Of a DNA stretch of 5,749 nt, positions 1 through 5,749 are shown piece after piece. The DNA is taken from the NCBI GenBank assembly GCA_017411235.1, contig JAFPMR010000081.1, positions 1 through 5,749 of the forward strand, written 5' to 3'. Numbering within the stretch: the first letter of the stretch is position 1; each line of letters starts with the position of its first letter. A program made the position numbers and the translations under genes. The notes under the pieces were generated by a model. It was not told the origin of the DNA. It ran no database searches and saw only the letters and a program-made list of their open reading frames with translations. The stretch comes from Bacilli bacterium (lineage in GTDB: Bacteria > Bacillota_I > Bacilli_A > RF39 > UBA660).

Positions 1-93
1 AATATCATATACATTATCTACATAATCTTTAGATAACGCAAAGACAAAGAATGGTATAAAAAGAAGAATTAAAAATATTATCTTCTTTCTCAT
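1..93 (-). CDS. N-terminus of an exported or membrane protein (partial, runs off left edge)
   Basis: Only the first 31 residues are visible; the reading frame is open to the window edge. The start is ATG at 93-91, overlapping the TGA stop of the upstream thioredoxin-like gene as ATGA, with an AAAGGAG site about 11 nt upstream. The translation begins with basic residues (MRKK), followed by a hydrophobic stretch of about 16 residues rich in Ile, Leu and Phe, then Ala-Leu-Ser-Lys-Asp and a polar segment. This is the layout of a signal peptide or first membrane helix. Coupling to a CPSC thioredoxin-like protein suggests a role in thiol redox at the membrane or cell surface, for example a CcdA-like electron carrier or a second secreted thioredoxin. 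That is inference: nothing visible identifies the family. Another ATG at 100-98 is nearer the ribosome site but its frame closes after about 23 codons. Confidence 0.6.
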   Translation of the reverse strand, partial: MRKKIIFLILLFIPFFVFALSKDYVDNVYDI

Positions 94-344
94 AGAACAT
101 TATTCTCCTTTAAAAAACTAACAATCTCTTCATAAGTCTTCTCACCTATAAGACGATTCTCTCCATAAATAATAACTGGTAATTTATCACCTACGTTATA
201 TTCCATAACTTCTTCTTCATCGAAATCATAATCTAACATTTTAATTTCAATACTACTGTATTCTTCTTGTAACTTCTTTAAATTCTTTTTCAAAATCAAA
301 CAAGAAGGACACCATACAGCACTTACAACAATTATTTCTTTCAT
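90..344 (-). CDS. Small thioredoxin/glutaredoxin-like protein with CPSC motif
   Basis: This is an 84-residue protein of the thioredoxin fold, about the size of a glutaredoxin or minimal thioredoxin. The N-terminal beta strand (residues 2-9) leads into the redox motif C12-P-S-C15 preceded by Trp11. A helix follows, then a strand around residues 32-39, and a Leu-Pro-Val segment at 55-57 where thioredoxins carry their cis-proline. The expected role is reduction or exchange of disulfides using the two cysteines. There is no signal peptide, so it is probably cytoplasmic, perhaps passing electrons to a membrane partner. ATG 344 is chosen over the in-frame GTG at 356 because a GAGGTG ribosome site lies 4 nt upstream of it and would fall inside the longer form. 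Its stop overlaps the start of the next gene by ATGA, so the two are probably co-translated. The precise substrate is unknown. Confidence 0.8.
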   Translation of the reverse strand: MKEIIVVSAVWCPSCLILKKNLKKLQEEYSSIEIKMLDYDFDEEEVMEYNVGDKLPVIIYGENRLIGEKTYEEIVSFLKENNVL

Positions 345-348
345 AATG

Positions 349-354
349 CACCTC
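349..354 (-). promoter_or_regulatory. Ribosome binding site that sets the thioredoxin-like start
   Basis: GAGGTG on the minus strand lies 4 nt before ATG 344. It favours this start over the upstream in-frame GTG at 356, which would overlap the site. Confidence 0.6.
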
Positions 355-363
355 ACAAAAACT

Positions 364-369
364 ATTATA
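364..369 (-). promoter_or_regulatory. Putative -10 element for the thioredoxin-like gene
   Basis: TATAAT on the minus strand lies about 20 nt before ATG 344, in a 72-nt AT-only-like spacer between the acetyltransferase stop and this gene. A transcription start near 357 would leave a leader of roughly a dozen bases containing the GAGGTG site. No good -35 box is found at 16-18 nt spacing; the sequence there is a T-run. The base composition makes chance matches likely, and read-through from the acetyltransferase gene remains possible. Confidence 0.35.
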
Positions 370-428
370 TCTATATATAAATAATAAAAAATAACTTTTA
401 AGTTGAAATAACTAAACTATAGGTTGAA

Positions 429-926
429 TTAAATATCTTTAGAATAATATTCAACTTCTATCTCAGTTCCATCGGGATAAGTCTCAATACCTTCTTTTAC
501 TTTTGTAGTAAAACCAAACTTAGTATAAATAGCTTTATTCTTAACTTCAGAAGGTTCTACACCTAAAGTAACTCTTTTATATCCCCTTTTTTTTAAATCG
601 TTTATCATATATTTAAATAATCTACTAAAATAACCTTTTCCTTGATATTCATCTATTGTTCTAAAAGCAGTTAAATAAGCAGTTTCATCATCAACTAAAC
701 CTTCACCATTTTGAACAATATCAGGAGTAAGTGATGCCGTTGCTTCACAAATAATCTTATTATCTAAATATCCATAATATGGTATTTGAGCACCATACTT
801 CATGCACTTAATTGCTTTTTCTTTCCAGATAATCCAATTATCTTTATCATCGGCATGATCTATTTCATAATCCCATTTGATATTCATATCTTTTAAAGTT
901 GCTATCTTACAAATGTAATTATTCAT
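429..926 (-). CDS. GNAT-family N-acetyltransferase
   Basis: This 165-residue protein is predicted to transfer an acetyl group from acetyl-CoA to an amine; the substrate cannot be read from the sequence. The acetyl-CoA pyrophosphate loop, motif A, is visible as Q95-G-K-G-Y-F followed by a helix (SRLFKYMINDLKKRG, residues 101-115). Motif B follows as VEPSEVKNKAIYTKFGF around 123-139, with the usual Asn and Tyr. The preceding strand, YLTAFRTIDE (84-93), is typical of the family's central sheet. ATG 926 is chosen over ATG 938: a GGTGAT site lies just upstream of 926, and the predicted promoter at 943-948 would start transcription near 936, downstream of ATG 938. It appears to be its own transcription unit behind the operon terminator, so a functional link with the dlt-like genes is not implied. 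The length is normal for a single-domain GNAT. Confidence 0.85.
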   Translation of the reverse strand: MNNYICKIATLKDMNIKWDYEIDHADDKDNWIIWKEKAIKCMKYGAQIPYYGYLDNKIICEATASLTPDIVQNGEGLVDDETAYLTAFRTIDEYQGKGYFSRLFKYMINDLKKRGYKRVTLGVEPSEVKNKAIYTKFGFTTKVKEGIETYPDGTEIEVEYYSKDI

Positions 927-930
927 AATA

Positions 931-936
931 ATCACC
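931..936 (-). promoter_or_regulatory. Ribosome binding site that sets the GNAT start
   Basis: GGTGAT on the minus strand is 4 nt upstream of ATG 926. The alternative ATG 938 has only a T-run before it. Confidence 0.5.
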
Positions 937-942
937 ATAAAA

Positions 943-971
943 ATTATAACACAAAAAAAACAAGCTTTTAA
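943..971 (-). promoter_or_regulatory. Putative sigma-A type promoter of the GNAT gene
   Basis: A perfect TATAAT -10 lies at 948-943 on the minus strand. At 17 nt spacing upstream is TTAAAA (971-966), a 4 of 6 match to TTGACA. The -35 falls in the loop and stem of the terminator hairpin that ends the upstream operon, so terminator and promoter share bases. The predicted transcription start near 936 gives a leader of about 10 nt. The -10 is convincing, the -35 weak. Confidence 0.5.
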
Positions 972-981
972 TAGCTTGTTT
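953..981 (-). terminator. Rho-independent terminator of the dlt-like operon
   Basis: On the minus strand a 9-bp perfect stem (AAACAAGCT pairing with AGCTTGTTT, positions 981-973 and 966-958) encloses a 6-nt loop. The stem is followed by further T residues, giving a T-run down to 953. It begins 4 nt after the TAG stop of the SGNH gene (985), as expected for the end of the operon. The stem is AT-rich with only two G-C pairs, in line with the genome. On the opposite strand the hairpin is followed by only a short T stretch, and no gene converges on it from the left. Confidence 0.8.
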
Positions 982-984
982 ATT

Positions 985-1956
985 CTAATACTTAATTATG
1001 CTTTCATCAGCTACTATACTATTATAGAACTCTAATGAATCATTCCAACTAGCATAATCTGGATCATCTCTATGATCTACTAGATTATACTTTTCTCCTA
1101 AGTATTTACCCATATAATGAGATACTTTCTTAGCTCCATAGTAATTAACATGATCACCAACATCTTTTGTATCAGTAACCCAGTCGATATCAATCTCTGA
1201 AACTAGATTTGTATCAACATAATTAATTCCTAAATATTTAGCTAAATCTCGAATAGTATTGTATTTAGAATACCACCAGTTCTTAATTTGTGGAGCTGTA
1301 TAGAACATTAATTCAATATCATTCTTTTTACAAACATCATATATCTTTCTTATATAGTATTCATCATCTTTAGGAAGAGCTTCTCTTTTATCCTTCTTAA
1401 ACATATAAACTGGTTTAGATTCTTTATATGGTTGAGAATAACGAATAAAGTAATAACCTTTTAAATCATTTCTATTAGTATAATTAACATCTGCATAGAA
1501 ATCATTCCAGTTTAATGTCTTCCATCTATCATGATATTTAATAAATGGAATATGTCTTTCTAAGAAACTAATTATTTTTAAATCATTTTTTAACTTTCTA
1601 TAGAAAGTATTTGTTTCTAATACAACAACTTTAGGATGTTGAGTCTCTAAAGCCAATAATAGATAATTGTAAGATTGATAAATCTTTTGAGCATTAGAAC
1701 CCATAACATAACTTGTATAACCATACTCAGACCATATTTCCATTGGTGAAAAAGAAGTATAAGACTCACTATCACCAATAACTAATACATCAATAGTATT
1801 CTTAGGTTCACTTAAAATACCATTAGGTCTAAACTCAGGCATTCCTGCTTCTTTAGTATTATCTTTAGGAATAAATACTATAGATAATAAATTAATAATA
1901 ACCAATAGTATAAATATAAATAATACAGGTTTAATAATATTCTCAAATCGTTTCAT
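985..1956 (-). CDS. DltD-like membrane-anchored SGNH/GDSL protein
   Basis: This 323-residue protein probably acts outside the membrane as the last step of acyl transfer to an envelope polymer, the role DltD has in teichoic acid D-alanylation. A short basic N-terminus and one hydrophobic helix (about 10-29) anchor it, with the rest predicted extracellular. The SGNH nucleophile block is VLVIGDSES at 57-65, making Ser63 the likely nucleophile. Near the C-terminus, DVGDHVNYYGAKK (265-277) supplies the likely catalytic His269 with Asp265 or Asp268. It is shorter than typical DltD (about 400 residues), so it is called DltD-like rather than dltD. ATG 1956 is chosen because GGGGTG lies just upstream; the ATG at 1980 would add eight residues with no ribosome site. 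The start overlaps the end of the MBOAT gene by 14 nt. Last gene of the operon, followed by the terminator. Confidence 0.8.
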   Translation of the reverse strand: MKRFENIIKPVLFIFILLVIINLLSIVFIPKDNTKEAGMPEFRPNGILSEPKNTIDVLVIGDSESYTSFSPMEIWSEYGYTSYVMGSNAQKIYQSYNYLLLALETQHPKVVVLETNTFYRKLKNDLKIISFLERHIPFIKYHDRWKTLNWNDFYADVNYTNRNDLKGYYFIRYSQPYKESKPVYMFKKDKREALPKDDEYYIRKIYDVCKKNDIELMFYTAPQIKNWWYSKYNTIRDLAKYLGINYVDTNLVSEIDIDWVTDTKDVGDHVNYYGAKKVSHYMGKYLGEKYNLVDHRDDPDYASWNDSLEFYNSIVADESIIKY

Positions 1957-3547
1957 GGAGCACCCCACTAAAATTAGCATAAATCGGATCTATAGGAATA
2001 TAAGCTCCTCCATATGCACCAAATATTAATAAATATAGAACAACTGCATAGTAAATAATCCATCTAAGAACGATTGGTCTACTTGCAATCTTTTCTCTAA
2101 TATTAATACCCTTTTCTCTAATAATACTTACAACAAGAACAATTATTAATGTAACACCTACAATAATAAAGTCTCCAATAGTCATACCTAATTTAAATAA
2201 CTTAGTATGTTTAAAACTAAATGCTGTAAATATCTTACCAAACATCTTTAAACCTATTCCTAGAGTTTCTGCTCTAAAGAATAATTCACCAAAGACAACT
2301 AAGATAGCAGTTTTAACCATTTGAAAAAACTGATATGGCTTACATTGTCTATTAATATGTAATTTTTCACATAACTTAATAACATAAGGTTCAATAATAT
2401 TCTCAATCAGAATAATAACAAAATGATACATTCCAAAGAAAATAAATGACCAAGCAGCACCATGCCATAAACCATTACAACTCCATACACAGAATAATGC
2501 AACAGCACCTGCTAGTAATGGTCCAAAGTGATTGCCCAAATACTTTCTACCAAATGTCGTTAATTTACGCATTGGTTTAGAAAGTGATACTGGATAGAAA
2601 ATATAATCTTTAAACCATGTACCAAGTGTAATATGCCATCTATGCCAGAATTCATTAATAGATTTAGAGAAGAATGGTTGTTTAAAGTTCTCAGGCATTT
2701 GTACATCAAAGATTTCTGCTGAACCAATAACAACATCCATAGTTCCACTAAATTCCATATATAACTGAATTGTATAGAATATAGCTGCTACTAAGATTGT
2801 TCCACCATTATAATTCATATAATTAGTAAATACATCTTTAATTAAAACATTTAATCTATCTGCAATAACAATCTTCTTTAATAAACCCCAAAGAATTCTT
2901 TGTGATCCAAAAGTTAAATTATGATAAGTAATTGGTCTTCCTTCCCATAATCTTTCAGCTGTATCACTATATCTAACGATAGGTCCTTCCATAATTTGTG
3001 GAAAGAATGCCATCCATAATGCTAATCTACCTAAATTAGTATCTGCTTTAATCTTATCATTATAAATATCTGCCATATATGAAACAGCTTGTAATGAATA
3101 GAAAGATATACCAATAGGAATTAACATCTTTGGTATTTCAAACTGAACAGTTGAATTCCAAATTTTTAATAAACTATTTATATTTTCTAAAAAGAAAGGT
3201 GTGTATTTAAGATATACTAAACAACCAATATGAACTAATATTGCAAGTTTTAATACTCTTCTTTCCTTCTTCTTATACTTTTCTTTAACTTCTTTCTTAT
3301 TTTCCTTTTCAGTTTCCTTTAAAACTTCATCTCTCTCTTGTTTAATATTATTCATCCATAGACCAAAATGGTGAATAGAAAAAGTTGAAGCTATTAGATA
3401 AAGTAATAACTTATTACTAATCATCCAAAAAAAAGCATAGCTTAGGAAGATTAACATCTTAGGCTTATGCTTTTTAGGTGTAATCCCATACAAAAGTACT
3501 GCAATTGGCAATAATATCAAGAAGTATTCCGGACTACAATAGGACAT
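1943..3547 (-). CDS. MBOAT-family membrane O-acyltransferase, AlgI-like, in a dlt-like operon
   Basis: This 534-residue polytopic protein should accept an acyl group from the cytoplasmic carrier and hand it to the outer face of the membrane. The MBOAT core is clear: INEFWHRWHITLGTWF at 297-312, and WSCNGLWHGAAW at 355-366 with the catalytic His362. The N-terminal SPEYFLILLPI (5-15), PIGISFYSLQAVSYMADIY (144-162) and FFPQIMEGPIVRY (181-193) resemble AlgI-type acetyltransferases more than DltB as I recall it. A Lys/Glu-rich cytoplasmic-looking segment (67-98) separates early helices. The C-terminus, FGAYGGAYIPIDPIYANF (509-526), has an I-Y-x-x-F element like the acyl-accepting tail of DltX and some MBOAT proteins, making Tyr523 a candidate relay residue. 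The start has a perfect AGGAGG site at 3557-3562. The gene begins 1 nt after the carrier gene and overlaps the SGNH gene. Function by analogy with dltB; the acyl group is not known. Confidence 0.85.
   Translation of the reverse strand: MSYCSPEYFLILLPIAVLLYGITPKKHKPKMLIFLSYAFFWMISNKLLLYLIASTFSIHHFGLWMNNIKQERDEVLKETEKENKKEVKEKYKKKERRVLKLAILVHIGCLVYLKYTPFFLENINSLLKIWNSTVQFEIPKMLIPIGISFYSLQAVSYMADIYNDKIKADTNLGRLALWMAFFPQIMEGPIVRYSDTAERLWEGRPITYHNLTFGSQRILWGLLKKIVIADRLNVLIKDVFTNYMNYNGGTILVAAIFYTIQLYMEFSGTMDVVIGSAEIFDVQMPENFKQPFFSKSINEFWHRWHITLGTWFKDYIFYPVSLSKPMRKLTTFGRKYLGNHFGPLLAGAVALFCVWSCNGLWHGAAWSFIFFGMYHFVIILIENIIEPYVIKLCEKLHINRQCKPYQFFQMVKTAILVVFGELFFRAETLGIGLKMFGKIFTAFSFKHTKLFKLGMTIGDFIIVGVTLIIVLVVSIIREKGINIREKIASRPIVLRWIIYYAVVLYLLIFGAYGGAYIPIDPIYANFSGVLHETI
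1961..1966 (-). promoter_or_regulatory. Ribosome binding site inside the MBOAT gene for the SGNH gene
   Basis: GGGGTG on the minus strand lies within the last codons of the MBOAT gene, 4 nt before ATG 1956. It supports that start and suggests translational coupling between the two genes. Confidence 0.5.
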
Positions 3548-3548
3548 A

Positions 3549-3779
3549 CTATTCTTCCTCCTGTAGTTTTGTAATTAATTCATAAATTTTCTTTGCTGAA
3601 TTAAAATTACTAGGAATGATTTCAACTGTAGGAATAACTACATCAAATTCATCTTCTATTTCAGCTACTAGAGATAAAATAGTTAATGAATCTAAATGGT
3701 GATCATCAATTAATGTCTCACAAGTTTTGTAATCTACTTCTGGTTGAAGTTCTTCCAAAATCTCAATTAACTTTTCCAT
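3549..3779 (-). CDS. Acyl (aminoacyl) carrier protein, DltC-like
   Basis: This 76-residue acidic protein has the size of DltC and of acyl carrier proteins generally. The 4'-phosphopantetheine attachment site is visible as HLD-S31-L at the start of the second helix. The following helix and acidic region (LVAEIEDEFDVVIP, 37-50) are characteristic of carriers that dock to ligases and transferases. It should be loaded by the DltA-like ligase encoded two genes upstream and unloaded by the MBOAT encoded directly downstream. AAAGGAG precedes ATG 3779 at 7-8 nt spacing, and only 4 nt separate it from the decarboxylase stop. Its stop lies 1 nt before the MBOAT start. The symbol dltC is withheld because the decarboxylase in the operon makes it uncertain that D-alanine is the cargo. 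No phosphopantetheinyl transferase gene is present in the window. Confidence 0.88.
   Translation of the reverse strand: MEKLIEILEELQPEVDYKTCETLIDDHHLDSLTILSLVAEIEDEFDVVIPTVEIIPSNFNSAKKIYELITKLQEEE
3557..3562 (-). promoter_or_regulatory. Consensus Shine-Dalgarno site for the MBOAT gene
   Basis: A full AGGAGG on the minus strand lies within the last codons of the carrier gene, 9 nt before ATG 3547. It is the strongest ribosome site in the window. Confidence 0.65.
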
Positions 3780-3783
3780 TTAA

Positions 3784-4962
3784 TTACTCTCCTTTATAAT
3801 TTGGTGTATTTAATACATGAGTTGGTAAACTATCTCTTACCAAATCACATTTAATACCTTTTTTCATAATAACTTTAGGTAAATCTCTACTTAAGAATAA
3901 TGATATTCCTTCACTCATACAATAAGCACCAGTATTCTTAAATATAAATACATCTCCTATAGCTAAATCTGGAACATTCAAGTCCTTAACAATTATATCA
4001 TTAATTGTACATAAAGAGCCACATAAATTCCATTTTTCTTCCTTAGAGAAATCTCTTTCTGGAATTATATCAAAATGTGGATGCTTCATAGCCATCGTTT
4101 GACCATAATAAACGATGTGATTCATTCCACCATCTAAGATAGCAAAATTACCTACTTTATTAGTCTTTTTATCAACTACACTAGTTACATAAGATCCACA
4201 ACTAGAAGCGATACTTCTACCTATTTCTAATGTAATCTTATACTTAGAACTAATAGTTTTAATTATTTCATTAAATTCCTTAAAGAAATTAACTTCATCA
4301 AATTCATCACTTTGGAAATAGTAAACTGGAAAACCAGTTCCGAATTCAATTTCTTCTATTTTAATACCATGTTTATCTTCTAAGCCATCAACAAATTCTT
4401 TCAAGTATTCTACTTCTTTAGTTAATCTCTTAGTTGAATGCTTTTGTGTACCAGAAAAATACTCAATACCATTAATAGTAATATACTCATACTTTTCATG
4501 TTTAGCAATAATACTATCAACTTCTTCTTCATTCATTCCAAATTGATTACCACTAGTTAAACGAAGTAAAACATGAATATGTCTCTTTAATTTCTTAGAT
4601 AGTTTTTCTAATAATTCAAATTGTTCTACTGATTCAGCAGTATAAATACCCATATCTTCATGATTAGTCATCATTTCTTCGATTACTTCTGGAGTTTTAT
4701 AAACACCAGAAATAACTAATTTATTCATAGGTACATTTAATTTCTTACATACTTCATATTCTCCAGGAGAACATACTTCAAATCTATCTACATAAGGATT
4801 AGCTTCACCTATGATAAAAGTATTAGCTTTAACAGCATAACATAAATCTAAATTCTTATTTAAACTCTTACGTAAATATTTTAATCTATTCTGTAATTCA
4901 TCAATATCGAATAAATAAAATGGAGTCCCAAACTTCTTAACTAATTTACTATAATCAGTCAT
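3784..4962 (-). CDS. Fold-type III PLP-dependent decarboxylase (BtrK/LysA-like) in the dlt-like operon
   Basis: This 392-residue protein has the layout of the diaminopimelate/ornithine decarboxylase superfamily: an N-terminal alanine-racemase-type barrel and a C-terminal beta domain. The PLP lysine is Lys45 in CYAVKAN. FGTGF (207-211) is the phosphate-binding glycine loop, EIGRS (246-250) the usual E-P-G-R element, and GSLCTIND (315-322) holds the catalytic Cys318 from the second subunit. GAYCMSEG (345-352) supplies the PLP-contacting Tyr347. At the ring-stacking position, where LysA and ornithine decarboxylase have histidine, the segment reads EYFSGTQ (167-173) with Phe169. CTIND differs from the CESxD element of LysA. 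These features fit decarboxylases that work beside a carrier protein, such as BtrK of butirosin synthesis and the exosortase-associated group. It overlaps the ligase gene by 8 nt and sits 4 nt before the carrier gene. Substrate is unknown; a racemase is less likely because the decarboxylase cysteine motif is present. Confidence 0.85.
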   Translation of the reverse strand: MTDYSKLVKKFGTPFYLFDIDELQNRLKYLRKSLNKNLDLCYAVKANTFIIGEANPYVDRFEVCSPGEYEVCKKLNVPMNKLVISGVYKTPEVIEEMMTNHEDMGIYTAESVEQFELLEKLSKKLKRHIHVLLRLTSGNQFGMNEEEVDSIIAKHEKYEYITINGIEYFSGTQKHSTKRLTKEVEYLKEFVDGLEDKHGIKIEEIEFGTGFPVYYFQSDEFDEVNFFKEFNEIIKTISSKYKITLEIGRSIASSCGSYVTSVVDKKTNKVGNFAILDGGMNHIVYYGQTMAMKHPHFDIIPERDFSKEEKWNLCGSLCTINDIIVKDLNVPDLAIGDVFIFKNTGAYCMSEGISLFLSRDLPKVIMKKGIKCDLVRDSLPTHVLNTPNYKGE

Positions 4963-5749
4963 TCTTCTTCACCACCAATGACATTAATTCTTTTCTATCA
5001 ATCTTACCATTCTTAGTAAGTGGCATTTCTTCAACTTGTTTTAAAATACCAGGTATCATATAAACAGGTAATGTTTCTTTTAAAGAACTATGTAATTCAG
5101 CCTTATCCATAGTACCAACATAGAAACCATATAGCTTTTGTTTTTCTTCATCAAATAAGCAGCAAGCTCTTTCTATGCCTTCTACTTTCATCATCGCTTT
5201 TTCAATCTCTTCTAATTCTATACGATGACCATTATATTTAATTTGGAAATCTTTTCTTCCTTGGAATACTAACTCATTTTGTTCATTATACATTCCAAGA
5301 TCCCCAGTTCTATAAATCAATTCAATATAATTTTTGTTTAGAGGATTTTGAACAAAATGTTTATCTGTTTCTTCTTTATTATTAAAGTATCCTAAAGCTA
5401 AACAAGTTCCGCTTACACATATTTCACCTTTAACATTAGGTTCAGTAATTAACTTATCATTATCATCTAATAAGAATACTCTTTCATTTTCAAAAGCTTC
5501 TCCTATAGGAATATATTTATCATATTCTCTATTTCTATCAATAACATGATAAGTACAATTACATGTTATTTCTGTAGGTCCATAAACATTAACAAATGTA
5601 GCTTTTGGTAAAGCTTCCATCCATTTATTTAAATGTTTAATAGGCATTACTTCTCCACTAAACAATATTTTATTAACAGTTTTTGGTACACGGTAATCTA
5701 AACCATGGAAAGTACTAATTAAACATAATGCAGATACTGCCCATACCAT
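4955..5749 (-). CDS. DltA-like AMP-forming amino acid:carrier protein ligase (partial, N-terminus beyond right edge)
   Basis: The C-terminal 264 residues of an adenylation enzyme are present; DltA is about 500 residues, so roughly the first half is outside. It should activate a carboxylate with ATP and load it on the carrier's phosphopantetheine. Visible adenylation motifs, numbered from the window edge: ILFSGEVMP (28-36), NVYGPTEIT (54-62, motif A5), GEICVSGTCLALGY (108-121, A6), YRTGDLG (146-152, A7), GRKDFQIKYNGHRIELEEIE (164-183, A8) and PLTKNGKIDR (243-252, A10) with catalytic Lys249. The A8 segment is very close to DltA. Ser31 replaces the cysteine that DltA has just before Gly-Glu, a residue tied to D-alanine selection. 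The first visible codon happens to be ATG but is not the start, because core domain sequence is missing. The 3' end overlaps the decarboxylase gene by 8 nt. Confidence 0.87.
   Translation of the reverse strand: MVWAVSALCLISTFHGLDYRVPKTVNKILFSGEVMPIKHLNKWMEALPKATFVNVYGPTEITCNCTYHVIDRNREYDKYIPIGEAFENERVFLLDDNDKLITEPNVKGEICVSGTCLALGYFNNKEETDKHFVQNPLNKNYIELIYRTGDLGMYNEQNELVFQGRKDFQIKYNGHRIELEEIEKAMMKVEGIERACCLFDEEKQKLYGFYVGTMDKAELHSSLKETLPVYMIPGILKQVEEMPLTKNGKIDRKELMSLVVKKND

Follow-up and report, generated by a model that had tools for sequence, protein, structure and literature searches.

Genes and products at the locus

The window, by which is meant the whole stretch of DNA that was analysed (5,749 nucleotides), contains five genes, designated here A, K, C, B and D, all of which lie on the minus strand and are packed tightly as one operon (Table 1). 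A and K overlap by 8 nucleotides, the gaps between K and C and between C and B measure 4 and 1 nucleotides, and B and D overlap by 14. This arrangement, and the position of every gene, confirm the tight five-gene operon described in an earlier note on this DNA. The open reading frame of D extends to 1980, but its likely start is at 1956. One hairpin was found between positions 300 and 1100, compared to 0.1 in shuffled sequence.

Table 1. Positions of the genes and other features of the operon within the window
Feature	Position	Strand	Support
A, standalone amino-acid adenylation (ligase) enzyme, C-terminal part	4955..5749	-	PF00501 + PF13193
K, fold-type III PLP decarboxylase, BtrK-like	3784..4962	-	
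C, carrier protein, candidate phosphopantetheine Ser31 (codon 3689-3687)	3549..3779	-	PF00550
B, MBOAT acyltransferase, DltB/PatA-like, WHG active-site motif	1943..3547	-	PF03062
C-terminal acyl-shuttle hexapeptide of B, PIYANF, candidate Tyr523	1970..1987	-	
D, SGNH protein, N-terminal helix (likely membrane anchor)	985..1956	-	AlphaFold2 + fold matches
Terminator-like hairpin closing the operon, 3' of D	958..981	-	9-pair stem + T tract

Because the window ends inside gene A, only about 260 C-terminal residues of a protein of about 500 are available, the N-terminal half lying outside the window; the ATG listed for the fragment aligns to residue 242 of relatives of about 500 residues. The fragment matches the Pfam AMP-binding family (E 4.6e-17), and it matches DltA models below their cut-off. 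Since the window holds only a fragment, the comparison with the DltA equivalog model (TIGR01734, cut-off 559.85 bits) was made with relatives, and those encoded beside K score approximately 250-310 bits. C is a member of the Pfam PP-binding family (PF00550, E 6.2e-5) which reaches 31 bits of the 68 required by the DltC equivalog model NF003464; its L-x-S-L motif is present in 70 of 73 relatives.

B matches the Pfam MBOAT family (PF03062, E 8.8e-13) and DltB structures (E 5e-21), but it scores 145 bits against the 375 of the DltB equivalog model TIGR04091. The WHG motif occurs in all 73 relatives compared, and the C-terminus has the form YAxF in 73 of 74, the other having YANY; in the window, 8 residues follow PIYANF. 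According to an excerpt of the published account of PatA, a tyrosine hexapeptide at the C-terminus is the acyl-carrying motif of that protein, and NgPatA carries FIYANF (PMC12148441). The presence of such a hexapeptide at the C-terminus of B itself, as in PatA, implies that DltX should not be needed. The combination of the WHG motif, the hexapeptide and the SGNH partner D places B and D among the MBOAT-SGNH pairs. The Dlt-like export of the earlier note needs correction in one key respect, since in its hexapeptide B is PatA-like rather than DltB-like.

D has no match in Pfam or NCBIfam, including the DltD family (PF04914), with which it has the SGNH fold class in common. This fold was predicted by AlphaFold2 with a mean pLDDT of 94.6, and the model matches TesA, PatB and OatA (VIA-align) and, more weakly, DltD (6pfx, Foldseek E 2e-4); DltD does not occur among the 50 VIA-align matches listed. 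Ser63 lies within GDSE and a D-H-x-N motif lies close to the C-terminus, with G61, S63, H269 and N271 invariant among 52 aligned sequences.

Proposed decarboxylation on the carrier

K matches the Pfam PLP decarboxylase C-domain (E 8.3e-16) and belongs to the LysA/BtrK fold. Its best match by sequence among solved structures is BtrK (131 bits), followed by SbnH (103) and LysA (84). K and BtrK have the motifs GTQ and C-T-x-x-D in common, while four LysA-type proteins differ at both; in the cysteine motif these have Glu where K has Thr, and their Arg is missing from K. CTxxD is found in 67 of 73 relatives of K, the remaining six having Ser in place of Thr. A lost His was considered as a further trait linking K to BtrK and was discarded, two of the four LysA-type proteins being also without it. 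With BtrK its closest relative by sequence, the motifs shared, and a ligase and a carrier encoded on either side, K falls into the BtrK-like class and is best read as a predicted decarboxylase of a carrier-bound aminoacyl group.

The possibility that K acts solely as the housekeeping LysA of the cell can be set aside for most genomes. K scores 173 bits against the LysA model TIGR01048 (cut-off 297.9), and a separate LysA-family protein scoring above K was found in 34 of 48 genomes (24 of 33 searched at a limit of 1e-40 and 10 of 15 searched at 1e-20), eight of these proteins passing the cut-off; at the same limits, 14 of the 48 have no second family member.

The genes, their linkage, their folds and their conserved motifs can be read together as the parts of a pathway that decorates the cell envelope, for which we infer an order of steps, a substrate, a product and a polymer, and to which we assign a probability of about 0.7. 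A would adenylate an acidic amino acid and load it through its side-chain carboxylate onto the phosphopantetheine arm of C, and K would then remove the free alpha-carboxylate of the carrier-bound group to leave an omega-aminoacyl thioester, either beta-alanyl from aspartate, which is slightly favoured, or 4-aminobutyryl from glutamate. B would take the group from C onto the tyrosine of its own hexapeptide, and D would accept it on its serine before transferring it to an outer envelope polymer, the acceptor there being a hydroxyl; the polymer would thereby gain positive charge, as it does in D-alanylation.

If K resembled the majority of fold-III decarboxylases, whose substrates are free amino acids, it would decarboxylate first and A would load the finished amine, such as beta-alanine or GABA, onto C. 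This order appears unlikely in view of the pocket of A, in which D235, V236, K239, S301, C330, N331 and K517 are identical in all 77 full-length relatives: the invariant Lys239 and Asp235 suggest that a substrate with an extra carboxylate is recognised. It is also at odds with the analogous Vin pathway, where, according to an excerpt of the published account, VinN loads 3-methylaspartate rather than the decarboxylated product, VinO decarboxylates it on the carrier, thioester formation must precede decarboxylation, and FlvN takes aspartate (PMC11284099). The proposal that the precursor is dicarboxylic and is loaded before it is decarboxylated thus gains indirect support from Lys239 and from the VinN/VinO precedent.

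Diaminopimelate had also been put forward as a precursor. The meso form would be loaded via its L-end, K would decarboxylate the D-end on the carrier in the manner of LysA, and lysyl groups would be transferred. The fold of K and its match to the LysA model are compatible with this, as are the polar residues K239, S301 and N331 in the pocket of A and the occurrence of dapB above cut-off in 41 of the 48 genomes. The other seven, however, keep K with no dapB over the cut-off (two of them show weak matches below it) and have no LysA-family match besides K at the limits given above, and in one of these, G177, the contig accounts for 1.88 Mb of a genome of 1.9 Mb. These seven genomes, together with the two motifs at which K differs from LysA-type proteins, weaken the diaminopimelate option and make it distinctly unlikely.

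Conservation of the gene set and its distinction from dlt

The gene order is not confined to this genome. Among 80 loci gathered by K alone, 71 carry the order A-K-C-B-D; B-D is duplicated in 4, the order is B-D-A-K-C in 1, and the remaining 4 run off contig ends and keep the A-K-C-B-D order as far as it is present. K follows A immediately in all 80, and the next gene is C in 75, B in 4 and a contig end in 1. Since the loci were chosen by K alone, the recurrence of the order in 71 of them cannot be attributed to chance. Four more distant genomes have the same five genes in shuffled order. The pairwise distances of the genes are correlated (r 0.50-0.83, 73 loci, 10 gene pairs), and for each of the 10 pairs none of 500 permutations gave a correlation as high. 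The operon occurs mainly in Clostridia, with some other Firmicutes.

A mobile origin was considered and rejected. A search of 72,556 plasmid records with a limit of E 1e-40 found no K, and none of the three stretches among viral contigs that matched a pattern encodes it. All five genes are held by MT836540.1, a record labelled Bacteriophage sp., but the nature of its neighbouring genes makes this record look bacterial: the six scanned comprise two ABC transporters, a metallo-hydrolase, a two-component pair and one without a match.

The operon resembles the Dlt pathway (DltX-A-B-C-D) in combining a standalone adenylation enzyme, a carrier, an MBOAT and an SGNH protein, and probably also in having an MBOAT fed by a carrier. 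It differs in its added PLP decarboxylase, in the tyrosine hexapeptide of B, in the lack of a DltD match for D and in the scores of the relatives of A, and judged by these sequences it is not canonical dlt. Only 1 of the 48 genomes with an A-K pair (1 of 33 and 0 of 15) has a canonical DltA above cut-off, and PF04914 occurs anywhere in the genome in 2 of the 33 and in none of the 15. A divergent but ordinary dlt operon that moves D-alanine, with a LysA paralogue parked among its genes, would account for the dltABCD-like order of A, C, B and D around K and for the sub-threshold matches of A and B to DltA and DltB models. It is nonetheless highly unlikely, given the constant place of K directly after A, the correlation of its distances with those of the other genes, and the failure of all four remaining proteins to reach the Dlt families (for A, as judged from its relatives). 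The earlier description of a hybrid, in which Dlt-type loading is joined to a BtrK-like decarboxylase and to MBOAT/SGNH export, is supported and extends to a widely conserved gene set.

A further route, in which aspartate would be attached through its alpha-carboxyl by A and would then lose its beta-carboxyl to K, yielding an alanyl-carrier and an alanine ester without alanine racemase, is very improbable. Asp235 with Lys239 is consistent with an acidic residue activated in the ordinary alpha manner as well (the SrfAA Glu code), and the export half is Dlt-like, but we know of no fold-III beta-decarboxylase, and the Streptococcus suis genome G001 has canonical DltA and DltD in addition to the operon, which argues for a different product.

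Related systems and possible significance

Parts of the proposed envelope pathway have counterparts elsewhere. In butirosin synthesis (BtrJ/BtrI/BtrK; BtrK PDB 2j66, 7ru7) an aminoacyl group is likewise decarboxylated on a carrier; BtrJ is, however, an ATP-grasp ligase rather than an AMP-binding enzyme, and the product ends in an antibiotic and not in the envelope. Exosortase-A loci likewise have a ligase and a fold-III decarboxylase, with a carrier adjoining them, but the corresponding models are far from being reached (TIGR03098, 96 of 592 bits for the partial A; TIGR03099, 166.7 bits for K against 478.45). VinN/VinL/VinO and FlvN provide an adenylation enzyme, (methyl)aspartate on a standalone carrier and a PLP enzyme that decarboxylates it there, but they serve polyketide pathways, for macrolactam starter units, in which the excerpted account names no MBOAT or SGNH protein (PMC11284099). 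The PatA/PatB and AlgI-type acetyltransferases have an MBOAT with a C-terminal tyrosine hexapeptide and an SGNH partner, but in the excerpt of their description they have no carrier and PatA uses acetyl-CoA (PMC12148441), whereas in the present operon the ligase, decarboxylase and carrier would supply the group.

It is fairly probable that many gut Clostridia place an ester of a decarboxylated, non-alpha amino acid (beta-alanyl or 4-aminobutyryl) on an envelope polymer, making it on a carrier and transferring it by an MBOAT whose built-in acyl shuttle is fed by that carrier and not by acyl-CoA. This would add one more kind of aminoacyl modification to the D-alanyl esters and lysyl lipids of cell surfaces. 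The charge of a surface and its resistance to cationic peptides are determined by its amino esters, and because the genomes examined mostly have no canonical dlt, the operon may be how these bacteria introduce positive charge, by way of a group of different chemistry. Analyses that seek D-alanine only would miss an ester of beta-alanine or GABA. The operon would also unite the carrier-fed MBOAT of Dlt with the built-in tyrosine shuttle of PatA and its kin, which are described as separate in the excerpted source (PMC12148441). No paper on this gene set was found among open-licence papers.

Clustering of the genes that flank the operon gave no tie to a single polymer. The commonest flanking neighbour is a two-component pair, and the third cluster, represented at 15 loci, is a protein of about 390 residues encoded on either side of the operon.

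Conservation of the five-gene set

Loci were collected from genome_contigs with a profile of the fold-type III PLP decarboxylase (K) alone, with the neighbouring genes outside the query; a relative of K was encoded in at least 562 of at least 597 stretches, and the best 80 loci were retained. The order adenylation enzyme (A), K, carrier protein (C), MBOAT acyltransferase (B) and SGNH protein (D) was found in 71 of these 80 loci, one with a second D and one with an extra B upstream, which bears out the gene arrangement that the earlier note had described as a dlt-like operon with a decarboxylase. Four loci (L043, L064, L066 and L067) have the order A-K-B-D-C-B-D, in which the second MBOAT-SGNH pair suggests two acceptors, with one carrier feeding both. 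Another four break off with their contig, following A-K, A-K-C or A-K-C-B, and one (L068) has B-D-A-K-C, its D being a weak match. Shuffled orders also occur in more distant genomes, as B-D-A-K-C in G177, G139 and G109 and as D-B-A-K-C in G283; G177 and G283 (loci L095, L097, L101 and L103) are genomes without dapB over the cut-off.

The inter-locus distances of the five genes are correlated in all 10 gene pairs (r 0.50 to 0.83, 73 loci), and for each pair none of 500 permutations gave a correlation as high, with the shared descent of the species explaining part of the effect. The co-occurrence set comprised 48 genomes, 33 picked from the 80 loci and 15 other matches from two class surveys. 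The five genes lie together in all of the former (L068 with its weak D) and in eight of the latter, where an A-like match directly adjoins K in all 15; in G221 the four genes covered, A, K, C and B, are present, and for the six others the observation covers K and the adjacent A. The five genes are a conserved unit, on which a literature search of open-licence papers found no publication.

Going by record titles, the K-profile loci come for the most part from Clostridia (Eubacterium, Lachnospiraceae, Oscillospiraceae, Agathobaculum, Catenibacillus and Acetobacterium), together with Traorella and one Streptococcus suis record. At an E value of 1e-70, the class to which a Traorella genome belongs has K in 10 of its 296 genomes and that of a Lachnospiraceae genome in 9 of 291 (centre genomes counted), and the operon is a minority trait in both classes surveyed.

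Relation to canonical dlt

Both the window's B (145 bits, against a DltB cut-off of 375) and its C (31 bits, against a DltC cut-off of 68) fall short, and its D has no DltD match. The window's A is too short for the DltA cut-off of 560 bits, which was judged on relatives' A genes adjoining K; these reach about 250-310 bits. Co-occurrence with canonical dlt, which the earlier note had proposed to examine, proved rare: DltA exceeds its cut-off in 1 of the 33 and 0 of the 15 operon genomes, and DltD is present in 2 and 0. On these profile scores the operon is distinct from canonical dlt. Divergent dlt systems may hide below the cut-off, since G015 encodes another DltA-like protein (427 bits) and G032 encodes two above 300 bits and a DltD. 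The S. suis genome holds both systems, and therefore the two are probably not redundant.

Probable substrate of the adenylation enzyme

Most specificity positions of A fall in the half that the window lacks or close to its boundary, and they were placed by motif anchors and GrsA numbering. D235 (presumably the residue that holds the amino group), V236, K239, S301, C330, N331 and K517 are present in 77 of 77 full-length relatives, in which position 278 is I, V or T, 299 is mostly L and 322 is L or V; the window's fragment starts near 278 and matches them onward (V278, L299, S301, V322, C330, N331, K517). In SrfAA, the domain that activates Glu has a Lys at the same position as the invariant pocket Lys of A, and BtrK decarboxylates a carrier-bound group, glutamyl-BtrI.

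Published work on related enzymes describes a conserved Asp that holds the amino group, beta-amino acid enzymes included, and gives Asp as the substrate of FlvN (PMC11284099). The nearest published logic to A, C and K is that of VinN, VinL and VinO, in which loading precedes decarboxylation on the carrier: VinN loads 3-methylaspartate and refuses the decarboxylated product, and VinO acts on the loaded group (PMC11284099). The invariant Lys is compatible with a substrate bearing a second carboxylate. Because of this Lys and the Vin, FlvN and BtrK precedents, conversion of aspartate to a beta-alanyl group is slightly preferred (probability about 0.45), while conversion of glutamate to GABA is a serious competitor.

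Proposed acyl transfer and genomic surroundings

The decarboxylated group would then be passed via B and D to an envelope polymer, where it may have a role in surface charge. B ends exactly in Y-A-x-F in 73 of 74 full-length relatives and in YANY in the other, and the termini of four divergent B proteins read FIYAEF, FVYMQF (two) and MMYAGF. PatA carries the acyl group on the Tyr of a hexapeptide of this type, which in N. gonorrhoeae is FIYANF, and the motif of Dlt is located on the separate DltX (PMC12148441). Other MBOAT/SGNH pathways are presented there as lacking a carrier protein (PMC12148441). Since B ends in a PatA-like Tyr hexapeptide, yet the operon has a carrier, the operon appears from these motifs to unite feeding of the MBOAT by a carrier with a shuttle built into the MBOAT itself. 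The extension of the window's B may be genuine or may reflect a sequencing error.

Features of the window with their coordinates
Feature	Position (nt)	Context
Thioredoxin-like protein, CPSC motif	90-356	Outside the operon; adjoins GNAT protein
8-residue extension of B beyond YANF, the terminus in relatives' B	1943-1969	Overlaps the start of D

The neighbours of L068 (nucleotidyl transferase, ABC-2 exporter genes and NDP-hexose dehydratase) resemble polysaccharide clusters. Of the 56 loci with 3 kb of upstream sequence, 26 have in that stretch a member of two recurring families, whose annotated representatives are a response regulator and a histidine kinase. Upstream of A in L027, L065, L050 and L105 are a winged-helix response regulator and a HisKA kinase (in L065 the kinase alone was scanned), and such a two-component pair often adjoins the operon, either co-directional or divergent. 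L105 (MT836540.1), from human faeces and labelled Bacteriophage sp., holds the entire operon with bacterial-type neighbours and is probably bacterial DNA within a virome assembly.
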